Source: Wenzhouxiangella marina (lineage in GTDB: Bacteria; Pseudomonadota; Gammaproteobacteria; Xanthomonadales; Wenzhouxiangellaceae). From it: a stretch of 64,000 nt of DNA. The stretch covers positions 2,598,501 through 2,662,500 of the forward strand of contig NZ_CP012154.1 of assembly GCF_001187785.1 (NCBI RefSeq). The letters are read 5' to 3'. Both the position numbers and the translations under genes were made by a program. Below the pieces are notes generated by a model that saw only the letters and a program-made list of their open reading frames with translations, was not told the DNA's origin and did not search any database. Positions 1-64,000 of the stretch are shown here, piece by piece (the first letter of the stretch is position 1; the number at the start of each line of letters is the position of its first letter).

Positions 1-1529
1 ATGACGTTCAGGAACAGGGAGCCGCTGACCAGGTTCGCAAAGGCGAAGGATCCTGGACCGCAGAAGCCTGCCGCCGGCAGTGCCGTGACCACGGCGCCGT
101 CGAAGAAGGCGGACAGATTGTCACTGAAGGCGATGGCGCTGGCGGCTTCCGTCGCGGACGGATTGGACAGGGTGAATTCCATGCTCACGGTACCGCCCGC
201 GCCGACCGGGTCGTTCAGGAACACCTTGCCGAGTCGGGGCGACTCGCTGATGAACAGGATATCGCGCGGCGCTTCGCTCGCGACCGGGGCACCGTCGATC
301 GTCCCCGTCAGGGCCGAGGTCACGGCCGGGTAGGCTCCCGTCGCCGCGCCGGCTGGCACCTGCAGGGTGACCGTGAAGAAGCACAGCCCCTCGGGCGGAA
401 GATTGGCGCCGTTCAGGCTGAGCACCGCGCCACCGTCCAGGCTCGAACCCGCCCCGCAGACATCGCTGGCCGGCAAGCCAACCGCACTCAGACCGGCGAG
501 CATCAGGTCCAGATCGAAGTCGAAGCTGCCGCCGCTCAGGGCGTGGTCCCGGTCCAGGTTCTGCACGGTGAAACGCACGTCCACCGTCTCCCCCGGGAGC
601 ACCGGATCGGCCAGAAACTCCTGGATCAGGATCACATTGCCCGAGACCACGGGCTCCAGAGCTGCCGTGGCGAAGCCACTGGTATCGACGGGGCCCACAG
701 TGATACTGGTCAGCTCGTCGCTGGTATTGATCACCGGCCCGAAGCCGCCAAGATTGATCGACGAGACCACGTCGACGCTGATCGAACAGACGCCCCCTGC
801 GGCGACGCTGGCATCACCGGGGAAGGCCGGGGCATAGGAAAGGACATCACTGCCCGCCATGGCAACGATGCTGCCGCCACCACAACTGTTCGCTACGTTG
901 GGTGGATCGGCGATGATCATGCCGAGGGGGAGTTCATCGGTAAAACGCAGGCTGAATGACTGTTGTGCATTGAGCGAGTTGTCGATGAAGAAGCTAAGGG
1001 TCGACCGACCACCGAAGGGCGCCGTGACTGGCGAAAACGACTTGGAGAAGCCGGGCCGATCGGCCTCGACGGAGAACTCGTCCGTGGCGGGCCCGCTGTT
1101 GCCCTGGCTCGAAGTCAGGTCCCCCGAAGTCGTGGTGTAGAACCCCGGCAAGTCAGCCTTGACCTGCACCGAGATCTGACAGGACTCGAACCCGGCCAGG
1201 CTGCCGCCGCTGAAGGAAATGGTGCTACCGCCATCCGGTGCCGTCACCACGCCACCCACGCAATCGGTCATGGGCGCCGCGGGCACGGCCAGCGTGGCTC
1301 CAGCCGGAAGAATCGTCGTGAAGGCCAGATCGGTTGCCGGTGCCCCGCTGCCGTTCTGGATGTCGAAGACCAGCAGGTTGCTTCCGCCGGGGCCGATCTC
1401 ATCCGGAACGTGCGTCAGATCGAAGGTCGGCTGGGCCTGCACCCCCGAAGCCGCGGCCATCAAGGCGACGGAAAACAGCACGACGGCAAGCAAGGATGGG
1501 TTCGGGCAAGAACGAATCTTGGGGGTCAT
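1..1529 (-). CDS. Secreted repeat-module surface protein (DUF11-like), 3' end outside window
   Basis: The reading frame stays open from an ATG at 1529 to the window edge, giving 509 residues without a stop. A signal peptide occupies about residues 1-33 (hydrophobic LLAVVLFSVALMAAASG, then VQAQ). Four modules of about 125-140 residues start near residues 34, 158, 296 and 430. Each begins with an F or V, then P-x-GG and an alternating L/V-x-F-x-I/V-x-N strand, as in FSKSFSP...GGRSTLSFFIDN. This is the pattern of DUF11-type prealbumin-like repeats in bacterial exported adhesins and surface proteins. The C-terminal anchor is not visible. The function is probably structural, at the cell surface. 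It is transcribed divergently from the next gene, with 196 bp between the two starts. Confidence 0.75.
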   Translation of the reverse strand, partial: MTPKIRSCPNPSLLAVVLFSVALMAAASGVQAQPTFDLTHVPDEIGPGGSNLLVFDIQNGSGAPATDLAFTTILPAGATLAVPAAPMTDCVGGVVTAPDGGSTISFSGGSLAGFESCQISVQVKADLPGFYTTTSGDLTSSQGNSGPATDEFSVEADRPGFSKSFSPVTAPFGGRSTLSFFIDNSLNAQQSFSLRFTDELPLGMIIADPPNVANSCGGGSIVAMAGSDVLSYAPAFPGDASVAAGGVCSISVDVVSSINLGGFGPVINTSDELTSITVGPVDTSGFATAALEPVVSGNVILIQEFLADPVLPGETVDVRFTVQNLDRDHALSGGSFDFDLDLMLAGLSAVGLPASDVCGAGSSLDGGAVLSLNGANLPPEGLCFFTVTLQVPAGAATGAYPAVTSALTGTIDGAPVASEAPRDILFISESPRLGKVFLNDPVGAGGTVSMEFTLSNPSATEAASAIAFSDNLSAFFDGAVVTALPAAGFCGPGSFAFANLVSGSLFLNV

Positions 1530-1725
1530 GCGTTGAGCTACTCCAGCCGGATTGCGAAGCCATGTTCATCTGGCCCGCTCGAATGACCGACCAGCCCGAC
1601 GAGCTTAGCCGAAAACCCGCTGCCTGTCGCCCGATCCCCCCTGGCCAGAGGGCCTGCAGGTGACACCCTTCGTGCACAGGGAGTATGATCGAGCCTCCTT
1701 GCCCGAACCTTCTGGAGCCTGCCCC

Positions 1726-3138
1726 ATGCGTTCCCTGCTCAATGCCCTCCTGCTCTCCGCCTGCGTCGGCAGCAGCGTCCTGCCCGGCGACAGCCAGGCC
1801 CAGATCGGCTCGGAACCGATCAACGTCGAAGCGCGGGCCAGCACCCTGGAGTTCGCCCTGACCAACCCTCGCCTGCCCCATGCGGGCGCTCGACTGATCG
1901 TCACCGGTCCGAACGGCTACCAGACGGTCAAGCGCTTCGAAGTCGGCCAGGCCATGGTCTTCAGCCCGACGCGTGAGGGCGCGCCCGCCAATGGCCACTT
2001 CAACTTCGAGCTGCGCCTCCAGGCCATCGAAGAACCTCGAGCCGGCATGGGCATGCCCCAGGCCGAGCCGGTCGCCCTGAGCACCACCCGGGGGTCCTTC
2101 GCGGTGGAGAATGGCCAGATCATCGGCCAGATGGAGGAAGGAGACACCCGGGCGATCGTCGTACCCGACGACCAGAGCGTGCAGGGTTCTCTCTGCGTCG
2201 GCCTGGACTGCACGTCGAGCGAGGCCTTTTCCGATTTCTCGGTCCTGACCCTCAAGGAAAACAACACCCGGATCCGCTTCTGGGACACGAGCAACTCGGC
2301 CTCCTTCCCCAGCACCGATTGGGAACTTCGGGCCAACGACACCATCAACGGCGGCGCCAACCAGTTCTCCATCGTCGACTACACGGTCGGCAATGAAATC
2401 CTGACCATTGAAGCCGGCGCGCCGGAAAGCGCCCTGTTCATTCGCGAATCCGGCCAGGTCGGTCTGGGCACCCGCACTCCGCTGATGAACCTGCACGTGA
2501 CCGACACCAACACGCCGGCCATCCGCCTGGATCAGGACGGCACTGGCGGTTTCGGGGCCCAGAGCTGGGACATGGGCGGCAACGAGATCGAGTACTTCGT
2601 ACGCGACGCCAGCAGCCTGACCATTCCGTTCTCCATCGTGGCCGGCGCACCGGATGACTCGCTGATCGTCGACGGCCTGGGCAATGTGGGCATGGGTGTG
2701 CTGACGCCACAGAACAGCCTGCACATCAACAGCCGGAGTGCCGCCGCAGGCATCCGCCTGGAATCGCCGGCCGCCGTCTGGGATGCCAACGCGTCCATCG
2801 ACGGTTTCATCATCGACCAGCGCGGCACGGACGGCACCGAGCTCCGCCTTTCCGCCCAGGGCGACCTGCGAGTCGCCGGCTCCCTCACATCCCTGGCCCC
2901 CGTGGAACTGCCGCGGGTCACTGCCACCCAGGGCAGTGCCTCCCTGGCCGAGATCGAAGCGCATATCCAGCGCTTCGGACAGCTGCCGGGGATCGAGCAG
3001 CCGGGCAGCGAGGGCCATGACCTGATCGAATTCCAGATGCAGCTCCTCGAAGCGATCCAGCAGCTGACCCTGCAGAACATCGAACAGCAGAAGGAAATCG
3101 AAGCGCTGCAGAGCCAGATCAACCGCATGCGTCGCTGA
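1726..3138 (+). CDS. Secreted tail-fibre-like protein with C-terminal coiled coil
   Basis: This 470-residue protein begins at the ATG that precedes a clear signal peptide (MRSLLNALLLSACVGSS, cleavage after about residue 25); an in-frame ATG 22 codons upstream lacks that context. Two motifs, near residues 240-260 (GQVGLGTRTPLMNLHV) and 315-335 (GNVGMGVLTPQNSLHI), match the G-x-V-G-x-G-x-x-T-P-x-x-x-L-H pattern of fibre proteins and S74-type tail spikes. The last ~40 residues (QLLEAIQQL...IEALQSQINRM) form a heptad coiled coil, suggesting trimerisation. No S74 endosialidase-chaperone domain follows. It is probably an extracellular fibrous protein; the partner is unknown. A strong terminator follows. 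Confidence 0.7.
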   Translation: MRSLLNALLLSACVGSSVLPGDSQAQIGSEPINVEARASTLEFALTNPRLPHAGARLIVTGPNGYQTVKRFEVGQAMVFSPTREGAPANGHFNFELRLQAIEEPRAGMGMPQAEPVALSTTRGSFAVENGQIIGQMEEGDTRAIVVPDDQSVQGSLCVGLDCTSSEAFSDFSVLTLKENNTRIRFWDTSNSASFPSTDWELRANDTINGGANQFSIVDYTVGNEILTIEAGAPESALFIRESGQVGLGTRTPLMNLHVTDTNTPAIRLDQDGTGGFGAQSWDMGGNEIEYFVRDASSLTIPFSIVAGAPDDSLIVDGLGNVGMGVLTPQNSLHINSRSAAAGIRLESPAAVWDANASIDGFIIDQRGTDGTELRLSAQGDLRVAGSLTSLAPVELPRVTATQGSASLAEIEAHIQRFGQLPGIEQPGSEGHDLIEFQMQLLEAIQQLTLQNIEQQKEIEALQSQINRMRR

Positions 3139-3171
3139 AGCAATTCCGCGCCGAGATCGACCCCTTGGTCC

Positions 3172-3198
3172 AGGCCGCAGGTCAAGCTGCGGCCTTTT
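3172..3198 (+). terminator. Rho-independent terminator after the fibre-like gene
   Basis: AGGCCGCAG (3172-3180) and CTGCGGCCT (3187-3195) form a perfect 9-bp stem around a 6-base loop, followed by TTTT. It lies 34 bp after the stop of the upstream gene. Confidence 0.85.
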
Positions 3199-3278
3199 CA
3201 TTGTCTGGCCACCGGCCACACGTGGCTTGACCCGGCTCTGCTAAGCTCCGAAGCGTCCAGATTTCATCGGAGTCTTCC

Positions 3279-5171
3279 ATGCTTGCCTCGAATGCTCGCC
3301 TCGTCCTCGTTCTTGCGCTGATCGCCCTCGCTCTGGCGCCAGGGGTTTCGGAGTCCCAGGAAACCCACCGCCCCGTGCTGCTCGGCAAGCACTGGGTGGC
3401 CGTCACGGGCAAGCCGCAGGGGGCGACCGCCGGCGCGATGATGTTCCAGCAGGGCGGCAACGCCGTGGATGCCGCCGCGGCCATGCTGGCCGCCACGGCC
3501 ACCATGTGGGACGTGCTCGGCTGGGGCGGCGAAACGCAGGCCCTGATCTACAACCCGAACACCGGCGAGGTGCTGGGCATCAACGCCCTCGGCGTCGCCC
3601 CGACCGGCGCCACGCCAGAGTTCTTCCTCGATCAGGGCATGCTCTATCCGCCCGAGTTCGGCCCCCTGGCCGCGACCACGCCGGGCACGCCGGGTGGCCT
3701 GATGGTGATGGTCGCCGAATACGGTCGCCTGAGCCTGGCCCAGGTGCTGGCGCCCTCGATCCAGCTCGCCGAGGGCTACCCGATCGAGGCCTCGCAGTCG
3801 GCCAATATCGAACGGCGTCGCGAGATCCTCGAGCAGTGGCCCAGCTCCACCCGCGTCTTTCTCCCGCACCACGACCCCGAAAACCCGGAGCAGCGCGCCG
3901 CGCCGGCGCCTGGCGAAATCTTCCGCCAGCCCGAGCTGAAGGCCACCCTGGAACGCCTGGTGGCCGCCGAGTCCGAGGCCCTGGCCAATGGCGCGAGCCG
4001 GAAGGAAGCGATCTACGCTGCCTATGAGCTGTTCTATCGCGGCGCCATCGCCGAGGAGATCGTTACGGCCACCCGCGAGGCCGGCGGCCTGTTCACGGAA
4101 CGGGACCTGGCCGAGTGGGAAGTCATCATCGAGGAACCCATCACCACCAACTACCGCGGTATCGACGTCTACAAGCTGACCAGCTGGACCCAGGGCCCGG
4201 TGCTGCTGCAGGCCCTCAACATCCTCGAAGGCTTCGACCTCCAGGCGATGGGCTACAACTCCACCCGCTACGTGCACACGCTCTATCAGGCCATGAGCCT
4301 GGCCTTCGCCGACCGCGACTTCTACTACGGCGACCCGTACACCGCCCCGGCCGAGCCCATCGAAGGGCTGCTCTCCAAGGACTACGCGGCCCAGCGCCGT
4401 CAGCTGATCTCCTTCGACGGCCTCATCGAGAACCTGCGCCCCGGCGACCCCTACCCGTTCCAGGGCGAGACGAACCCCTTCACCGAGCTGCTCGAGGCCT
4501 GGACGCCCGAGCCGCCGGAGGCCGACGCGGAAGGCATCGGCGGCTTCCAGCAGGCCATGCAGATGTCCCATCGTGAGGGCTTCCTGGCCGGCACCACCTC
4601 GATCCAGGCCGCCGACGCCGAGGGCTGGGTCGTCTCCGTCACCCCCTCGGGCGGCTGGATTCCGGCCTTCATCGCTGGCGAGACCGGCATCGGTCTGAGT
4701 CAGCGCATGCAGAGCTTCGTCCTCGACGAGCGCCTGAACCCCTACAACGTCGTGGCGCCGGGCAAGCGCCCGCGCGTGACCCTGACGCCGAGCCTGGCCC
4801 TGCGAGATGGCGAGCCCCTGATGGCCTTCTCGGTCCAGGGCGGCGACAGCCAGGACCAGAACCTGCTCCAGTTCTTCCTGAACATGGTCGAGTGGGGCAT
4901 GACCGTGCAGCAGGCCGCCGACGGTCGCGGCCACATCCAGAGCTTCAACATGCAGTCGAGCTTCGGCGCTCACCAGGCCGAGCTCAACAAGATCCAGGTC
5001 CCGCCGCTGGTTTCGGCCTATACGCGTGACCAGCTCGCGGCCATGGGCTACGACGTCGAAGCCGTCGAGCGCGTCTACAACCCGACCACGGCGATCTGGT
5101 TCGACCGCGAGCATGGCGCCATGCACGGTGCCGCCAGCGACTACGGCGACGACTACGGCATCGCCTGGTAA
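3279..5171 (+). CDS. Gamma-glutamyltransferase family protein, periplasmic
   Basis: This 630-residue protein belongs to the Ntn-hydrolase gamma-glutamyltranspeptidase family, which hydrolyses or transfers gamma-glutamyl groups of glutathione and related amides. Residues 1-26 form a signal peptide. The family N-terminal signature GGNAVDAAAAML lies near residues 57-68. The autocleavage/nucleophile site is in GTTSIQ, with Thr439 as the expected new N-terminus of the small subunit. The length suits an uncleaved precursor. The TTS and PSGGW sequences differ from the TTHxS and GGxGS of classical GGT. It may therefore belong to the wider GGT-like amidase group, and the substrate is not certain. It is separated from the next gene by a GC-rich hairpin. 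Confidence 0.85.
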   Translation: MLASNARLVLVLALIALALAPGVSESQETHRPVLLGKHWVAVTGKPQGATAGAMMFQQGGNAVDAAAAMLAATATMWDVLGWGGETQALIYNPNTGEVLGINALGVAPTGATPEFFLDQGMLYPPEFGPLAATTPGTPGGLMVMVAEYGRLSLAQVLAPSIQLAEGYPIEASQSANIERRREILEQWPSSTRVFLPHHDPENPEQRAAPAPGEIFRQPELKATLERLVAAESEALANGASRKEAIYAAYELFYRGAIAEEIVTATREAGGLFTERDLAEWEVIIEEPITTNYRGIDVYKLTSWTQGPVLLQALNILEGFDLQAMGYNSTRYVHTLYQAMSLAFADRDFYYGDPYTAPAEPIEGLLSKDYAAQRRQLISFDGLIENLRPGDPYPFQGETNPFTELLEAWTPEPPEADAEGIGGFQQAMQMSHREGFLAGTTSIQAADAEGWVVSVTPSGGWIPAFIAGETGIGLSQRMQSFVLDERLNPYNVVAPGKRPRVTLTPSLALRDGEPLMAFSVQGGDSQDQNLLQFFLNMVEWGMTVQQAADGRGHIQSFNMQSSFGAHQAELNKIQVPPLVSAYTRDQLAAMGYDVEAVERVYNPTTAIWFDREHGAMHGAASDYGDDYGIAW

Positions 5172-5190
5172 GCCGTCCTGAAAACCCGCG

Positions 5191-5220
5191 CAGGCCGGGG
5201 CACGATCCTGCCCCGGCCTG
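5191..5220 (+). terminator. Strong hairpin after the GGT-like gene
   Basis: CAGGCCGGGGCA (5191-5202) pairs perfectly with TGCCCCGGCCTG (5209-5220) around a 6-base loop, 20 bp after the stop. There is no long T-run, so it may act as a weak terminator or an mRNA-stabilising hairpin. Confidence 0.55.
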
Positions 5221-5262
5221 TGCTACCTTTCGGTCTCCGATTTTTCCTGTCCCGGAGATCCC

Positions 5263-7044
5263 ATGTCCCTGCTGCGCTGCGCTGCCCTGCTGCTCGTCAC
5301 TCTCTCCCTGATCGCCTGTCAGTCCTCCGAGCCTGAACCGGCCCCGACGCCGCCAGCGGTGGCCAGCAGCCCGACCGAGCCGGTGCCCGAGGTCGAGATT
5401 GCCGACCACATCCTGACCGGCGGTACGGTCATCACCGTGGACCCGGACCTGCCCGAAGGCGAAGCCATCGCCATCAAGGACGGCCGCATCCTGGCCGTGG
5501 GCTCGGCCGAGGACATCACGGCCTACCTGGGCGAGACCACCGAAGTCATCGAGCTCGATGGCCGCACGGTCCTGCCCGGCTTCATCGAGGGCCACGGCCA
5601 TTTCCTCGGCCTGGGCGACGCCCTGATGATCCTCGACCTCATGCCCACGCGCAGCTTCCAGGACATCGTCGATCTGGTGGCCGAGGCCGCATCCGACGCC
5701 GAGCCGGGCGAATGGATCGTCGGCCGCGGCTGGCACCAGGAACGCTGGGGCGACAGCAATGAGGCCACCTACGACGGCGTCCCGCACCATCGGAGTCTAA
5801 GCGCCGTCAGCCCCGACAACCCGGTCGTGCTGTTCCACGCCAGCGGCCATGCTTCCTACGCCAACGCCGCGGCCCTCGAGCTGGCCGGCATCGATGGCGA
5901 CACGCCCGATCCCGAGGGCGGCAAGATCGTACGTGACGAGAACGGCGAGGCCACCGGCTTCCTGCGCCAGGCCGCGCAGCTGGCCGTCCGGGAAAAGCTC
6001 GCTGAAGCCTTCGAAGACATGAGCGAAGCCGAACGCCAGGCCTACTTCGAGCGCCAGGTCGAGCTGGCAGGCGCCGAGGCTCTGCGTCACGGGATCACCA
6101 GCTTCCACGACATGGGCACGAACTTCGCCGACATCGACCGCCTGAAGGCCCTGGCCGAATCGCAAGGCCTGCCCGTTCGCCTGCACGTCGCCGTCCGCCA
6201 CGAGACCAACGAGGACCTGCGTGCACGAGTGGCCGACTACCGCATGATTGGCCATGCCGACGGCTTCCTGACCGTACGCGCACTGAAGCGCAACATCGAC
6301 GGCGCCCTGGGCACGCACGGCGCGTGGTTGCTCGATCCCTACGCCGACAAGCCCGAGACCTCGGGCCTGCCCCAGACCTCGCTCGAGAACCTGCGCGAGA
6401 CCGCCGAGATCGCCCTGGAGTTCGGCTTCCAGCTGAACACCCACGCGATCGGCGACCGCGGCAACCGCGAAGTGCTGGACATGTACGAGGACCTTATCGG
6501 CGACCGCGCTGACGAGGACCTGCGCTGGCGCGTCGAGCACGCCCAGACCCTGCATCCGGACGAAGTCCCGCGCTTCGCCGCCCTCGGCGCCATCGCCTCC
6601 ATGCAGGGCGTGCACGCCACCTCCGACGGCCCCTGGGTGCCGCAGCGCTTGGGTGAAGACCGTGCCCGCGAGCGCGCCTACGTCTGGCGCGCCCTGCTCG
6701 ATGCCGGCGCCACGATCTGCAACGGCACCGACGTGCCCGTCGAGTCGATCTCGCCGATCGCCTCCTACGCCAGCTCCGTCACCCGCCGCATGGCCAACGG
6801 CGAGCAGTTCTACCCCGAGCAGTCCATGACCCGCATGGAAGCGCTGGAGTCCTACACGATCGGCTGCGCCCGCGCCGTCTTCGACGAAGACGAGCACGGC
6901 AGCCTGATGCCGGGCAAACGCGCGGACCTGGTTGTCCTCGACGGCAACCCCCTGACCGTGCCGGAGGACCAGCTGGCGAATCTGCAGGTCGAGATGACCT
7001 GGGTGGACGGCGAGCTGCGCTACCAGCGCAAGGATCGCGACTGA
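5263..7044 (+). CDS. Amidohydrolase family lipoprotein (YtcJ-like)
   Basis: This 593-residue metal-dependent amidohydrolase is of the Amidohydro_3/YtcJ type. The lipobox L-I-A-C with Cys19 and a PEPAPTPP linker predict a lipoprotein. The TIM-barrel core starts with VLPGFIEGHGHF, where His111 and His113 are the expected metal ligands. NTHAIGDRGNREVLDMYEDL and RVEHAQTLHPDEV carry the later family histidines, and MPGKRADLVVLDGNP closes the composite beta-sandwich. Family members hydrolyse exocyclic C-N bonds; the substrate is unknown. The final 96 bp before the last residues are duplicated exactly at 13386-13481, after the metal-efflux cassette, and its likely original terminator lies there too. 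Confidence 0.88.
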   Translation: MSLLRCAALLLVTLSLIACQSSEPEPAPTPPAVASSPTEPVPEVEIADHILTGGTVITVDPDLPEGEAIAIKDGRILAVGSAEDITAYLGETTEVIELDGRTVLPGFIEGHGHFLGLGDALMILDLMPTRSFQDIVDLVAEAASDAEPGEWIVGRGWHQERWGDSNEATYDGVPHHRSLSAVSPDNPVVLFHASGHASYANAAALELAGIDGDTPDPEGGKIVRDENGEATGFLRQAAQLAVREKLAEAFEDMSEAERQAYFERQVELAGAEALRHGITSFHDMGTNFADIDRLKALAESQGLPVRLHVAVRHETNEDLRARVADYRMIGHADGFLTVRALKRNIDGALGTHGAWLLDPYADKPETSGLPQTSLENLRETAEIALEFGFQLNTHAIGDRGNREVLDMYEDLIGDRADEDLRWRVEHAQTLHPDEVPRFAALGAIASMQGVHATSDGPWVPQRLGEDRARERAYVWRALLDAGATICNGTDVPVESISPIASYASSVTRRMANGEQFYPEQSMTRMEALESYTIGCARAVFDEDEHGSLMPGKRADLVVLDGNPLTVPEDQLANLQVEMTWVDGELRYQRKDRD

Positions 7045-7088
7045 GGTGCAGACGCTTCGGGAGCAACCCTTTCTGCTAAAATTGAACG

Positions 7089-7460
7089 ATGCTCCGATCC
7101 TGTGACAGAAAAGGGGCTTTGCCCTGGGTGACCATTGCGCTGCTGGTACTGGCGCTGATCGGGCAGCCGCTGCTTTCGCTGCTCGGAGAGGTTCACGCTG
7201 CAGCGCATGGTGATGTGGCGGTACACGTCAGCCATTCGGAACACGCGACAAACGCCAACCCGGGTGACAGCCCGGGAAGCGGCGACTTGCTCCATGACAT
7301 CCTGCACCTGACCGCCTGTTGCGTTCATCTGACCGCACTACCCGGGTCGCTTGCCGCGACTGATTCGGTCCCAGCCACCATGCACCTCCCCTCCTCGGCC
7401 GAGCATCACGCCGAGGACATTTTTCCATCCAGGAGACTTCGACCTCCGATCATCGGCTGA
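7089..7460 (+). CDS. CzcI-like His-rich exported protein
   Basis: This 123-residue protein has one N-terminal hydrophobic segment (VTIALLVLALIGQPLLSLL) and then a stretch rich in His and Ser (HAAAHGD, HVSHSEH, LHDILHLTACCVH, SSAEHHAED). Small His-rich proteins of this layout often open czc-type operons (CzcI/DUF2946-like) and are thought to bind metal in the periplasm or modulate induction. It is the first gene of the inserted metal-efflux cassette, 60 bp before the czcC-type gene. The family assignment rests on layout and context rather than a decisive motif. Confidence 0.6.
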   Translation: MLRSCDRKGALPWVTIALLVLALIGQPLLSLLGEVHAAAHGDVAVHVSHSEHATNANPGDSPGSGDLLHDILHLTACCVHLTALPGSLAATDSVPATMHLPSSAEHHAEDIFPSRRLRPPIIG

Positions 7461-7520
7461 GACGCCGTGGCGATTGATCCCGCCGCTCCAGCCTTTCGTT
7501 TCTGATCCATCGGAGTTCCC

Positions 7521-8794
7521 ATGATCCATTTCAACCGAGCGGCCCTGGCCGCATCGGTGCTGTGCCTGTGCCTTTCCGCACCGGCCAGTGCCGCTGTTCC
7601 CCTGACTCTCGATAACGCCTTCGATCGCGTCATCGAATCGCATCCCGACCTCGCGGCCTACCGCTTTGCCGAAGCCGCATACCAGGCCGAGGCCGAGCAG
7701 GCGCGGCAAACGCCGCCTCTGCGCCTGGAAGCCGAGGCCGAAAACATTCTGGGCACTGGCCCTGCCGCCGGCTTTGGCGGCGCCGAATTCGGCGTGTCCC
7801 TGGCTTCCGTGATCGAGCGCGGCGGCAAGCGGGGTGCCCGTTTCGCCGTCGCTGACCAGCGCCTGCGCGGGCTCCAACTGCTGCGCGAAGGCGATCGCCT
7901 CGACCTGCTGGCCGAAGTGGCACGGCGTTACCTCGACGCCATAGCAGCGACGGCGCTGGCAGCGTTGACGCGTGACGATCTCGCCCAGCGCGACCAGTGG
8001 GTCGCGATCACCGCAGAGCGGCGCCGGGCCGGCGTCGAGTCGTCCTCAGCAATGCTGGCAGCCGAGGCGAGCCGTTCACGCGTCGCGGCCGAGCTGGACC
8101 GCAACCTGAGCGCAGCGACCCATGCCCGGCGGCGTCTTGCCGTGCTGTGGGGTGATGCCTCGACCGACTTCGAACTGGCGACCGTCGATCTGGCCGTGCT
8201 GCCTCGCCTGCCGGACTACCAGGCACTTGTGAGCCTACTGGCCGAGACCCCTGCGTTGCAGCAGTTTGCCCATCGGGAACGGCTGAACGAAGCCCGCCTG
8301 CAGCTGGCTCGCAGCGCGCGCGTGGCCGACATCGACTGGCGGGTTGGCGTACGGCGCCTTCAGTCCGAATCGGATTGGGGCCTGGTTGGCAGCGTTTCGA
8401 TTCCCTTGGGCAGCGCCACTCGCGCTGCCCCACGCATTCGTGCCGCCGAGGCCGAGCTGGCGGCCATCGAAGTCGAACGCGAAGGTCGTCAACGATCCCT
8501 CCAGGCCACGCTGACCGAAGCCTGGGCGCAGCTCGAGCTTGCGATCGGGCACGCGCGCCTCACCGACACCGAGGTTCTACCGGCGCTGCGTCGAGCGGCC
8601 GAAGAGGCCGAACGCAGTTACCGGGCGGGCGCCAGCAGCTACCTGGAATGGACCCAACTACAGGGCGAAATCGTGGCCGCGCGCCGAGAGCATCTGGAGG
8701 CCGCACTGACGGCCCATCGCGCCCTGATCGAACTGCAACGCCTGACCGGCCAGACCTTCACCGTCGCTGCTGGCACCGACAAGGGAATCACACC

Positions 8795-8798
<4 letters not shown>
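7521..8798 (+). CDS. czcC: TolC-family outer membrane factor, CzcC-like
   Basis: This 425-residue protein has a signal peptide (about 1-24, ending PASA). It shows the two long alpha-helical repeats of outer membrane efflux proteins: LDNAFDRVIESHPDLAAYR opens the first, and LQATLTEAWAQLELAIGHA with YRAGASSYLEWTQLQ closes the second. The SYLEW segment is typical of the CzcC/CusC branch. It forms the outer membrane channel of the tripartite pump built with the next two genes. Its stop codon overlaps the start of the adaptor gene (ATGA), so the genes are translationally coupled. The symbol is assigned from operon order and family, not experiment. Confidence 0.88.
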
Positions 8799-13274
<4,476 letters not shown>

Positions 13275-13285
13275 TCTTCGAAGTA

Positions 13286-13356
13286 TGACCCAGGCAACCA
13301 TTCAGATCGAATCATTCGCACTGCGCCTGAATTCGATCTAAAAAGTTGCCGGGTCA
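13286..13356. repeat. Imperfect inverted repeat at the right end of the metal cassette
   Basis: The outer arms TGACCCAGGCAAC (13286-13298) and GTTGCCGGGTCA (13345-13356) pair with one bulge. The inner arms AGATCGAAT (13304-13312) and ATTCGATCT (13331-13339) pair perfectly around an 18-base loop. It lies between the czcA stop and the copied amidohydrolase tail. It may be a terminator-like stem or an element end. Confidence 0.6.
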
Positions 13357-13370
13357 ATAAAATCAGAAAT

Positions 13371-13490
13371 CGCGCCGATCTGGTCGTCCTCGACGGCAAC
13401 CCCCTGACCGTGCCGGAGGACCAGCTGGCGAATCTGCAGGTCGAGATGACCTGGGTGGACGGCGAGCTGCGCTACCAGCGCGAGGACTGA
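13371..13490 (+). pseudogene. Duplicated 3' fragment of the amidohydrolase gene
   Basis: Bases 13386-13481 are identical over 96 bp to 6934-7029 of the amidohydrolase gene. Similarity extends a few codons upstream with synonymous differences. The fragment keeps the reading frame (DLVVLDGNP ... YQREDD-type end) and its own TGA but has no start. Compared with the intact gene it lacks 6 bp just before the stop. It is a remnant, most simply the original gene end left behind when the metal cassette entered. Confidence 0.85.
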
Positions 13491-13509
13491 TTCGCATCCT
13501 GATTCGCAT

Positions 13510-13541
13510 CGATGCGCCCGCCGCAGCTGGCGGGCGCATCG
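13510..13541 (+). terminator. Perfect 13-bp hairpin, probable original amidohydrolase terminator
   Basis: CGATGCGCCCGCC (13510-13522) and GGCGGGCGCATCG (13529-13541) form a perfect stem with a 6-base loop, 19 bp after the fragment's stop. No T-run follows. No equivalent hairpin follows the intact gene at 7044. Confidence 0.6.
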
Positions 13542-13619
13542 GCTGAATTCAAGGGATCATTGCAACTCCAGGGACGGCAACCCCAGGGACGGCACGCCCG
13601 GCACCCAGCCTTGAAGGAA

Positions 13620-14270
13620 TCAAGGCTCGCTGAGTGCCGCCGTGAAGCGCACCACCCCGATCGCCGAACCCGGGCCGATAAGAAAATCGATCGCGGTACC
13701 CACTTCCACCGTCGCACTGACCGCGTAGGCCTCGCCTGCGCCTTCCAGCTCCGCGTCATAAACGGTCACGCCGCCGGCAAGGATCATGAATCGAGTGCTG
13801 CCGGACCAGTACTGCCCCCAAGGCATGACCTTGCCCGCTTGTCCGCTGATTTCGATCGGGCCATCGACGGTACTGCTCCAACGACGAATCACCCAATGAT
13901 CGGCTCTGGCATAGGAGCCCAGGTTCATGTCGCCATGAGCGTGTCCACCCTCGGCCCAGAGGGAGGTGTAGTAGCGACCGTCGTCGAGGTACCAGAGCTC
14001 ACCCGTCGTGAACTCCGAGTGTGAACTCAAGCCATTGATCGAATCGTCGCCAAAGCGTTCGAACAACTCGAAGTCTGTCGCCTGATCATACTTTCCATCG
14101 GCGTCGTCGCTTTCATCCCAGTAGCCGTACGTCCATCCGTTCAGGCCCTGCTCGCCGGAGAACTCCTTTACCGAATCGGCGACGGAATCCGCCAGGGCCG
14201 GCCCAGCGCTTGCCAATGCGAACACCGTGGCAGCAATTGCCAGAAAGCCTCTTCCATAGACGTCGATCAT
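13620..14270 (-). CDS. Secreted protein of unknown function
   Basis: This 216-residue protein starts at the ATG at 14270, placed 6 bases after GGAGG; two ATGs further upstream in frame are too close to or ahead of that site. A signal peptide (GFLAIAATVFALASAGPALA) is followed by a region rich in aromatic and acidic residues (NGWTYGYWDESDDADGKYD) and predicted all-beta C-terminal sequence. The form suggests a small beta-sandwich exported protein, perhaps ligand-binding, but I do not recognise the family. It is transcribed alone, convergent with the remnant at 13.4 kb. Confidence 0.65.
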   Translation of the reverse strand: MIDVYGRGFLAIAATVFALASAGPALADSVADSVKEFSGEQGLNGWTYGYWDESDDADGKYDQATDFELFERFGDDSINGLSSHSEFTTGELWYLDDGRYYTSLWAEGGHAHGDMNLGSYARADHWVIRRWSSTVDGPIEISGQAGKVMPWGQYWSGSTRFMILAGGVTVYDAELEGAGEAYAVSATVEVGTAIDFLIGPGSAIGVVRFTAALSEP

Positions 14271-14429
14271 GTACATCCTCCATTGAAGTCTCAAAAGCAC
14301 CCATGCAGCGGGACCCTTCCAAAGAATGGGTCACCGACCTTGCCCTTACTGCGGCGACTTGCCTTGGAAACGGTCCTCGAATGAGGCAGGCCACCCAGCA
14401 TCCAGCGTCGATTCTCCGCAATACGAGTC

Positions 14430-14816
14430 TTACTTCAGGACTAAATGCTTCAACCAAGCAACTATCCGCGAAAGCGGGTGGGGACTCGGAAATTCGATCT
14501 GCCTTTTCAAGATGGCCTGAATCTCCATTGATTCCTGGGTGTACGCGCCCATTCTCCATTCACCATGCCATGCGGCCACGGCAGATGCGTCGTATCCATT
14601 CGATTCCTTGTGCAGGGGATCAGCGCCATGGGCGAGTAGCAGCTTCACAATCTCGGGCTGCTGAAACTCTGCTGCGAAGATCAATGGCGTGCATCGGTCT
14701 GGATACTGCGTGTTGGGATCGAAGCCCGAGTCGATTGCCTCCCGAACATAATCAGCGTCGCCACGACGGATTGCTTCACGCACGGCTTCTGGAGTGTAGA
14801 ACTTGTCAGGATTCAT
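14430..14816 (-). CDS. Small ankyrin-repeat protein
   Basis: This 128-residue protein holds two to three ankyrin repeats: AIRRGDADYVREAIDSGFDPN and CTPLIFAAEFQQPEIVKLLLAHGADP show the loop and paired-helix consensus. There is no signal peptide, so it is cytoplasmic and presumably binds another protein. Its neighbours are immunity-like genes on the same strand. A truncated copy of its first codons and upstream sequence lies at 18330-18385, so this unit has been duplicated within the island. Confidence 0.8.
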   Translation of the reverse strand: MNPDKFYTPEAVREAIRRGDADYVREAIDSGFDPNTQYPDRCTPLIFAAEFQQPEIVKLLLAHGADPLHKESNGYDASAVAAWHGEWRMGAYTQESMEIQAILKRQIEFPSPHPLSRIVAWLKHLVLK

Positions 14817-14992
14817 GTCTGTCAGCGAAGGTCTCAGGCAAGCGGCGCATCACAGGACCCTCCGAAAGGCCACGAACGGGCACGATGGTCCTTTGCGTAA
14901 TCTTCCGGATCGGTTTGGGTAAGCGCAGTCTGTTCATGCCTGATCAGCACGCGGGAATTCACCATGCCCTTGTCTTGCTTCCCTATGCACTG

Positions 14993-15664
14993 TCAGGGTT
15001 GACCTGCACACACCGATGCTCGATGCACGTCGGTGACATTGTGAATACCGGCGGCATTCAGGCGCTCAGCAAGAGCGCTCGTGCCATGCGCCTTGGCGAA
15101 TTCGAGCTCGTCACTGGACACCCCCACCAGTTCAATCAGGTCGAACTTGCCGGAGGGGAGATTGTGCGTCGAGGCCACACAGCTCGGTTGAACAGCAATC
15201 ACGCAGTCGAGCACCGAAGTCTCGCGATTCAGTGGTGAACGAATGGGGATCCGCGACCCATAGTCAATTCCGGGGCGCTCTCCAAAATGACCGTGCATGG
15301 CAAGAACATGGAACGCAAACAGCCGCTTGAGCAGATGAATCGCCCAGTCGGATTGCAGGGGAGTCTCGAGCATGAACTCGACGCCCAGCCAAGAGTAGCC
15401 ATCGTCGTCATACTCGCCAGGCTCTTCTTCCCAAGGCGTAGATCCGCCCGACGTCACATAGAGCCAAGTCGGCCGGCTCGCCGTCGGGCCGAACTCGAGG
15501 ACACCGAGATGCAGCCAGCGAGGATCGTAGGCGTGTCCTCCGAACTGTGAGAAGTCGCCCTCATCAAGCACGAATATTCCGCGTGATACTTCGCCGAACA
15601 GCTCTGGAAAAATCTGCTCCTCACGGAGCTCCCAAACGGACTCCAGGTCGTGCGATGCTGTCAT
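14993..15664 (-). CDS. SUFU-domain protein (immunity-like)
   Basis: This 223-residue protein carries signature stretches of the suppressor-of-fused (SUFU) superfamily: LHLGVLEFGP near residues 51-60, LYVTSGGSTPW near 68-78 and WLGVEFMLETP near 91-101. In bacteria, SUFU proteins are a known family of immunity proteins against polymorphic toxins. No toxin gene lies next to it. The most likely role is orphan immunity, inferred from family and setting. Confidence 0.72.
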   Translation of the reverse strand: MTASHDLESVWELREEQIFPELFGEVSRGIFVLDEGDFSQFGGHAYDPRWLHLGVLEFGPTASRPTWLYVTSGGSTPWEEEPGEYDDDGYSWLGVEFMLETPLQSDWAIHLLKRLFAFHVLAMHGHFGERPGIDYGSRIPIRSPLNRETSVLDCVIAVQPSCVASTHNLPSGKFDLIELVGVSSDELEFAKAHGTSALAERLNAAGIHNVTDVHRASVCAGQP

Positions 15665-15773
15665 GTCTGTTCAGCCAATCGCCAATGCTGATTCGCCGGG
15701 CTGCGGAACGCAGCAAACCGGTTCAGCGCAGGCCCGACAGGACAGGAACGGAGTGTAAGCACTTGCTATCCTC

Positions 15774-16220
15774 TTACTGCCAGCCCGCAAGGTTACTGTA
15801 GGTTTCATAGTCTGTGGGAGACACGTAATCCCACTCCTTTTCGTTCTTCTGCTCATATGCCTCTTGTGCCACGTACAAGATGGCTTCGAACTCCATGTCC
15901 TTGGGAAATTCTCGAGGATTCCGCAGCACCTGCTCGAATAGCGCCTTGCCATTGGCAACCACGACACACCTCGCATACAGGAAAGCGTCAACCGAGAAAT
16001 ACGCTTCGCCGTCAACATATGCGTCTTCACCGATCTCTCTCGCGTGGGCTCTGGTATCGAGCGCATGGAGCTTCTGAGCCAGGATCTCCTCAAAATGAAA
16101 GATCTCCTCATCAGGCTTGCTGGTGAGATAGGCAACCACCGGAGCAAGCACTGCGTCATCGTCACCGGACTCTTCCCAATCGAGCATCGCGATAATGCTC
16201 CAGAATTGGCTTTCCTGCAT
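15774..16220 (-). CDS. DUF4240 domain protein
   Basis: This 148-residue protein uses the ATG at 16220, 6 bases after AGAGG; the frame extends 79 codons upstream without similarity to the family. FWSIIAMLDW at the start, ILAQKLHALDTRAHAREIG in the middle and DAFLYARCVVVANG are the conserved blocks of DUF4240, a family of small soluble proteins often found in lone or immunity-like settings. The molecular role is unknown. It stands in the run of minus-strand small genes. Confidence 0.72.
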   Translation of the reverse strand: MQESQFWSIIAMLDWEESGDDDAVLAPVVAYLTSKPDEEIFHFEEILAQKLHALDTRAHAREIGEDAYVDGEAYFSVDAFLYARCVVVANGKALFEQVLRNPREFPKDMEFEAILYVAQEAYEQKNEKEWDYVSPTDYETYSNLAGWQ

Positions 16221-16330
16221 GGCTATCCTCTCGTACACCACTGAACGCAAGGGGCCTGGAGGCCGCAGCCGGAATGGTACAGGATCAGGAACATTCTGGG
16301 TATGGACCGCCGGTCTGATCGAGGGATTGC

Positions 16331-16780
16331 TCAGACCCTGGTCGGCGAGAACTTTCGCTTGAGCCGATCGATGGCCTCTGCCGACTTGATCGCGGACTTC
16401 ATGATTGACGCAAGTCCCGGTTTCCAGTGCGTGAGTCTCTCGGTTTCGTGATGCCAATGAAATATCTGCGGCTCAGCGGCACCGTCTACCACACGCGCGA
16501 CCAAGTGATTACCCGTTCCGTTCGACGCGATCGCAATGAGCCCCAGCGAGCGGATGTGCCTACCCCACGCGCCACGGAGATTCTCATAGGTAATCGAACC
16601 AGCGGTCTTTCTCGGGTTTGACGGGTCGAACACGGGATAGACGCGCCATCCACCGGGCAGCTCGTTGCAGTTGTGCGCAAGCCAGATGGCCTTCAACTCT
16701 GGAGGAAACGAAACACCAAGCTCCATCTCGGCCCTGAGAATGAGCTCTTCCGTTGCAGACTCGCGATGACATTTAGCCAT
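16331..16780 (-). CDS. SMI1/KNR4 (SUKH) family protein
   Basis: This 149-residue protein has the SUKH core. ELGVSFPPELKAIWLAHNCNELPGGWRVYPV matches the helix-turn-strand opening, and IAIASNGTGNHLVARVV matches the central G-N/D motif in which the family usually reads I-A-x-x-G-x-G-D. SUKH proteins are the commonest immunity superfamily for contact-dependent nuclease toxins. No toxin is adjacent, so it is an orphan or has lost its partner. Confidence 0.75.
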   Translation of the reverse strand: MAKCHRESATEELILRAEMELGVSFPPELKAIWLAHNCNELPGGWRVYPVFDPSNPRKTAGSITYENLRGAWGRHIRSLGLIAIASNGTGNHLVARVVDGAAEPQIFHWHHETERLTHWKPGLASIMKSAIKSAEAIDRLKRKFSPTRV

Positions 16781-16818
16781 AAGACCTCACGTATTGGCCC
16801 AGTAGCGCGAAGCGCCCT

Positions 16819-17270
16819 CAAAGCGGGACACCCACCACCCAAAGTCGATATCCTACATCGATCCGCGGCATCTGCCCCTCCCCTCAGGATGGCAGCGGGG
16901 CCAGACTGGCCACGTTAACGGTCCCCGAAGCCGGATCGCACCGCCGGAAGCATAGGCAATGGAACCGTTGCGGTTTCCGCAGCATGCGGAGGAGGCGACC
17001 GCGGAATACGCTCGGCGCGGATGAAGCCCGTCGATAGCGAGCGGCCCGGCATTCTGATGAGGCAGCAGACCGAGCCGTAGGCGCTTCCCTGGTTCAGAAA
17101 AACCAGTGCGGGCAGGTCAATTGGCGTGACTGCATGTCGGCAAAGCCAGGCTGAAACCATGCCTCTGCCGTAGAACACCGGCACACTTCTGATCCGAACC
17201 TCGAACTCCGAGACCCAATTCCCGATTGGCAATCAGCCAGCAGCATCCTGGATGTCCCCGTCTCATCCCG
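16819..17270 (+). mobile_element. Internally deleted RAYT element with leader, both transposase ends and REP
   Basis: Bases 16819-16918 align with the 96-bp leader before the intact transposase at 27447 (shared AGCGGGACACCCA, TCCTAC, CCAGACTGG). Bases 16919-16950 align with its first ~12 codons. Bases 17000-17075 align with its last ~22 codons, including GAGGCAGCAGACCGAG. A REP-type unit follows at 17229-17270. The interior (roughly codons 13-315) is missing. Stops and a lost start codon mean it cannot make protein; it is a non-autonomous or dead derivative. Confidence 0.75.
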
Positions 17271-17301
17271 TCTTACGTGGTACGTAGCGCGTGGAAGGCG
17301 G

Positions 17302-17739
17302 CTAGTCCCAATATACCGAGTACAGATGCGTCCCGGGCGGATTCAGTGGCGCTGCCTCATGCTTCCCATACGGCCACTCACCAGCGATTATTCCATCTGC
17401 GCACAGGCCGGCAAGCCACTGCTCAGCGGTCTCTGCGTCTGCAGATGAGAAAATATGAATATTCTCGGCAGCCGGCCACGTATCGTCTTCGAGTGATTCA
17501 CCCCAGCTGTGGTGCAAGCCGACAAACACACCGTGGACGTCTTCTCGCGCCTCCACTTCCTTGAATCGGCGGTAGATTTCGGCAATGGGAGGGCGACCTT
17601 CTCCCCACTGATTCGGCGCGATCGAGTCTTCCTGGTTGTTGCCGAGAAAATAGTCATCCAACGACACCACCGGGAAATGGTCTTCGTCGATCTCATCCAG
17701 CGCGACCAGCTTTTCAAGCAAGAGTTTGCGATAGTCCAT
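17302..17739 (-). CDS. Soluble protein of unknown function (immunity-like setting)
   Basis: This 145-residue protein begins MDYRKLLLEKLVALDEIDED, 7 bases after GGAG; the longer frame overlaps the gene upstream. Conserved-looking blocks are FPVVSLDDYFLGNNQEDSIAPN and VHGVFVGLHHSW, and a C-terminal part ends THLYSVYWD. The composition is acidic. I do not recognise a named domain. It is 19 bp downstream of a DUF4304-like gene and probably co-transcribed with it. Confidence 0.65.
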   Translation of the reverse strand: MDYRKLLLEKLVALDEIDEDHFPVVSLDDYFLGNNQEDSIAPNQWGEGRPPIAEIYRRFKEVEAREDVHGVFVGLHHSWGESLEDDTWPAAENIHIFSSADAETAEQWLAGLCADGIIAGEWPYGKHEAAPLNPPGTHLYSVYWD

Positions 17740-17758
17740 GAATTGACTCCAATCGAAA

Positions 17759-18178
17759 TTATTGACCGGGCACGAATGCAGAACCAATGAATCCCTCAAG
17801 CGCCACAAGGCTCTGGCTCTCGATTTCAGCAGCGACCGTCGCCACGAGCCCCTGAATGTCGGTTGATGGCCAGACAGTCCAGAACATCTCGCAGTTCCCG
17901 CGGACAATGTGATGTTCGAAAGCGCGAAGCTCAAGCGCACCTGCCAGTGAGCTTATGGGTAGTTTCGTGCCTTCAGAATACCTCCCCGCAAAGGAAACAA
18001 CATGAAAGACAGTTCGCTTGGAACCGGCCTGAGGAATTCGCCGGATATTCACACATATGACCCACTCACCGTTCGCCGACAGCTTGCTGAACCAAGCGCC
18101 ATGGCGGCGGAACCCATGTGCGCCAAGCACAGGAGCCACGGATGAAAGAATCGAATTGAATCGTCTCGAAGACATCAC
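17759..18178 (-). CDS. DUF4304-like protein
   Basis: This 139-residue protein opens with FNSILSSVAPVLGAHGFRRHGAWFSKL and WVICVNIRRI, the pattern of DUF4304 (helix, L-x-x-x-G-F-x-R-x-G-x-x-F, then an edge strand). DUF4304 proteins are small, soluble and frequent in islands of immunity-like genes; their biochemical role is not established. It is the first gene of a likely two-gene unit with the following gene. Confidence 0.6.
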   Translation of the reverse strand: MMSSRRFNSILSSVAPVLGAHGFRRHGAWFSKLSANGEWVICVNIRRIPQAGSKRTVFHVVSFAGRYSEGTKLPISSLAGALELRAFEHHIVRGNCEMFWTVWPSTDIQGLVATVAAEIESQSLVALEGFIGSAFVPGQ

Positions 18179-18295
18179 TCCTGCACCTGACGCCCGAGTT
18201 CAGTGGCAGCCCTGATAATGCGCCATTCTATGCAAAACGGGAGTGACGTGAGCGCAAAAAAGGTGCATATCGCAGGATGGCCCATGGAACGGACT

Positions 18296-18322
18296 GGCTA
18301 GCCGGATCCAGGATGTCCCGTC
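18296..18322. repeat. Partial REP-type unit
   Basis: GGCTAGCCGGATCCAGGATG and the following TCCCGTC resemble the REP-type units at 17229, 19213 and 28797 (shared GCTAGC, GGATCC and GGATGTCC). It abuts the truncated ankyrin fragment. Confidence 0.5.
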
Positions 18323-18329
18323 CCTGGCT

Positions 18330-18385
18330 GCGGCCTCTGGATTGTAGAACTTGTCAGGATTCATGTTTGTCATCGAAGGCGCCAG
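18330..18385 (-). pseudogene. 5' remnant of a second ankyrin-type gene
   Basis: On the minus strand, MNPDKFYNPEA and its upstream bases match the start of the ankyrin gene at 14816 (MNPDKFYTPEA). After about 12 codons the similarity ends at the REP-type unit, and no repeats follow. It marks a duplicated unit cut off at a repeat. Confidence 0.7.
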
Positions 18386-18533
18386 GGCCACCGGCCCGCT
18401 TTGGTTTCCGAAAGAGGGCCCGGAGCGTCGACGCCCGCAACTGAGTGCATACCATTGGTGGGGATTTCTCGCTTGACCTTCTTCAAGTTTGATTTGTGAC
18501 TCGTCGCGAAGTTGTGCCGGCAGGAAGAGGTGG

Positions 18534-19013
18534 TCAACCGTCGACCGGGAACTGCAGAACATTGCTCTGCAGAAGAAGCCAAAGCAAGAACGCCAAGCCC
18601 CCCATGAGGCCATAAAGCACGGACGGTTCCTTCTTCAGAAAGCAGGCCTTGAACTTCTTCAGGCGTTGCACCGGCTTGCGATGATAAAGATTCGTTAGAT
18701 CGTAGATGGATATCCGGTCAAGGTCCGGGTCCGGAGAGTTCATTCGATCCCTCAGGAAGCGATATCGATCCACGTACTTGAACCAGTACTGGTACCGCAT
18801 CGTTCCCTCCAGAAACCAATACGCTAGGGAGAGAACAACCACCAGCAGCGGCACGGTCACGGACTTGATGGTGAATGCAAGCCCGAGCCCAGCCATCCAG
18901 AGCGTAATGAACGAGGTTCGCCCTCTGAAGATAAGAAGATCGTACTTGTCAAGCGTCCGCTGGATCAGCGTGATTTCCAACTTGAGTATGTCGAACCGTT
19001 GTTCAGGCGTCAT
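18534..19013 (-). CDS. Two-region membrane protein of unknown function
   Basis: This 159-residue protein starts at the ATG at 19013, 9 bases after GGGAG; a GTG three codons earlier sits on the Shine-Dalgarno. An N-terminal amphipathic helix (RFDILKLEITLIQRTLDKYD) precedes two adjacent TM segments at about 31-70, with a basic central loop (YRFLRDRMN...HRKPVQRLKKF) and a last TM near residues 133-152. The shape recalls small membrane effectors or sensors in defence-type settings, but there is no identifiable domain. Confidence 0.6.
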   Translation of the reverse strand: MTPEQRFDILKLEITLIQRTLDKYDLLIFRGRTSFITLWMAGLGLAFTIKSVTVPLLVVVLSLAYWFLEGTMRYQYWFKYVDRYRFLRDRMNSPDPDLDRISIYDLTNLYHRKPVQRLKKFKACFLKKEPSVLYGLMGGLAFLLWLLLQSNVLQFPVDG

Positions 19014-19124
19014 TAAGACCACTCCCTGTATTGAACAAGCGCCGCGCGCAGCGATCTGATGGAGACCCGAAGCGCCTGAACCACTCGTGCGGTGCCTCAG
19101 GCACCTGGCTCAATCGTCGGATTG

Positions 19125-19285
19125 TAGCGCTTCCTGGATCGGGACAACCATCAACCCTAGTCTATTTCCTGCCTCGAACCGCAGCCAATCTCCGCGGGCC
19201 ATTTCCCGCTCAGCAATCAGTCAGCAGAACCCTGGATATCCTCGTCTTGGTCGGATGTCCTCGTCTTGCTTGTCTTGTCGCCCGC
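19125..19285. mobile_element. Degraded RAYT leader plus REP units
   Basis: Bases 19139-19175 (CGGGACAACCATCAACCCTA, then TCTATTTCCT) match the transposase leader. Bases 19213-19251 (CAATCAGTCAGCAGAACCCT, then ATCCTCGTCTTG) match the REP unit, and a second CGGATGTCCTCGTCTTG follows. The transposase interior is gone. This fills most of the 337-bp space before the delta-60 gene. Confidence 0.65.
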
Positions 19286-19350
19286 TGAACCAGTTTTCGG
19301 GGCTTCTGCGCTTTATCCGGGTGAGACCCTGCACCCGGAACCCGATCCCG

Positions 19351-21861
19351 ATGAGACTGTCAATCCTGACCAGCGCTTCGATCCTTGCCCTGGCCACCGT
19401 TCCTGCTCATGCCAACTTTGACCTCGACCCCGACTACGGGTTGAACGGCCTGGCGTTGCAGATCGCCAGCGGCCCAACCGATGAAATCGCTCTGTCCACG
19501 GCAGTCGATGCGCAGGGTCGCATTCTGGCGGCCGTCCCCGGCCTGGGCAGCCGCGGCGTGGCGCGCTTCAACAGCGACGGCACGCTGGACTCGAGCTTTG
19601 GCAACAATGGCCTGGCGCGCACCGACTTCGAAGTCCGCGACCTGGTCCTTCAGAGCGACGGCCGCATCGTCGCTGCGGGCGGCGATGCGGGGGCCTTCGC
19701 CGAGCAGGACTGGCGCTTGATCCGCCTGACCGCCAGCGGTGCCTTCGACGCCAGCTTCGGCACCCAGGGCCAGGTCACCCTGGACTGGTTCGGCAGTTCC
19801 GATCAGGCGCGCAGCGTGGCGATCGACAGCACCGGCCGGATCGTGGCCGGCGGCAGCGCCTTCGACCCCGTGGCGGGGAATGCTTTCGCGACCGCGGTCT
19901 TCGACCCTGCGGGCAACCTGGTCTGGGCCAGTGCCCGCAAGCTCTTCAACGACACGGCCGACTTCTGCGTCAAGGTGCTGATCGAGCCTGACGACGACAT
20001 CGTCTGCGCGGGCCGGGCGCGGAACTTCGGCGGCGCCGTCATGGGCGCCTTCCGCTACCAGGCGAACGGCGACCTGGACCTGGGATTCGGCACCGATGGC
20101 GCGGCCGTGGTGGCCTTCGGCATCGATCCGGCGGAAGCTGAGACCGCCTGGTTGAACGACAGTGGCGAAATCCTCCTAGCAGGCTATGTGGAGCGCGCAA
20201 ACGGCGACGACTGGGCCCTGGCGATCACCCGGTTGACCGCCTCCGGCGTTATCGACACGAGCTTTGGAACCGACGGCCGCGCCGAGTTCAACGTGCCCGG
20301 GGAAGACACCGAGTCCATCCGCGATCTCCAGATCATCAACAACACGATCTACGCGGCAATCAGCACCAGCGCCGCCCAGGACTTCCTGCTGGCCGCCTTC
20401 GACACCAACGGCGCCATCGACCCCAGCTTCGGCGTGGCCGGCCTGGCACAGCTGGACTTCAACGGCCTGGTGGATCTGAGCCTGGACTTGAGCGCGCATC
20501 AGGGTGGGCTCGTGATTGCGGGGTCAGCCGCATCGCTTCAGACCTCCGGCCAGCGCGACCTCGCCCTGGCGCGCTACAGCCTGAACGGCACGCTCGATAC
20601 GAGCTTTGGATCCAACGGACGCGCCCAGGGCGCACTCAACGGCCCGGTCAACGTCCGCGTCACCGACGCCGCGCGGCGCGCCGACGGCGGCACCGTAATC
20701 GTGGGCAATGTCGGGCAGACCTTCAGCGGAAGAGAGCTGCTGGTCGCTGCCCTGAGCGCCAGCGGCGAGCTGGATCTGACCTTCGCCAACCAGGGATTCC
20801 AGGTGCTGGATCTCAACAACGCCCTGGACGAGGCCACCGCCGTGGAGCCGCTGGCCGGCGGACGCATCCTCGTTGCCGGCACCAGCGATGACGGCACCGG
20901 CAACGAGGACCTGGCCGTGCTGCGCCTGCAGGCCGACGGCTCGCTCGATACCTCCTTCGGCACCGGCGGTTGGGTGACGATCGACATCGACGGGAACGAC
21001 GACAGCGCCCAGGACCTGCTGGTGCAGCCCGACGGCAAGGTGGTGGTGCTGGGCGAGGCCTTCTATACCAGCCAGCCGGGCGTGCAGGATTTCCTGCTGA
21101 CGAGACTGAACGCGGACGGTAGTGTCGACACGAGCTTCGGCACGGCGGGCTTTACCCATCTGGATGTCGATGACTTCGACTTTGCCATCAGCCTCCGCCA
21201 GCTTGCCAACGGCCAGCTGGTGATCGGCGGCGCTTCCGACGGCGACTTCATCGCCGCGCGATTCAGCGCCGACGGCATCCTCGATACGAGCTTCGCCAAT
21301 AACGGCGTCGCCCAGATCGACATCGACAGTTCCTTCGATTTCGTCGGCGAGCTCATCATCATCGACAACTGGATGGGACAGGGCGAACGAGTCCTGATGG
21401 TCGGGACCAGTCGCCTGACCGGTTCGGTCAGCAGCGAAGAGATCGCCCTGCTGATGCTCGACGGCAGCGGTAATCCGGAGACGGGTTTCGGCACGGCTGG
21501 CCAGGTGATCTTCCCCTTGTCCGAGGATCGCTCGGAGCGAGGAGCGGCCGTGGTCGAATTCCAGGATCGATTGATCGTGGCGGGCCGGGGCCAGAGCGCC
21601 GAGACCCAGAACGACCTGGCGCTCGTCGCCTTTCAGATGGACGGCACACCGGACACGGCCTTCTTCAACGACGGGGCAACGCTGGAGATCGACGTCGCCG
21701 GTTCAGGCGAGGAACTGATGTCCATCTTCGTCGACGGTAACGGATTGATCGGCGTGGGAGAGACCTTCGACCCGGAAGACTTCGGCGGCATCGGGAAAGC
21801 AGTGGCGCTGCGCGTGGCCCGGTCGGAGCGGATCTTTCGGGATCGCTTCGAGGCGCCGTAG
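19351..21861 (+). CDS. Secreted delta-60 repeat protein
   Basis: This 836-residue protein starts at MRLSILTSASILALATVPA (signal peptide, cleavage after AHA near residue 23). It is built almost wholly of delta-60-type repeats of about 55-65 residues. Each carries G-x-L-D-x-S-F-G-x-x-G and L-x-x-D-G-(R/K)-I-(V/L)-V-x-G, seen as GTLDSSFGNNGLART and GSLDTSFGTGGWVT. These repeats are thought to fold as a beta-propeller-like exported domain. The end ERIFRDRFEAP resembles the short aromatic/acidic tails (IFxDxFE) common on exported proteins of Xanthomonadales-related bacteria. The ligand and partner are unknown. Confidence 0.85.
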   Translation: MRLSILTSASILALATVPAHANFDLDPDYGLNGLALQIASGPTDEIALSTAVDAQGRILAAVPGLGSRGVARFNSDGTLDSSFGNNGLARTDFEVRDLVLQSDGRIVAAGGDAGAFAEQDWRLIRLTASGAFDASFGTQGQVTLDWFGSSDQARSVAIDSTGRIVAGGSAFDPVAGNAFATAVFDPAGNLVWASARKLFNDTADFCVKVLIEPDDDIVCAGRARNFGGAVMGAFRYQANGDLDLGFGTDGAAVVAFGIDPAEAETAWLNDSGEILLAGYVERANGDDWALAITRLTASGVIDTSFGTDGRAEFNVPGEDTESIRDLQIINNTIYAAISTSAAQDFLLAAFDTNGAIDPSFGVAGLAQLDFNGLVDLSLDLSAHQGGLVIAGSAASLQTSGQRDLALARYSLNGTLDTSFGSNGRAQGALNGPVNVRVTDAARRADGGTVIVGNVGQTFSGRELLVAALSASGELDLTFANQGFQVLDLNNALDEATAVEPLAGGRILVAGTSDDGTGNEDLAVLRLQADGSLDTSFGTGGWVTIDIDGNDDSAQDLLVQPDGKVVVLGEAFYTSQPGVQDFLLTRLNADGSVDTSFGTAGFTHLDVDDFDFAISLRQLANGQLVIGGASDGDFIAARFSADGILDTSFANNGVAQIDIDSSFDFVGELIIIDNWMGQGERVLMVGTSRLTGSVSSEEIALLMLDGSGNPETGFGTAGQVIFPLSEDRSERGAAVVEFQDRLIVAGRGQSAETQNDLALVAFQMDGTPDTAFFNDGATLEIDVAGSGEELMSIFVDGNGLIGVGETFDPEDFGGIGKAVALRVARSERIFRDRFEAP

Positions 21862-22055
21862 GCTTCATTCGAAGCCAAAGTCGAAGCGAAAAGTCGAAGT
21901 GGAACAGTTTGAACCCCGGAATCCTCTGATGCGAGCTTCGTCTTGTTCTTCCGCACTTTTCGGGATGGGCCTGGAGCCCGGTCTGGCGGACCAGATCGAT
22001 GTCGCCGGAATCCTTCAAGTCGCCGAGCTGTGTCAATCCATGATACAAATCCGTC

Positions 22056-23075
22056 ATGGGTCAGATCACTTCGCTATTTGTCTACAAGGTCATTGACCAG
22101 GCTCACCATGGGCAAGACAAGCGCGAGTTGCTGGAGTCCATTGGCATCGATCCGGATGCCCCCGTGGACCCCAGGATGATGGTCGCGGACACTGATTACT
22201 ACGCCTTCTTCGAAAGAGTCGCCCGAAGCCATCCGAGCGGAACGCAATTGCCGCTGCGCACGGGCGCATCGATGCGTTGTGCAGACTACGGGGCATTCGG
22301 GCTGGCATGGAAGTCCGCTTTGACTCTGCGCGGTTCGTTCAGCAGGGCCGAGCGCTACGCTCGCGTGCTGTCGAGCGTCTCGACGTACCAGGTTCGGGAA
22401 AAGGACGAAGGCGTTTATATGGAGCTGCACCGCGACGGCGACCGGTCGAATGCGGGGCTCAGGTTGTCCAACGAGGCAACCATGGCGAGTATCGTGGCGA
22501 TCAGTGAAGAGGTTTCTTCCGGGACGTTTCAGGCTGAAGCGGTCTTTTTCAAGCACGATGCACCGAAGACGCCACGCGTCCACGAGGACCACTTCGGATG
22601 CGCCGTTCACTTTGGCGCGGACAGGGACGCCCTGCTGGTTTCGCGGCAAATGTTGGAGACGCCGAACAAACTCGGCGACCCGGGCATCGTCAAATTCTTC
22701 GATACGCACCTGGACAAGGAGTTGTCCCGTTTCGAAGCGGGTCCGTCCTTTGAACGGCGCGTACGCAACCAGATCGCGCAATTGCTCAGCCAGGGCACGC
22801 CAAGAGTCTCGGAAGTGGCGTCTTGTCTTGCGATCAGCGGCCGCACCCTGCAGAGACGTCTCTCGGAGAGGGGATACTCATTCACAACGCTCGTTGACAA
22901 CTCCCGACGGGAACTGGCAGAACGCCTGCTGAGAGACACGGCCTATCCGCTTGCCGAGGTCGCCTTTCTGACCGGATTCTCCGAGCAGAGCGCTTTCACT
23001 CGTGCGTTCAAGCGCTGGGCGGGGCAAACACCGCGTTCGTACCGCCTCGCTGTCCACGCCGCGGCCGACGACTAG
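22056..23075 (+). CDS. AraC-family regulator with arabinose-binding-like N-terminus
   Basis: This 339-residue regulator has an N-terminal domain of the Arabinose_bd type (PF12625) at about residues 15-200 (LLESIGIDPD and LPLRTGASMRCADYGAFGLA). A C-terminal HTH_18 follows at about 235-330 (RVSEVASCLAISGRTLQRRL and YPLAEVAFLTGFSEQSAFTRAFKRW), which is the classic second-helix signature. The ligand is probably a fatty acid or other hydrophobic compound, as in OruR/ToxT-like relatives. It lies 102 bp upstream of, and in the same direction as, the four-gene operon, which it may control. Confidence 0.88.
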   Translation: MGQITSLFVYKVIDQAHHGQDKRELLESIGIDPDAPVDPRMMVADTDYYAFFERVARSHPSGTQLPLRTGASMRCADYGAFGLAWKSALTLRGSFSRAERYARVLSSVSTYQVREKDEGVYMELHRDGDRSNAGLRLSNEATMASIVAISEEVSSGTFQAEAVFFKHDAPKTPRVHEDHFGCAVHFGADRDALLVSRQMLETPNKLGDPGIVKFFDTHLDKELSRFEAGPSFERRVRNQIAQLLSQGTPRVSEVASCLAISGRTLQRRLSERGYSFTTLVDNSRRELAERLLRDTAYPLAEVAFLTGFSEQSAFTRAFKRWAGQTPRSYRLAVHAAADD

Positions 23076-23140
23076 TCTGGTTGGCGCGCTGAGTCAAAAA
23101 ACCGGCGCACGCCATCAAGAACGAGCCGCCTGATCAGGAG

Positions 23141-23179
23141 ATGATTTGCCCGCAATCTGAATCAGCGGGAACAAATCAT
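23141..23179 (+). promoter_or_regulatory. Inverted repeat over the start codon of the NmrA-like gene
   Basis: ATGATTTG (23141-23148) pairs with CAAATCAT (23172-23179), and CCCGC (23149-23153) with GCGGG (23165-23169), leaving two unpaired A bases and an 11-base loop. The right arm includes the GCGGGA that would serve as ribosome-binding site and the first two bases of the ATG. It may be an operator or a translation-blocking hairpin. Confidence 0.5.
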
Positions 23180-24035
23180 GAACCTGAATTCGATCACGAA
23201 TGCACCCCAGGAAGGCCTGGTCCTCGTCTTGGGGGGTACGGGAAAGACCGGCCGCAGAATCGCGGCACTGCTGGAAGCCAGGGGCATTCCGACCCGAATC
23301 GGATCACGCTCCGCGGTTCCGGGCTTCGACTGGAGCAACGAGGCAAACTGGGACGAGTGCCTCGATGGCGTAAGAGCTGCGTACATCAGCTATTCACCGG
23401 ATCTGGCAATGCCGGGCGCGAGCGATTCGATCCGGGCGTTTGTCGACAAGGCCCACCGCCACGATGTCGAACACCTGGTATTGCTCTCCGGTCGCGGCGA
23501 GGAAGAGGCTCAGGTCTGCGAACGGATCGTGCAGGACAGCGGTATCAACTGGACCATCGTGCGCGCCAGCTGGTTCAACCAGAATTTCTCCGAGGGCGCA
23601 TTCCTGGAAATGGTCCAGTCGAGGCAGATCACGCTGCCGGACGTCGATACGCCGGAGCCGTACGTCGATGCGGACGATATTGCCGAGGTGGCCGTGGCCG
23701 CACTGATCGAACCCGGTCATGTGGGCGAGATCTACGAGGTGACCGGGCCCCGCATGCTGACCCTCTCTGAAATCGCCGCCGAGCTATCGCGCGCCACCGG
23801 CGAGGACATTGCCTACGTGCCGGTCCCCCATGATGCATTCATCGCCGGTGTCGCCGAAACCGGAGCCCCGGATGACGTGGTGTGGATGCTGGACTACCTG
23901 TTCTCGACGGTCATGGACGGCCGCAATTCACACTTGACCGATGGTGTGCAGCGCGCGTTGGGCCGCCCTCCCCGGGATTTTGCAGATTTTGCCCGTGCGT
24001 CCGTGGCAAGCGGTGTATGGAGGAACGTCGCATGA
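23178..24035 (+). CDS. NmrA-like NAD(P)-binding protein
   Basis: This 285-residue atypical short-chain dehydrogenase/reductase has the nucleotide motif VLVLGGTGKTGRRIA at residues 15-29 (G-G-T-G-x-T-G). A conserved middle part (VEHLVLLSGRG, then WTIVRASWFNQNF) and a C-terminal half (DADDIAEVAVAALIEPGHVGE) are as in NmrA/ergot-type oxidoreductase families. Its cofactor is probably NADPH; the substrate is unknown. It heads a unit whose stop and start codons overlap (ATGA) with the SnoaL-like gene. Confidence 0.85.
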   Translation: MNLNSITNAPQEGLVLVLGGTGKTGRRIAALLEARGIPTRIGSRSAVPGFDWSNEANWDECLDGVRAAYISYSPDLAMPGASDSIRAFVDKAHRHDVEHLVLLSGRGEEEAQVCERIVQDSGINWTIVRASWFNQNFSEGAFLEMVQSRQITLPDVDTPEPYVDADDIAEVAVAALIEPGHVGEIYEVTGPRMLTLSEIAAELSRATGEDIAYVPVPHDAFIAGVAETGAPDDVVWMLDYLFSTVMDGRNSHLTDGVQRALGRPPRDFADFARASVASGVWRNVA

Positions 24036-24472
24036 CCAGCTCCACACCGGCCTCACAGGCCCTATCCAACGAAATGATCGTTCGTCGATTCGTAGACGAG
24101 ATCCTAAACAACGACGACGATTCTGCCATGTCGGATCTGGTGCACCCGGACTATCGCCATCTGACGCCAGGCGGGGAGTTGCGCGGGCGGGATGGCCTGA
24201 AAGCACTCTTAGACGACTACCGTAGCGGCCTACCTGATCTGAACGTGTTGATCGACGACCTGGTGGCGTCGGGAGACAAGGTCGTGACTTCCATACGACT
24301 GACCGGCACACATTCCGGCAATTTTCTGGGGCTTCCCGCCACGGGCAAGCTGCTGAGCGTGCACGGCATGGTGCTCAGTCGTCTCGAGGACGGAAAGATC
24401 ATCGAGGAATGGGAAATCCTGGACCTGCTCGGGATGTTTCGGCAACTTGGCGTGCTTTCCCTTCCAGAATGA
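24032..24472 (+). CDS. SnoaL-like ester cyclase/polyketide-cyclase-fold protein
   Basis: This 146-residue protein begins at the ATG overlapping the previous stop. VRRFVDEILNNDDDSAMSDL, HPDYRHLTPGGELRGRDGLK and KIIEEWEILDLLGMFRQLGVL are the typical blocks of the SnoaL-like NTF2-fold family (helix, LxxY.xH, then E-x-W-x-x-x-D). These small enzymes catalyse cyclisations or hydrolyses, or only bind ligands. It stands between an NmrA-like and a serine hydrolase gene, so the three likely share a substrate. Confidence 0.82.
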   Translation: MTSSTPASQALSNEMIVRRFVDEILNNDDDSAMSDLVHPDYRHLTPGGELRGRDGLKALLDDYRSGLPDLNVLIDDLVASGDKVVTSIRLTGTHSGNFLGLPATGKLLSVHGMVLSRLEDGKIIEEWEILDLLGMFRQLGVLSLPE

Positions 24473-25917
24473 TGAAAACCGCAATTTTGACATTGGCACT
24501 GATCGCTATCCCCGGGCCGGCACTCGCGGATGCACCAGGACCGGTCGATCCCGTCCGGGACAGCCAGGCCATCGTTGCCGAAGCGGACGCGATCGTGCGT
24601 TCCTATCACGAGCTCGGGTGGTTTTCGGGATCGGTGCTGTTGGCCAAGGAGGGCCAGCCGATCTACACGGTATCCGTGGGATTGGCAGACCGGGAAGCCG
24701 AGGTTCCGAACGGCCTCGAAACCAGATACAACCTCGGTTCGATCATGAAGAATTTCACGGCCGTGCTGGTCCTCCAGCAAGTCGAGCGAGGGGCGATAGG
24801 CATGGACGACAGCCTCCATTCCTTCGACCTCGGGTTTGCCGCCGACGTGGCAACGAAGGTAACGGTGCGCCATTTGCTTCATCACGAGTCGGGATTTCCG
24901 GATGCCTTCCCATCGGCCTACCGGGAGAACCCGCTGGCGTTCAGGACCATCGACGAAAAACTCGCACTTCTACGCGACGGCCCGCTGCTGTTCGAGCCGG
25001 GAACGGACCGTCGTTATTCGAATTACGGCTACTTGGTCCTCGGGGCCATTCTGGAGAAGGTCACCGGGGAATCGTTCTCCGATCTGTTGCGGACGAATAT
25101 CTTCGATCCCCTGCAGCTTCAGGACTCCGTTTATCCCTACCGGGCGAGCGCTCCCAACCAGTCGTTGCGCTACACCTTCAATTATGACAAAGAGCAGATT
25201 CTTGTCGGTGTGACCGAACACCACAGCCCGGACGGTGGTATCGAATCGACGGTCGCAGACGTACTGACTTTCTATCGAGCTCTGTTCTACGGAGATGAGT
25301 TGCTTTCTCACGCAAACCCTGTCGTCGCCGAGTATTTTCCAATCGACGGTCGATACTGGTCTTCATTCGGCGGCGGTGCGGGCGTCAGTTCTGCAGTCGA
25401 ACTCGATCTTGCCGATGACTATCAGGTGATCGTCCTGGCAAATACAGACGGGCTGGTGGCCGAGGAGATATCGGGCAGGATCTACTCCTACATCCAGACG
25501 GGCACCTATGAGCCCATACTGCTCCCGCCAGTCGTGTACGCGTGGGAGCAATACGTCGAAATGGGTTCGGATGCGTTCACGTCCGGCTTTCCAACGAGCT
25601 ATGAGTCAGCTGGATATGACCGCTTCATTGGGCGGACGCTGAATGAACTGGGCATGTCGCTGGTCAACGATGAGAAATGGCTTGATGCGTTCAATATCTT
25701 CGGGACGCTCGTCGAGCTATTTCCCGACGCGCCTCAGGCCTACGACAGCCTTGCATATGCGCACTTGCGGTCGGGCGATGCCGCGCAAGCGCGGAATACC
25801 TTCTCAATGGCGCTCAGGCTTCAACCGACGTTCTCAAGCGATTATTCGTCCGACAACTACGGCTGCTCTGACAACCTTCAGGCCGTTGCGGCGCCCTCCA
25901 CTGGCGGTGTCAATTGA
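24469..25917 (+). CDS. Beta-lactamase-related serine hydrolase with C-terminal TPR-like region
   Basis: This 482-residue protein has its start ATG overlapping the previous stop. The signal peptide is ILTLALIAIPGPALA. The class C beta-lactamase/DD-peptidase fold shows S-x-x-K at Ser91-Ile-Met-Lys94 and Y-x-N at Tyr183-Ser-Asn185, and the third motif is poorly conserved (GGGAGVSS). After about residue 390 comes a helical stretch (WLDAFNIFGTLVELFPDAPQAYDSLAYAHLRSGDAAQARNT) typical of tetratricopeptide repeats. It is probably a periplasmic esterase or peptidase; the substrate is unknown. Confidence 0.83.
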   Translation: MMKTAILTLALIAIPGPALADAPGPVDPVRDSQAIVAEADAIVRSYHELGWFSGSVLLAKEGQPIYTVSVGLADREAEVPNGLETRYNLGSIMKNFTAVLVLQQVERGAIGMDDSLHSFDLGFAADVATKVTVRHLLHHESGFPDAFPSAYRENPLAFRTIDEKLALLRDGPLLFEPGTDRRYSNYGYLVLGAILEKVTGESFSDLLRTNIFDPLQLQDSVYPYRASAPNQSLRYTFNYDKEQILVGVTEHHSPDGGIESTVADVLTFYRALFYGDELLSHANPVVAEYFPIDGRYWSSFGGGAGVSSAVELDLADDYQVIVLANTDGLVAEEISGRIYSYIQTGTYEPILLPPVVYAWEQYVEMGSDAFTSGFPTSYESAGYDRFIGRTLNELGMSLVNDEKWLDAFNIFGTLVELFPDAPQAYDSLAYAHLRSGDAAQARNTFSMALRLQPTFSSDYSSDNYGCSDNLQAVAAPSTGGVN

Positions 25918-26501
25918 ACTCGAATTTCCTCATGCTCGTACTGGCCGGGCTGATCACCGCAACGCGGATCGGCGCGGCTCAATACCCCCTGCTGGACGGC
26001 CGATGCGACGAGTATCGGAGCATCGGTGCCCATGTCATCGCTGAGAGCGATACCATTTCGGTGCTTCTGTTTCAGGACGCTGATTACGTGTGGCTGTGCT
26101 ACACGCTGCCGGGCGACAGCTACGGCACGCTCGATCTGGAGGTGGATTCACCGGGATTGGCCGACCCGCTCAACCTGCATGTCTCGGCGCAACTCGGGGA
26201 GTGGCGGGTCGACCACCCGGAAGAGGTCCCGCAGAGCGCGGCAAGCGATCGTTGGTGGAAAGTTCACGGCTGGTGGTCGAATGTCGTGTCCTGGAACGGA
26301 ACGAGGGAGACCGATGACGGCCCGCGCCAGAATTTCCAGCCGTCCGAAGGGCGCGAACTTCAGCTGTCGAAAGCACGATTCGGCCGAGGGGCCTGGCGGC
26401 TGAGGTTCGCGATCGGTTCTCTGCGTAATGCTGATGCTGAAATGACGCAGATCGTACTGCCCCCAAGGGAAAGCGATCCGATTGTCGTCGAGATCTTCTG
26501 A
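25914..26501 (+). CDS. Secreted protein of unknown function ending the operon
   Basis: This 195-residue protein is read from a TTG at 25914 that overlaps the TGA of the previous gene; the next in-frame ATG is six codons later. There is a signal sequence (FLMLVLAGLITATRIGAA), then RCDEYRSIGAHVI and a predicted beta-rich body (DYVWLCYTLPGDSYGTLDLEV) like a carbohydrate-binding or cellulosomal CBM9-type sandwich. The resemblance is general only. It is translationally coupled to the hydrolase gene. Confidence 0.65.
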   Translation: MNSNFLMLVLAGLITATRIGAAQYPLLDGRCDEYRSIGAHVIAESDTISVLLFQDADYVWLCYTLPGDSYGTLDLEVDSPGLADPLNLHVSAQLGEWRVDHPEEVPQSAASDRWWKVHGWWSNVVSWNGTRETDDGPRQNFQPSEGRELQLSKARFGRGAWRLRFAIGSLRNADAEMTQIVLPPRESDPIVVEIF

Positions 26502-26659
26502 GTGAGGCAATCCGTCACACCTGCCAAAGGCGGCAACCGTGGGCGCCCTGATCTTGCGGAAGGCGCTCAGTTCATCACTCGAGTACGTATCAGTCTTCGG
26601 CCGCCACCGCGCGCTCCAAAGGCGCAGCGCCTGGACCAGACGCGATGAAGGAGCAAAGC

Positions 26660-27178
26660 ATGAACGAAGTCAGCGTAGCTAAAAGCTCATTCCTGAGAAG
26701 TCATTGGTTCTGGCCAGCGGCAGTGACGGTAGGCGTCTTGAATGCATTCGTACTTGTATTGGACGGCTGGCGGTCACCCCAAATCAAGGAGCTTGGTGTC
26801 CTTTTTGACCTGGCCATCCTTTTGCCGATCCTGTACCTGATCTGCTATCGGGCCACGGGCAAAAGGGCTCTTGTCAGGTGCCTTGCCATGGCATGTCTGG
26901 GTATCTGGGCTGCGGGCCACATCGTGCCTGACGAAAACCATGCAATCCTGATCGAAGTAGGCTTTCTCCGCTATGTCGGATTGGCTGTTCTCATCGCCAT
27001 TGAAATCCGGATTGGCGTTGAGATCTTCAAGTTGGCGTTCCGCTCAGAGAGCGATATCGAAAGCGACACGGCCATAAAGCAAAAGGCAGAACAAGAGGGG
27101 ATTCCATCCTGGGTTGCCACGTTGATGGCCTGGGAGTCCAGGGTATGGCGAAAGATCTGGACAATCTTTCGGAGGTGA
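26660..27178 (+). CDS. Four-TM membrane protein of unknown function
   Basis: This 172-residue protein starts at MNEVSVAKSSF, 6 bases after AGGAG; an ATG five codons earlier lies within the ribosome site. Four TM segments lie near residues 16-35, 45-62, 70-88 and 100-118, and a charged cytoplasmic tail follows (SESDIESDTAIKQKAEQEG). No family is recognised. It stands alone between the operon above and the transposase. Confidence 0.6.
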   Translation: MNEVSVAKSSFLRSHWFWPAAVTVGVLNAFVLVLDGWRSPQIKELGVLFDLAILLPILYLICYRATGKRALVRCLAMACLGIWAAGHIVPDENHAILIEVGFLRYVGLAVLIAIEIRIGVEIFKLAFRSESDIESDTAIKQKAEQEGIPSWVATLMAWESRVWRKIWTIFRR

Positions 27179-27278
27179 GAACGAGTCTGCAAAGCAAATG
27201 ACTCACGCAAGAACCAGAAGGCCCAAGCATCTCCCTGCATAAAGAAAAAACAGGGCCTTTGTAGCGGGAGGCCTTTTG

Positions 27279-27446
27279 AAGCGGGATACCCATCATCCAG
27301 AGTAAATTTCCTACAAGGACCAGGGTCAACCTGCCCTCCCCTCAGGGCTTTTGGAGCGGGACACCCATCAATCCAAGTCTATTTCCTACAACGATCCGAG
27401 ACAACTTTCTCTCCCCTCGAATCAGCGCCGGCGCCAGACTGGGCCC
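27279..27446 (+). repeat. Tandem leader copies before the RAYT gene
   Basis: Two related units, 27279-27350 (AAGCGGGATACCCATCATCC) and 27351-27446 (AGCGGGACACCCATCAATCC), share AGCGGGAyACCCATCA, TTTCCTACAA and CTCCCCTC. The same leader recurs at 16819, 19139 and faintly at 30257. It likely holds the transposase promoter and/or the left recognition site. Confidence 0.65.
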
Positions 27447-28463
27447 ATGACCTATCCTCGCAGCCAGATCGCGCCACCGGACGAGGCCGGCTTCTTCCAT
27501 GTCGTCAGCAGATGCGTGCGGCGCGCCTTTCTTTGCGGCACCGACAGGTACAGCGGGAGGTGCTTCGAGCATCGTCGACAGTGGATCGAGGATCGAATTC
27601 GGTTTCTGGCCGAGTCCTTCGCGGTCTCGATCTACTCATATGCCGTGATGTCGAATCACTTCCATATCGTGCTCTCTACTGATCCGCAGGAGGCGCAGCT
27701 CTGGAGCGATGAGGAAGTCGCCGACCGCTGGCTTCGGGTCTTTCCGGGGGCGCTCAGCCGGACGACCGATAAGAAGCAACGCGAGAGAATTGCCTACGCT
27801 CTGATCGCCGATCCGAAGCGACACCAGCAGATCAGAGCTCGGCTCGGGAGCCTGAGTTGGTTCATGCGCGCCTTGAACGAACCGATTGCCCGGATGGCAA
27901 ACAAGGAAGACGGGTGTTCGGGTCGATTCTGGGAAGGGCGCTTCAAGTGTCAGGCGCTGCTGGAAGAACAGGCCGTTGTCTCTGCGATGGCCTACGTCGA
28001 TCTGAATCCGGTTCGAGCCAAGATGGCAGACACCTTGGAGCACTCCGACCACACCAGCATCCAGGCCCGGTTATCAGAACGCGCATCAGATCCGCCCAAC
28101 ACTAAGAGTGAACTGATCAACCGCCCGCTCAAGCCCGTTGCTGGCCTGGATGCAAACGCACTGCTCGGAATGTCCGAATCCAGCTATCTGGATCTTGTTC
28201 AATGGACCGGCGAACAGACCCATCCGCTCAAGCGTGGAAAACTGAAAGCCCCTGCCCGGAAATACCCACCCGACATCCTCTGGTCATTGGCAAAACACCC
28301 GAAGCAATGGCTGCGACGGGTTCAGGGCACCGAGAGTCGCTACTACCGGGCCATCGGGTCGGCCGAAGCTCTGATGGCCAAGGCCGCTGAAATCGGGCAG
28401 CGCTGGATGAAGGGAGTGAGCGGCGAGCGGGCACGACTACTGCTGAGGCAGCAGACCGAGTAG
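27447..28463 (+). CDS. REP-associated tyrosine transposase (RAYT, Y1_Tnp)
   Basis: This 338-residue protein starts at MTYPRSQIAPPDEAGFFHVV. It belongs to the IS200-like single-strand transposase superfamily: the HUH motif is His71-Phe-His73 in YAVMSNHFHIVL, and later AMAYVDLNPVRAKMA is the usual RAYT helix segment. The C-terminal third (LKRGKLKAPARKYPPDIL) is extra relative to IS200 TnpA. RAYTs are domesticated or self-mobilising enzymes that act on REP sequences, and such repeats surround it. It is the only intact transposase here and could mobilise the deleted copies. Confidence 0.9.
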   Translation: MTYPRSQIAPPDEAGFFHVVSRCVRRAFLCGTDRYSGRCFEHRRQWIEDRIRFLAESFAVSIYSYAVMSNHFHIVLSTDPQEAQLWSDEEVADRWLRVFPGALSRTTDKKQRERIAYALIADPKRHQQIRARLGSLSWFMRALNEPIARMANKEDGCSGRFWEGRFKCQALLEEQAVVSAMAYVDLNPVRAKMADTLEHSDHTSIQARLSERASDPPNTKSELINRPLKPVAGLDANALLGMSESSYLDLVQWTGEQTHPLKRGKLKAPARKYPPDILWSLAKHPKQWLRRVQGTESRYYRAIGSAEALMAKAAEIGQRWMKGVSGERARLLLRQQTE

Positions 28464-28627
28464 AGATCTACCCTGCTAGAAGGCCAGGCAGCAGCCGCTG
28501 GCTGCTTGTCGTGGCTGGAAGTCGGAAAATTCGGGCCAACAGGTCGATTCTGCCCCCAAACTTCCAAATCCACTGACCTTAACCCCAATCTTCTCGGGCC
28601 TCGATCCGCTCGATTGCCATTCCGACA

Positions 28628-28679
28628 AATCCTGGCTGTCCTTGTCTTGGCTAGCAGGAACCTGGATGTCCTCGTCTTG
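28628..28679. repeat. Two REP-type units downstream of the transposase
   Basis: AATCCTGGCTGTCCTTGTCT and GCTAGCAGGAACCTGGATGT, each ending near TCTTG, are diverged units of the repeat found exactly at 28797-28893. Confidence 0.6.
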
Positions 28680-28796
28680 TGCTTGCGCGTGCTGGCTGCT
28701 TGGCATGGCTGAACGGCGAGGAATTCAAGCCGAGCCCTCGCGTTCTTCGTAGAACGACGCAAACCCCTGAAGTGAAGCCCGAACTCCACCGGCCCA

Positions 28797-28893
28797 CTCG
28801 CGATTAGCAATCAGCTAGCAGGATCCTGGGTGTCCTCGTCTTGTTCCTCGCGATTAGCAATCAGCTAGCAGGATCCTGGGTGTCCTCGTCTTG
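28797..28893. repeat. Two exact tandem 47-bp REP-type units
   Basis: Units 28797-28843 and 28847-28893 are identical (CTCGCGATTAGCAATCAGCT through CTCGTCTTG), separated by 3 bases. A third partial, CTGGATGCCCTCGTCT, follows at about 28910. Related units occur at 17229, 19213, 28650 and 30437. Each contains palindromic GGATCC-type centres. Confidence 0.75.
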
Positions 28894-28936
28894 GCCGCCT
28901 GTTGAATCTCTGGATGCCCTCGTCTCGCTCGTCTCA

Positions 28937-30112
28937 TCAAAAAGCATCCGGCACTACCTCAGAGTGGACGGCAACATCGCTTAAGATCTGATCAACATCT
29001 ATAAATGCCTCTGGTGTACGCTCGTGCTCGGGCGAGATTCCGCTGCACATGCGTTCCACAAGATTCTTTTGATGTTCGATGCCTATGCTTTTCCACCATG
29101 AGGGCAAAAAATAGGTATTCTCAATATGCTCCACAGCCAAATGGAGGCACATGTTTGCCTTCTCGCTCTCCTGAAGCGCATGGAAAGATCGCACAAATGC
29201 CTGAGCAGGTCCGTCTTCCTTACCCATCCATGCGAAGACCAAAAATGTTTGCTGGTTCATTACGGACACATTCACGCAGACATGCTCCAGCTCCTCGGTA
29301 CTACCAGTTAGCTTTTGAAGCTGCTTTCCATCAAAACTAACCTCAGGTTGAAAACCACCACAACAAACGAACGGGAGAGACCCATCGAACTTCAACGCAT
29401 AGTGCTTTATGTAAGAGTAGTCGCCCGAGATCAGCCGCTGGTCATACTGTCCTTTCCAGTACTCCAAATCTCTCATTCCTTGTACCATTCCAGCTCTCAT
29501 AAAATGCAGATTCTGTTGAAGCTAAACCTGCACCCCAAAGCTCTTTCCCTTGTCTAAGTTGCGCTGAATTTCTACGGTTGCAAGAGCATTCCTCTTGGTA
29601 AGATACTCGTATGCGATCGCCCTATAAGCTAGAAGAAAGGCGGCGGAATCGTTCAACTCAAAATGATGCTGTTCAATAGGCTCAAATAAACGATTGTCGT
29701 GAACCCCACAAAAACCCATGAACGTAGAAGCATGCGCCAGGCCAATCCGGTCGGGAACGACACGGCCCTCGTTCTTAAAGATTTTCTCGAATCCTCGCTT
29801 CCCGGATATCACATGCCCACCTTCCGCTATCGCTCCAAGCCCACCCCGCCGCTGAATTGTATGGGCCCTTATCGGCCGGTTGTTGCATGTGGAGGCTCCC
29901 GCTTCAGGATGCAAACATAGGCCGCGCTGGTTTGCCACATGAAGTTCATGAATAACTTTCCCAATAGGCACTTCTTGCTGTTTGTGCCTATCCAAATGGC
30001 AAACTTTCCATTTCTTTCCTGAACCGCACCAACAGGACTCATTGCGCCCCATCTTTACCTTCGGCTCAAGCGGCGGAGGAAGACTGAATTTACCGTTAGG
30101 TAACGGAATCAT
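28937..30112 (-). pseudogene. SEC-C zinc-motif protein gene interrupted by an in-frame amber codon
   Basis: Reading from ATG at 30112, codons 1-196 give MIPLPNGKFSLPPP... with a SEC-C motif (Cys27, Cys29, Cys38, His39 in CWCGSGKKWKVCH). TAG follows at 29522-29524, and the same frame continues for 194 codons to 28937 (MRAGMVQGMRDLEYWKG...). Known relatives are single ~380-residue proteins in which the block with FMGFCGVHDNRLFEPIE is followed directly by the A-G-x-x-x-x-M/L-R-D region, so the two halves were one gene. The protein may be truncated, read through, or split. Family members are of unknown function and frequent in accessory islands. Confidence 0.75.
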
Positions 30113-30256
30113 TTGCAGGCACTCCTATTGATTAGCGTTAGCGACCGAGTCCAAACACCAACAGAATAGTCGAGTTGCATGAAGGGGACTGCTATTTTTC
30201 TTTGCCATTTTGCTCCCTCGAAGAAAGTCTAGCCTGGGTTCCGGAGCAAAGTCGTA

Positions 30257-30482
30257 GCGGGACTCCCAAGCATCCAGCGCTTCCGAACTTATTGGATGCT
30301 ATGGCCATGCTCAGGAGCCTGCTCTTGCGGGCTTCTTGGCGTGGCTGAACGTCGAGGAAAGCGGAATTACGGCGCGCTTCCGCTGGAGAAACCGTCGAAA
30401 ACCACTATTGTGAACACTCAAACTTACGAACCCATTCCCAGCAAGCAATCAGCTATCAGAATCCCGGCTATCCTCGTCTTGC
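30257..30482. mobile_element. Non-autonomous RAYT-related copy with REP unit
   Basis: TAGCGGGACTCCCAAGCATC at 30257 resembles the transposase leader. GCTTCTTGGCGTGGCTGAAC, then GTCGAGGAA (about 30330-30360), matches the flank at 28690-28720. A REP-type unit (CAATCAGCTATCAGAATCCC, ATCCTCGTCTTG) ends at 30482. No transposase codons remain. This fills most of the 419-bp space between the two minus-strand accessory units. Confidence 0.6.
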
Positions 30483-30531
30483 TGCATATGTGCCGATTTT
30501 GGGAACGTGGTAATTCCACCTATAGGCACAT

Positions 30532-31722
30532 CTACATTGGACTGAGATCCATGAGAACCCAACGCTCTCTTTCTTCGCCCGATGCAGATTGGACCTCAAC
30601 CATTTTTTTTACAGTGGCGACGTACTTATCTTTCAATCTTGCATGTGAGACACGCTCGGGCACATGATCGCCCAATTTTCCGGCGTACTTCTGGTTTCCA
30701 TCAAGCGTCCAGAATTCATAGGTCCGTGTTCGGATATTTAAGCCGTAAAGAATGCAAGGAACCCGCACTTCTTCAGCCATTTGTAGATCCATCATGCTGA
30801 CCAATTTCAAAGCTGCGGATACTTTTTCACGCGACAATTCAACATCCGCTCGACTATCGGGCTTGGGTGACCGCCACCTCAAGTTAAGACTCGCAGATGA
30901 AGCATCTAGCTGCTCTAACAAAGCCCGGTACTTTGAAGTAACCCTCCCTTTCAACTCATGTAGCTTATTGCTAAGCAAATCCTCCTGATCTTGCGCCTGG
31001 AGAAGAAAAATGACTTCACTCATAGCTTCTCTCAGGAGAGCATCTCCAAGGATGTCTGAAAAACCGCTAGCCCTCATTGAGATTCCAAATGACCCTGCAA
31101 ACGTACCTGCTACATTCAAACGCGTCTGCTGAAGAATTTCTGCGGGGATAGCGCCTCTCAATGTAGGCTCTCCTTTGCAAACTTGACCTAACGCATCCAC
31201 TAGTTCTTGGAAAGCGCCAACGAAACTTGACAGATTTCTTGCAGGAATTTCGTTGTCGGCTCTGTCTGCAAGATCTAGTACAACGTTGACTGCTTCTCGG
31301 TTACCGCCTCTCGCCGCCTTATCGATGTCCGATAAATCTTCAACCTCGAGAGGAACTGAAACGACCCCCAAATCTGAATTGGACAAGGGCAGCCAGTCCC
31401 TCGGGACATCGTTGATACCCAAGGCATAGGTATCATCTTCACCATCGTTTATTGCAATCTTGAAACAATAGACAAATCCCTCCTCCGCCTGGAGGAAGGC
31501 CTGTCTTAGGTCTAACCCTTTTGAAGCGATGGCATTAAATCGGGATTTAGAGAGCGCCAGTAGCAAAAAAGTCACATGTTCAGGAGAATCCTCAACAGAC
31601 ATGGCCAAGTACTTCTGCCCGGTCTGATTTCGGCATAGAAATAGCCGAGGGAAATCAAAGAAGGCAAAGATCTCCTCTATCTCTAGTGCACCAAGCAGGG
31701 TCTTCTTGGGCAAGATGTTCAC
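30532..31722 (-). CDS. DUF6575-like protein, second gene of a pair
   Basis: This 396-residue cytoplasmic protein is read from a GTG at 31722, one base after the upstream stop; earlier in-frame codons lie within the upstream gene. The N-terminal ~90 residues (LGALEIEEIFAFFDFPRLFLCRN...KYLAMSV) match my recollection of the DUF6575 domain. The rest is helical with a middle ELVDALGQVCKGEPTLRG and a C-terminal beta part (ILYGLNIRTRTYEFWTLDG). It has no enzyme motif. GC content is distinctly lower than the housekeeping part, which suggests transfer. The function is unknown; the pairing suggests a two-component accessory or defence-type unit. Confidence 0.65.
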   Translation of the reverse strand: MNILPKKTLLGALEIEEIFAFFDFPRLFLCRNQTGQKYLAMSVEDSPEHVTFLLLALSKSRFNAIASKGLDLRQAFLQAEEGFVYCFKIAINDGEDDTYALGINDVPRDWLPLSNSDLGVVSVPLEVEDLSDIDKAARGGNREAVNVVLDLADRADNEIPARNLSSFVGAFQELVDALGQVCKGEPTLRGAIPAEILQQTRLNVAGTFAGSFGISMRASGFSDILGDALLREAMSEVIFLLQAQDQEDLLSNKLHELKGRVTSKYRALLEQLDASSASLNLRWRSPKPDSRADVELSREKVSAALKLVSMMDLQMAEEVRVPCILYGLNIRTRTYEFWTLDGNQKYAGKLGDHVPERVSHARLKDKYVATVKKMVEVQSASGEERERWVLMDLSPM

Positions 31723-31723
31723 G

Positions 31724-32119
31724 TTATTGCGTCGCCTCCACGACTTGGAACAATTGCCATGGCTCTTCAACTGCCTCCGGCACCCACCATGTATAGTGCT
31801 CCTTCATCTTATTGCTTGGTGTATTCTGAATTCTTCCATGTTGTGATTCCAACTCTCCAGTTGCTATGTGCTTTTTTCGCAATGCAGGCACTAGGCGACG
31901 AAGCCGCCGACAATGATCCAAGTCTACAAACACAGAAAGACCGCATGACTGGCAAGCTTTCACACCGTAATCTTTGTTCGGACTACGTTGCTTCCAACTA
32001 AGAAAATCATTTTCGTTGGGAGGACTAGCTCCCACAAGACGGTATACTCTGCCGTTTGCAGAATCGCTCGTCTTAGGTGGGCAATCATCAGGAAAGTGAT
32101 CGGGCCAAGCTTGATGCAT
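31724..32119 (-). CDS. Small partner protein with CxxC, first gene of the pair
   Basis: This 131-residue protein starts at MHQAWPDHFPDDCPP, 4-5 bases after GGGAGG; a longer frame to 32290 lacks a ribosome site. Blocks are VYRLVGASPPNENDFLSW, KACQSCGLSVF (CxxC, perhaps metal-binding) and EEPWQLFQVVEA at the end. Its TAA ends one base before the start of the next gene. I do not know the family. Spacing and strand show co-expression with the DUF6575-like gene. Confidence 0.65.
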   Translation of the reverse strand: MHQAWPDHFPDDCPPKTSDSANGRVYRLVGASPPNENDFLSWKQRSPNKDYGVKACQSCGLSVFVDLDHCRRLRRLVPALRKKHIATGELESQHGRIQNTPSNKMKEHYTWWVPEAVEEPWQLFQVVEATQ

Positions 32120-32459
32120 TGAGCCTCCCTTTGCGTCAGAATTTTTCAGGCTTTGATGTGTATAACGGGCGAAGAAGTTCAAACCGTTCGAAATCGAATT
32201 AATTCGAGCCAACCTCGCCGTCAATTTGGAAGGGCGCGTGTTCCAGCCAGGAGCCGGATAAGATGTTTCACCCGACATCAAATGAATCATTCCTAGTCAT
32301 GCCACCACACCGCCAACGTAAGCGAATATTGGCAGAGACGTGCGGCTGCCGTCAAATTCCGGACGGATACAGTCACAGCACCCGCCTCCAATTGCGCGCC
32401 CCACACAGCTGACAGTTTTCCGAGCCTTTTCTCAGGAATCGCAGGGCAACAGCTAATCT

Positions 32460-33248
32460 TCAGTCCCAATCACCCCAAATCGTCCCCCTCAAATATTCCA
32501 CCGCACGCCCGGTTAAACGAACGCGATCGCCGGCCAGCTCGCAAAGCAACGTGCCCCCACGTTTCGACGCCTGACGAGCAATAAGCTCGGTCTTCCCCAA
32601 CCGCTCCGCCCAATACGGCACCAACTTGCAGTGCGCCGACCCCGTCACCGGATCCTCATCCACCTGCAACTTCGGAAAAAAGCACCGACTGACAAAATCA
32701 AACGCCTTCCCCGGCGCCGTCGCCAGCACCCCCCGCCGATCCAACCGCTTCAACACCGCAAAATCCGGCTCCAACCCCCGCACCTGCTCCTCACTCTCGA
32801 ACACCGCCACATAATCCGGCGCCCCCAACAAGGCCACCGGCTCCGCCCCCAGGCCCTCGACGATCTCCGGCAACATCTCCATCGGCTCAGGCTTGATCGC
32901 CGGAAAGTCCAGCGTCAGCCCCTGCTCGCCTTTCTCGACCGTCAACTCACCACTGCGACTCAGAAACCGAATGACCGGCTCCGAATACCCCAGATGCTCG
33001 AACAACACGTGCGCACTCGCCAGGGTCGCATGACCGCAGAGGTCGACCTCGGCCTCGGGCGTGAACCAGCGCAGCTGGTAGGCTTCCCCTTCCCTGACGA
33101 AGAAGGCCGTTTCCGACAGATTGTTCTCCATCGCAATCGCCTGCATCACCCCATCCGGCAGCCAGGCCTCCAGCGGCACCACGGCGGCGGGGTTGCCTTC
33201 GAAGAGGCGATCGGCAAAGGCGTCGACCTGAAAGAGCTTGAGTTCCAT
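32460..33248 (-). CDS. PhzF family isomerase
   Basis: This 262-residue protein is of the PhzF/diaminopimelate-epimerase fold. MELKLFQVDAFADRLFEGNPAAV is the family start. Glu46 in NLSETAFF is the expected general acid/base. DLCGHATLASAHVLF and DEDPVTGSAHCKLVPYW are the two hallmark motifs of the duplicated domains. Family members isomerise or epimerise small acids, and only a few act in phenazine synthesis. No phz genes are nearby, so the substrate is unknown. Confidence 0.9.
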   Translation of the reverse strand: MELKLFQVDAFADRLFEGNPAAVVPLEAWLPDGVMQAIAMENNLSETAFFVREGEAYQLRWFTPEAEVDLCGHATLASAHVLFEHLGYSEPVIRFLSRSGELTVEKGEQGLTLDFPAIKPEPMEMLPEIVEGLGAEPVALLGAPDYVAVFESEEQVRGLEPDFAVLKRLDRRGVLATAPGKAFDFVSRCFFPKLQVDEDPVTGSAHCKLVPYWAERLGKTELIARQASKRGGTLLCELAGDRVRLTGRAVEYLRGTIWGDWD

Positions 33249-33303
33249 ATCCTGCTAACCTGTCGTCGTTTTCAGCAACGATAGCAGAGGCGGCAGGGAC
33301 ACG

Positions 33304-33750
33304 ATGGCCAGAATCTGGGTAGACGCAGACGCCTGTCCGGGGCCGATCAAGGAGATCCTGTTCCGCGCCGCCGAACGGACGAACACGCGCCTGACTCTGG
33401 TGGCGAATCACCCCTTGGCCACACGCCCCTCGCCGCTGATCGACGCGATCCAGGTGTCATCGGGCTTCGACGTGGCCGACTCGGAAATCGTCAAGCGCCT
33501 GTCCCCGGGCGATCTGGTCATCACCGCCGACATCCCCCTGTCCTCGGAGGCCATCGACAAGGGCGCCCTGGCCCTGAACCCCAGAGGGGAGCTCTACACC
33601 AAGGCCACCATCAAGGCGCGCCTGAGCATGCGCAACTTCATGGACTCCCTGCGCTCCGCGGGCGTCCAGACCGGTGGGCCATCGGCCTTGAGCAAAGCAG
33701 ACCGAAAACGCTTTGCTGATCAACTGGATCGGTGGCTGGCGAAAAGATAG
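33304..33750 (+). CDS. YaiI/YqxD family protein (UPF0178, DUF188)
   Basis: This 148-residue protein begins [23 protein letters not shown], the exact family signature with D-A-D-A-C-P, followed by [34 protein letters not shown] and [12 protein letters not shown]188 proteins have a PIN-like nuclease fold with conserved acidic residues; the biological role is not known. It is divergent from phzF with 55 bp between starts, and purine-rich repeats begin right after its stop. Confidence 0.9.
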
Positions 33751-33972
33751 AACCTTTAGATCGCAAAGCAGCGAAGCAGCGAAGCAGGAAAGAAAAGCAA
33801 AACACTTAAAGCAAAATCTTTTGGTCGCGAAGCAGCAAAGCAGCAAAGAAAAAGACCAGGGAAGAAAGCTGTTTGGAATAAATGGCGTTTCTACTCCGCA
33901 CGCGCTTCGCGCAAATTTTTTTATTTCTTGCCTTTCTTTGCTGCTTCGCTGCTTTGCGATTCAAAGATTTTG
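33751..33972. mobile_element. Copy 1 of AAGCAGCGAAG inverted-repeat element, no gene
   Basis: The left arm (33751-33860) has units TCGCAAAGCAGCGAAGCAGC and TCGCGAAGCAGCAAAGCAGC; the right arm (33923-33972) has the reverse, CTTTGCTGCTTCGCTGCTTT. The core includes AAGCTGTTTGGAATAAATGG and CACGCGCTTCG. It lies between the convergent yaiI and argE genes. Its core resembles that of copy 2. The whole could fold as a long hairpin. Confidence 0.7.
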
Positions 33973-33974
33973 AA

Positions 33975-35147
33975 TCACGACCGACTGAGGTAAGCAATCA
34001 CGTCGTCCACCATCCGCTCGCAACGTTCCAGTTCGGCCGGGTCGATGAATTCGTTCGGCTGGTGGGCCTGGTCGATGGAGCCGGGGCCGCAGACGACGCT
34101 GCTGATGCCGGCGCGCTGGAAGCTGCCGGCTTCCGTGGCGAAGGACACGGCGCCCGAGCCGCCGTCGCGGACGCCATTCAGGCTCCGCACCCAGGTCTCG
34201 GCGCGGGCCTCCGGGTCCGGCATCAGGGGTGGCACGCGGGCGATGGGCGTGGTCTCGACGCTCGCCTCGGGGGCGAACTCACGCAGGTCCGGCAGCACTT
34301 CGGTCTCGATGAAGTCCTGCATGGCGGTGATGATTTCCTCCGGGTCCTCGTCGGGCAGGCCACGGTATTCCCACAGGAACTCGCAGTGGGCGGGCAGGAT
34401 GTTGACCGCCGTGCCGCCGTCGATGCGGCCGACCTGCACCGTGGTCCAGGGCGGTTCGCAGCCCGAGTCCACGGCGGCGGCGCGCTTGCCTTCGCCGATC
34501 TGGCGCAGCTGTTCGATGATGCGCGCGGCGGCGAAGATCGCGCCGGCGCCGCGGTGCGGCTGGCTGGAATGCGCGGCCTGCCCCGTCACCACCGTGCGGA
34601 AAACGTTGATCGACTTGTGGGCCCGGACGATCTGCATCGTCGTCGGCTCGCCGATGATCGCGTAGGCCGGCTTTTCAAAGTGCGCCAGGGCATCGTCGAC
34701 CATGCGGTCGATGCCCAGGCAGCCGACCTCCTCGTCGTAGGACAGGGCCAGGCAGAGGGGCTTGTTCAGGCTCGCCGGGTCGAGATCGGCCAGGCGCGAG
34801 AGGAAGACGGCGGAGAAACCCTTCATGTCCGAGCTGCCGCGACCGTAGAGGAGGCCCTCCTTCTCGGTCAACTGAAAAGGATCCGTGTGCCAGTCCTGGC
34901 CATCGACGGGCACCACGTCCGTGTGGCCGGACAGGACCACGCCGCCCGGCGCGTCCGGACCGATGACGGCGTAAAGGTTGGCCTTGGTCCCGTCCTCGTT
35001 CACCGTGCGCCGACAGCGGGCGCCAAAGGTCGACAGGTAGTCCTCGACGAAGTCGATCAGGGGCAGATTGCTGTCGCGAGACACGGTCGGGAAGGCGACC
35101 AGCTTGGCGAGCATTTCGATACTGGACAGGGCGGCGCGATCGTTCAT
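33975..35147 (-). CDS. argE: Acetylornithine deacetylase (ArgE)-type M20 peptidase
   Basis: This 390-residue M20 metallopeptidase has the zinc sites GHTDVVPVDG, GRGSSDMKG, YDEEVGCLG and IGEPT, and a late LPAHCEFLWEYRGLP. FPTVSRDSNLPLIDFVEDYL at the start is ArgE-like. ArgE removes the acetyl group of N-acetylornithine in arginine synthesis. No other arg genes lie nearby. Co-direction with a solute symporter 37 bp away could instead mean a salvage role for N-acyl amino acids. Confidence 0.86.
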   Translation of the reverse strand: MNDRAALSSIEMLAKLVAFPTVSRDSNLPLIDFVEDYLSTFGARCRRTVNEDGTKANLYAVIGPDAPGGVVLSGHTDVVPVDGQDWHTDPFQLTEKEGLLYGRGSSDMKGFSAVFLSRLADLDPASLNKPLCLALSYDEEVGCLGIDRMVDDALAHFEKPAYAIIGEPTTMQIVRAHKSINVFRTVVTGQAAHSSQPHRGAGAIFAAARIIEQLRQIGEGKRAAAVDSGCEPPWTTVQVGRIDGGTAVNILPAHCEFLWEYRGLPDEDPEEIITAMQDFIETEVLPDLREFAPEASVETTPIARVPPLMPDPEARAETWVRSLNGVRDGGSGAVSFATEAGSFQRAGISSVVCGPGSIDQAHQPNEFIDPAELERCERMVDDVIAYLSRS

Positions 35148-35184
35148 GTCGGAAAGGGTCTGTCGTTGAGTTCCTTCTAGATTA

Positions 35185-36657
35185 TCAGTCGGCCGTGGCC
35201 GGTGAGAGATAGGCGCGCACCTGCTCGGCAGGCTGGGCCGGGGTCAGGAGCGACACGATCACCAGCACCGGAACGTGGACCATCAGGCCCAGCAGGCCTT
35301 CGTGAATTCCGAAGGGCCGCCAGTCGGGCTGGAAGAAGAACAGCAGGGCCGTGGCCGCCCCGGCCAGGAGCCCGGCGATGGCCCCGGGCGTGGTCGCGCG
35401 CGACCAGAACAGGGCCGCGAGCACCGGCGGGGCCAGCTGGGCGATGATGCCGTAGGAAGTCAGCAGGAGCACGACCAGGGAGATGCCTTCGGCGACGGCA
35501 AAGTAATAGGCCACGCCACCGGCCGCCAGCACCAGCAAGCGGATCAGCTGCCGCTGCCGGGCTTCGTCCAAATCGACGAAGGGCCGGACGCCATCTTCGA
35601 CCGCCACGGAGGCCGTGGCATGCAACAGCGCATCGCCGGTGGACATGGAGGCGGACAGGGCGCCGGCGCAGAACAGGCCGACGACGATCAGGGGCAGATC
35701 GACGTTCAGGATCAGGTACGGCAGGATGAAGTCGGGCCTCGGCAGCTCGTCGACGAAGAGCACGCCGGCAAAGCCGATCAGGAACACGGGCAGCAGGAAC
35801 AGCTGGAAGGTCGGGAACCAGACCACGGTCCGCTGGATGATGCGCCCGTCGCGGGCCGTGAAGGCCTTCATGAACAGATGCGGCCACATGGTCAGGCCGA
35901 TGGCGCTGATCAGGATCGCGCTGGTGTAGCCGCCCCAGGTCCAGGGCTCGCCGCCGGCGGTCAGGCCCGGCGTGGCCAGCAGCTCGGGACGCTCGGCCAG
36001 GATCGCCTCGAACATCGGCCCGATGCCACCGTAGAGGGCGTAGGGAAGGTAGAGCCCCAGGGCCCAGGCGATGACGATCATGAACACGCCCTGGAGCGTA
36101 TTGGTCCAGCCGACGGCGGCGACGCCGCTGACGAGCACGTAGATCAGCACGATGCCATAGGCGATCGCCGCCCCGGCCCAGAGCGGCACATGGCCTTCCG
36201 TGACCGCCTCGACGACGATCCCGGCGCCGCGCATCTGCAGGGTGATGTAGGGAATCAGAGCCGCGACGGAAATCAGCACGATCAGCACGGACAGGAAGCG
36301 GGACGGAAAGCGCCCGGTCAGGAACTGGCCCTGGGTCACGTGTCCGAGCTGACGACCGATACGCGCGACCTTGGGCCCGACGACGTACCAGGGCACCATG
36401 CCGAGCACCCCGTAGGACAGGATGTAGAAGGCCGCCGCGCCGCGCGAATAGGCCCAGCCGGGCCCACCGAGAAAGGCGAAGGCGGAAAACACCGTCGCGC
36501 CGGTGACGAAGTACATGACCAGGAAGCCGAAGTTGCGGTCGCCCGCCACGAAACCGGTCACCGTCGCCGAGGTGCCGCGCCCGGCGCGCAGGCCCACGAA
36601 CAGAGTCAGGCCCAGGTAGGCCGCGATCATCGCCGTGATGAGGACCCAGTCGGCCAT
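35185..36657 (-). CDS. Sodium:solute symporter family transporter
   Basis: This 490-residue protein has about 13 TM segments. VTGFVAGDRNFGFLVMYFVTGATVFSAFAFLGGPGWAYSRG is the SSS opening (quoted in parts: VTGFVAGDRN, FSAFAFLGGPGW), where helix 1 carries sodium-site residues. GVAAVGWTNTLQGVFMIV and FCAGALSASMSTGDALLH are later family signatures. It is a probable sodium/organic-acid or amino-acid uptake carrier. It overlaps its small partner gene by one base (TGATG) and precedes argE. Confidence 0.9.
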   Translation of the reverse strand: MADWVLITAMIAAYLGLTLFVGLRAGRGTSATVTGFVAGDRNFGFLVMYFVTGATVFSAFAFLGGPGWAYSRGAAAFYILSYGVLGMVPWYVVGPKVARIGRQLGHVTQGQFLTGRFPSRFLSVLIVLISVAALIPYITLQMRGAGIVVEAVTEGHVPLWAGAAIAYGIVLIYVLVSGVAAVGWTNTLQGVFMIVIAWALGLYLPYALYGGIGPMFEAILAERPELLATPGLTAGGEPWTWGGYTSAILISAIGLTMWPHLFMKAFTARDGRIIQRTVVWFPTFQLFLLPVFLIGFAGVLFVDELPRPDFILPYLILNVDLPLIVVGLFCAGALSASMSTGDALLHATASVAVEDGVRPFVDLDEARQRQLIRLLVLAAGGVAYYFAVAEGISLVVLLLTSYGIIAQLAPPVLAALFWSRATTPGAIAGLLAGAATALLFFFQPDWRPFGIHEGLLGLMVHVPVLVIVSLLTPAQPAEQVRAYLSPATAD

Positions 36658-36869
36658 CAGGACTCGCCTCCGCCCTGCTCTGCCCGATCGAGCACCAGGA
36701 GCATGATGAAGCCGAGGATGATCCAGCCGACGGGCCAGGCCAGGGACAGGGGCAGGCCGAAGACGAAGGGCTCGGCGGCGCTGAAGAAGCTCGCCACGGG
36801 CCAGGTCAGGGCCAGCAGATTGAGCACGAAAAAGACCGCCACCACGCGGCGGATCACGGGACGACGCAT
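36657..36869 (-). CDS. DUF3311 small membrane protein
   Basis: This 70-residue protein begins MRRPVIRRVVAVFFVLNLLA, 8 bases after GAGG; a GTG at 36908 would add 13 unrelated residues. It has two TM segments with FVFGLPLSLAWPVGWIILGF, the DUF3311 signature. Small DUF3311 proteins precede SSS transporters and are thought to be accessory subunits. It is coupled to the symporter gene by a one-base overlap and is divergent from thrE by 47 bp. Confidence 0.82.
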   Translation of the reverse strand: MRRPVIRRVVAVFFVLNLLALTWPVASFFSAAEPFVFGLPLSLAWPVGWIILGFIMLLVLDRAEQGGGES

Positions 36870-36916
36870 GGCATTTCCCTCGGTGCGCGAGGGGCCATTA
36901 TGCGACACTTCCGCCC

Positions 36917-38164
36917 ATGGACGAGCCGACCCTTCTCGACGACGAGCCGCAACCCTACGAGGCCAGCCGCCTCGGCACCCTGGTACTCAACCTGGGTCGG
37001 GCCCTGCTGCACGTCGGCTCGCCGGCGCACCGCCTGGAGGCCGCCATGCAGGTGATGGCCGACCGCCTGGGCCTGCGCGCCGAGTTCTTCTCGACCCCGA
37101 CCTCCCTGATCGTGTCCCTGGGCGATGAATCGCGCCAGCAGACCTTTCTGGCCCGCTCCGACCCCGGCTCGCCCAATCTCTCGAAGCTGGCGGATCTGAC
37201 CGAAGTGATGGAGGACCTGGCCGACAAGCGCATCGACCCGATCGAGGCCGACCGTCGCGTGCGCGAGATCGACGCCGCGCCCGCCCGCTTCGGCTTCTGG
37301 TGGCAGCTGTTCGGCTTCATCGCCATCGCCGGTGGCGTCACACCGCTGATCGGCGGCGGCTGGCGCGAGACGGCGCTGGCCACGGTGCTCGGCACGATCA
37401 CCGGCCTGGCCGTGCTGCTGCTGGGCTCACATATGGAGCGGGCACGGCTGATCGCGCCCCTGGCCGCCACCCTGACCACTTTCCTCGGCACGCTCTGGTG
37501 CGGCTACGACGCCCAGACGGCACTCATGCCCGCCCTGATCGCCAGCATCATCGCCCTGCTTCCGGGGATGGACCTGACCACGGCCTGTCGAGAACTGTCC
37601 ACGGGCCATCTCGTGTCCGGCTCGTCACGCCTGGCCTCGGCGGTGATGGTCTTTGCCCTGATCACCTTCGGCCTGGCGGTCGGCGGTCTGGCCGGTCAGG
37701 CCATCGTCGGCCCCGTCGGCCTGGTCAATCCCCAGGCCGCACCCGAATGGCTGACGCCCATCGGCCTGCTGATCGCCTGCGTCGGCCTGGTGATCCTGTT
37801 CCAGGGCCATCGCCGCGACTGGTTCTGGATGCTGCTGGCCAGCCTGATCGCCTGGGCCAGCTCCTTCATCGGCGTCTGGATCAATGCCCCGGTGATCGGC
37901 GCCTTCGCCGGCGCGCTGTTCGTCGGGCTGGCGGGCAATGTCTTCGTGCGCTTCACGGGCCGGCCCGGCTCGATCATGCACATGCCCGGGCTGATCCTGC
38001 TGGTGCCGGGCTCCATCGGCCTTCGCTCGCTGGCGACGCTCCTCGATCATGATGTGATTTCGGGCATCGAGACCGCCCTGCTGGCGGGTATGATTGCGGT
38101 GGCGCTGACCACCGGCATGATCGTCTCGAGCGTGCTGCTGCCGCCGCGCAAGAACGCGCTGTAA
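36917..38164 (+). CDS. Threonine/serine exporter ThrE family
   Basis: This 415-residue protein has an N-terminal soluble ThrE domain (LGRALLHVGSPAHRLEAAMQVM and FFSTPTSLIVSLGD) followed by ten TM segments covering both membrane halves (ThrE and ThrE_2). PGSIMHMPGLILLVPGSIGL near the end is the conserved C-terminal part. Members export threonine and serine by proton exchange and limit their build-up. The full-length single-chain form, as in Corynebacterium ThrE, is present here. Confidence 0.88.
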   Translation: MDEPTLLDDEPQPYEASRLGTLVLNLGRALLHVGSPAHRLEAAMQVMADRLGLRAEFFSTPTSLIVSLGDESRQQTFLARSDPGSPNLSKLADLTEVMEDLADKRIDPIEADRRVREIDAAPARFGFWWQLFGFIAIAGGVTPLIGGGWRETALATVLGTITGLAVLLLGSHMERARLIAPLAATLTTFLGTLWCGYDAQTALMPALIASIIALLPGMDLTTACRELSTGHLVSGSSRLASAVMVFALITFGLAVGGLAGQAIVGPVGLVNPQAAPEWLTPIGLLIACVGLVILFQGHRRDWFWMLLASLIAWASSFIGVWINAPVIGAFAGALFVGLAGNVFVRFTGRPGSIMHMPGLILLVPGSIGLRSLATLLDHDVISGIETALLAGMIAVALTTGMIVSSVLLPPRKNAL

Positions 38165-38198
38165 CTCGACAAGAATTCAATATCGGGGAGATTCCAAG

Positions 38199-38471
38199 AT
38201 GGCCATCGACGTCATCAAGACCCACGGCAAGACCCTGGAAGAGGCGCAGAAGGTCGCCGACGACCTCGCGCGGGACCTGGCCGACAAGTTCGCCGTCAAC
38301 TACGGCTGGGACGGCGACACGATCGTGTTCGAGCGGATGGGCGTCCATGGCGAGATCGACGTCAATTCGGAGGTCGTGCACGTGCGGGCCCAGCTGGGCT
38401 TCCTGCTGTCCTACCTGGAGCCGGCGGTGGAAAGGGAAGTCAATCGCTATCTCGACGAGCACTTCGCCTGA
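38199..38471 (+). CDS. Polyhydroxyalkanoic acid system family protein
   Basis: This 90-residue protein has the PHA_gran_rgn (TIGR02610) pattern: helix KTLEEAQKVADDLARDLADKF, strand YGWDGDTIVFERMGVHGEIDV and helix LSYLEPAVEREVNRYLDEHF. Relatives sit near PHA synthesis genes; their exact role in granules is not proven, and none of those genes is visible here. It follows thrE by 34 bp and is followed by an AAGCAGC element. Confidence 0.82.
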   Translation: MAIDVIKTHGKTLEEAQKVADDLARDLADKFAVNYGWDGDTIVFERMGVHGEIDVNSEVVHVRAQLGFLLSYLEPAVEREVNRYLDEHFA

Positions 38472-38491
38472 CTACAGGATCAAAGACAAAA

Positions 38492-38660
38492 GCAGAATCC
38501 TTGAATCGCGAAGCAGCGAAGCAGCAAAGAATAAAGACCAAGAAAATAGCTTTTCGAAATCAAAGGCTTTTGTCCCACGCGCGCTTCGAATCTGCGGGTC
38601 AAATCTTCTGATCTTTTACTTTTCTTTGCTGCTTCGCTGCTTTGCGATCTAAAGGTTTTT
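38492..38660. mobile_element. Copy 2 of AAGCAGCGAAG inverted-repeat element, no gene
   Basis: The left arm (38497-38545, TTGAATCGCGAAGCAGCGAA) and right arm (38617-38660, CTTTGCTGCTTCGCTGCTTT) are inverted. Between them AGCTTTTCGAAATCAAAGGC and CACGCGCGCTTCGAA parallel the core of copy 1. It is intergenic between two converging genes. Confidence 0.7.
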
Positions 38661-38676
38661 CTTTCAATCTCGAGGT

Positions 38677-39000
38677 TTAGTCGGCTTCGCAGCGGTAGAT
38701 GCCATAGCGTCCCTTGCCCGGGCCCATTCGGCCCTCGTCCACCAGGCGATTGCCGCCAAGTTCATACGCCGAGTTGCGCGCCAGGGTCAGCAGCTCCTCC
38801 TCGATCGTGCTCGGGCTGCGCTGGACGCCTGCGACCCGGTCGCGGACCGAGACCGTGGTCTCACCCAGGCGCTCGCAGTGGTGCACCTGATGGCGCTCCA
38901 CGAGCCGAATCCGGTACGAGCCGGGTTCAGGCTGAACCCAGACGCAGCCGGCCAGCGCGGCAATCGTCAGCAACACGGTAAGCAGTCGAATCGGGGTCAT
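38677..39000 (-). CDS. DUF4156-like lipoprotein
   Basis: This 107-residue protein is read from the ATG at 39000 before a lipoprotein signal (VLLTIAALAGC, lipobox L-A-G-C, Cys19); the longer frame adds a hydrophilic run. CERLGETTVSVRDRVAGVQR and VEEELLTLARNSAYELGGN-like residues (IEEELLTLARNSAYELGGN), ending YGIYRC, are the DUF4156 pattern. The role of the family is unknown; RcsF and YjeI-type small lipoproteins share the fold. It is probably anchored to the outer membrane. Confidence 0.78.
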   Translation of the reverse strand: MTPIRLLTVLLTIAALAGCVWVQPEPGSYRIRLVERHQVHHCERLGETTVSVRDRVAGVQRSPSTIEEELLTLARNSAYELGGNRLVDEGRMGPGKGRYGIYRCEAD

Positions 39001-39149
39001 GGGGGCATGCGCCTCGGCAGGAGTCCGATTGCTTCGACGCTGCCGCGCGAGCGCAGTTCCGTCCCGTCCTGTGCGCATCTGCACGAAAGCGAGGCCAACC
39101 TGCGATAATGGGCGGTCTTGTTCAACCGTATCGACTACGAGGACCCCTC

Positions 39150-40319
39150 ATGAGCGACGCCATCGTCATCGTTTCCGCCCGCCGCACGGCCATCGGCTCC
39201 TTCCAGGGCCAGTTTGCCCCGGTCAAGTCGCCGGCGCTGGGCTCGGCCGCCATCCGCGCCGCCCTGGCCGATTCGGGCGTCGCCCCGGAGGCGGTCTCCG
39301 AAGTGATCATGGGCTGCGTGCTGCCCGCCGGCACGGGCCAGGCCCCGGCGCGCCAGGCCGCACTCGGCGCCGAGCTGCCGACCTCGGCCGGCTGCACCAC
39401 CATCAACAAGGTCTGCGGCTCGGGCATGAAGGCCGTGATGCAGGGCCATGACGCGATCCTGGCCGGCTCGGCCGACGTCGTCGTGGCCGGCGGCATGGAA
39501 TCGATGACCAACGCTCCCTACCTGATGGACCGCGGCCTGCGCATGGGCCACGTCCAGGCCCTGGACCACATGTTCTTCGACGGTCTGCAGAACCCCTACG
39601 ACGGCCAGATGATGGGCCAGTTCGGCGAACAGTGCGTGGCCAGGTACGGTTTCACCCGCGAGGAGCAGGACGCCTTTTCGAAGGCCTCCGTCGAGCGCGC
39701 CATGGACGCCTTGAATTCCGGCGCCTTCGAAGCCGAGATCGCGCCGGTGACCGTGCGTACCCGCAAGGGCGAGGTGGAAATCAGGACCGACGAAGAGCCG
39801 CCGCGCTGCAACGTCGAGAAGATGCCCGGCCTGCGCCCGGCCTTTGCCAAGGACGGCACGATCACGGCCGCCAGCTCGTCGAAGATCTCCGACGGTGCGG
39901 CCGCCATGGTGCTGATGCGGGAAAGCGCGGCCATCGAGCAGGGTCTGAAGCCCCTGGCACGCATCGTCGCCCACGCCACCCACAGCCAGGAGCCGGAGTG
40001 GTTCACCACGGCCCCGGTCGGTGCCATGCAGAAGGTGCTGGACAAGGCCGGCTGGAGTGCCGATCAGGTCGATCTGTTCGAGATCAACGAAGCCTTCGCC
40101 ACGGTCACCATGGCCGCGATGAAGGAGCTGGACCTGCCGCACGAGAAGGTCAATGTGCACGGCGGCGCCTGCGCCCTGGGTCACCCGATCGGCGCCAGCG
40201 GTGCGCGCATCCTCGTCACCCTGATCCATGCCCTGAAGGCGCGCGGCGGCGGCCGCGGCGTAGCCAGCCTCTGCATCGGCGGCGGGGAAGCCACGGCGAT
40301 CGCCATCGAGTCGGTCTGA
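39150..40319 (+). CDS. Acetyl-CoA C-acetyltransferase (thiolase)
   Basis: This 389-residue protein is read from the ATG at 39150, 7 bases after GAGG. Catalytic residues are Cys89 in NKVCGSGMKA, His345 in LGHPIGASG and Cys375 in SLCIGGGEA. It condenses or cleaves acetoacetyl-CoA (biosynthetic type II) or 3-ketoacyl-CoA; the sequence does not settle which. It begins a unit with HMG-CoA lyase, whose start is 7 bp after its stop, so the likely pathway is leucine/ketone-body catabolism. Confidence 0.92.
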   Translation: MSDAIVIVSARRTAIGSFQGQFAPVKSPALGSAAIRAALADSGVAPEAVSEVIMGCVLPAGTGQAPARQAALGAELPTSAGCTTINKVCGSGMKAVMQGHDAILAGSADVVVAGGMESMTNAPYLMDRGLRMGHVQALDHMFFDGLQNPYDGQMMGQFGEQCVARYGFTREEQDAFSKASVERAMDALNSGAFEAEIAPVTVRTRKGEVEIRTDEEPPRCNVEKMPGLRPAFAKDGTITAASSSKISDGAAAMVLMRESAAIEQGLKPLARIVAHATHSQEPEWFTTAPVGAMQKVLDKAGWSADQVDLFEINEAFATVTMAAMKELDLPHEKVNVHGGACALGHPIGASGARILVTLIHALKARGGGRGVASLCIGGGEATAIAIESV

Positions 40320-40326
40320 GCACGCC

Positions 40327-41220
40327 ATGACGGACCGGGTCAGCATCGTCGAGGTCGGGCCGCGCGACGGCCTGCAGAACGAGCCCTACACCATTCCGAC
40401 CGAGGTCAAGGTCGAGCTCATCGACCGTCTGTCGGCGACGGGCCTGCCGGTGATCGAAGCCACCAGCTTCGTCAGCGCGCCGGCCATCCCGCAGCTGGCT
40501 GACGCCGAGGACGTGTATTCGCGCATCGAACGACGGGCCGGGGTTCGCTACCCGGTCCTGGTGCCGAATCTGAAGGGCTACGAGCGCGCCCGCGCCGTCG
40601 GTGCCGAGGAGATCGCGGTGTTCACCGCGGCCTCCGAGGCCTTCAACCAGAAGAACATCAACTGCTCGATCGCCGAGTCCATGGAACGATTCAAGCCCGT
40701 GGTCGAACGCGCCCGGGCCGACGGTGTCCGTGTTCGCGGTTATGTCTCCACGGTCCTGGGTTGCCCCTACCAGGGCGAGGTGCCGGTGTCGGAAGTGGTG
40801 CGCGTGGCCGAGGCCCTCGATCAGGCCGGCTGCGCCGAGATCTCCCTCGGCGACACGATCGGCGTCGGTACGCCGGCCAAGGCGCGGGCGGTGATCGAAA
40901 CGGTGGCGAAATCGATCCCCGTCGAGCGTCTGGCCGTGCATTTCCACGACACCTACGGTCAGGCCCTGGCCAATATCCACGCCTGCATCGAAGCCGGCAT
41001 ACGCACCGTCGACTCGTCAGTCGCCGGCCTCGGCGGCTGCCCCTACGCGCGCGGCGCGACGGGCAACGTGGCCACGGAAGACGTGGTCTACATGCTGCAG
41101 GGCTTGGGCCTGGACTGCGGCGTGGACCTGAAGGCCCTGGCCCAGGTCGGCGACTGGATCGCCGGCGAACTCGGCCGACCGAGATCTCGCACTGGCCAGG
41201 CCATTTTGAAAAGAAACTAG
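40327..41220 (+). CDS. mvaB: Hydroxymethylglutaryl-CoA lyase
   Basis: This 297-residue protein of the HMGL-like TIM-barrel family has the substrate/metal site VEVGPRDGLQNEP. The lyase signature SVAGLGGCPYARGATGN carries the catalytic loop Cys238. VSTVLGCPYQGEV and HFHDTYGQAL supply metal-binding residues. It splits HMG-CoA to acetoacetate and acetyl-CoA, the last step of leucine breakdown. It follows thiolase closely, and acetoacetyl-CoA synthetase lies 4.5 kb further on. Confidence 0.93.
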   Translation: MTDRVSIVEVGPRDGLQNEPYTIPTEVKVELIDRLSATGLPVIEATSFVSAPAIPQLADAEDVYSRIERRAGVRYPVLVPNLKGYERARAVGAEEIAVFTAASEAFNQKNINCSIAESMERFKPVVERARADGVRVRGYVSTVLGCPYQGEVPVSEVVRVAEALDQAGCAEISLGDTIGVGTPAKARAVIETVAKSIPVERLAVHFHDTYGQALANIHACIEAGIRTVDSSVAGLGGCPYARGATGNVATEDVVYMLQGLGLDCGVDLKALAQVGDWIAGELGRPRSRTGQAILKRN

Positions 41221-41221
41221 A

Positions 41222-41369
41222 GGCGAAAATCTTTAAATCGCAAAGCAGCTAAGCAGCGAAGAAAGGACACGAAAAGAAAAATCTTTGAATCGCGAAGCAG
41301 CGAAGCAGCAAAGAAAAGACACAAGCTTTGGAACGCGAAGACGCTAAGACGCGAAGCAGCTAAGAAAGG
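41222..41369. repeat. Left AAGCAGC repeat arm of the GxxExxY element (copy 3)
   Basis: Three related units (TTTAAATCGCAAAGCAGCTA, TTTGAATCGCGAAGCAGCGA, GAACGCGAAGACGCTAAGAC) run directly up to the GxxExxY start codon. The matching inverted arm follows the gene at 41763-41812. Confidence 0.75.
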
Positions 41370-41756
41370 ATGGAAAGAGAAGCGCTTGAGGAAATTGCCC
41401 GCGCTACCGTTGATGCAGCCATAAAGGTGCATACTGCTTTGGGTCCCGGGCTGCTTGAATCAGCCTATCAGGCGTGTTTGAAGATCGAGATGGAAAGACG
41501 CGGACATCGCGTTTCGACGGAAGTCATGCTTCCGATCCATTACGACGGGCACCAGATAGAGAAGGCGTTTCGAATCGACATGCTCATCGACGATGCGTTG
41601 ATTGTCGAGAACAAGGTGAGCCAGAACCCGAACACCGTTCACGAAGCTCAGCTTTTCACCTATCTGAAATTATCGGATCTGAGACTGGGTTTACTGATCA
41701 ATTGGAACCACAGGCTGCTGAAGCACGGCATCAAACGTGTCGTACATCGACTCTGA
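41370..41756 (+). CDS. GxxExxY family protein
   Basis: This 128-residue protein has TVDAAIKVHTALGPGLLESAYQACL, in which G-L-L-E-S-A-Y is the family motif (G-x-x-E-x-x-Y). LPIHYDGHQIEKAFRIDMLI, with DDALIVENKV following, resembles the core of PD-(D/E)xK nuclease-like folds. RLGLLINW closes the fold. The biochemical role is unknown. The start ATG comes straight out of the purine-rich repeat; no separate promoter is obvious. It is the only gene inside any of the four repeat elements and could be its mover or cargo. Confidence 0.88.
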   Translation: MEREALEEIARATVDAAIKVHTALGPGLLESAYQACLKIEMERRGHRVSTEVMLPIHYDGHQIEKAFRIDMLIDDALIVENKVSQNPNTVHEAQLFTYLKLSDLRLGLLINWNHRLLKHGIKRVVHRL

Positions 41757-41762
41757 ACTTGT

Positions 41763-41812
41763 TGCCCTTTTCTTTGCTGCTTTGCTGCTTTGCGATCAAA
41801 AAGGTTTTGAAT
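41763..41812. repeat. Right inverted AAGCAGC repeat arm of the GxxExxY element
   Basis: CTTTTCTTTGCTGCTTTGCT and TTTGCGATCAAAAAGGTTTT are the inverse of the left arm at 41222-41369. They end just before the ribosome-binding site of the downstream SDR gene (AAGGAG at about 41815). Confidence 0.75.
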
Positions 41813-41831
41813 CTAAGGAGAAATTAACTCG

Positions 41832-42602
41832 ATGAACCTGACCAACATCAAGGCCGTGATTACTGGCGGCGTTTCCGGTCTCGGTTTTGCCGTGGCCCAG
41901 AAGTTCGTGGCAGAGGGCGGCAAGGTGGCCCTGCTGGACGTCAACGCCGACAAGGCGCAGGCTGCCGTCGATGAACTGGGGGCTGACAAGGCCCGCTTCT
42001 TCCAGGTCGACGTGACCAGCGAAAGCGATGTGATCGACGTCGTCGGCCAGGCCCACGACTGGATGGGTGGCCTGAACGTCGCCATGAACTGCGCCGGCAT
42101 TCTCGGTGCGGGCCGCGTGCTGGGGCGCGAAGCGCCGATGCCCCTGGACACCTTCTCTAAGACCGTCATGGTCAACCTGGTCGGCAGCTTCAACGTCGCC
42201 AAGGCGGCCGCGGATCGGATGCAGCACAACGAGCCGGGCGAGGACAACGAGCGCGGGGTGATCATCAATACCGCCTCCGTCGCCGCCTTCGAAGGCCAGA
42301 TCGGCCAGGCCGCCTACTCGGCCTCGAAGGGCGGCGTGGTCGGCATGACCCTGCCGATGGCGCGCGAATTCACCCGCATCGGCGTGCGCGTGATGACCAT
42401 CGCTCCTGGGGTGTTCCACACGCCGATGGTCGACATCATGCCCGAGCAGGTCCAGCAGGCCCTGGGCGAGTCGATTCCCTTCCCCAAACGCCTGGGGCAC
42501 GGGTCGGAGTTCGCGGACCTGGCCGCGCACATCGTCGAAAACCGCTACTTCAACGGCACCACGATCCGCCTCGATGGCGCCGTCCGCCTGGAGCCGAAAT
42601 GA
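41832..42602 (+). CDS. SDR 3-hydroxyacyl-CoA dehydrogenase type II-like
   Basis: This 256-residue classical short-chain dehydrogenase has the cofactor motif GGVSGLG near residues 12-18, NCAG as the structural motif and Y162-x-x-x-K166 (YSASKGG) as catalytic pair. GVFHTPMVDIMPEQVQQAL and the end DGAVRLEPK match the HSD17B10/HADH2 branch, which oxidises 3-hydroxy-2-methylbutyryl- and related acyl-CoAs with NAD in isoleucine and fatty-acid breakdown. Its stop overlaps the next start (ATGA). Confidence 0.9.
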   Translation: MNLTNIKAVITGGVSGLGFAVAQKFVAEGGKVALLDVNADKAQAAVDELGADKARFFQVDVTSESDVIDVVGQAHDWMGGLNVAMNCAGILGAGRVLGREAPMPLDTFSKTVMVNLVGSFNVAKAAADRMQHNEPGEDNERGVIINTASVAAFEGQIGQAAYSASKGGVVGMTLPMAREFTRIGVRVMTIAPGVFHTPMVDIMPEQVQQALGESIPFPKRLGHGSEFADLAAHIVENRYFNGTTIRLDGAVRLEPK

Positions 42603-43009
42603 TGGAGACCTTCGCCGCCATCGAGGACTACCTCCGCCAGTACTACGAGGTCGTGCACGACGAGCCCTTCATGCTCGGCCTGGAAGTGCCGGTCGGTGAT
42701 TCCGGACGTCGCCAGAGCGTGTTCGTGGCCGAACTCAAGAGCCAGGAAGGCAAGCGCTTCCTGCGCTTCGAGACCACCGTCGCCCCGCTGGCCGACCACG
42801 ATCCGGTCAAGTGCCTGCGCGTCAACCTGATGCTGCGCACCGGCTATCTCGCCGTCGGCGACCTGGAAGGCCTGCCCTTCCTCAAGCTCTGCGAGAACCT
42901 GCCCTACAGCGCCGTTGACGGCCATATGTTGGACTATGTCATCGAACAGGTCGCCGAACTCGGCGACAAGATCGAAGTCACCCTGAACAAGGGTGGCGAC
43001 TGGTTCTGA
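42599..43009 (+). CDS. Small soluble protein of unknown function (YbjN-like form)
   Basis: This 136-residue protein starts at an ATG overlapping the SDR stop; a second ATG follows directly. FAAIEDYLRQYYEVVHDEPF, RLNLMLRTGYLAVGDLEGLPFL-like residues (VNLMLRTGYLAVGDLEG) and LDYVIEQVAELGDKIEV suggest an alpha/beta fold like YbjN or type III chaperones, but the match is by pattern only. It lies between the SDR and mechanosensitive channel genes and is translationally coupled to the first. Confidence 0.65.
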   Translation: MMETFAAIEDYLRQYYEVVHDEPFMLGLEVPVGDSGRRQSVFVAELKSQEGKRFLRFETTVAPLADHDPVKCLRVNLMLRTGYLAVGDLEGLPFLKLCENLPYSAVDGHMLDYVIEQVAELGDKIEVTLNKGGDWF

Positions 43010-43031
43010 ACTCATTCGAACGGAGACCCTG

Positions 43032-43862
43032 ATGGACGCACTCAAGACCTGGTTCGCCAATCTCGACACCGCTGACATCCTGGCCCTGGCCTGGCAGGTC
43101 ATCGGCGCCCTGCTGATCTTCATCATCGGGCGCTGGGTGGCCAAGGCCCTGGTCAAGGTCCTGCGCCGCGCGATGGCGAAGCGCCAGATCGATCAGCTGC
43201 TGGTCAACTTCCTGGCCAATATCCTGTACGTCTTCCTGCTCCTGTCGGTGGTCCTGATCTCGATCGGATACCTCGGCATCGCGGTGACGCCGCTGATCGC
43301 CGTGCTCGGTGGCGCGGCCCTGGCCGTCGGCCTGGCCCTGCAGAGTTCGCTCAGCAACTTCGCTTCGGGCCTGATGCTGGTCGGCTTCCGACCCTTCACC
43401 ACCGGCCACTTCGTCGAGGCCGGCGGGGTCTCAGGGACGGTCAAGAACGTCGGCATCTTCCAGACCGAGCTGACCACGCCGGACAACCGCCACATCATCG
43501 TCCCGAACAGCGAGATCACCAGCGCTCCGATCACCAACTACTCGGCCTTCGACACGCGCCGCATCGATATGATCATCGGCGTGTCCTACGACGACGATCT
43601 GAAGAAGGCGCGCGAAGTGATCGAGAGGGTGGTGACGGCGCACGAGAAGGTGCTGAAGGACCCGGCGCCGGTGTTCCTGTTGATGGACCTGGCCGATTCC
43701 AGCGTCAACTTCGCCGTCCGTCCCTGGGTGGCCACGGCCGATTACTGGGTGGTGCGCAGCGAGCTGCTGGAATCCCTCAAGGTGGAACTGGAAGCCGCCG
43801 GCTGCTCCATCCCCTACCCGCAGCGAGATGTGCACCTCTTCCAGTCCGGCAGCGCCGACTGA
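43032..43862 (+). CDS. mscS: Small-conductance mechanosensitive channel (MscS)
   Basis: This 276-residue protein is read from the ATG at 43032, 7 bases after GGAG. Three TM helices are followed by the MscS beta-domain. The pore helix GGAALAVGLALQSSLSNFASG has the Gly/Ala-rich TM3 pattern. FTTGHFVEAGGVSGTVKNVGIFQTEL and PNSEITSAPITNYS lie in the cytoplasmic beta domain. It opens under membrane tension to release solutes. The length and order match E. coli MscS. A strong terminator follows. Confidence 0.92.
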   Translation: MDALKTWFANLDTADILALAWQVIGALLIFIIGRWVAKALVKVLRRAMAKRQIDQLLVNFLANILYVFLLLSVVLISIGYLGIAVTPLIAVLGGAALAVGLALQSSLSNFASGLMLVGFRPFTTGHFVEAGGVSGTVKNVGIFQTELTTPDNRHIIVPNSEITSAPITNYSAFDTRRIDMIIGVSYDDDLKKAREVIERVVTAHEKVLKDPAPVFLLMDLADSSVNFAVRPWVATADYWVVRSELLESLKVELEAAGCSIPYPQRDVHLFQSGSAD

Positions 43863-43907
43863 GGCGAACTCGGATCAGGCCGCTGTGGCCTGGAAACTCT
43901 GAATCAG

Positions 43908-43936
43908 GGCCGGTCTCCCATGACCGGCCTTTTTTT
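43908..43936 (+). terminator. Terminator after mscS
   Basis: GGCCGGTC (43908-43915) and GACCGGCC (43922-43929) form an 8-bp GC-rich stem around a 6-base loop, followed by a 7-T run (43930-43936), ideal for intrinsic termination. The next gene ends in the opposite direction 10 bp later. Confidence 0.92.
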
Positions 43937-43946
43937 GTGCCGGCCC

Positions 43947-44756
43947 TCAGTCGTCGGACTTGTAGGACTTGATGATGTAGCCGCCGGACTTCTCGTCGTG
44001 CTGCAGTTCCAGCAAGCCGGCCTTCTGCGCTTCCTGGAGCAGATGGTTGAAGCTCTTGAAGCCATGGTAGGACTCGCTGAAGCCAGGCTTGCGGCGCTTC
44101 AGTGCCTGCTTGACCATGGACCCCCAGACCTTCTCTTCCGCATCCCGGTCGGAGAACAGATCCTCGGTCGTCTCCAGCACCAGATCGAAGGCCTCCTGCT
44201 GCTTCTCGTCGACCGCGGGCTTGGCCGCCGCCTTCTTCGAGGCCTTCTTCTTCGCGGCCTTCTTCTTGGCCGGCTTCTTCGGCTTGCGGATCAGGTCGTC
44301 GTAGAAGATGAACTCATCGCAGTTGGACATCAGCAGGTCCGAGGTCGAACTCTTGACCCCGACGCCGATCACCGTCTTGTTGTTCTCCCGAAGCTTCGAG
44401 ACCAGCGGCGAGAAATCGGAATCGCCCGAGATCACCACGAAGGTGTCCACATGGCCTTTCGTATAGCAGAGGTCGAGCGCATCGACCACCATGCGGATGT
44501 CCGCCGAATTCTTGCCCGACATGCGAACGTGGGGGATATCGATCAGCTCGAAGGCCGCTTCATGCATGGCCGCCTTGAACTCGCGATACCGGCCCCAGTC
44601 GCAGTAGGCCTTGCGCACGACGATATTGCCCTTCAGGAGCAGGCGCTCGAGCACCTTCTGGATGTCGAAGGCGTCGTAGCGGGCGTCGCGAACGCCGAGG
44701 GCGACGTTCTCGAAGTCGCAGAACAGGGCCAGATTGCGGGTGGGGATGTTGCTCAT
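43947..44756 (-). CDS. NYN-domain nuclease-like protein with C-terminal LOTUS/OST-HTH-like region
   Basis: This 269-residue protein is read from the ATG at 44756 (MSNIPTRNLALFCDFENVAL). The NYN (PIN-like) domain at about residues 7-150 has acidic clusters D-F-E-N, a middle NSADIRMVVDALDL and VVISGDSDFSPLV, as in LabA-type proteins. A Lys/Ala-rich linker (KKPAKKKAAKKKASKKAAAK) leads to a helical C-terminal part like OST-HTH (QALKRRKPGFSESYHGFKSF). The likely role is RNA binding or cleavage in the cytoplasm. Confidence 0.85.
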   Translation of the reverse strand: MSNIPTRNLALFCDFENVALGVRDARYDAFDIQKVLERLLLKGNIVVRKAYCDWGRYREFKAAMHEAAFELIDIPHVRMSGKNSADIRMVVDALDLCYTKGHVDTFVVISGDSDFSPLVSKLRENNKTVIGVGVKSSTSDLLMSNCDEFIFYDDLIRKPKKPAKKKAAKKKASKKAAAKPAVDEKQQEAFDLVLETTEDLFSDRDAEEKVWGSMVKQALKRRKPGFSESYHGFKSFNHLLQEAQKAGLLELQHDEKSGGYIIKSYKSDD

Positions 44757-44868
44757 GAAGCATCCGTGAAATGGGAATGTCGCTAGGGTACACCAGCCGA
44801 GGCTCACCGATCAGGGCAGACGGGGATTGCCTCGGCGCATCAAGCTCCGGGACTGACCGAAGCGGCAA

Positions 44869-45381
44869 TCAGCTCAAGGTCGAGAGAAAGTCGTTCAGCC
44901 AGCCCTGAATCGAGATCAACGCGTCCTCGAGACGGTGGTCCGCGTCGATCAGATAGAGGTCGGCGCGGGTCTGCTCGGCAAACTTCACACTCCCCTGCCA
45001 GGGGCAGATATCGTCTCGCCAGCCATGAACCACGGTGATCCGATCGCAGCGCGGCGCATAGGACTCACGCACCACGCCACCGGGCATCCGATCTTCCATG
45101 AACAGGGCCGGCGCCATCAGGAACAGGCCGGCCACCGGCACGACCTCGGCCGCCGCCAGGGACACCAGACCGCCCAGGGACGAACCGACCAGGACCGGCG
45201 CCTCGTCCAACTCTGAAATGCGGGCTTTCAAACGCTCTACCCGCCCGAAGGGATCATCCTGCAGATCCGTGTAGTCGATCGCTTCGACAGAACATCCGAT
45301 CCGTTCGGCCACCGGCGCCAGCACCTGGATCTTGCGGCTCTGCGGACTGGACAGATGGCCGTGGGAGAAAATCACGCGCAT
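44869..45381 (-). CDS. Small alpha/beta hydrolase (YqiA-like)
   Basis: This 170-residue protein is read from the ATG at 45381 (MRVIFSHGHLSSPQSRKI). The nucleophile motif is G-S-S-L-G-G (VLVGSSLGGLVSLAAA). GWRDDICPW and DADHRLED hold the expected Asp and His of the triad. The small size and the opening SHGHLSSPQS resemble YqiA/UPF0227-type esterases. The substrate is unknown. Its start is only a few bases after a repeat element in the region upstream (45388). Confidence 0.8.
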   Translation of the reverse strand: MRVIFSHGHLSSPQSRKIQVLAPVAERIGCSVEAIDYTDLQDDPFGRVERLKARISELDEAPVLVGSSLGGLVSLAAAEVVPVAGLFLMAPALFMEDRMPGGVVRESYAPRCDRITVVHGWRDDICPWQGSVKFAEQTRADLYLIDADHRLEDALISIQGWLNDFLSTLS

Positions 45382-45387
45382 TTTGAA

Positions 45388-45662
45388 AACCTTTTGGTCG
45401 CAAAGCAACGAAGACCAAGAATCTTTTGGTCGCAAAGCAGCGAAGCAGCAAAGAAAAGCAATAATCTTTTAAACGCCAAGGCGCGAAGACGCTAAGGCAA
45501 AAAAGCGGATTAACAGCTCATTGGTTTTCGCTTTCCCTGGCGTCTTAACGTTACCAGAAGTTTTATTCCTTTTATTTTTTCCTTTCCTTGGCTGCTTAGC
45601 TGCTTCGCGTTCTAAAGATTTTCCGTCTTTGCTGCTTCGCTGCTTTGCGTTTCAAAGATTCC
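45388..45662. mobile_element. Copy 4 of AAGCAGCGAAG inverted-repeat element, no gene
   Basis: The left arm (45388-45500) has units TTGGTCGCAAAGCAACGAAG, TTGGTCGCAAAGCAGCGAAG and AACGCCAAGGCGCGAAGACG. The right arms (45526-45662) have CTGGCGTCTTAACG and CTTGGCTGCTTAGCTGCTTC, with CTTTGCTGCTTCGCTGCTTT. It occupies the whole space between the alpha/beta hydrolase and aacS genes. Confidence 0.7.
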
Positions 45663-45672
45663 GCCCTTGACC

Positions 45673-47619
<1,947 letters not shown>

Positions 47620-47738
47620 GGTCGAAGCGATGCCGTCGGGCGCAATTGGAACAGCCGGCAAGGGTAACCAATCCGGCTGGATCAGTCACCTGTACCTAAG
47701 GGAAGGCCTTCGAGGAAGGAGCGAGTGGATGACCCCGA

Positions 47739-50700
47739 TCAGGGCTCGGCGATCACTCGACTGGAGTTGCGCATGAACATCCGATAGAGCACGGGGATCA
47801 CGAACAGGGTCAGCAGGGCAGAGACGGTCAGCCCCCAGACCAGGGTCACGGCCACCGGCCCCCAGAGCAGGGAGCGGCCGCCCAGGCCGACCGCCAATGA
47901 CATCAGGCCGGCGATGGTCGTGGCCGTGGTCATGAAGATCGGGATCACACGCCGGCGAGCGGCATAGATGGTGGCGTGCAGAGGCCGCATGCCCACCGCC
48001 AGGCGCTGGTTGGCCGCGTCGATCAGGACGATGGCCGCGTTCACGGCGATGCCCGCCAGGGCGATGATGCCGTAGAGAGTATAGAGGCTCAGAGGATTGC
48101 TCGAGACGAGCAGGCCGAAGACCACGCCGGTGAAGGCCATCGGCACGGTCAGCAGGATCAGCATGGGCTGGAAGTAGCTCTGGAACTGGGTCGCCAGAAT
48201 CAGGTAGATCAGGCCCAGACCCAGCAGGAAGAGCACGGCCATGGAGTCCAGCGACTCGTTGATGTCGTCAAGCTCGCCGGTGAAATCGAGATTGGTGCCG
48301 GGGAACTCGGCGCGCACCTCTTCCCAGGCCGCCCGAATCCGTTCATTGACCTCCACGGTGTTGGTCAGTTCGGGGTCGATGTCGGCCTCGACCGTGACCG
48401 CCCGGCGCAGATTCCAGTGCCTGATATTGCCCGGCGCGCTGCCGGTCTCGGCCTCGACCAGGGCGCCCAGATGGGTCTGCTGACCGCCCGGCAGGACGAC
48501 CGGATCATCGAGTACGCGGGCCGGGTCCTGCAGGGGGGCGCGATCGGCCTTGACCCGCAGCTCGAAGCGATCGCCCGCCTCGCGCGTGAAACCGACGACT
48601 TCGCCATCGACGTGCAGACGGAGCAGTCGGGCCAGCACGGTCGGCGGCAGACCGAGGCGTGCCAGGGCTTCGAGATCCGGATCGAGCACCAGCTCGGAGC
48701 GCCCCGGGGTCCGATCGTCACTGATGTCCCGCGTGCCCTCGATGTCGGCCACGATCCCGCGAACGCGCTCGACGGCGCGATTGAGCTCATCGAAATCGTC
48801 GGCCCTCACCTTGACGTTGACCGGCAGCTGCACCGGCGGCCCGCCCGAGAGCTGCAGGAAGGCGATGGACGCCTCGCCCGGCGTGGCCAGCACGTGCTCG
48901 CGCATGCCCTCGACGATCTGATCGACACGACGCCCGCCCTTGACCGAGTTCAGCGAGACCAGCACCTGCCCGAACTGATCGCCGAACAGGGGCTCGATGT
49001 CGGTGAACTGGATGCCGGCCAGGCTGACGACGGCGCGCGCTTCGCCGTCCTGCAGGCGCTCGCGGACGCGGGCTTCGACCTCCTCGACCTGCGCCAGCGT
49101 GTCCTCAAGGCTGGCGTTGCCCGGCATGTCGACCTGGACGTAGAACAGGCGGATCGGGTCCTGGGCGAAGAACTCCGTGCGAACCTTCCCCAAGCCCACC
49201 GCCAGCAGGGCCAGAACGAAGGCCAATCCGGCCAGGCCCATGTAGGGCAAGGGGCGACGCATGACGCGCACGAGCGCGCGCACGTAGCCACGCCGCACGC
49301 TGCGGTTGAAACGCACGCGCCAGTGCTTCGGGTCTTCCGCCATCGGCCGGGTCTGGCTGTGGACCATCTGGGTCGGAAGGATCCAGAAGGCCTGGATCAG
49401 GGAGATCAGCAGGCCGACGGTGACCACGAAGGGCACGACGAACATGAACTTGCCGACGATGCCGGGCAACAGCATCAAGGGCAGGAAGGCCGCGATGGTG
49501 GTGAGCACCGAGGCCGTCAGGGGCACACCCACCTCGCGCAGGGCGCTGACGGCCGCGCTCATGGGCGCTTCCTGCTGGCGCAGGCGATGCACCAGGGCCT
49601 CGACCATGACCACCGACACGTCCACCAGCATCCCCAGGACGATCACCACCCCCAGCAGCACGGTGATGTTCAGGGTGAATCCGAACGCCGCCAGCACCCC
49701 GAAGGTGCCCGCCACCGACACCAGCAGACCGCCGGCAACCAGCAAGGCGACCCGGGTGGCCAGGAACAGCCAGCAGACCGCGAGCACCAGCAGCAGGCCG
49801 ACCACGGCATTGTTGCGCATCACGTCGATGGCTTCCCGCGTGGCGATGGTCTGATCATCGGCCAGCACCAGCTGATGCCCGCTCTCGGCCAGCACCGGAT
49901 TGACCCGCTCGATGTAGTCGTTGATGTCGGCGATCAGGTCGAGGGTGTTCGAGCCGGCCCGCTTGTTGATCGACAGCATGATCGCCGGTCGCCCCTGCCA
50001 GCTGACCCGCTCCTCGGGAATGCTGTGGCCGATCCGAAGCCGCGCGACTTCGTCCAGACCCACGACCCCGCCATCGGGCGCGGTGAGCTTGAAGTCGGCC
50101 AGGCGTTCCGGGTCGATGAAGCGCCCCTCCGATCGCACCAGCCACTGTCCGCTGTCGGTCCGCAGCTTGCCGGCGAACACGTCCTGGTAGTTGGCAGCGG
50201 CCGCATCGGCCAGCTGTGCCGCGTTCAGACCGCGATTGGCCAGGGCGCTGGGATCGAACAGGATCTGCAGCTCGGGATCGTCCAGGGCCTGGGCCAGGAT
50301 CGAATCGGAGGCCGGCAGGCGCTCCAGGTCCTGGCGCGTCCGTCGGGCCAGCTCGCGCAGCGCCTCGTCCTGGGCCTGACCGACGACCAGCACGATCGCG
50401 GTCGGAAAGCCGTTCGACGAGGTAACTTCGAGGATGTTCGGATCGCGGGCTTCCGGCGGCAGTTCATCGTTGACGATGGCCTGGACCTCGCGGCGCAGAT
50501 CGGCCACGCGCCGATCGAAGTCGCGCTCGGAGATCTCCTGGAAACGGATCAGGATGTTCGAGGCGTTCTCGCGGCTGGTCGAGACCACGAAGCGCACGTC
50601 GCGAAGGCGGCCGATCGCCTCCTCCAGGGGATCGGTGACCAGACGCTCGACATCCTCCGCCGACGCGCCGGGGAGAATCGTGGTCATGTTGATCCAGTTG

Positions 50701-50819
50701 AAGTTGATCTCCGGGTCCCGCTCCCTGGGCATCAGCAGGAACGACGCCAGGCCCATGACCAGCACCACCGCCATGGTGACGTTGGCCAGCGGATGGTTGG
50801 CGTAGACGCGCTGAAGCAT
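47739..50819 (-). CDS. RND efflux permease with altered relay residues
   Basis: This 1026-residue protein has 12 TM segments and two large periplasmic loops of the AcrB/HAE superfamily. TM4 reads GMLVDVSVVMVEA: Asp400 is kept, but the next acidic residue of the usual V-D-D is Val401. TM10 reads GIAVNAAIVLID with Asn927 where AcrB has Lys940. Either it uses another proton path or has a different energy coupling. ERDPEINFNWINM and FAQDPIRLFYVQVDMPG are typical of a divergent proteobacterial branch. The gene is 14 bp downstream of its adaptor. No TolC gene is adjacent. Confidence 0.88.
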   Translation of the reverse strand: MLQRVYANHPLANVTMAVVLVMGLASFLLMPRERDPEINFNWINMTTILPGASAEDVERLVTDPLEEAIGRLRDVRFVVSTSRENASNILIRFQEISERDFDRRVADLRREVQAIVNDELPPEARDPNILEVTSSNGFPTAIVLVVGQAQDEALRELARRTRQDLERLPASDSILAQALDDPELQILFDPSALANRGLNAAQLADAAAANYQDVFAGKLRTDSGQWLVRSEGRFIDPERLADFKLTAPDGGVVGLDEVARLRIGHSIPEERVSWQGRPAIMLSINKRAGSNTLDLIADINDYIERVNPVLAESGHQLVLADDQTIATREAIDVMRNNAVVGLLLVLAVCWLFLATRVALLVAGGLLVSVAGTFGVLAAFGFTLNITVLLGVVIVLGMLVDVSVVMVEALVHRLRQQEAPMSAAVSALREVGVPLTASVLTTIAAFLPLMLLPGIVGKFMFVVPFVVTVGLLISLIQAFWILPTQMVHSQTRPMAEDPKHWRVRFNRSVRRGYVRALVRVMRRPLPYMGLAGLAFVLALLAVGLGKVRTEFFAQDPIRLFYVQVDMPGNASLEDTLAQVEEVEARVRERLQDGEARAVVSLAGIQFTDIEPLFGDQFGQVLVSLNSVKGGRRVDQIVEGMREHVLATPGEASIAFLQLSGGPPVQLPVNVKVRADDFDELNRAVERVRGIVADIEGTRDISDDRTPGRSELVLDPDLEALARLGLPPTVLARLLRLHVDGEVVGFTREAGDRFELRVKADRAPLQDPARVLDDPVVLPGGQQTHLGALVEAETGSAPGNIRHWNLRRAVTVEADIDPELTNTVEVNERIRAAWEEVRAEFPGTNLDFTGELDDINESLDSMAVLFLLGLGLIYLILATQFQSYFQPMLILLTVPMAFTGVVFGLLVSSNPLSLYTLYGIIALAGIAVNAAIVLIDAANQRLAVGMRPLHATIYAARRRVIPIFMTTATTIAGLMSLAVGLGGRSLLWGPVAVTLVWGLTVSALLTLFVIPVLYRMFMRNSSRVIAEP

Positions 50820-50833
50820 GAAGACCTGCCGGA

Positions 50834-51871
50834 TCAGGGCAAGCTGGCGTCAGCCGACTCGAGCCGGACCGGGTCGCCCGGCTGCAGGCGCTCGCGACCT
50901 CGGTCGATCAGACGCAGGTCGGGGTCCAGCTCGATCTGCAGCCCTCGCCCCGCATCGGCGCCGGGCAGGGCCAGCCAGGCCGCGGACATGGGGCCACTGG
51001 CATCGCCGGTGGCAAGGACCAGCACGCCCAGCTCGTTCCCACGTCGCTGGATGAATCTCGCCGGCAGCACCGGCCGTGGATCCAGCCATTCGATCTCGCC
51101 CTCGCTACCGGGGGGCGCGCCCTCCCCCAGGAATTCCAGCCGGACCTCGCGCTGGCGGGCCCCCGGCGTGATGATCGGCGAGACGCGCAGCAAGCGCAGT
51201 GGGTGGCGTTCCGAACCGATCAGCAGCTCAGGGTCGCTGGCCTGGCGCAGGCCCTCGACCTGGTCGACGGCCAGACCCGCGACCACTTCACGCGCGTCCG
51301 TGGCGACGATTTCGAGCAAGGGCGTGGCGGGTGCGGCCAGGGCGCCCACGCCGATCAGGCGCGCCGCGATGACCGCCTCGTAGGGGCTGGTCACGGTCGT
51401 GCGCCCGAGCATCAGCTCGGCCCTGGCCAGGTCGACCTCGGCGGCGGCTCGCTCGGCCTGCGCCTGGCGCAGCCGCGTTTCGGCTTCGAGCAGCTGATCG
51501 TCGGACACGAAACGCTCGGGCGCCAGACGCCTCGCGCGCTCGGCACGCAGCTGCGCCATGTCCAGGGCCGCGCTGGCCAGATCCAGACGGGCGCGCGCGG
51601 CATCGCGCTGCAGCTCGTAGTCGGCCCTATCGAGCTGCAACAGCAATGCACCTCGATCGACGCGCTCACCGACGCGCACCGGAATATCGATGACCCTGGC
51701 GGTCAGTTCCGAGGCCAGCACGGCACGATCGAGACTCTCGACGCGCGCGCTCGCCTGACGGACCTGATTGACCGCGATGTCGGCAAATCGAACGACGCTG
51801 ACGGGCTCGGCCGCATGGACCGAGGCCATCAGAAAAGCGGACAGAACGATCGGGATGCGAAACAACGCCAT
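50834..51871 (-). CDS. RND periplasmic adaptor subunit
   Basis: This 345-residue protein is read from the ATG at 51871, 8 bases after GGAGG. It has a signal peptide (LSAFLMASVHA). Lipoyl halves (RVIDIPVRVGERVDRGALLLQLD and TTVTSPYEAVIAARLIGVGA) flank an alpha-helical hairpin (RARLDLASAALDMAQLRAERA and AETRLRQAQAERAAAEVDLA). It lacks a lipobox, so it is probably a soluble periplasmic or signal-anchored protein. It joins the permease to an outer membrane channel encoded elsewhere. Confidence 0.87.
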   Translation of the reverse strand: MALFRIPIVLSAFLMASVHAAEPVSVVRFADIAVNQVRQASARVESLDRAVLASELTARVIDIPVRVGERVDRGALLLQLDRADYELQRDAARARLDLASAALDMAQLRAERARRLAPERFVSDDQLLEAETRLRQAQAERAAAEVDLARAELMLGRTTVTSPYEAVIAARLIGVGALAAPATPLLEIVATDAREVVAGLAVDQVEGLRQASDPELLIGSERHPLRLLRVSPIITPGARQREVRLEFLGEGAPPGSEGEIEWLDPRPVLPARFIQRRGNELGVLVLATGDASGPMSAAWLALPGADAGRGLQIELDPDLRLIDRGRERLQPGDPVRLESADASLP

Positions 51872-51944
51872 ACTGAAAACCTCCACGGGCCGTCAGTTTA
51901 CTCGCATCGATCCCACCTCGCCGGGCTGCAACAGCGGTCCGGCA

Positions 51945-52436
51945 TCAAGCCGGGCCCACCAGACGTTCCAGCGCCTGGCGATCGAGGCGAAACACGGTCC
52001 ATTCGTCCATCGGCTTCGCGCCGAGGGCGCGATAGAAGTCGATCGCCGGCTGATTCCAGTCCAGCACACTCCACTCCATCCGCCCGTAATCGCGCGCATG
52101 GGCAATGGAGGCCAGGTGCAACAGGAGCGCCTTGCCCAGGCCCTTGCCACGTTCGACTTCGCGTACGAACAGGTCTTCGAGGTACAGACCCGGCCGACCG
52201 GTCCAGGTCGAATAGTTGGTGAAGAACAGGGCGAAACCCAGAGCCTGGCCGGAGCGCTCGGCCAGCACGGCCTCGGCCGTGGGTGAATCGGCGAACAAGG
52301 CCCGGTGCAGGTCCTGCGGCGTGGCGTCGACCTGATCCGGGGCGCGCTCGTAGTCGGCCAACTCGCGCACCAGCTCGAGCAGAGTGTGTTCATCACCCGG
52401 ACGCGCGGGTCGAATGGTCCAATCCATAGCTGTCAT
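51945..52436 (-). CDS. GNAT acetyltransferase (diamine N-acetyltransferase-like)
   Basis: This 163-residue protein has the GNAT fold: DWTIRPARPGDEHTLLELVRELADYER at the start and VERGKGLGKALLLHLA as the acetyl-CoA motif (x-x-G-x-G). WSVLDWNQPAIDFYRALGA lies near the end, followed by FRLDRQALERL. YSTWTGRPGLYLEDLFV is close to the spermidine/spermine or thialysine acetyltransferase branch. The start may also be an ATG three codons later. It is upstream of the adaptor gene by 73 bp and may share its transcript. Confidence 0.85.
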   Translation of the reverse strand: MTAMDWTIRPARPGDEHTLLELVRELADYERAPDQVDATPQDLHRALFADSPTAEAVLAERSGQALGFALFFTNYSTWTGRPGLYLEDLFVREVERGKGLGKALLLHLASIAHARDYGRMEWSVLDWNQPAIDFYRALGAKPMDEWTVFRLDRQALERLVGPA

Positions 52437-52462
52437 TGATCGATTCCATTGAAAAGAATGTG

Positions 52463-52494
52463 TTGACGCTCAAACAATAACGATTATCATTCAG
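52463..52494 (+). promoter_or_regulatory. Putative promoter with overlapping Fur box upstream of DUF2061 gene
   Basis: TTGACG (52463-52468) and TATCAT (52485-52490) are spaced by 16 bases, close to the sigma-70 consensus. Bases 52476-52494 (AATAACGATTATCATTCAG) match 13 of 19 positions of the Fur consensus and cover the -10 region. Iron-dependent repression of the DUF2061 gene is the simple reading. The GNAT gene starts 40 bp away on the other strand and could share it. Confidence 0.6.
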
Positions 52495-52519
52495 TGAAAC
52501 GCTGTCGGAGATTCCAGCC

Positions 52520-52732
52520 ATGCAAGCCAGCCGGAAAACCATCACATTCGCCATCCTACACATGAGCGTCGCCTTCAGCGTGGTCTATCTGCTGACCGGA
52601 AGCTGGGCCCTCGGCGGCGCCATCGCCCTGATCGAGCCAGCGATCAACACGGTGGCCTACTTCGTCCACGAGAAACTGTGGGAGCGCTTCGGCACCCGGG
52701 GCAAGCTGCCGATGGAGTCGCTCGGAGCCTGA
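52520..52732 (+). CDS. DUF2061 small membrane protein
   Basis: This 70-residue protein has two TM segments (FAILHMSVAFSVVYLL and LGGAIALIEPAINTVAYFV) and HEKLWERF directly after, the DUF2061 signature. The ribosome site CGGAG lies 9 bases ahead of the ATG. The role of DUF2061 proteins is unknown. A Fur-box-like site overlaps the promoter. A 13-bp direct repeat (GAGCCTGAACTGC) spans its stop codon and the following bases. Confidence 0.85.
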   Translation: MQASRKTITFAILHMSVAFSVVYLLTGSWALGGAIALIEPAINTVAYFVHEKLWERFGTRGKLPMESLGA

Positions 52733-52787
52733 ACTGCCAGTGAGCCTGAACTGCTAGGATGACGGCTTTCGCCTCAGGCTGCCGTCC

Positions 52788-53483
52788 ATGCGCTCTCGTC
52801 GATCCTTCCGTTCCGTGCCGGACTTCCGGGCACTGGCCCTGCTGGTGATGGGCCTGCTGTCGTGCAGTGGCGCGCTGGCGGCCTCCCTGGCCGGGTCGGT
52901 CGAGCTTCTGGATGCCGATGGGGAGCGCATCGACGATGCGAGCGAACTCCTGGCGACGGTCGTGTACTTCACCCCGAACGACCCGGCCCTGCGCGCCGTG
53001 AGCCCGGGACAGGCCCTCCTGACCACCGAGCGGCGCCAGTTCGTCCCGCGCGTCCTGGTGATCGAGACCGGCACGACCGTGCGCTTCCCGAACAGCGACC
53101 CGATCCTGCACAACGTGTTCTCTTCCTCGCCCGGCAACCGCTTCGATCTGGGTCTGTACGGGCGCAGCGACGGCGAGACCCATCGCTTCGATACCCCTGG
53201 ACTGGTGCGGGTGTTCTGCAACGTGCATTCCTCCATGTCCGCCCACATCGTCGTGGTCGACACGCCGCATCACCTGCGGCCGGACGGCAACGGGCGATTT
53301 CGCTTCGACGATCTGCCGTCGGGCCCCGGCCGCTTGACGGTCTGGCACGAGCGCTCGGAACCGCTTCTGCTCGACATCGATCTCGATCAGGCAAGCGTCG
53401 AGCTGGAACCGATCCAGCTCCAGCTGACCGTTCGCCAGATCGAGCCACAGCGCCAGCGTCTGCGTCGCCGCGGCAGGTACTGA
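52788..53483 (+). CDS. Exported cupredoxin-fold protein
   Basis: This 231-residue protein has a signal peptide (ALALLVMGLLSCSGALA). The cupredoxin domain has VRFPNSDPILHNVFSS with His108 and RVFCNVHSSMSAHI with Cys144, His147 and Met150, a complete type 1 copper ligand set. The C-terminal part (DLPSGPGRLTVWHERS) resembles methylamine-utilisation-like plastocyanins. It is probably a periplasmic electron-transfer or copper-binding protein. The next gene is a sensor kinase 69 bp downstream. Confidence 0.85.
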   Translation: MRSRRSFRSVPDFRALALLVMGLLSCSGALAASLAGSVELLDADGERIDDASELLATVVYFTPNDPALRAVSPGQALLTTERRQFVPRVLVIETGTTVRFPNSDPILHNVFSSSPGNRFDLGLYGRSDGETHRFDTPGLVRVFCNVHSSMSAHIVVVDTPHHLRPDGNGRFRFDDLPSGPGRLTVWHERSEPLLLDIDLDQASVELEPIQLQLTVRQIEPQRQRLRRRGRY

Positions 53484-53552
53484 CCTCAAGCTTCGGCTCG
53501 GCCCTTCGCGGACTTTGCGCTAGACTTAGCGCAGCCTATCGTCGAGAAACTC

Positions 53553-56171
53553 ATGCGTTCACTGGCATCGCGCATCGCCATCGTCTCCGTGGTCCTCGTT
53601 GCGCTGGCCGTCGTGCTGGCCATCGGCGGCGCCACCATCCTGGCCCAGCGAGTGGCCGATTCGGCGGTCAGCGACTCCTTGTCCGCCAGCCAATCGGTCC
53701 AGCGTTACCTGCAGCAGACCACGGCCCGCGAGGTCGCGTTGACCACGGACCTGGTCGCGGCCGATCCGCACTTCACGGCCTATCTGGTCGAAGCCATCCG
53801 CGGCGGCCTGAGCAGCGGCAGCGGCATCGACACCCGTTCCCTGCTCGATCAGGTCGATGCCCGTCGTGCCGAGATGGGCTTCGACTTCGCCATGCTGCTG
53901 GATGAAAACGGCGAGGTTCTCGTTCGCACCGATCGCCCGCTGCGGGGCAGCGAATCACGCGCCGATCATCCGATGGTGGCCCAGGTCCTCGACGACCTGA
54001 TCCCGGAGTACGGCCCCTGGCAGGAGGGTGATCAGCTCTACAACGCGGCCGTCGTTCCGGTCACCACGGCCTTCGAACTGATCGGCTTCCTGGTCACGGG
54101 GATGGTGATCGACACCAATGTCGCCAACCAGATCAAGCAGGTCACCGGGGTCGATCTGGCGGTCATGAGCCTGGATCAGGGCAGGCTGCACCCCGTCGCC
54201 AGCACCCTGAACAATCAGCGGACCGAAGCCCTCGTCGCGCTGCTGGGCGATGGGGCCGGCGCCCCGCTCCGCAACGGCCAGGCCATCGAACGCCTGGACG
54301 TGGATTTCGACCAGGAGCAATGGGTGGCCCGAGCCGAGCCGATCGAGGATGGCGCCGGACAGTTGCTGGGCGCGGTCATCACGATCGACTCGCTGGATGC
54401 CCGCCTGGCCGGTCATCGCAGCGTCCGCAACGCCCTGATCGGAGCCGGCGTGGCCGCCGTGCTGATCGCCCTGCTGCTGTCGGTCCTGATTGCACGACGC
54501 ATCGCCGGCCCGGTCCGCCGGTTGGCCGAGGTCGCCGATCTGGCGGCCGAAGGCGACTACGACCAGGACATCGACGTCTCCGGCCGGGATGAAGTCGCCA
54601 CGCTGGGACGAGCGATCAGCCGCCTGCTGGCCGACCTGCGCGAACAGAAGGAGATCGCCGGCTACGTCACCGAACTCTCTCGCCACCTCGAGCACAGCGA
54701 GCAGCAGCCGCCGGCCGATTCGAACCCGGAGCCCGAATCGGAGGCGCCGAGCCAGGGCGATGCCATCGTGCTCGCGATGGAGTGGCGAGAGGGCGCTGAC
54801 ACCAGCGAGTGCAGTCCCATCGATGGATTGCGAGGCTCGGTGGACCTTCTCGGCGAACTGGCCCGACGCCATCGTGCCCGGATCGTCCCCGGCGGCGGCG
54901 CCCGGCTCTATCTGGTCTTCGATCAGGGGGATCCGGCCAGCCTGATCCATTGTCTGACCGAACTGGGACAGGGCCTGAACACCCTTCCATCCGCACCATC
55001 GATGGCCCTGGCCAGCGGCGAGTTGATGCGGTCGGGGCTGAGTCTGGGTCAACAACGCTCGAGCGTCATCACCGGCAAGCCGGTGTTTCATTGCGAGCGC
55101 CTGCTGCGCGAGGCGGGCCCCGGTCGCATGCTGCTGTCGCCGCCGGCCTTCAAACTGCTGCGCGCGAGCCTGGAAGCGGCCGGCGCAAGGCTCGATCTGA
55201 CCCGCGGCCAGAGCAGCGAAAAGCGCTTCTACCAGATCGCCGACTGGCCGACCGATGACGATCCCGATGCCACCCTGCCTGGCTCGGGGCCGGCGCTCGC
55301 CAGCAGCGGTGGGCCAGCGATCCGGCCCGGCCAGGTGCTGGGGGATCGCTACGAAATCCTCGAGCAGCTGGGCGCCGGCGCCATGGGCACGGTGTACAAG
55401 GCGCGCGACCGCAAGCTCGACGATGTCGTGGCCCTGAAGATGCTTTCCCCCGCCCTGGCCGCCGACCCGGCCAATCTGGAGCGGATGAAAGCCGAAATCC
55501 GCCTGGCACGACGGATCACCCATCCCAGCGTGCTGCGCACGCATGATCTCTGGGAGCTCGACGGGCAGCCGGTCATCTCGATGGAATACGTCCGCGGGAT
55601 CGCCCTGAACCAGCTGCTCGAGCGTTCCGGGCGGCTGAAGCTGGCGGCCGGACTGCGCGTCTGTTCACAGGTGCTGCAGGGCCTGGAGGCCGCGCATCAG
55701 GCCGGCGTGCTGCACCGCGACATCAAACCCGCCAACATCATCCTCGATCAGAGCGGCAATGCCCGGCTGATGGATTTCGGCATCGCCCGCCAGGTCAGCG
55801 CCGCCTCGACCAATCTGACCCAGCCCGGCACCATCGTCGGCACCGCCAACTACCTCGCCCCGGAAGCCGCGCTCGGCAAGGAGGTCGATGAACGCAGCGA
55901 CCTGTATGCGATGGGCGTGATGATGTTCGAAGTCTTCACGGGCCGCTTGCCCTTCACCGGTGAGACGGCGATGGAAGTCTGCATGGCGCACATCAAGGAC
56001 GCGCCGCCGGAACCCCATGAGCTCTGGCCCGACATTCCTGACGCCCTGGAGCGGATCATTCTGACCTGCATGGCCAAGGAACCGGCACAGCGCTATGCCA
56101 GCGCCGAAGCCCTGCTCCGACAGCTGATGATGATGCGCCGCCAGTCCGCCGCGGCCAGCGGCGACCGCTGA
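53553..56171 (+). CDS. Membrane sensor Ser/Thr protein kinase with HAMP and cyclase-like domains
   Basis: This 872-residue protein has TM1 at about 7-30, a periplasmic sensor at about 31-285 (double-CACHE-like) and TM2 at about 290-312. HAMP is at about 313-370 ([20 protein letters not shown]), and a cyclase-fold-like block at about 395-560 ([17 protein letters not shown] and [17 protein letters not shown]) lacks obvious metal residues. The C-terminal Hanks kinase starts at about 597 ([13 protein letters not shown]): Lys629, HRDIKPAN with Asp723, and DFG at 741-743. All catalytic residues are kept. It is an unusual fusion of receptor and kinase modules. Confidence 0.86.
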
Positions 56172-56199
56172 GACCCGTCGGAGCCAGGCCCGAGCGGGT

Positions 56200-57474
56200 T
56201 CAGAACAGCCAGCGCCACTCCAGCATCAGGCGCATGCCGCCGGCATCCGGGGACGCTCCGGAGGCCAGCGCAACGGGACGATTCGCATCCAGCCAGGACC
56301 ATTCGACGCCCAGGCGGGAACGTTGACCGACGGCGCGAATCCAGGCCAGGGTCCAGGCCTGGCCGCGATCGTCGAAGATGCCCCAGGAGGCGCGATCGAT
56401 CTGGTCACTGACGCCGAAGCGATCGTGCCGCAGGGACCATCGCCCCAGATCGTTCAGCCAGGATCCCATCAGATAGACGGCGTCGAAGTCCGCGTCCACC
56501 CAGGGCTGGCCAGGAAAATTCATGCGCGTGCGCCCACGCGTCGCTTCGGCGATCAGTTCGAAGCGCTCGCTGAGCTGCCAGAACGCGCCCAGCAGCAGGA
56601 ATTGAGTGCGCCAGGCGTACTCGTCCTCGTACAGGCGCCGGTCGCCACGATTGTCGACCCAGGCCAGCTGGACATTGAACGCTCCGGGCTGGTCCAGGCG
56701 CGCCCGCAGGGCCCAGCCGGGCCGGTCGTCGAAGTCCTCACCGAAGGCCGTGGTCCGGAACGCGCGCTGGTTCTGCCCGAAGGCCCCGTCGCTCTCCAGC
56801 GAAAACACCGGGGGCAGGGCCAGGTCCTCGCCCAGCACACTCAATCGGTCGTGCATCGTCCAGCCACGCCAGACCAGCAGGGTTCCGAGCGTGTCATTGC
56901 CGCCGAAGACCGTCGCACCCAGCGACCACTCCCTTCCCGAATCGAGAAAGAAGCGCTGCTCGGCATCCAGGCCGATCGGCCGGAACTCTTCGGCGAACCA
57001 GCTGTTGATGGCCGAGTAGTTGAGGGTGTAGGGCGAGCCCCAGAGCGGATCGACGTTTTCCTGGGAGCTGGGATAGAAGAACAGGCCGCCACGGACCATC
57101 AGCTCGGAACGGTCGCTGGTCGCTCGTTGATAGCCGAGCCAGGCCTCGGTCAGGCCGACGGCCGGACCGGGCACCTCGTCCTCCTCGAGCCGAGCCAGGG
57201 CGTGGACCCGGCCGCGCCAGCTGCCGGTCGAGTTCCAATCGAAACCGAACTGGCCCTCTGCGCGCCCCCAGAAGTCACGGTCCTCCGGTCCATCGGCGCC
57301 CCCGTCGAAGCGTCCGAAGCCGCCCTGCGGCCAGCCATTCGGTCCTTCGATGCCCCCGCCCCGCAGAGCGAGAAAGCCGTTCCATTCAATCGATTCATTC
57401 TCGGACTGGGCGCTGGCCGAAGGCACCAGTCCAGGCAAGGTGAACAGCAAGACGGTCAGGAGCAAGGCGCGCAT
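56200..57474 (-). CDS. Outer membrane beta-barrel protein of unknown function
   Basis: This 424-residue protein has a signal peptide ([19 protein letters not shown]). Alternating hydrophobic and aromatic strands run throughout ([34 protein letters not shown] and [16 protein letters not shown]), and the C-terminal end MLEWRWLF has a final Phe. That is typical of outer membrane barrels inserted by BamA. The size suits a 16- to 18-strand porin-like barrel. The specificity is unknown. It is convergent with the kinase gene, 28 bp apart. Confidence 0.78.
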
Positions 57475-57579
57475 CAGGATTCTCCAGGGAAGCCAGCCAG
57501 GGTTGGAGAGAGTCTAGCGTACCCGCCTGTCGATCGTCGGGAGGCTCGATGTCCGACCAGATCGACATCCGCCAAAAGG

Positions 57580-57611
57580 AAAAACCTCCGCACGGTCACC
57601 CATGCGGAGGT
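57580..57611 (-). terminator. Terminator after etfA
   Basis: On the minus strand ACCTCCGCA (57611-57603) and TGCGGAGGT (57592-57584) form a 9-bp stem with a 10-base loop, then TTTT at 57583-57580. It is 28 bp after the etfA stop. Confidence 0.85.
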
Positions 57612-57638
57612 CTTTCGAGTGCGGAACCCAGCCAGTGC

Positions 57639-58583
57639 TTACTGGCTGATCGCCTTCTCGAGCTGGGGCACGATTTCGAACAGATCGCCGACCAGGCCGA
57701 TGTCGGCGACTTCGAAGATCGGCGCCTCGGCGTCCTTGTTGATCGCCACGATCGTGCCGGCGTCCTTGATGCCGGTCAGGTGCTGGATGGCACCCGAAAT
57801 ACCGATCGCGAAATACAGGTCCGGCGCGATGATCTTGCCTGTCTGCCCGACCTGGAGTTCGTTGGGCACGTAGCCGGCATCGACCGCCGCACGCGAGGCG
57901 CCCACGGCGGCGCCCAGGGACTTGGCCAGACTGTAGATGATCGCGAAGTTCTCCGAGGAACCCAGCGCCCGCCCGCCGGACACCACGACCGGCGCCGAGG
58001 CCAGGTCCGGACCGTCACCTTCCGAGCCTTCCACCTTGACGAAGCGCGTGTGGCCCGGATTGGCAGCCTGCGCTTCACGGGACTCGATCGTGGCCGAGCC
58101 GCCTTCGGCAGCGGCGGCGTAGGACGCCGTGCGCACGGTCGCGACGACCTTGCAGCTCTCGGGCACCTTGACGGTCACGATGGCGTTGCCCGCGTAGATC
58201 GGACGCTTGAAGCTGCGCGCGTCGATGACTTCCATGATGTCGGAGACCTGATTGACGCCCATCAGCGCGGCCGCGCGCGGCAGCAGGTCCTTTCCGAAGG
58301 TGGTCGACGGTGCCAGCACGTGCGAATACTCGTTGGCCATGGCCACGATTTCGGGCGCGATGCGGGCGGCCAGCGGATGGGCGAAGTCTTCGCCCTCCAC
58401 GGTCAGCACGCGGCTCACGCCTTCCAGGGCGGCCGCCTGGCGAGCCACCTCGGCGGCACTGGCGGCGAACACCACCACGTCGATGTCGGCGATACCCATC
58501 TGCCGGGCACCGGTCAGGGTCTTGGCCGTGGCAGGATCGAGTCGCTGCCCGTCATGTTCGGCAATGATCAGGATTCTGGACAT
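57639..58583 (-). CDS. etfA: Electron transfer flavoprotein alpha subunit
   Basis: This 314-residue protein has an N-terminal Rossmann-like domain ([19 protein letters not shown]). The C-terminal FAD domain has [15 protein letters not shown] and [41 protein letters not shown]-type residues (given in parts: [28 protein letters not shown]). It takes electrons from acyl-CoA dehydrogenases and passes them to ETF-quinone oxidoreductase. It overlaps etfB by one base (TAATG) in the normal etfBA order. Confidence 0.95.
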
Positions 58584-59329
58584 TACAGCAGCCCCTTGTT
58601 CTTGAGTTCGGTAACCAGCGCGTCCACGCTGTCGACTTTTCTGCCGCCGCTGCGCTTGGGCGGCGGTTCCCAGGCCGTGGCCTCGATCTCGACGGCAGGC
58701 TCGACGCCGAGCTCGTCCAGGCTCAAGGTTTCGAGCGGCTTGCGCTTGGCCTTCATGATGTCCGGCAGCTTGACGAAACGCGGCTCGTTCAGGCGCAGAT
58801 CCGAGGTCATCACTGCCGGCAGATCGACTTCGATCGTTTCCAGACCGGCATCGACTTCACGAGCCACGGTGGCCGTGCTGCCTTCGATCTCGACCTTGGA
58901 GGCGAAGGTGGCCTGCGGCCGATCCCAGAGGGCCGCCAGCATCTGACCGGTCTGGTTGCAGTCGTCATCGATGGCCTGCTTGCCGAGGAACACGATCTGC
59001 GGGGATTCGCGATCGGCCAGGGCCTTGAACACGCGGGCCGCGGTCAGCGGCTGGACTGCCGCATCGGTGGAGACCTGGATGGCGCGATCGGCGCCCATGG
59101 CCAGGGCGGTGCGCAGCTGCTGCTGCACTTCGTCACCGCCGATCGAGGCCACGATCACTTCCTCGGCCTGCCCACGCTCGCGGATCCGCAAGGCTTCCTC
59201 CAGCGCGATTTCGTCAAAGGGATTGATCGACATCTTGACGCCGTCGGTTTCGACCCCCGAGCCGTCGGATTTCACGCGAACACGCACGTTGTAGTCGACA
59301 ACGCGCTTCACTGCGACCAGAATTTTCAT
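58583..59329 (-). CDS. etfB: Electron transfer flavoprotein beta subunit
   Basis: This 248-residue protein begins MKILVAVKRVVDYNVRVRV and has MSINPFDEIALEEALRIRE, GADRAIQVSTD and FLGKQAIDDDCNQTGQMLAAL, the AMP- and adenine-binding signatures of EtfB. The C-terminal recognition arm ends near MKAKRKPLETLSLDELG, the dehydrogenase contact segment. It is the first gene of the etfBA operon. Confidence 0.95.
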   Translation of the reverse strand: MKILVAVKRVVDYNVRVRVKSDGSGVETDGVKMSINPFDEIALEEALRIRERGQAEEVIVASIGGDEVQQQLRTALAMGADRAIQVSTDAAVQPLTAARVFKALADRESPQIVFLGKQAIDDDCNQTGQMLAALWDRPQATFASKVEIEGSTATVAREVDAGLETIEVDLPAVMTSDLRLNEPRFVKLPDIMKAKRKPLETLSLDELGVEPAVEIEATAWEPPPKRSGGRKVDSVDALVTELKNKGLL

Positions 59330-59406
59330 CCAGCTTCCTCAGATTCAAATGTGATTCGACACAGCCCGCTATTGTAACGCCCGGGCGTGGTCGCGAGGTG
59401 GACTGC

Positions 59407-60333
59407 TCAGGCCGTCGAAACGCGCCCCCCGTCGAGCAGGAACTCGGCCGCCCGACGGCAGGCCTCGGCATCGAGGAGAAAGACCCCGTCTCCACCGTTG
59501 GCGAACTCCAGCCAGACCGGCTCGACCGCCGGCGCCAGCAGGGCCTGTAGCGCCTCGGCGGCCTCCCCTACTTCGCAGATCAGGATGCCGTGCTCGCTCA
59601 GATGCGCGGGCACCTGCGTCAGCAGCCTGCGTACCAGATCGAGACCGTCCTCCCCCGCTTCCAGACCGAGCCGGGGTTCATGCAGGAACTCCGCCGGCAG
59701 GGACTCCATGGAGGCGCTGGGTACGTAGGGCGGGTTGGCGAGAATCAGGTCGTAACGGGCCGCTCCGGCGGCAGAGAGCAGATCGGACTCGATCACGTGC
59801 ACGCGGCCCTCGAGGCCATGTCGCCGAACATTGCGGCGCGCCAGCTCCAGGGCGGGAGGACTGATATCGAAAGCGTCCACCTCGCATTCCGGCCAGTGCC
59901 TGGCCAGAGCGATCGCGAGGCAGCCGGATCCGGTGCCGACGTCGGCGGCACGCGTGAGTTGTTCGGCGCTCAGCCAGGGCTCGAAGCCATCGAGGATCAA
60001 CTCGGCGATCGGCGAACGTGGCACCAGCACGTCCGGGCTGACCTCGAACTCGAGGCCGGCCAGCCAGGCGGTCCCCAGCAGATACGCCAGTGGCATGCGC
60101 GACTCGATGCGACGCTCCAACAGGGCGTCGAGCGCGTCGATCTCGGAGGACTCGAGGCCGCGGGAAAACTCGGAGGCGTCGAAGTCCGGTGGCATCGCCA
60201 GGGCCGATGAGGCCAGCCAGCAGGCCTCGTCGAGGGCATTGTCCGTTCCATGCCCGAAGTACAGGCCCGCCATGTCCATGCGTTCGGCCGCCTCGCGAAT
60301 CCAGTCTTCAAGGGTGGGGGTCGAGGCGCTCAT
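59407..60333 (-). CDS. prmB: Ribosomal protein L3 glutamine methyltransferase (PrmB)
   Basis: This 308-residue protein is read from the ATG at 60333 (MSASTPTLEDWIREAAER). N-terminal helices include YFGHGTDNALDEACWL. The SAM site is ADVGTGSGCLAIALA, and the catalytic N-P-P-Y lies near residue 200 (ILANPPYVPSASM). The FGHGTDN segment and VPRSPIAELILDGFEPWL favour PrmB over PrmC. It methylates Gln150 of ribosomal protein L3. It is divergent from the sco1-like gene by 40 bp. Confidence 0.92.
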   Translation of the reverse strand: MSASTPTLEDWIREAAERMDMAGLYFGHGTDNALDEACWLASSALAMPPDFDASEFSRGLESSEIDALDALLERRIESRMPLAYLLGTAWLAGLEFEVSPDVLVPRSPIAELILDGFEPWLSAEQLTRAADVGTGSGCLAIALARHWPECEVDAFDISPPALELARRNVRRHGLEGRVHVIESDLLSAAGAARYDLILANPPYVPSASMESLPAEFLHEPRLGLEAGEDGLDLVRRLLTQVPAHLSEHGILICEVGEAAEALQALLAPAVEPVWLEFANGGDGVFLLDAEACRRAAEFLLDGGRVSTA

Positions 60334-60373
60334 GGACACACGGTGGCTGCTGGGGAGGGAATATAATAGTGGA

Positions 60374-61018
60374 ATGAACAATCATGCATTTCCCAGCGTC
60401 CAGCGTGGACGCATCTTCCTGATGGTGATCGTGGCCATGCTGGCCGTCGCGGCGGGCCTGCTGACGGCCAATCGCATGATGCAGAAGACCGCAGAGTATC
60501 GAGCACTTCAGGCCTTTCCCGCGCCCAGAGCGGTCGCCGACTTCGCCCTCGAAACCGCCGACGGCGAGCCTTTCAGCATGGCCCAGCTTCGGGGTCACTG
60601 GAACCTGCTGTTCTTCGGTTTCACCAACTGCCCGGACGTCTGCCCGGACACGCTGGCCATGCTCGACCAGTCGATGGAGCAACTGGCGCTCATGCGGCGC
60701 GAGAACCTGCCGCAAGTTATCTTCGTGTCCGTCGATCCCGCTCGCGATCAGGGCGAGGCCCTGGGCGAGTACGTCAGCTGGTTCAACGAGGATTTCTTCG
60801 CCGTCACCGGCTCGGACCCGCAGCTGACGGCCCTGACCCGCCAGCTGGGCGTCGCCTACTTCCTCGACGAGCCCGATCCGGACACCGGTTTCTACAACGT
60901 GGACCACTCGGCGGCGGTCATGGTGGTGGATCCCGAAGGCCGCTTGTTCGGGCGCTTTCCGCACCCGCTGGATCCGGCCCTGGTCACCGCCGATCTGTTC
61001 CAGCTGACCCGATCGTGA
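60374..61018 (+). CDS. SCO1/SenC family copper protein
   Basis: This 214-residue protein begins MNNHAFPSVQRGRIFLMVIV with an N-terminal TM anchor. The thioredoxin-fold domain has the copper/redox motif C86-P-D-V-C90 in FTNCPDVCPDT, and His178 in YNVDHSAAVMV as the third ligand. SVDPARDQGEALGEYV is the family middle signature. Members deliver copper to cytochrome c oxidase CuA. It is upstream of and coupled to psd (GTGA overlap). Confidence 0.92.
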   Translation: MNNHAFPSVQRGRIFLMVIVAMLAVAAGLLTANRMMQKTAEYRALQAFPAPRAVADFALETADGEPFSMAQLRGHWNLLFFGFTNCPDVCPDTLAMLDQSMEQLALMRRENLPQVIFVSVDPARDQGEALGEYVSWFNEDFFAVTGSDPQLTALTRQLGVAYFLDEPDPDTGFYNVDHSAAVMVVDPEGRLFGRFPHPLDPALVTADLFQLTRS

Positions 61019-61905
61019 GCCACCAAGCCGGCCTGGCCATACGGCTGCTGACCTGGCCGCAGTATCTGCTGCCGAAGAAGCTCCTGACCGCCCTGGCCTG
61101 GCGTCTGTCGGGCTGCCGCTGGCGCTGGTTCCACCAGCCCTTCATCCGCGTCTTCATGAGCTTGTTTCCTGTTCGTCTCGACGAGGCCGAACGGAGCGAG
61201 GTCAGCGACTACGATTGTTTCAACGACTTCTTCACCCGAGCGCTCAAGCCCGACGCCCGGCCCCTGCCGGATCCTTCGATCAAGCTGATCAGCCCCAGCG
61301 ACGGCACCATCAGCCAGCTCGGCCACCTCGAGGCCGGCCGCCTGCTCCAGGCCAAGGGTCACGATTACAGCGCCGGCGAACTGCTCGGCGGCGAGGACTG
61401 GGCCGAAGATTTTCGGGACGGTCGCTTCATCACGATCTATCTGGCCCCCAGTGACTACCACCGGGTCCACGCACCCTGTCGCGGTCGCCTGACCGGCGAG
61501 CGTCGCATTCCGGGCGAACTGTTCAGCGTGTCCGCCGCGACCACCCTGGGCATCCCGAGACTGTTTGCCCGCAACGAACGCATGGTTGCCCGCTTCGAGA
61601 CCGAGTTCGGGCCCGTCGCCGTGGTGATGGTGGCCGCAATGATGGTCGCCGGCATCGAAACGGTCTGGGGCGGTCCCGAGGATCGCCGGCCGGGTCGTGC
61701 CATCGACACGCGGCATCCGCAGGGCGTGGAACTCGACCGCGGCGACGAGCTGGGCCGCTTCCACTGGGGCTCGACCGTGATCGTACTGACCCCACCCGGC
61801 GCACCCGACTGGCGGGAATCACTGGCCCCCGGACGGCGCATTCGCCTCGGCCAGGCGCTGATCGATGGAACCTCCGGGACCCAAGCCCCCTCCAAGTCAG
61901 CATGA
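61015..61905 (+). CDS. psd: Phosphatidylserine decarboxylase
   Basis: This 296-residue protein is read from a GTG overlapping the sco1-like stop. YDCFNDFFTRALKPDARP is the family start, LISPSDGTISQLG follows, and YLAPSDYHRVHAP holds the active-site His. The self-cleavage site W-G-S-T (Trp251-Gly252-Ser253-Thr254) makes the pyruvoyl alpha subunit. The usual proteobacterial motif is L-G-S-T, so Trp is a small departure. It makes phosphatidylethanolamine in the inner membrane. Confidence 0.95.
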   Translation: MSHQAGLAIRLLTWPQYLLPKKLLTALAWRLSGCRWRWFHQPFIRVFMSLFPVRLDEAERSEVSDYDCFNDFFTRALKPDARPLPDPSIKLISPSDGTISQLGHLEAGRLLQAKGHDYSAGELLGGEDWAEDFRDGRFITIYLAPSDYHRVHAPCRGRLTGERRIPGELFSVSAATTLGIPRLFARNERMVARFETEFGPVAVVMVAAMMVAGIETVWGGPEDRRPGRAIDTRHPQGVELDRGDELGRFHWGSTVIVLTPPGAPDWRESLAPGRRIRLGQALIDGTSGTQAPSKSA

Positions 61906-62585
61906 AGAAGACAATCCTGATGCTACTGGCCGGCCTGTTCAGCGCCAGCGCCTTCGCCCAGAGCCCCGAAGGCAGCGAGGCCGTCCAGCGCCTGCACCCT
62001 TCGCAGCTGGCCGCCGAATCCGACGTGGTCGTGCTGGCCCAGCTCGATCGCCTCGACTACCAGCGGCGGCGGGGCTTTCCGGTCTCCGGCAACGCATGGA
62101 TCCGGGTCCTGGTGCCCTACAAACTGCCGCGGCCGATGGACCTCATCCGCATCGTCGAGGATGGCTTCGGGCCGGACCGCTGCTATTTTCCGGACGTGCC
62201 GCTCTGGCAGGAACTGCCACGCTATCTGATGTTCCTGAACGAAGTCGACAACCGCGATTTCGAAGGCAACCGCGGCGGCTGCATGCTCGAAGTCCTGGTC
62301 ACCTCGGACAACCGCTACGCCGTGCGCTGGCCGCAGGACGGCCTGGTCCTCGACGAGGAGGAACTGGAACTGGTCGAAGAGCTCGACTTCATCGGACCCG
62401 GCGCGACGATCGATGTCACCGACACCACCTCGATCAGCCGGGCCGCATTGATCGAGGACTACTACATGGTCGATGACGGCGATTTCCGTTTCCGCTACAC
62501 GCGGGGAATTCCGCTCGAGGTCTTCCGCTCGAGCATCATGGGTCGCGAGTCGCTGACCACGGACCGCCAGCAGCTGGGTCGCTGA
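61902..62585 (+). CDS. Secreted protein of unknown function
   Basis: This 227-residue protein starts at an ATG that overlaps the psd stop (ATGA). Signal peptide MKKTILMLLAGLFSASAFA; cleavage predicted before QSPEG. The mature part (LAAESDVVVLAQLDRLDYQR and LFLNEVDN-like LMFLNEVDNRDFEGNRGGCML) is largely beta, and the middle EEELELVEELDF is acidic. I do not recognise a family. As the third coupled gene of the sco1-psd unit it might be envelope-related, but that rests on position only. Confidence 0.7.
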   Translation: MKKTILMLLAGLFSASAFAQSPEGSEAVQRLHPSQLAAESDVVVLAQLDRLDYQRRRGFPVSGNAWIRVLVPYKLPRPMDLIRIVEDGFGPDRCYFPDVPLWQELPRYLMFLNEVDNRDFEGNRGGCMLEVLVTSDNRYAVRWPQDGLVLDEEELELVEELDFIGPGATIDVTDTTSISRAALIEDYYMVDDGDFRFRYTRGIPLEVFRSSIMGRESLTTDRQQLGR

Positions 62586-62619
62586 TCAGGCCATCGAAGG
62601 CCGGAGCGGAGAAAGTAAG

Positions 62620-62988
62620 GTGAGAGCCAGCCGATAAGCCGGGTTCTGTCGTTGGACAGTCATTCATCTGGGACGACTGTCACCAGTCGCCTCTAGCAGC
62701 CTACCCGGATGCAGCGCGGGCCACGCCATCGCATCCCTATTTGGCCTTGCTTCAGGTGGGGTTTACCCTGCCACGTCTGTTACCAGACGCGCGGTGCGCT
62801 CTTACCGCACCTTTTCACCCTTGCCTGATCTTCGTCGAAACGAAGCCATCGGCGGTATGTTCTCTGTGGCACTGGCCGTGAACCGTCCTGAAGACGGCCC
62901 CCCAGGCGTTACCTGGCACCCTGCCCTGTGAAGCCCGGACTTTCCTCCACGCAAAGACTTGCGCAGCGACTGTCTGGCTGGCTCTCGC
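62620..62988 (-). ncRNA. rnpB: RNase P RNA, bacterial class A
   Basis: On the minus strand the 5' end GGCGAGAGCCAGCCAGACAG pairs with the 3' end CCGGCTTATCGGCTGGCTCT as helix P1. GAGGAAAGTCCGGGCTTCAC and CAGGGTGCCAGGTAACGCCT are the conserved CR-I and CR-II stretches of M1-type RNA. The length (about 369 nt) fits class A. It cuts 5' leaders from tRNA precursors with protein RnpA. End positions may be off by a few bases. Confidence 0.95.
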
Positions 62989-62993
62989 CGCGT

Positions 62994-62999
62994 ATTATG
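62994..62999 (-). promoter_or_regulatory. -10 element of rnpB
   Basis: CATAAT on the minus strand lies 6 bases ahead of the rnpB 5' end at 62988 and ends 12 bases after the neighbouring globin stop. No clear -35 was found at the usual spacing. Confidence 0.45.
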
Positions 63000-63010
63000 C
63001 CCGTGCCGAC

Positions 63011-63415
63011 TCAGTAGTGTTCGGTGAAGTAATCGGTCGTGGCCCTCAGCGCCTTGTCCCAATCCGCCATCAGGGCATCGTTGATCCTGGGATCGAATTC
63101 GCGGACCGCTTGCAGCAGGCTTTCCCGCCAGTGCTTGTACAGGACCGGGTCCACCGGTGCACGACCCTTGCGGCTATGCACTTCGGCCATCTGGTCCATG
63201 GAGTTCTGCACGATATTGGAGCCGCCCGCAAAAGTCAGGGCGATACTGATTCCGCGCCGCAGCGCCTTGTTCTGGGCGGACCAGTTCGTCGCCTTGAACA
63301 TGTCGGGGATGCGGGGATCGCGCTCGAGCAACAGCTCGTAGAAGCGAGTGATGAATCCGCGCTCGCGCAGGCAGCGCCCGTAACTTCCCTGAATCGCTTC
63401 GGTATTGAATGACAT
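63011..63415 (-). CDS. Single-domain globin
   Basis: This 134-residue protein is read from the ATG at 63415 (MSFNTEAIQGSYGRCLRERGF). FITRFYELLLERDPRIPDMF and NKALRRGISIALTFAGG match helices A-E of bacterial globins, and MAEVHSRKGRAPVDPVLYKHW holds the proximal His in helix F. The end REFDPRINDALMADWDKAL matches helices G-H. It probably binds haem and O2 or NO. It is short for a flavohaemoglobin, so a single-domain form is likely. Confidence 0.85.
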   Translation of the reverse strand: MSFNTEAIQGSYGRCLRERGFITRFYELLLERDPRIPDMFKATNWSAQNKALRRGISIALTFAGGSNIVQNSMDQMAEVHSRKGRAPVDPVLYKHWRESLLQAVREFDPRINDALMADWDKALRATTDYFTEHY

Positions 63416-63564
63416 GATCAGGCGCCTCTCTCCGGGTGACATCAACGATTGCCGAATCTTATCGCGATCCCACTCGGCGAAGACGTGATCCAGATCAAGG
63501 GGAGCGAAATATCATGACGAATTCTCGAGCGGAAAGTCCGATGCTTCGACGGACGAATTCCGGT

Positions 63565-64000
63565 TCAACCCGGACGAAGAATCCGCAGCCACCACCAGAA
63601 ATTGACCAGGCCGATCAACGAGGCCGCCACATAGGTCAGCGCCGCCGCGGTCAGGATACGGCGTGCATGGCGCCGATCGCCCGGCTTCAGGTAATCACCC
63701 TTGGTCAGCAGGGGCAGCGCGCGCCGAAAGCTGGCGTCGAACTCGGTCGGCAGGGTCACCAGGTGGACGATGATGCCCGAGGCCAGGCTCGCCACGCCCA
63801 TGATCAGCAGAATCAGACCCGCCCGAGGCAGTCGAAGCGCCAGCATGGCGACGGGCATCAGGGCAATCATCAGCACGCCGATCCGCTGCCAGCGCGTCAG
63901 CACTTCGACCATTCGCGTCCGCCAGATCAAGGGCGCGTAGCCATCGGCATGCTGGACCGCATGGCCCACTTCGTGCGCGGCCACCGTCACCGCCGTCAGG
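63565..64000 (-). CDS. YugP-type zinc metallopeptidase, 5' end outside window
   Basis: The frame is open to the right window edge, giving 145 residues (LTAVTVAAHEVGHAVQHADG...). H-E-V-G-H is the zinc-binding motif and V-A-A-H-E-V-G-H-A-x-Q-H the YugP/COG2738 signature. Three TM segments follow (GVLMIALMPVAMLALRLP, LILLIMGVASLASGIIVHLV and LTYVAASLIGLVNFWWWL). DASFRRALPLL is another conserved part. It is a membrane-bound protease of unknown target. Only the N-terminal ~80 residues are outside. Confidence 0.87.
   Translation of the reverse strand, partial: LTAVTVAAHEVGHAVQHADGYAPLIWRTRMVEVLTRWQRIGVLMIALMPVAMLALRLPRAGLILLIMGVASLASGIIVHLVTLPTEFDASFRRALPLLTKGDYLKPGDRRHARRILTAAALTYVAASLIGLVNFWWWLRILRPG

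Follow-up and report, generated by a model that had tools for sequence, protein, structure and literature searches.

Inverted arms of tandem purine-rich units flank most of the GxxExxY genes examined and recur as gene-less copies in Wenzhouxiangella marina and related genomes

Four places with inverted arms in the W. marina genome

The window analysed here is a stretch of 64,000 nt of Wenzhouxiangella marina (NZ_CP012154.1, positions 2,598,501 to 2,662,500 of the forward strand). An initial annotation had described four intergenic places in it with purine-rich units in one direction and their reverse complement at the other end. This description was borne out: all 18 matches of GAAGCAGCGAAG in the window (at most one mismatch) fell inside the four places, compared with 0.80 matches on average and never more than 5 in 100 dinucleotide shuffles. 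At all four places the arms are oriented toward one another.

33751..33972, no strand assigned: gene-less copy 1; period-8 units (AAGCAGCG), inverted arms, core in common with copy 2
38492..38660, no strand assigned: gene-less copy 2; its core belongs to the family seen in copy 1
41222..41369, plus strand: left arm block of copy 3; CGAAGCAGC and CGAAGACGC units mixed, immediately 5' of the GxxExxY start
41370..41756, plus strand: GxxExxY gene of copy 3; 128 aa, predicted member of the PD-(D/E)XK nuclease superfamily
41765..41812, minus strand: right arm of copy 3; left arm inverted
45388..45662, no strand assigned: gene-less copy 4; composite, arms doubled on both sides, core unrelated

Copy 1 is located between convergent genes for a DUF188 protein and an M20 peptidase, copy 2 between a ThrE exporter region and a DUF4156 gene, and copy 4 adjoins the 3' end of an acyl-CoA synthetase-like gene. 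Copies 1 and 2 could be aligned across the core, in agreement with the related core ascribed to them before, and copy 4 chiefly in its arms. The RNA fold of copies 1 (33820-33965) and 2 (38498-38646) was strong, with z = -5.8 and z = -6.1, respectively; for region 45425-45570 of copy 4, which ends before the right arms, z was -0.9. No Rfam match was obtained in 33000-46500.

The open reading frame in copy 3 proved to be a GxxExxY gene as annotated, with scores of 133.1 bits for TIGR04256 (cut-off 35) and 128.4 bits for PF13366 PDDEXK_3 (cut-off 22). Its start codon had been thought to come straight from the arm, which is wrong: the ATG lies a few bases past the final arm unit (GCTAAGAAAGG-ATG), and the arm provides a purine-rich leader.

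In the whole W. marina genome, AAGNNGCNAAGNNGCNAAG was found 33 times and the backward pattern once. The genome search also yielded two additional GxxExxY genes, whose inverted arms differ in sequence from those in the window; the three genes, which lie between nuoM/nuoN, sufB/sufC and HMGL-like/SDR genes, each have arms of their own. Neither these two genes nor the composite structure of copy 4 had been noted before. Chance or low complexity as the source of the arms was excluded by the shuffles and by the backward patterns, which gave 1, 0, 2, 2 and 1 matches in scans of the W. marina genome, family 1, family 2, the phylum sample and family 3, respectively. Family-1 copies consist of two inverted, conserved arms around cores of 3-163 bp (23 copies) and are dispersed between genes. 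Maintenance of the arms as perfect hairpins was unsupported, as paired unit-2 positions in family-1 arms were asymmetric in 23 of 32 cases (4 further copies with other bases were left out). By eye, the gene-less cores showed no likeness to gene remnants.

GxxExxY genes, their arms and the predicted protein

Arms were read in three sets of loci. In public loci, which were the best 80 of 584 relatives and hence those nearest the query, inverted arms scored at least 15 at 60 of 77 GxxExxY genes and at 3 of 344 other ORFs there; 17 of the 77 scored lower. Three loci with short flanks (L067, L093, L104) had been removed ahead of the count, and three with a stop within the gene (L091, L096, L118) were kept in it and excluded from the protein alignment. 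One of the 60 positive loci, L083, did not look arm-unit-like. An independent phylum sample had arms at 22/29 GxxExxY genes versus 0/9 ORFs. Among relatives, a set without control ORFs, arms were present at 23 of 26 genes; this reading omitted L036 and L054-L057 (contig edge, broken or partial gene) as well as matches without an assigned locus, of which those at the SDR site were read separately, and matches G003:C14, G015:C248, G025:C21 and G034:C8 were outside every reading.

Arms thus flank GxxExxY genes across phyla, and gene-less copies have the same arms. In bacteria and archaea alike they are typically inverted arrays of tandem 8-10 bp purine-rich units, whose many sequences vary between GxxExxY lineages; co-variation of protein and arm across phyla was modest (rho 0.16, 20/2000 permutations). 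Arm words recurred elsewhere in the locus at 13 of 60 loci, compared with 3/60 for backward words and 17/593 in cross-locus tests.

In 100 aligned protein sequences D70, K82 and Y98 were invariant and E80 and Q94 at least 90% conserved, residues that make up the motifs D...ExK and QxxxY. The structure model (pLDDT 95) was nearest in Foldseek to SSO0001, LHK-Exo, an archaeal splicing endonuclease and lambda exonuclease. Most of the top matches are DNA nucleases; the matches were modest, the best having a TM of 0.57 to the model with E = 1.6e-4 and a high rmsd. For one of three proteins PADLOC gave weak matches to Cas4 and Cas4b (E about 0.008), PHROGs gave none for any of the three, and a PDB sequence search with the GxxExxY protein gave no match. 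GxxExxY is thus predicted to be a single-domain RecB/Cas4-type PD-(D/E)XK nuclease. It resembles Cas4, lambda exonuclease and the RecB family in predicted core fold and in the conserved D, ExK and QxxxY residues, but differs in that the window protein has about 128 aa, stands alone between arms and lacks a PDB sequence match. The earlier view of a nuclease-like fold without known role agrees with this prediction and with the papers searched, in which no description of a GxxExxY function was found and the name occurs only in passing.

The gene is under purifying selection: dN/dS was 0.026-0.091 in the six pairs with computable dS (nine pairs tried; dS saturated in three and above 1.6 in three more). 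Searches with one query protein matched 0 of 50,697 phage records and 8 of 72,556 plasmid records, all eight predicted to be non-mobilizable, and an IMG/VR scan gave one relative. On these counts, phage or plasmid cargo was rejected as a reading of GxxExxY.

Gene-less copies and site occupancy in relatives

Copies were counted in 30 genomes of the genus, mutually non-independent and several of them incomplete, with the gene's own arms included; the arm family of each gene carrier was set by the arms read next to the gene. Where the cognate gene was read, in five genomes, family 1 had 18, 28, 33, 19 and 39 copies. Of the 25 non-carriers, one with gene fragments only had 25 copies, a 65%-complete genome had 19, and the remaining 23 had 0-3 (Mann-Whitney p = 8e-5, a statistic on related genomes). 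On a tree of a single gene (SDR), the genomes rich in family 1 fell into three separate branches. Family 2 had 4-43 copies in 10 carriers versus 0-10 in 20 others (p = 1e-5), and family 3 was highest in its two carriers, with 87 and 69 copies. Its cognate gene was not found in G028, G017 and G012 despite many arms, several genomes being incomplete; the same combination of many arms and no cognate gene found applied to G001 in the genus and to G212 in the phylum sample. In this genus gene-less copies are therefore plentiful mainly alongside the cognate gene, with exceptions. That arms occur without GxxExxY in every genome that bears them, which would have spoken against the initial annotation, does not hold for families 1-3, although some genomes have arms and no cognate gene found.

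In the phylum sample (200 genomes, one arm pattern, two sample counts taken as one set by their handles), CACRGAG arms were present in 9 of 168 genomes without the gene, and 14 of the 32 genomes with the gene were without such arms; G061, below the cut-off, was entered as gene-free. Within family f36 alone the link was weak (16/26 versus 8/21, p = 0.15).

Related genomes differed in what occupied a given site, which could be empty or hold a gene-less palindrome or a different arm family. The nuoM-nuoN spacer measured 5-6 bp in five genomes, an empty site of the kind that the initial annotation had proposed to look for in relatives; it contained the gene in three genomes and palindromes without a gene in three. 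At the HMGL/SDR site, two protein clades with two arm families were found, plus remnants and empty sites. Presence and absence at orthologous sites was thus seen at nuoM-nuoN and HMGL-SDR, and there is good support for turnover at fixed sites. Neither a duplicated target site nor an empty site exact to the base could be read at nuoM-nuoN or in the comparison of G003 with G017 and G025, the flanks being too diverged. The carA/carB-type gene was at a constant site in 5/5 genomes read. Next to the acyl-CoA synthetase-like gene that adjoins copy 4, the matching flank in G003 had CGCAAAG outer arms with a different family within, and that in G025 a third arm family. Three CACCGAA copies seemed to be nested, of which only one exceeded the 99% point for mispaired flanks. 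In some cases copies of one family lie inside a palindrome that belongs to a different family, which points to existing palindromes as favoured or tolerated targets.

Possible mode of spread and rival explanations

The explanation that we consider best, and probable, is a pair resembling REPIN and RAYT in which the place of an HUH transposase is taken by a RecB/Cas4-type PD-(D/E)XK nuclease that spreads repeats with inverted arms in trans. The four places belong to a widespread class of palindromic elements in which inverted arms enclose a GxxExxY gene or a short core of variable sequence; each of the two arms has two to four tandem purine-rich units of 8-10 bp, with the general form AACC-RCRRAG-N1-3-CRCRRAG.... 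Most likely, GxxExxY recognises the arms cognate to it and works on them in trans; it would bind and cut them, and the nuclease may thereby drive the turnover of sites. The palindrome might then be copied through repair of the break or through processing of a replication fork there. Gene-less two-arm copies would spread between genes, and the copy with the gene seems to be a master that mostly stays in place and acts in trans, much as RAYT serves REPINs, because there is usually one gene per arm family per genome (in the loci read, G028 has two with CGCAAAG-type arms) and the site is often kept. The proposal of one small mobile element stands insofar as the arm-gene link extends beyond the window, arms are common to copies with and without gene, and the occupant differs between related species; it must be widened to a large class with many arm sequences. 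The gene-bearing copy does share its arms with gene-less copies, but seems to be mostly stationary.

A conventional inverted-repeat transposon, moving as a whole by cut-and-paste or copy-paste with GxxExxY as transposase and gene-less copies as MITE deletion derivatives, would account for arms that are terminal on both gene ends, for the presence of the gene at three positions of one genome, in two cases within a conserved operon, and for relatives with empty sites or with different families at one site. We nevertheless regard it as unlikely. The three W. marina genes have different arms, so no gene copy has multiplied in this genome; by eye the gene-less cores do not resemble gene remnants, target-site duplications were not seen (with diverged flanks at the sites compared), and the carA/carB-type gene is constant in position. 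Records of mobile DNA with the gene are few (8 plasmid, 0 phage, 1 IMG/VR); plasmids often carry transposons. About equally improbable is that GxxExxY is a passenger, or a housekeeping or defence nuclease, which settles in palindromic repeats spread beforehand by another enzyme or by recombination. The five genomes with many arms but no cognate gene found, tandem-unit palindromes of other kinds at the same spots without a known gene, and the weak Cas4 similarity are in line with such a role. Against it, the match of gene and arm is family-specific for three arm families in one genus, with family 1 in three separate branches; arms surround the gene at most loci across phyla, and transposase families were absent from the eight window proteins scanned.

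The strong folds of copies 1 and 2 and the archaeal splicing endonuclease among the top Foldseek matches would fit a third possibility, namely that the units function at the level of RNA, as terminators, attenuators or stems that stabilise mRNA, with GxxExxY acting on an RNA hairpin. Most copies with both neighbours called were also between tandem or convergent genes, as PMC3733652 reports for REPs. This reading is nonetheless very improbable: top fold matches are mostly DNA nucleases, the largely asymmetric unit-2 pairs of family 1 do not stay complementary, Rfam gave no match in 33000-46500, and arm families turn over at sites. Copies also lie inside the nuo, suf and car operons, at points where termination would have polar effects, and a role as terminators only, which had been named as a counter-hypothesis, is therefore unlikely. 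By gene position, copies between nuoM/nuoN, sufB/sufC and carA/carB differ from intrinsic terminators, which are confined to transcription ends.

In the wider reading, offered tentatively and with somewhat less than even confidence, GxxExxY would represent a type of mobile DNA that has so far escaped recognition in bacteria and archaea. The mobiliser would be a nuclease and nothing else, a protein of about 115-130 aa that acts in trans to copy palindromes built from tandem 8-10 bp units and dispenses with the chemistry of HUH, DDE, tyrosine or serine recombinases; the probable route would be a cut in the palindrome, after which host repair copies it into other palindromes or intergenic sites. 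We know of no strand-transfer activity of a lone PD-(D/E)XK nuclease. If the nuclease alone spreads the repeats, this would be a new chemistry of DNA mobility, and among the smallest known. GxxExxY genes are widespread, no description of their role was found, and the arm link offers a first testable function as well as a possible explanation for intergenic repeats such as CACAGAGACACAGAG, CGCAGATGAACGC and CGCAAAGACGCAAAG.

MITEs of DDE insertion sequences are likewise small, intergenic and non-autonomous, with terminal inverted repeats; here, however, the arms are unit arrays, target-site duplications were not seen (diverged flanks), and the gene between the arms has a predicted nuclease-only fold, not that of a DDE transposase. 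The system would form an independent parallel to REPIN-RAYT with another enzyme at its centre. According to PMC3116915, REPINs are dispersed two-arm inverted repeats with a less conserved spacer, and their cognate protein occurs as single distinctive copies; PMC3733652 describes many families, genes flanked by repeats or long TIRs, and copies mostly between tandem or convergent genes. Both systems thus combine dispersed two-arm inverted repeats around a variable spacer with a cognate protein. In the GxxExxY system, unlike REPIN-RAYT, the gene examined between the arms encodes PDDEXK_3 and not Y1_Tnp (HUH), the arms consist of tandem 8-10 bp units, GTAG and CGTC tags were within 12 nt of 1 and 1 of 44 family-1 arms, respectively, and the distribution found here includes archaea and many bacterial phyla.

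Arm arrays and GxxExxY genes in W. marina

Purine-rich inverted arms had been assigned to four intergenic places of the window by the initial annotation, and all four contain inverted arrays of the period-8 unit AAGCAGCG, with AAGACGCN variants:

33751-33972, copy 1, gene-less
38492-38660, copy 2, gene-less
41222-41812, copy 3, enclosing a GxxExxY gene of 128 amino acids
45388-45662, copy 4, gene-less

Allowing one mismatch, GAAGCAGCGAAG matched 18 times in the window, always within these places, compared with a mean of 0.80 and a maximum of 5 in the shuffled window. Alignment confirmed the proposed common core of copies 1 and 2, which is not shared by copy 4. The arm was also thought to supply the start of the copy 3 gene; it supplies the leader but not the ATG, just before which it stops. 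A genome-wide search (3.675 Mb, one contig), likewise suggested by the annotation, yielded 33 matches to AAGNNGCNAAGNNGCNAAG and one to the backward pattern, with clusters near 235.5, 1059.8, 1338-1340, 2291, 2632-2644 (the window) and 2984 kb. Gene-less copies are clustered within some 25 kb of a gene-bearing copy at 2632-2644 kb and, in the related genome G003, on contig C45 (6.8-30 kb). By impression, this looks as if copies had spread locally. Copy 4 is adjoined by a gene for a UPF0227-like esterase (44869-45435). In G003, G025 and G011 this gene is turned round with respect to the acyl-CoA synthetase gene next to it; in G003 it is flanked by palindromes.

The genome holds three GxxExxY genes (neighbours of the first two confirmed by NCBIfam):

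710 kb, between nuoM and nuoN, arms CACCACAGAGGCACGGAGTACACAGAG
2916 kb, between sufB and sufC, arms AACCGCAGATTGCGCAGATT
copy 3 in the window

As the three genes have three different arm sequences, arm sequence varies by gene lineage. What the lineages have in common is the layout: the gene is closely flanked on both sides by short tandem units, arranged as inverted arms.

Frequent pairing of gene and arms in other genomes

GxxExxY matches were found in 28 of 61 relatives searched, in 26 of them above the family cut-off. Inverted arms with an alignment score of at least 15 flank the gene in 23 of 26 full loci from these genomes; the exceptions are L041, L043 and L044, and in the first two the arms have the same orientation instead of facing each other. 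Public genomes supplied another set, the best 80 of 584 relatives, which come from many phyla of bacteria and include some archaea; 77 of these loci had enough flank for counting. Scores of at least 15 were reached in 60 of the 77 (including L083, which does not look arm-unit-like) and of at least 20 in 37, versus 3 and 2, respectively, of 344 other ORFs of these loci. Flanks mispaired between different public loci reached 15 in 1010 of 5852 pairs, owing to the consensus that arms have in common (AACC-RCRRAG-N-CRCRRAG); this is still far below the true-pair rate. At least two C[AG]CN[AG]AG units occur in 50 of 58 arm sets compared. Two of three archaeal loci among the best 80 have arms (L088 and L098; not L069). 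In a second sample, arms were present at 22 of 29 loci versus none of nine control ORFs. Protein and arm similarity were modestly correlated (rho 0.16; 20 of 2000 permutations). Away from the gene but within its own locus, arm words recurred for 13 of 60 public loci, backward words for 3 of 60 and words of other loci in 17 of 593 tests.

Gene-less copies: number, structure and site turnover

Within one genus (30 genomes, W. marina included; counts take in the gene's own arms), gene-less copy number follows the cognate gene, with exceptions. The family-1 arm word ACCGCAGATGAACGC belongs to a GxxExxY gene between carA and carB (neighbours confirmed for L032, by eye elsewhere). The five genomes where this gene was read contain the word 18, 28, 33, 19 and 39 times, G005 (gene fragments only) 25 times and the 65%-complete genome G001 19 times; the remaining genomes have 3, 2, 1 and 1 (four) or 0 (19). 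Its backward form is absent from all 30. On a one-gene (SDR) tree, which leaves out G001, the rich genomes fall on three separate branches: G015/G018/G005/G002; G019, with G009 (1 occurrence) and G008 (0) nearest to it; and G025, whose sister G027 has 0. For the CGCAAAG family, ten gene carriers have 4-43 copies and the 20 others 0-10. The richest genomes differ from the family-1 set and are again gene carriers, and in G025 the genes and arms of the two families occur together. In the CACCGAA family, the highest counts (87 and 69) are those of the two gene carriers, while G028, G017 and G012 have 37, 22 and 19 arms with no such gene found there. Mann-Whitney tests of copies by gene carriage (p = 8e-5 for family 1, 1e-5 for CGCAAAG) are descriptive only, since related genomes are not independent. 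Among 200 phylum genomes, the CACRGAG arm pattern occurred in 18 of 32 gene carriers versus 9 of 168 others (p = 6e-11); within family f36 alone the figures were 16 of 26 versus 8 of 21 (p = 0.15).

In a gene-less family-1 copy, an arm of about 30 bp and its inverse enclose a core of 3-163 bp. The cores show no likeness by eye, save in the orthologous pair L204/L208. Complementarity of paired arm positions is not kept: unit 2 is asymmetric in 23 of 36 copies (gene-bearing included), symmetric in nine and has other bases in four. In having two inverted arms around a variable core these copies resemble REPINs, in which a less conserved spacer separates two REPs of inverted orientation (PMC3116915; for REP sequences see also PMC3733652 and PMC8266576).

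Empty sites in relatives, which the annotation had proposed to look for, exist: the nuoM-nuoN spacer is just 5-6 bp in five of 23 genomes read (in six, the script found no nuoM end). Other occupants were:

GxxExxY gene with both arms: G000 (W. marina), G008
GxxExxY gene with right arm, contig edge on the left: G014
gene-less palindromes: G002, G001, G019
single-arm remnant: G018
short palindrome: G011
other palindromes of short units: G026, G029

The last kind (TTTCAGG, GGTTTCC) also occurs at L266:19552-19876, at the same kinds of sites, and no partner gene is known for it. A dispersed GC-rich repeat of about 100 bp lies at L266:2112-2318, with many matches in G010 and G017.

At the HMGL/SDR site of copy 3, ten of 23 genomes have the gene with arms, three have remnants, five have nothing, and five are not comparable or have other upstream sequence. 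G016 and G028, among the ten, have genes broken by stops or frameshifts, and arm copies are still present in these genomes. A different protein clade with a different arm is present in G006 and G023, where this arm sits immediately inside a remnant left by the other family. In one spacer, G003 has CGCAAAG-type arms and G017 has CACCGAA arms. Three of nine CACCGAA copies read are seemingly enclosed by a larger palindrome of CGCNAAG type, with scores of 15.5, 16.5 and 34.5 (for mispaired flanks the 95% and 99% points are 11.4 and 17.2). One of 24 family-1 copies lies inside a CACAGAG palindrome. Elements thus change identity while the intergenic site stays fixed, and some are nested. No target-site duplication was readable at the sites compared.

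The GxxExxY protein and a candidate mechanism

The AlphaFold2 model of GxxExxY (pLDDT 95.4, pTM 0.89) best matched SSO0001, a Cas4, in a Foldseek search of the PDB (TM 0.57, E = 1.6e-4); other top matches were LHK-Exo, an archaeal splicing endonuclease and lambda exonuclease. In 100 sequences D70, K82 and Y98 are invariant and E80 and Q94 are conserved in at least 90%, the pattern expected for a D/ExK/QxxxY nuclease. dN/dS was 0.026-0.091 in six pairs (dS was saturated in three more). Given these low values and the kept nuclease residues, the gene is under selection and maintained rather than drifting.

The protein may recognise the arms and cut them, and arm copies would then be made by repair. 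A chromosomal master acting in trans fits better than a roaming transposon, because the gene is usually single per arm family beside many gene-less copies and is nearly absent from plasmid and phage records.

In the portions of open-access papers covered, GxxExxY is mentioned only in passing, and an annotated GxxExxY protein is listed for Chrysochromulina parva virus (PMC12085832). Six 15-base arm words do not occur in the open-access papers searched, among which no paper naming PDDEXK_3 was found either and one came up for PF13366 (PMC9756366). Titles and abstract beginnings of related open-access papers hold no account of these arms; one may exist elsewhere, as the literature covered was open-access only. 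At locus L334 (genome G195) the GxxExxY match lies within an open frame of 449 amino acids, which may be a fusion or an open frame only.
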